NCBI GenBank assembly: GCA_025774865.1 | Contig: JALGZO010000586.1 | Location: 1-5,571, forward strand | Direction of reading: 5' to 3' | DNA: 5,571 nt | Source of the DNA: a bacterium | GTDB taxonomy: Bacteria > ARS69 | Translations under genes and position numbers: made by a program | Notes under the pieces: generated by a model | The model's input: only the letters and a program-made list of their open reading frames with translations | Database searches by the model: none | What the model was told of the DNA's origin: nothing | Shown: in pieces, positions 1 through 5,571 of the stretch | Position numbering within the stretch: position 1 is the first letter of the stretch | Layout of the letters: each line of letters starts with the position of its first letter

Positions 1-512
1 GTCCCGTTCTCGCCCGTGATGAGCACGCGCGCTTCCGCATGGGCTGCGCGCTCCAGGGCGTCTCGGAGCCGCTTCATGGCCGCACTCGATCCGAGGAGTC
101 CGTCGCCGGGTGCGATCGCGCGGGACAGCTCACGATTGCGCCGTCGGAGCGAACTCGTCTCCAGCGCATTGCGCACCGCGACCAGCAATCGCCCCGGGTC
201 CAGCGGTTTCTCGAGGTAGTCGAACGCGCCGAGCTTCGTCGCCCGCACCGCGGTCTCGATCGTCGCGTGGCCCGACATGACGATCGCGGGAACTTCACTG
301 CCGCCGTCGCGGATCTTCGCGAGTAACTCGAGACCGTCCATCCCGGGGAGGCAGACGTCGAGGAGGACGAGGTTCGGCGCCTCCTCTTGGAGGAGCTCGA
401 CGCCGCGCTCGGCGCTCTCGGCTGTGAACGTGCGATAGCCCTCATCCGCCAAGAGCCCGGAGAGCTGGGTGCGGATGTTCTTCTCGTCGTCGATGATCAG
501 AATCTGGCGCAC
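1..512 (-). CDS. NtrX-like sigma-54-dependent response regulator (partial, C-terminus outside window)
   Basis: This is the N-terminal 170 residues of a response regulator that would activate sigma-54 promoters when phosphorylated by the kinase two genes upstream. A complete receiver domain is visible at about residues 3-120: acidic pair D8/D9, phospho-acceptor D52 in LLDVCLPGMDG, S80 in the MSGHA motif, and K102 in DYLEKPLD. A linker follows, then the start of the AAA+ domain (GSSAAMKRLR, then LITGENGT). The chain is cut inside Walker A at the window edge. GENGT in Walker A and DYLEKPLDPGRLL are typical of NtrX rather than NtrC. The start is GTG at 512-510, one base after the TGA (516-514) of the preceding gene. 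No clear Shine-Dalgarno is seen, so translation is probably coupled. The remaining AAA+ region and the expected Fis-type DNA-binding helix cannot be checked. The receiver and AAA+ assignment is secure; the NtrX label is a family-level inference. Confidence 0.93.
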   Translation of the reverse strand, partial: MRQILIIDDEKNIRTQLSGLLADEGYRTFTAESAERGVELLQEEAPNLVLLDVCLPGMDGLELLAKIRDGGSEVPAIVMSGHATIETAVRATKLGAFDYLEKPLDPGRLLVAVRNALETSSLRRRNRELSRAIAPGDGLLGSSAAMKRLRDALERAAHAEARVLITGENG

Positions 513-513
513 G

Positions 514-1347
514 TCAAGGGGCCGGCGTTCGGCAGTTCGGGTTCACGACGAGCACGTCGGAGAACGACTCCTCCGTGAGACGTCGCAGGTACAGAGCACG
601 CTTGCTCGGAAACGTCGCGAGCACCTCGCGAGAGAGGTACTTCGTCTCCAGCTCCGCGAGGTCGCCGAGAAACGTGGGGTCCTTGGCGCGCTTTCCGGTG
701 CGGTCCTCCCAGGTCAAGAGCTCGAGGTAGACGAGCTCCGGCAGCTCCTCGATGCCGTAGATCCGGCGTTGCCAGCGGGCCAGGTTGCCCGCGTTGTCGA
801 AGCGCTGGTAGAGCCGCTGCATCGCGCCGACGTCCAGCGAGTGCTTCGGAGAGTGGCTGAGCGGGTACGAGTCGAGCCGAATCGCTTCCGCCAGGACGTC
901 CACCCCTTCCGGCCAACTGCTCTGACCCAGCGTGCGGTAGAGGACGCGGTAGCGGTCGTTCTCGCCGAGGTAGAGCGCGTGCGGCGACGACGGATCGATG
1001 TCGGACACTTTCATACGACCTTCCCAGCCGGTCGGCAGCAACCAGAGCTTGTAGAACGGATGGTAGGTGAAATCCTCCTCCGGATGATGGAACCCGATGG
1101 AGCCGTCCTCGACGCGGATCAACACGGCGTCGGCCGCCCCCGTCCAGCCGAAGGGAACCGTTTCCCAGCGGATCTCGGCGATGGTCCAGCCGCGCGGCAG
1201 CGACTCGCGAATCGCGACCAGGGCGCTCGACACCTTGACGGCGTCCAGGGGGAGCGACCCGCAGGGGTTGGTCGCCCCGGCGTTCGCCACCGACCCGGCC
1301 AGGGTCGCGGCCGCCACGGCGTTGAGCAGGGTGCGAGGGTGTCTCAA
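514..1347 (-). CDS. Unrecognised secreted protein between kinase and regulator (277 aa)
   Basis: I do not recognise this family. The likely start is TTG at 1347-1345, overlapping the kinase stop as TTGA, with an AGGAG Shine-Dalgarno at 1357-1353. From there the N-terminus reads as a signal peptide: R2/H3/R5, a hydrophobic stretch at about residues 6-20, and an A-N-A cleavage motif at 21-23. The predicted mature chain starts near G24 and has only two cysteines, C29 and C272, which could form a disulfide tying the two ends together. The middle is rich in aromatics and His (for example FHHPEEDFTYHPFYKLW near residues 87-101). The C-terminal half looks helical and charged. No transmembrane segment is seen after the signal peptide. 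Its place between a sensor kinase and its regulator, in overlapping frames, suggests an envelope role linked to that signalling system; this is inference. The frame is open further upstream, but that part overlaps the kinase gene and is not credible coding. Confidence 0.8.
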   Translation of the reverse strand: MRHPRTLLNAVAAATLAGSVANAGATNPCGSLPLDAVKVSSALVAIRESLPRGWTIAEIRWETVPFGWTGAADAVLIRVEDGSIGFHHPEEDFTYHPFYKLWLLPTGWEGRMKVSDIDPSSPHALYLGENDRYRVLYRTLGQSSWPEGVDVLAEAIRLDSYPLSHSPKHSLDVGAMQRLYQRFDNAGNLARWQRRIYGIEELPELVYLELLTWEDRTGKRAKDPTFLGDLAELETKYLSREVLATFPSKRALYLRRLTEESFSDVLVVNPNCRTPAP

Positions 1348-2867
1348 CGGCTCTCCTCGGGCTCCACGGGAAGGTCCAGCACGAAGTGGGCGCCTCGGTC
1401 CGTGCTTGTCCACTTTAGCGTACCTCGGTGGTCTGTCGCGATCCGATGCACCATGGCGAGCCCGAGGCCCGATCCGCCGGTCTTGCCGCTGATCCCGGGC
1501 TCCAGGATGGAATCGCGGATCTTGTCGGGGATTCCGGGACCCTCGTCGGACACTCCGAGGGTCGCCCGTCCGGCGCCTTCGGTCACTTCGAGCCGGATCG
1601 TCCCACCGTTCTCCATCACCTCGGAGGCGTTCTTGACGAGATTCGTCACGGCCCGACGGATCTGATCGCGATCGGCCACGAGCGGCACCGAATCGGGACC
1701 CTCGTACACGAGATCGATCCCCGCCTTCGCTCCCTGGAAGAGCTCCCGCACGCTCTTGACGATCTTGGCGAGGTCGGTCGGCTCGAATCGCGGGGCGGGC
1801 ATCTTCGCGAAGTCGGAGAACGATTCCGAGATGCGGGCGAGATTGTCGACCTCCTCCCCGATCGAGCGAAGACACTCCTGGGCGTCGGAGTCCGGCGGAA
1901 CGCGCCCGCCGAGCCGGTGGATGGCGAGCTTGATCGGGGTGAGGGGGTTGCGCACCTCGTGGGCGATGCGGCGAGCGACGTCGCGCCACGCGGCGACCCG
2001 TTCCACCCGGATCAGCTCGTCGCGGGACCGCTCCAGGCGTTCCCCCATGCGGTTGAACGCGCGCACGAGATCCCCGATCTCTCCTTCGGCCCGGACGTCG
2101 GCTCGCTGTGACAAGTCACCCGCCGCGATCCGGTCGGCCGCGCCCGCGAGCTCGACGACCGGTCGGCTGATGCGCCGGGCCGTGACGCGCGCGGCGAGGT
2201 ACGCCACCGTCGCCGCGAGCAGAAAGATCCCGACCGACGAGATCCAGAACCATCGCATCCGGACCTGTTCGAAGATCTTGAGCTGCTGGTAGAAGCCGTA
2301 CTCTTCGCCCGCCGAGACGAGCGCGACCGCGAGCTCCGGCTCGAGCACGACGCCGATGGCGCGGGCCGCTTCACCGTCGCTCGCCGCCCGAAAGAAGCGC
2401 AGCGTTCTCCCGCGGCGCGTCTCCGGATCCTCGTCTCCGGCGAGCTTGTTCCACTCGGCGCTCGAGGGAATCTCCACGTCCTCGAAGGATGCGCCGGTGG
2501 CGGTGATGACCCGGGTGCCTTCCGCCGTTTCGTAGGCCGCGAAGTCGAAGTTGGTCTCCGCCAAGAGATCCTTCGCCAGCGCCTCTTCGTCGGCCGGCGG
2601 AGGGGCGGCCGGCAGCCACTCGAGCACGAGCTCGGCGTCCGATCGGAGGTGATCGACCAGCTCGCCGTAGAGGGTCGCAGCGTGATCGAACGACGCCTCC
2701 ACCCCCGGGTTCTGAAGGCTCGTGATCGCCCCCGAGAGTCGGCCCGTGGCGATGATCGTCACCAGGAGCGAAGGCACCGAGGCGAGGAGGAGGAAGCTCA
2801 CGAGGAGCCGGGTCTCGAGCTTGCGGGACTTCAGGGTGACGCCTGCCTCTCCGGGGGATCGGGCCAC
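1344..2867 (-). CDS. NtrY-like membrane sensor histidine kinase (507 aa)
   Basis: This is an inner-membrane kinase that would sense an envelope signal and phosphorylate the response regulator encoded at 1-512. The order is: membrane segment at about 21-40, extracytoplasmic domain at about 41-205, second membrane segment at about 207-227, HAMP at about 228-281, HisKA with phospho-acceptor H303 in IAHEVRNPLTPIKLAIHRL, then the ATPase domain. The ATPase domain shows an N box (NLVKNASE, N409 and N413), G1 box DEGPGIPD (441-448) and G2 box GGSGLGLAM (464-472). The AWRDVARRIAHEVRNPLTPIKL segment is typical of NtrY kinases. It is shorter than usual NtrY because no PAS domain sits between HAMP and HisKA. 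The F box reads ILEPGISGK, with Ile where Phe is common. The start is GTG at 2867-2865, the first start after an upstream in-frame TGA, but it lacks a good Shine-Dalgarno; initiation a few codons later is possible. The stop overlaps the next gene. Confidence 0.93.
   Translation of the reverse strand: MARSPGEAGVTLKSRKLETRLLVSFLLLASVPSLLVTIIATGRLSGAITSLQNPGVEASFDHAATLYGELVDHLRSDAELVLEWLPAAPPPADEEALAKDLLAETNFDFAAYETAEGTRVITATGASFEDVEIPSSAEWNKLAGDEDPETRRGRTLRFFRAASDGEAARAIGVVLEPELAVALVSAGEEYGFYQQLKIFEQVRMRWFWISSVGIFLLAATVAYLAARVTARRISRPVVELAGAADRIAAGDLSQRADVRAEGEIGDLVRAFNRMGERLERSRDELIRVERVAAWRDVARRIAHEVRNPLTPIKLAIHRLGGRVPPDSDAQECLRSIGEEVDNLARISESFSDFAKMPAPRFEPTDLAKIVKSVRELFQGAKAGIDLVYEGPDSVPLVADRDQIRRAVTNLVKNASEVMENGGTIRLEVTEGAGRATLGVSDEGPGIPDKIRDSILEPGISGKTGGSGLGLAMVHRIATDHRGTLKWTSTDRGAHFVLDLPVEPEESR
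1353..1357 (-). promoter_or_regulatory. Shine-Dalgarno supporting a TTG start
   Basis: AGGAG lies 5 bases before the TTG at 1347-1345, inside the last codons of the kinase gene. It is the main reason for choosing this non-ATG start, together with the signal peptide that begins exactly there. Confidence 0.6.
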
Positions 2868-2895
2868 TCTAGGGACCGCGTTCTCGCACTGTCAA
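2866..2895 (-). promoter_or_regulatory. Possible sigma-70 promoter for the kinase operon
   Basis: On the minus strand a perfect TTGACA (2895-2890) is followed, after 18 bases, by TAGAGT (2871-2866), which matches 4 of 6 positions of TATAAT. The -10 would overlap the annotated GTG start, so either the start lies further in or this is a chance match. It is offered only as a candidate. Confidence 0.3.
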
Positions 2896-2929
2896 CGCGG
2901 CACGGGGGGGGAAGGGGCGCCTTCGGGGA

Positions 2930-2960
2930 TTGACCCGGGGTGCCCCCTGGCCGTTATATT
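2930..2960 (+). promoter_or_regulatory. Possible sigma-70 promoter for had-oah-dch
   Basis: TTGACC (2930-2935, 5 of 6 to consensus) and TATATT (2955-2960, 5 of 6) are separated by 19 bases, longer than the ideal 17. A GGGG-TG-CCCC dyad (2937-2946) lies in the spacer. Transcription would start near 2967, inside the dyad at 2966-2989. A second TATAAT-like hexamer, TATAGT at 2965-2970, has no matching -35. Confidence 0.35.
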
Positions 2961-2965
2961 GGGAT

Positions 2966-2989
2966 ATAGTAGACTAGACGGTCCACTAT
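2966..2989. promoter_or_regulatory. Imperfect 24-bp dyad, candidate operator (TetR/NemR-like)
   Basis: The arms ATAGT.GAC and GTC.ACTAT are arranged around a 6-base centre, pairing 8 of 12 positions per half. The inner part reads TAGACT-N4-GGTCCA, which differs by one base in each half from the TAGACC-N4-GGTCTA operator known for the TetR-family repressor NemR. It sits where transcription of had would start, a position suited to repression. No TetR-type regulator gene is in the window, so the cognate protein is unknown. Confidence 0.45.
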
Positions 2990-3000
2990 TCCAGTAACGC

Positions 3001-3005
3001 GGAGG
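3001..3005 (+). promoter_or_regulatory. Shine-Dalgarno of had
   Basis: GGAGG lies 6 bases before the ATG at 3012 and is the strongest ribosome binding site in the window. It fixes the had start and marks had as the first gene of its operon. Confidence 0.75.
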
Positions 3006-3011
3006 GGGGCC

Positions 3012-4085
3012 ATGCGAGTCGCGTCGTGGATGGTCGAGTCCACCGGACAGCCGATGACGCTACAGGACCGCGAGGACGTCCCGAAGGCGGGCGAGGTTCT
3101 CGTCGAGGTCCGCGGGTGCGGCGTCTGTCACACGGATCTGGGCTTTTACTACGAGGGCATTCCGACCCGTCATCCGATGCCGCTGACACTCGGGCACGAG
3201 GTGGCGGGCCAGGTGATCGAGGCAGGACCGGGCGCCGAAGAGTGGGTCGGCCGCGCGGTCGTCATCCCCGCCGTGATTCCCTGCGAGACCTGCGACGCCT
3301 GCACGTCCGGGCATGGTTCCGTCTGTCCGAATCAGATCTTCCCGGGCAACGACGTGCACGGCGGCTTCGGCTCGCATCTCACCGTGCCCGCGCGCGGACT
3401 CTGTCGCGTTCCCGATCTCGACGATCCGCTGCAAAACGCCGACCGGCTCGAGCTCGCCGATCTCTCCGTGATCGCGGACGCCATCTCGACGCCCTACCAG
3501 GCGATCGCCCGGAGCGGATTGCAGGCGGGCGATCTCGCGATCTTCGTGGGCGTGGGCGGCGTGGGCGGCTTCGGGGTGCAGATCGCGGCGTCGCTCGGCG
3601 CCCATGTGGTCGCCATCGATGTCGATCCGGATCGGCTCGACCTGATATCGCGCTACGGAGCGTCGCTGGCACTGCGATCCGACGACATGTCGTTCAAGGA
3701 ACTCCGCGCCGCCGTCCGCAGTTTCGCGGGCGAGAGACAAGTCCCGTCCTGGCGCCATGCGATCTTCGAGACGTCCGGCTCGGCGTCCGGACAGGCGACG
3801 GCGTTCGGCCTCGTCGGCCACGGCGCCCATCTCTCGATCGTCGGCTTCACTCCGGCCAAAGTCGAAGTCCGGCTGTCCAACCTCATGGCGTTCGATGCCA
3901 CCGCGCAGGGCAACTGGGGATGTCTGCCCGAGCACTATCCGAAGGTGCTCGAGCTCGTGCTCTCCGGCGCCGTGGCGGTACGACCCTTCGTCGAGCGCCG
4001 TCCTCTCGACACCATCAACGAGACCTTCTCGGATCTGCACGAGCACCGCGTGTCCCAGCGGGTCATCCTCGTTCCGGAGTCATGA
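3012..4085 (+). CDS. had: 6-hydroxycyclohex-1-ene-1-carbonyl-CoA dehydrogenase
   Basis: This is a cytoplasmic zinc-type medium-chain dehydrogenase (357 aa) that oxidises 6-hydroxycyclohex-1-ene-1-carbonyl-CoA with NAD+ to the 6-oxo compound in benzoyl-CoA degradation; Geobacter calls it bamQ. The GroES-like N-terminal domain carries the catalytic zinc ligand C39 (GCGVCHTD) and the GHE motif (H62, E63). Four structural-zinc cysteines follow: C91, C94, C97 and C105. The Rossmann fold has GVGGVG at 180-185 and D203 at the end of the second strand, which favours NAD+ over NADP+. Several stretches match the Had subfamily as I know it rather than generic alcohol dehydrogenases: PAVIPC (86-91), PGND followed by GGF (111-119), TPYQA, RLSNLMAF, GNWGC, and PFVERRPLD near the C-terminus. 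Length is close to the usual 360 or so. The stop overlaps the oah start as ATGA. Function is confident from family resemblance and from the two neighbours; substrate specificity itself is inferred. Confidence 0.93.
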   Translation: MRVASWMVESTGQPMTLQDREDVPKAGEVLVEVRGCGVCHTDLGFYYEGIPTRHPMPLTLGHEVAGQVIEAGPGAEEWVGRAVVIPAVIPCETCDACTSGHGSVCPNQIFPGNDVHGGFGSHLTVPARGLCRVPDLDDPLQNADRLELADLSVIADAISTPYQAIARSGLQAGDLAIFVGVGGVGGFGVQIAASLGAHVVAIDVDPDRLDLISRYGASLALRSDDMSFKELRAAVRSFAGERQVPSWRHAIFETSGSASGQATAFGLVGHGAHLSIVGFTPAKVEVRLSNLMAFDATAQGNWGCLPEHYPKVLELVLSGAVAVRPFVERRPLDTINETFSDLHEHRVSQRVILVPES

Positions 4086-5197
4086 TGATGGATATGAAGA
4101 ATCACGACCTGGTCGACGACCACCGACGCCCGGGCGTCCTCTACGACGAGACTCCGCTCCGCGACGACAGCGGCGAGACCGTGGAAGGTCTCCATGTCGT
4201 TCACATCACTCTCGACAATCCGAGCCAGCTGAACTCCTACACCACCGACATGATCAAAGGCGTGATCCTCGGGATGCGAAGGGCGTCGACCGATCGGGGC
4301 TGTGTCGCCGTGGTCTTCTCCGGCGGCGGGAACCGCGCATTCTGCACGGGCGGCAACACGGAGGAGTACGCCGAGTACTACGCGGGCCGTCCGCTGGAGT
4401 ACCGCCAGTACATGCGGCTGTTCAACGACATGGTCACGACGATCCTCCACTGCGACAAGCCGGTCATCTGCCGCGCTAACGGGATGCGCGTCGCGGGCGG
4501 ACAGGAGATCGGCATGGCCTGTGATTTCACGATCGCCCAGGACCTCGCGGTGTTCGGACAGGCCGGACCGAAGCACGGATCGGCCCCGGACGGAGGCAGC
4601 ACGGATTTCCTGCCGCTCTACGTCGGCATCGAGCGGGCGATGGAGAGTTGCACACTCTGCCGTCCGTGGAGCGCGCACAAGGCACAGCGTCTCGGGCTAC
4701 TGACCCGCGTCGTTCCCGGGCTCCGAGTCGGCGGCGAGTTCGTCCCGAACCCCCTCGTCATCACCGATCAGTGGCTCGACGAATGGGGCCGCGTCGTCCA
4801 TGGTGACTTCGTGACCGGCGACGCGAAGAAGGAAGCGAAGAAGCTGCTCGCGGGAGGTGAGGTGGACCTCTCGCTTCTCGACCGTGAAGTCGACGCGTTC
4901 ATCTACGCGCTCGCGATGACGATGCCCGAGTGCCTCACGAAGACGATCGAGAGCGTGCGCAAGCACAAGCTCGAGCACTGGGATCGGAATCGCGAGACGA
5001 ACCGGGCCTGGCTCGCCGGCAACATGATGACCGAGGGGCGCGCGGGGTTCCGCGCGTTCCACGAGGGCTCGAGGGAGTGTCGCGAGCCCGACTTCCTGTT
5101 GCTGCGTCGCCGGCTGGCGGAAGGTGAGACCTGGAACGACGCGCTCACGGAGGAGATTCTCGCGAAGGCGCACGGCCGCGTGGCGGTCCACCCGTGA
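4082..5197 (+). CDS. oah: 6-oxocyclohex-1-ene-1-carbonyl-CoA hydrolase (ring-opening)
   Basis: This crotonase-superfamily enzyme (371 aa; also called BamA, unrelated to the outer-membrane protein of that name) hydrates 6-oxocyclohex-1-ene-1-carbonyl-CoA and cleaves the ring C-C bond to give 3-hydroxypimelyl-CoA. It is widely used as a marker for anaerobic aromatic degraders. Family hallmarks are NSYTTDM (51-57), FCTGGNTEEYAEYYAGRP (87-104), CDKPVICRANGMRVAGGQE (124-142), GMACDFTIAQD (144-154), FGQAGPKHGS (158-167), GRVVHGDF (236-243), VDLSLLD (261-267) and AFHEGSRE (325-332). Length is near the usual 375 or so, and the long C-terminal part beyond a normal crotonase is present. The start at 4082 forms an ATGA overlap with had. 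ATG codons at 4085, 4088 and 4094 are also in frame, and GGAG at 4076-4079 is better spaced for 4085 or 4088, so the true N-terminus may be one to four residues shorter. The stop overlaps dch as GTGA. Confidence 0.95.
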   Translation: MMMDMKNHDLVDDHRRPGVLYDETPLRDDSGETVEGLHVVHITLDNPSQLNSYTTDMIKGVILGMRRASTDRGCVAVVFSGGGNRAFCTGGNTEEYAEYYAGRPLEYRQYMRLFNDMVTTILHCDKPVICRANGMRVAGGQEIGMACDFTIAQDLAVFGQAGPKHGSAPDGGSTDFLPLYVGIERAMESCTLCRPWSAHKAQRLGLLTRVVPGLRVGGEFVPNPLVITDQWLDEWGRVVHGDFVTGDAKKEAKKLLAGGEVDLSLLDREVDAFIYALAMTMPECLTKTIESVRKHKLEHWDRNRETNRAWLAGNMMTEGRAGFRAFHEGSRECREPDFLLLRRRLAEGETWNDALTEEILAKAHGRVAVHP

Positions 5198-5571
5198 GCG
5201 GCCGTGTGACCGACCGCGGTACGGTCCGCCGCGAGACGCTCGAGGACGGCAGCGTGTGGCGGGTCGTCCTCTCCGCGCCGAAGGCGAACATACTGGACGA
5301 AGAGATGATCCTCGCGCTCACGGATGTCTTCCAAGAGGCCGGCCGTACCGCGGACCTCAAAGCGATCGTGATCGAAGGAGAGGGCGCGCACTTCTCGTTC
5401 GGCGCGAGCGTGGAGGAGCACCTCCCCGCGACCGTCGGCCGCATGCTGTCCCATTTCCACGGGATGTTCCGCGCCCTGTTCGACTGCCAGATCTTCTGCG
5501 TCGCGGCGGTAAGGGGGCAGTGTCTCGGGGGCGGGCTCGAGCTCGCGTCGTTTTGTCACCGCGTCGTGGCG
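5194..5571 (+). CDS. dch: Cyclohexa-1,5-diene-1-carbonyl-CoA hydratase (partial, C-terminus outside window)
   Basis: These are the first 126 residues of a crotonase-type hydratase that adds water to cyclohexa-1,5-diene-1-carbonyl-CoA, the product of benzoyl-CoA reductase, giving 6-hydroxycyclohex-1-ene-1-carbonyl-CoA (bamR in Geobacter). The start is GTG at 5194, overlapping the oah stop as GTGA; no strong Shine-Dalgarno is seen, so translation is likely coupled. A second GTG at 5206 is possible. The N-terminal strand pair ends in PKANILDEEM (29-38). HFSFGASVEEHLP (66-78), at the first oxyanion-hole loop, is characteristic of dienoyl-CoA hydratases of this pathway. VRGQCLGGGLELA (106-118) supplies the second oxyanion-hole glycines and E116, which aligns with a catalytic glutamate of enoyl-CoA hydratase. 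The family is about 255 aa, so roughly half is present. A generic enoyl-CoA hydratase is the alternative, but FGASVEEHLP and the neighbours favour Dch. Confidence 0.88.
   Translation, partial: MSGRVTDRGTVRRETLEDGSVWRVVLSAPKANILDEEMILALTDVFQEAGRTADLKAIVIEGEGAHFSFGASVEEHLPATVGRMLSHFHGMFRALFDCQIFCVAAVRGQCLGGGLELASFCHRVVA

Follow-up and report, generated by a model that had tools for sequence, protein, structure and literature searches.

A candidate periplasmic partner of an Omp85-type barrel encoded between ntrY-like and ntrX genes

In the DNA studied here, a gene for an exported protein is inserted between the genes of an NtrY-like sensor kinase and an NtrX-type response regulator. An earlier note on this DNA had regarded the product of this orphan gene as an accessory protein of the kinase, which raises the question whether the protein serves the two-component system or another part of the cell envelope. 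The analysed stretch (hereafter the window) is one complete contig of 5,571 bp (G000:C590) belonging to a metagenome-assembled genome of 785 contigs.

The orphan gene, its product and its immediate neighbours

The open reading frame of the orphan, with a signal peptide predicted from sequence and hydropathy, was found between the kinase and regulator genes as claimed (Table 1). The tight spacing was confirmed as well. The TGA stop codon of the kinase gene (1346-1344) overlaps the TTG start codon of the orphan gene (1347-1345), forming the four-base sequence TTGA at 1347-1344, and one base separates the orphan stop codon, which ends at 514, from the GTG start codon of the regulator gene at 512. 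A second long open reading frame (398 aa) on the plus strand overlaps the orphan gene and, therefore, the length of the orphan frame alone does not prove coding. Judged by the GC content of its codon positions (0.65/0.47/0.88, the third position reaching 0.88) and by homologues in other phyla, the orphan is a real coding sequence. Its product shares 53% identity with homologues of the same phylum (approximately 50% for genomes G002 and G003) and about 30% with those of another phylum. The G002 orthologue begins at the equivalent place with ATG, which is preceded by a good Shine-Dalgarno sequence and overlaps ntrY by ATGA. For this reason, a downstream start that would remove the signal peptide is unlikely.

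Table 1. Positions of the orphan gene, its predicted parts and the adjacent genes within the window
Feature	Position	Strand	Details
NtrX-type sigma54 response regulator	3..512	minus	cut by contig end
Orphan exported protein, open reading frame	514..1347	minus	TTG start, 277 aa
C-terminal alpha/beta domain, about residues 170-270	538..840	minus	from homologue comparison and model
N-terminal domain, about residues 35-160	868..1245	minus	from homologue alignment; occurs alone in G369
Predicted signal peptide, residues 1-24	1276..1347	minus	RHPR n-region, hydrophobic core, ANA cleavage-like motif; by hydropathy
NtrY-like sensor kinase	1344..2867	minus	TM, extracytoplasmic domain, TM, HAMP, HisKA, HATPase; no PAS
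Shine-Dalgarno-like GAGGAG	1353..1358	minus	five bases 5' of the orphan TTG

The naming of the neighbours as NtrY and NtrX held for the regulator and in part for the kinase. In the kinase, the HAMP (229-279) and HisKA (294-357) domains are connected by a linker of 14 residues, which leaves no room for a PAS domain. Since all other NtrY domains are present, the protein is best called NtrY-like; it also keeps an HExRN motif. The regulator part within the window matches NF051870 over residues 1-170; owing to the truncation of the gene at the contig end, it does not reach the cut-off set for the whole protein. Its full-length orthologue in G002 comprises the receiver, sigma54 AAA and Fis-type HTH domains. 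A promoter-like box (TTGACA-N17-CTAGAG) seen by eye at about 2868-2895 on the minus strand, and also in L004, lies directly 5' of the ntrY GTG codon. As it nearly touches this codon, the true start of ntrY may be located further downstream. Divergent from ntrY, the plus strand (3012-5571) carries had, oah and a partial dch gene of the anaerobic benzoyl-CoA ring-opening pathway, of which had and oah pass the NCBIfam cut-offs (TIGR03201 and TIGR03200). These genes do not belong to the conserved cluster, as the three other genomes with this ntrY have an epimerase-like gene in the divergent position.

By its sequence the orphan protein is exported, and its location is presumably the periplasm. All six homologues whose N-termini were inspected possess an N-terminal hydrophobic stretch and, by hydropathy, no second membrane segment. 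Conserved residues of the N-terminal domain are P51, W54, P65, W68, G70, D81, Y95, W102, P105, W108, G110, LG128 and W145. Throughout the protein, invariant positions are occupied mainly by Trp, Pro, Gly and Tyr, and no catalytic set is evident. Searches against Pfam, NCBIfam, PHROGs and the PDB sequences gave chance-level matches only, in agreement with the earlier statement that no described family fits, and no relatives were detected in IMG/VR or among plasmids. By these comparisons the orphan is a member of an undescribed two-domain family. Two AlphaFold models calculated from two-sequence alignments were of low confidence (pLDDT 54 and 60); their secondary structure suggests an alpha/beta N-terminal domain followed by an alpha/beta C-terminal domain. 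With these models, neither Foldseek (E <= 0.001) nor VIA-align (Z >= 8) yielded a fold match. BamC, the N-terminal domain of RseB/MucB, a pilotin and ring-building/KH-like alpha/beta folds were listed below these cut-offs. Because of the low model confidence no fold is named here, and the missing match does not imply a new fold.

Homologues and their gene neighbourhoods

Homologues of the orphan were identified in 23 genomes at 24 loci. Out of five examined genomes of the window's candidate phylum (G000-G004), G002 (contig JALGZR010000036.1, isolate M3-44_Bin_119) and G003 contain a homologue, while its presence in G001 and G004 cannot be judged because ntrY is situated at contig ends there. 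Profile searches, which covered two largely overlapping samples of 386 genomes, revealed homologues only in two phyla and in a single genome of a third phylum, the more distant ones including those of G213 and G342 (second phylum) and of G369 (third phylum). Within the second phylum, a homologue occurs in 19 of 20 genomes (20 loci, with orphan identities of about 50-80% to G342), and within the third in one of five. A contig scan with strict motifs of the own phylum matched only the G002 record, a result which does not bound the family.

Profile matches with E values above 0.002 were treated as chance. One weak match of this kind (E 0.0088) concerned the N-terminus of a TamB-like protein in L054 (G001:C33), whose gene follows a TamA/Omp85-like gene; it is probably fortuitous. 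In G072, the genome of the second phylum without a match, a fragment of the Omp85 gene begins at a contig edge, at the site expected for the orphan, and a loss of both genes was thus dropped as an interpretation. The homologue of G369 (L063 7113-7604) consists of the N-terminal domain only (163 aa) and is encoded between panB and panC, as named by eye.

Within the window's phylum, the placement of the orphan between ntrY and ntrX is kept in the one other genome whose region is contiguous, G002, where the genes are arranged in the order ntrY-orphan-ntrX-CBM48-Omp85-DUF4390-TPR (CBM48-Omp85 being one gene). In the genome of the window, contig G000:C122 contains the C-terminus of an NtrX, which is followed by a CBM48-Omp85 gene. 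This NtrX part is 67% identical to the NtrX of G002 compared to about 53% for the paralogue, which makes the same gene order likely across the contig break. Thus, C122 probably continues the ntrX gene of the window, and the order would read ntrY-orphan-ntrX-Omp85. G003 harbors an intact orphan at the matching place beside epimerase and TPR genes; in this genome, rated 100% complete, NtrY, the CBM48-Omp85 orthologue and DUF4390 were not detected.

The loci of the second phylum revealed another arrangement. In all 20 of them, the order is RlmN-orphan-Omp85, the genes being on one strand and separated by short gaps; these loci share ancestry and do not count as independent. No NtrY orthologue was found in this phylum, the best match (E 8e-34) covering only HAMP and the catalytic core. 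Among the loci most similar to G342, those with a stretch that extends far enough have SppA after the Omp85 gene. The SppA (S49 peptidase) encoded in L062 (3300-5867) has about 280 additional N-terminal residues, which by eye resemble an outer-membrane barrel.

Altogether, the orphan is linked to Omp85 at 22 of the 24 loci. At two of these, both from the window's phylum, ntrX separates the two genes, and in one case the linkage spans the contig break. The orphan lies between ntrY and ntrX at two loci, while 22 are devoid of ntrYX. The expected linkage of the homologues to NtrY/NtrX-like pairs was therefore not borne out. According to these neighbourhoods, the neighbour conserved across both phyla is an outer-membrane barrel of the Omp85 superfamily, and the association with the kinase is peculiar to one lineage and does not represent the conserved context of the family.

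The Omp85 barrel as the probable partner

The Omp85 barrel domain (PF01103) was detected in the neighbouring genes of G002, G000:C122 and G342, and the barrel of the second phylum is homologous to the CBM48-Omp85 gene of G002 (E about 1e-30 for most loci). POTRA domains were not found in the orphan-linked Omp85 genes. The barrel of the second phylum has only a short N-terminal stretch without a detected domain, whereas that of the window's phylum carries a CBM48-like domain (CBM48/AMPK1_CBM) instead. In lacking a detected POTRA domain, the neighbour of the orphan resembles the 'noNterm'/non-POTRA subfamilies of Omp85 (Heinz and Lithgow 2014, PMC4104836), for which functions have still only been hypothesised; the main text of that survey does not mention CBM domains. 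A described soluble partner of this kind for a non-POTRA Omp85 protein was not found in the literature searched. The accessory factors of the Bam machinery are separate periplasmic partners, as the orphan would be, although no resemblance in sequence between the orphan and a known Bam factor was found.

Since the orphan persists without NtrY and accompanies Omp85, the best reading is that of a barrel partner which was drawn into the control of ntrYX. More precisely, it may share an operon with an Omp85-type barrel devoid of detected POTRA domains and serve as the periplasmic partner of this barrel, with a linkage to NtrYX in the lineage of the window; to this assignment we give about an even chance. 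In more general terms, the orphan is probably a protein of the cell envelope that became coupled to the signalling pair in this lineage. The barrel would be the long-standing partner, on whose periplasmic side the orphan most likely acts. It may, for instance, form a periplasmic module of its own, or it may be a factor or client in the assembly function of the barrel. As the lineage of the window interleaves this pair with ntrYX, joint production of the orphan, the barrel and NtrYX is probable, and the two-component system probably regulates or monitors this portion of the envelope. In Rhodobacter, genes of the cell envelope are known to be under NtrYX control (PMC7240162). The existence of the gene and its family, the gene order and the persistence of the orphan where NtrY is not found are established, whereas its periplasmic location, co-expression, contact with the barrel and any role in signalling are inferred; conserved gene order points to a functional relationship, which need not involve contact. 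Some data speak against a barrel partner. In G002 and the window, ntrX intervenes between the orphan and Omp85, and the short homologue of G369 resides between panB and panC. Furthermore, the occurrence of the orphan in G003, where no CBM48-Omp85 orthologue was found, indicates that its association with this particular barrel has exceptions.

Hence, an unnamed exported family has emerged that is encoded together with an Omp85-type barrel in two phyla which have been little studied; it provides a concrete candidate partner for barrels seemingly without POTRA domains. The wiring of the pair into ntrYX, together with other loci combining Omp85, DUF4390 and a sensor, makes a connection between NtrYX-type signalling and the biogenesis of the outer membrane accessible to testing.

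Third components of NtrYX and other readings

The original proposal, a dedicated third component, implies that the orphan binds the extracytoplasmic domain of the kinase and shifts its kinase/phosphatase balance. According to the account in PMC13001219, this mode of action has been proposed for PlrP on PlrS and for NtrZ on NtrY. PlrP, a DUF4390 protein, is the exported third component of the NtrYX-family system PlrSR of Bordetella and has genetic support (PMC13001219); such support for periplasmic third components of NtrYX is only recent. Like PlrP, the orphan is encoded beside an NtrY/NtrX pair, and its sequence predicts export. The plrP gene is situated 5' of ntrY though, while the orphan gene lies between ntrY and ntrX, and homologues of PlrP were reported to occur almost always beside plrS (PMC13001219), whereas most orphan homologues reside away from NtrYX. 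NtrZ of Caulobacter, a putative periplasmic protein acting on NtrY as cited in the same paper, is, compared by description only, similar to the orphan in its putative location and different in that its gene is located away from ntrYX. Apart from the PlrP precedent, the proposal is favored by the translational overlap with ntrY and the placement between ntrY and ntrX, both kept in the two genomes where the region is visible, and by the HExRN sequence of the kinase, which is of the type that was described for PlrS as a hallmark of bifunctional kinases. Nevertheless, it appears rather unlikely to us, since the great majority of the loci lie away from two-component genes and the orphan was retained in G003, where no NtrY was found, and in the second phylum, which has no NtrY orthologue. 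The orphan is moreover more conserved (53%) than the sensor domain of NtrY (35%) that it would bind. Finally, it is not a DUF4390 protein, and the separate DUF4390 gene in the G002 cluster is the better candidate for such a role.

Both functions might also be united, the orphan and Omp85 forming a sensing arm in the outer membrane that reports the state of the barrel or the envelope to NtrY. The G002 order, in which ntrY-orphan-ntrX precedes Omp85 and DUF4390, agrees with this idea, as do other sensor loci of the phylum with Omp85 and DUF4390 (G001:C570, G002:C215). The second phylum however possesses the orphan-Omp85 pair without NtrY, and G003 the orphan with neither NtrY nor this Omp85 found, which renders a sensing arm improbable. 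Its more specific version, an undescribed family that functions in trans as the periplasmic module of a POTRA-less Omp85 and also reports the state of the barrel to an NtrY-type kinase, is similarly doubtful; if true, there would be an outer-membrane-sensing NtrYX system made of parts unrelated to PlrP. Very little probability was assigned to mere regulatory convenience, in which case the orphan, as a secreted protein of generic type (envelope or binding protein), would be co-regulated with its neighbours and have no physical partner in these operons. The position of the short homologue in G369 and the retention in G003 without the usual partners are consistent with it, but the fixed order with Omp85 at every second-phylum locus argues against it. 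The barrel partner drawn into ntrYX control thus remains our preferred reading.

A relationship of the orphan to DUF4390 was considered and rejected, as hhalign of alignment A4 against five DUF4390 proteins gave a probability of 0.35% over 18 columns and a Pfam scan of 20 family members did not disclose this domain. Separate DUF4390 genes exist in some genomes of the window's phylum. A further system of the NtrYX type is encoded in L049 (G001:C570) and L047 (G000:C541). As in Bordetella, its DUF4390 gene is located 5' of ntrY, and the order in G001:C570 is Omp85-DUF4390-NtrY2. In G002:C215 (L053 4176-9753), genes for a PDZ-Omp85 and a DUF4390 protein are followed by that of an 862-aa membrane protein, which comprises HAMP, sigma54 AAA and Ser/Thr protein kinase domains and no HisKA.
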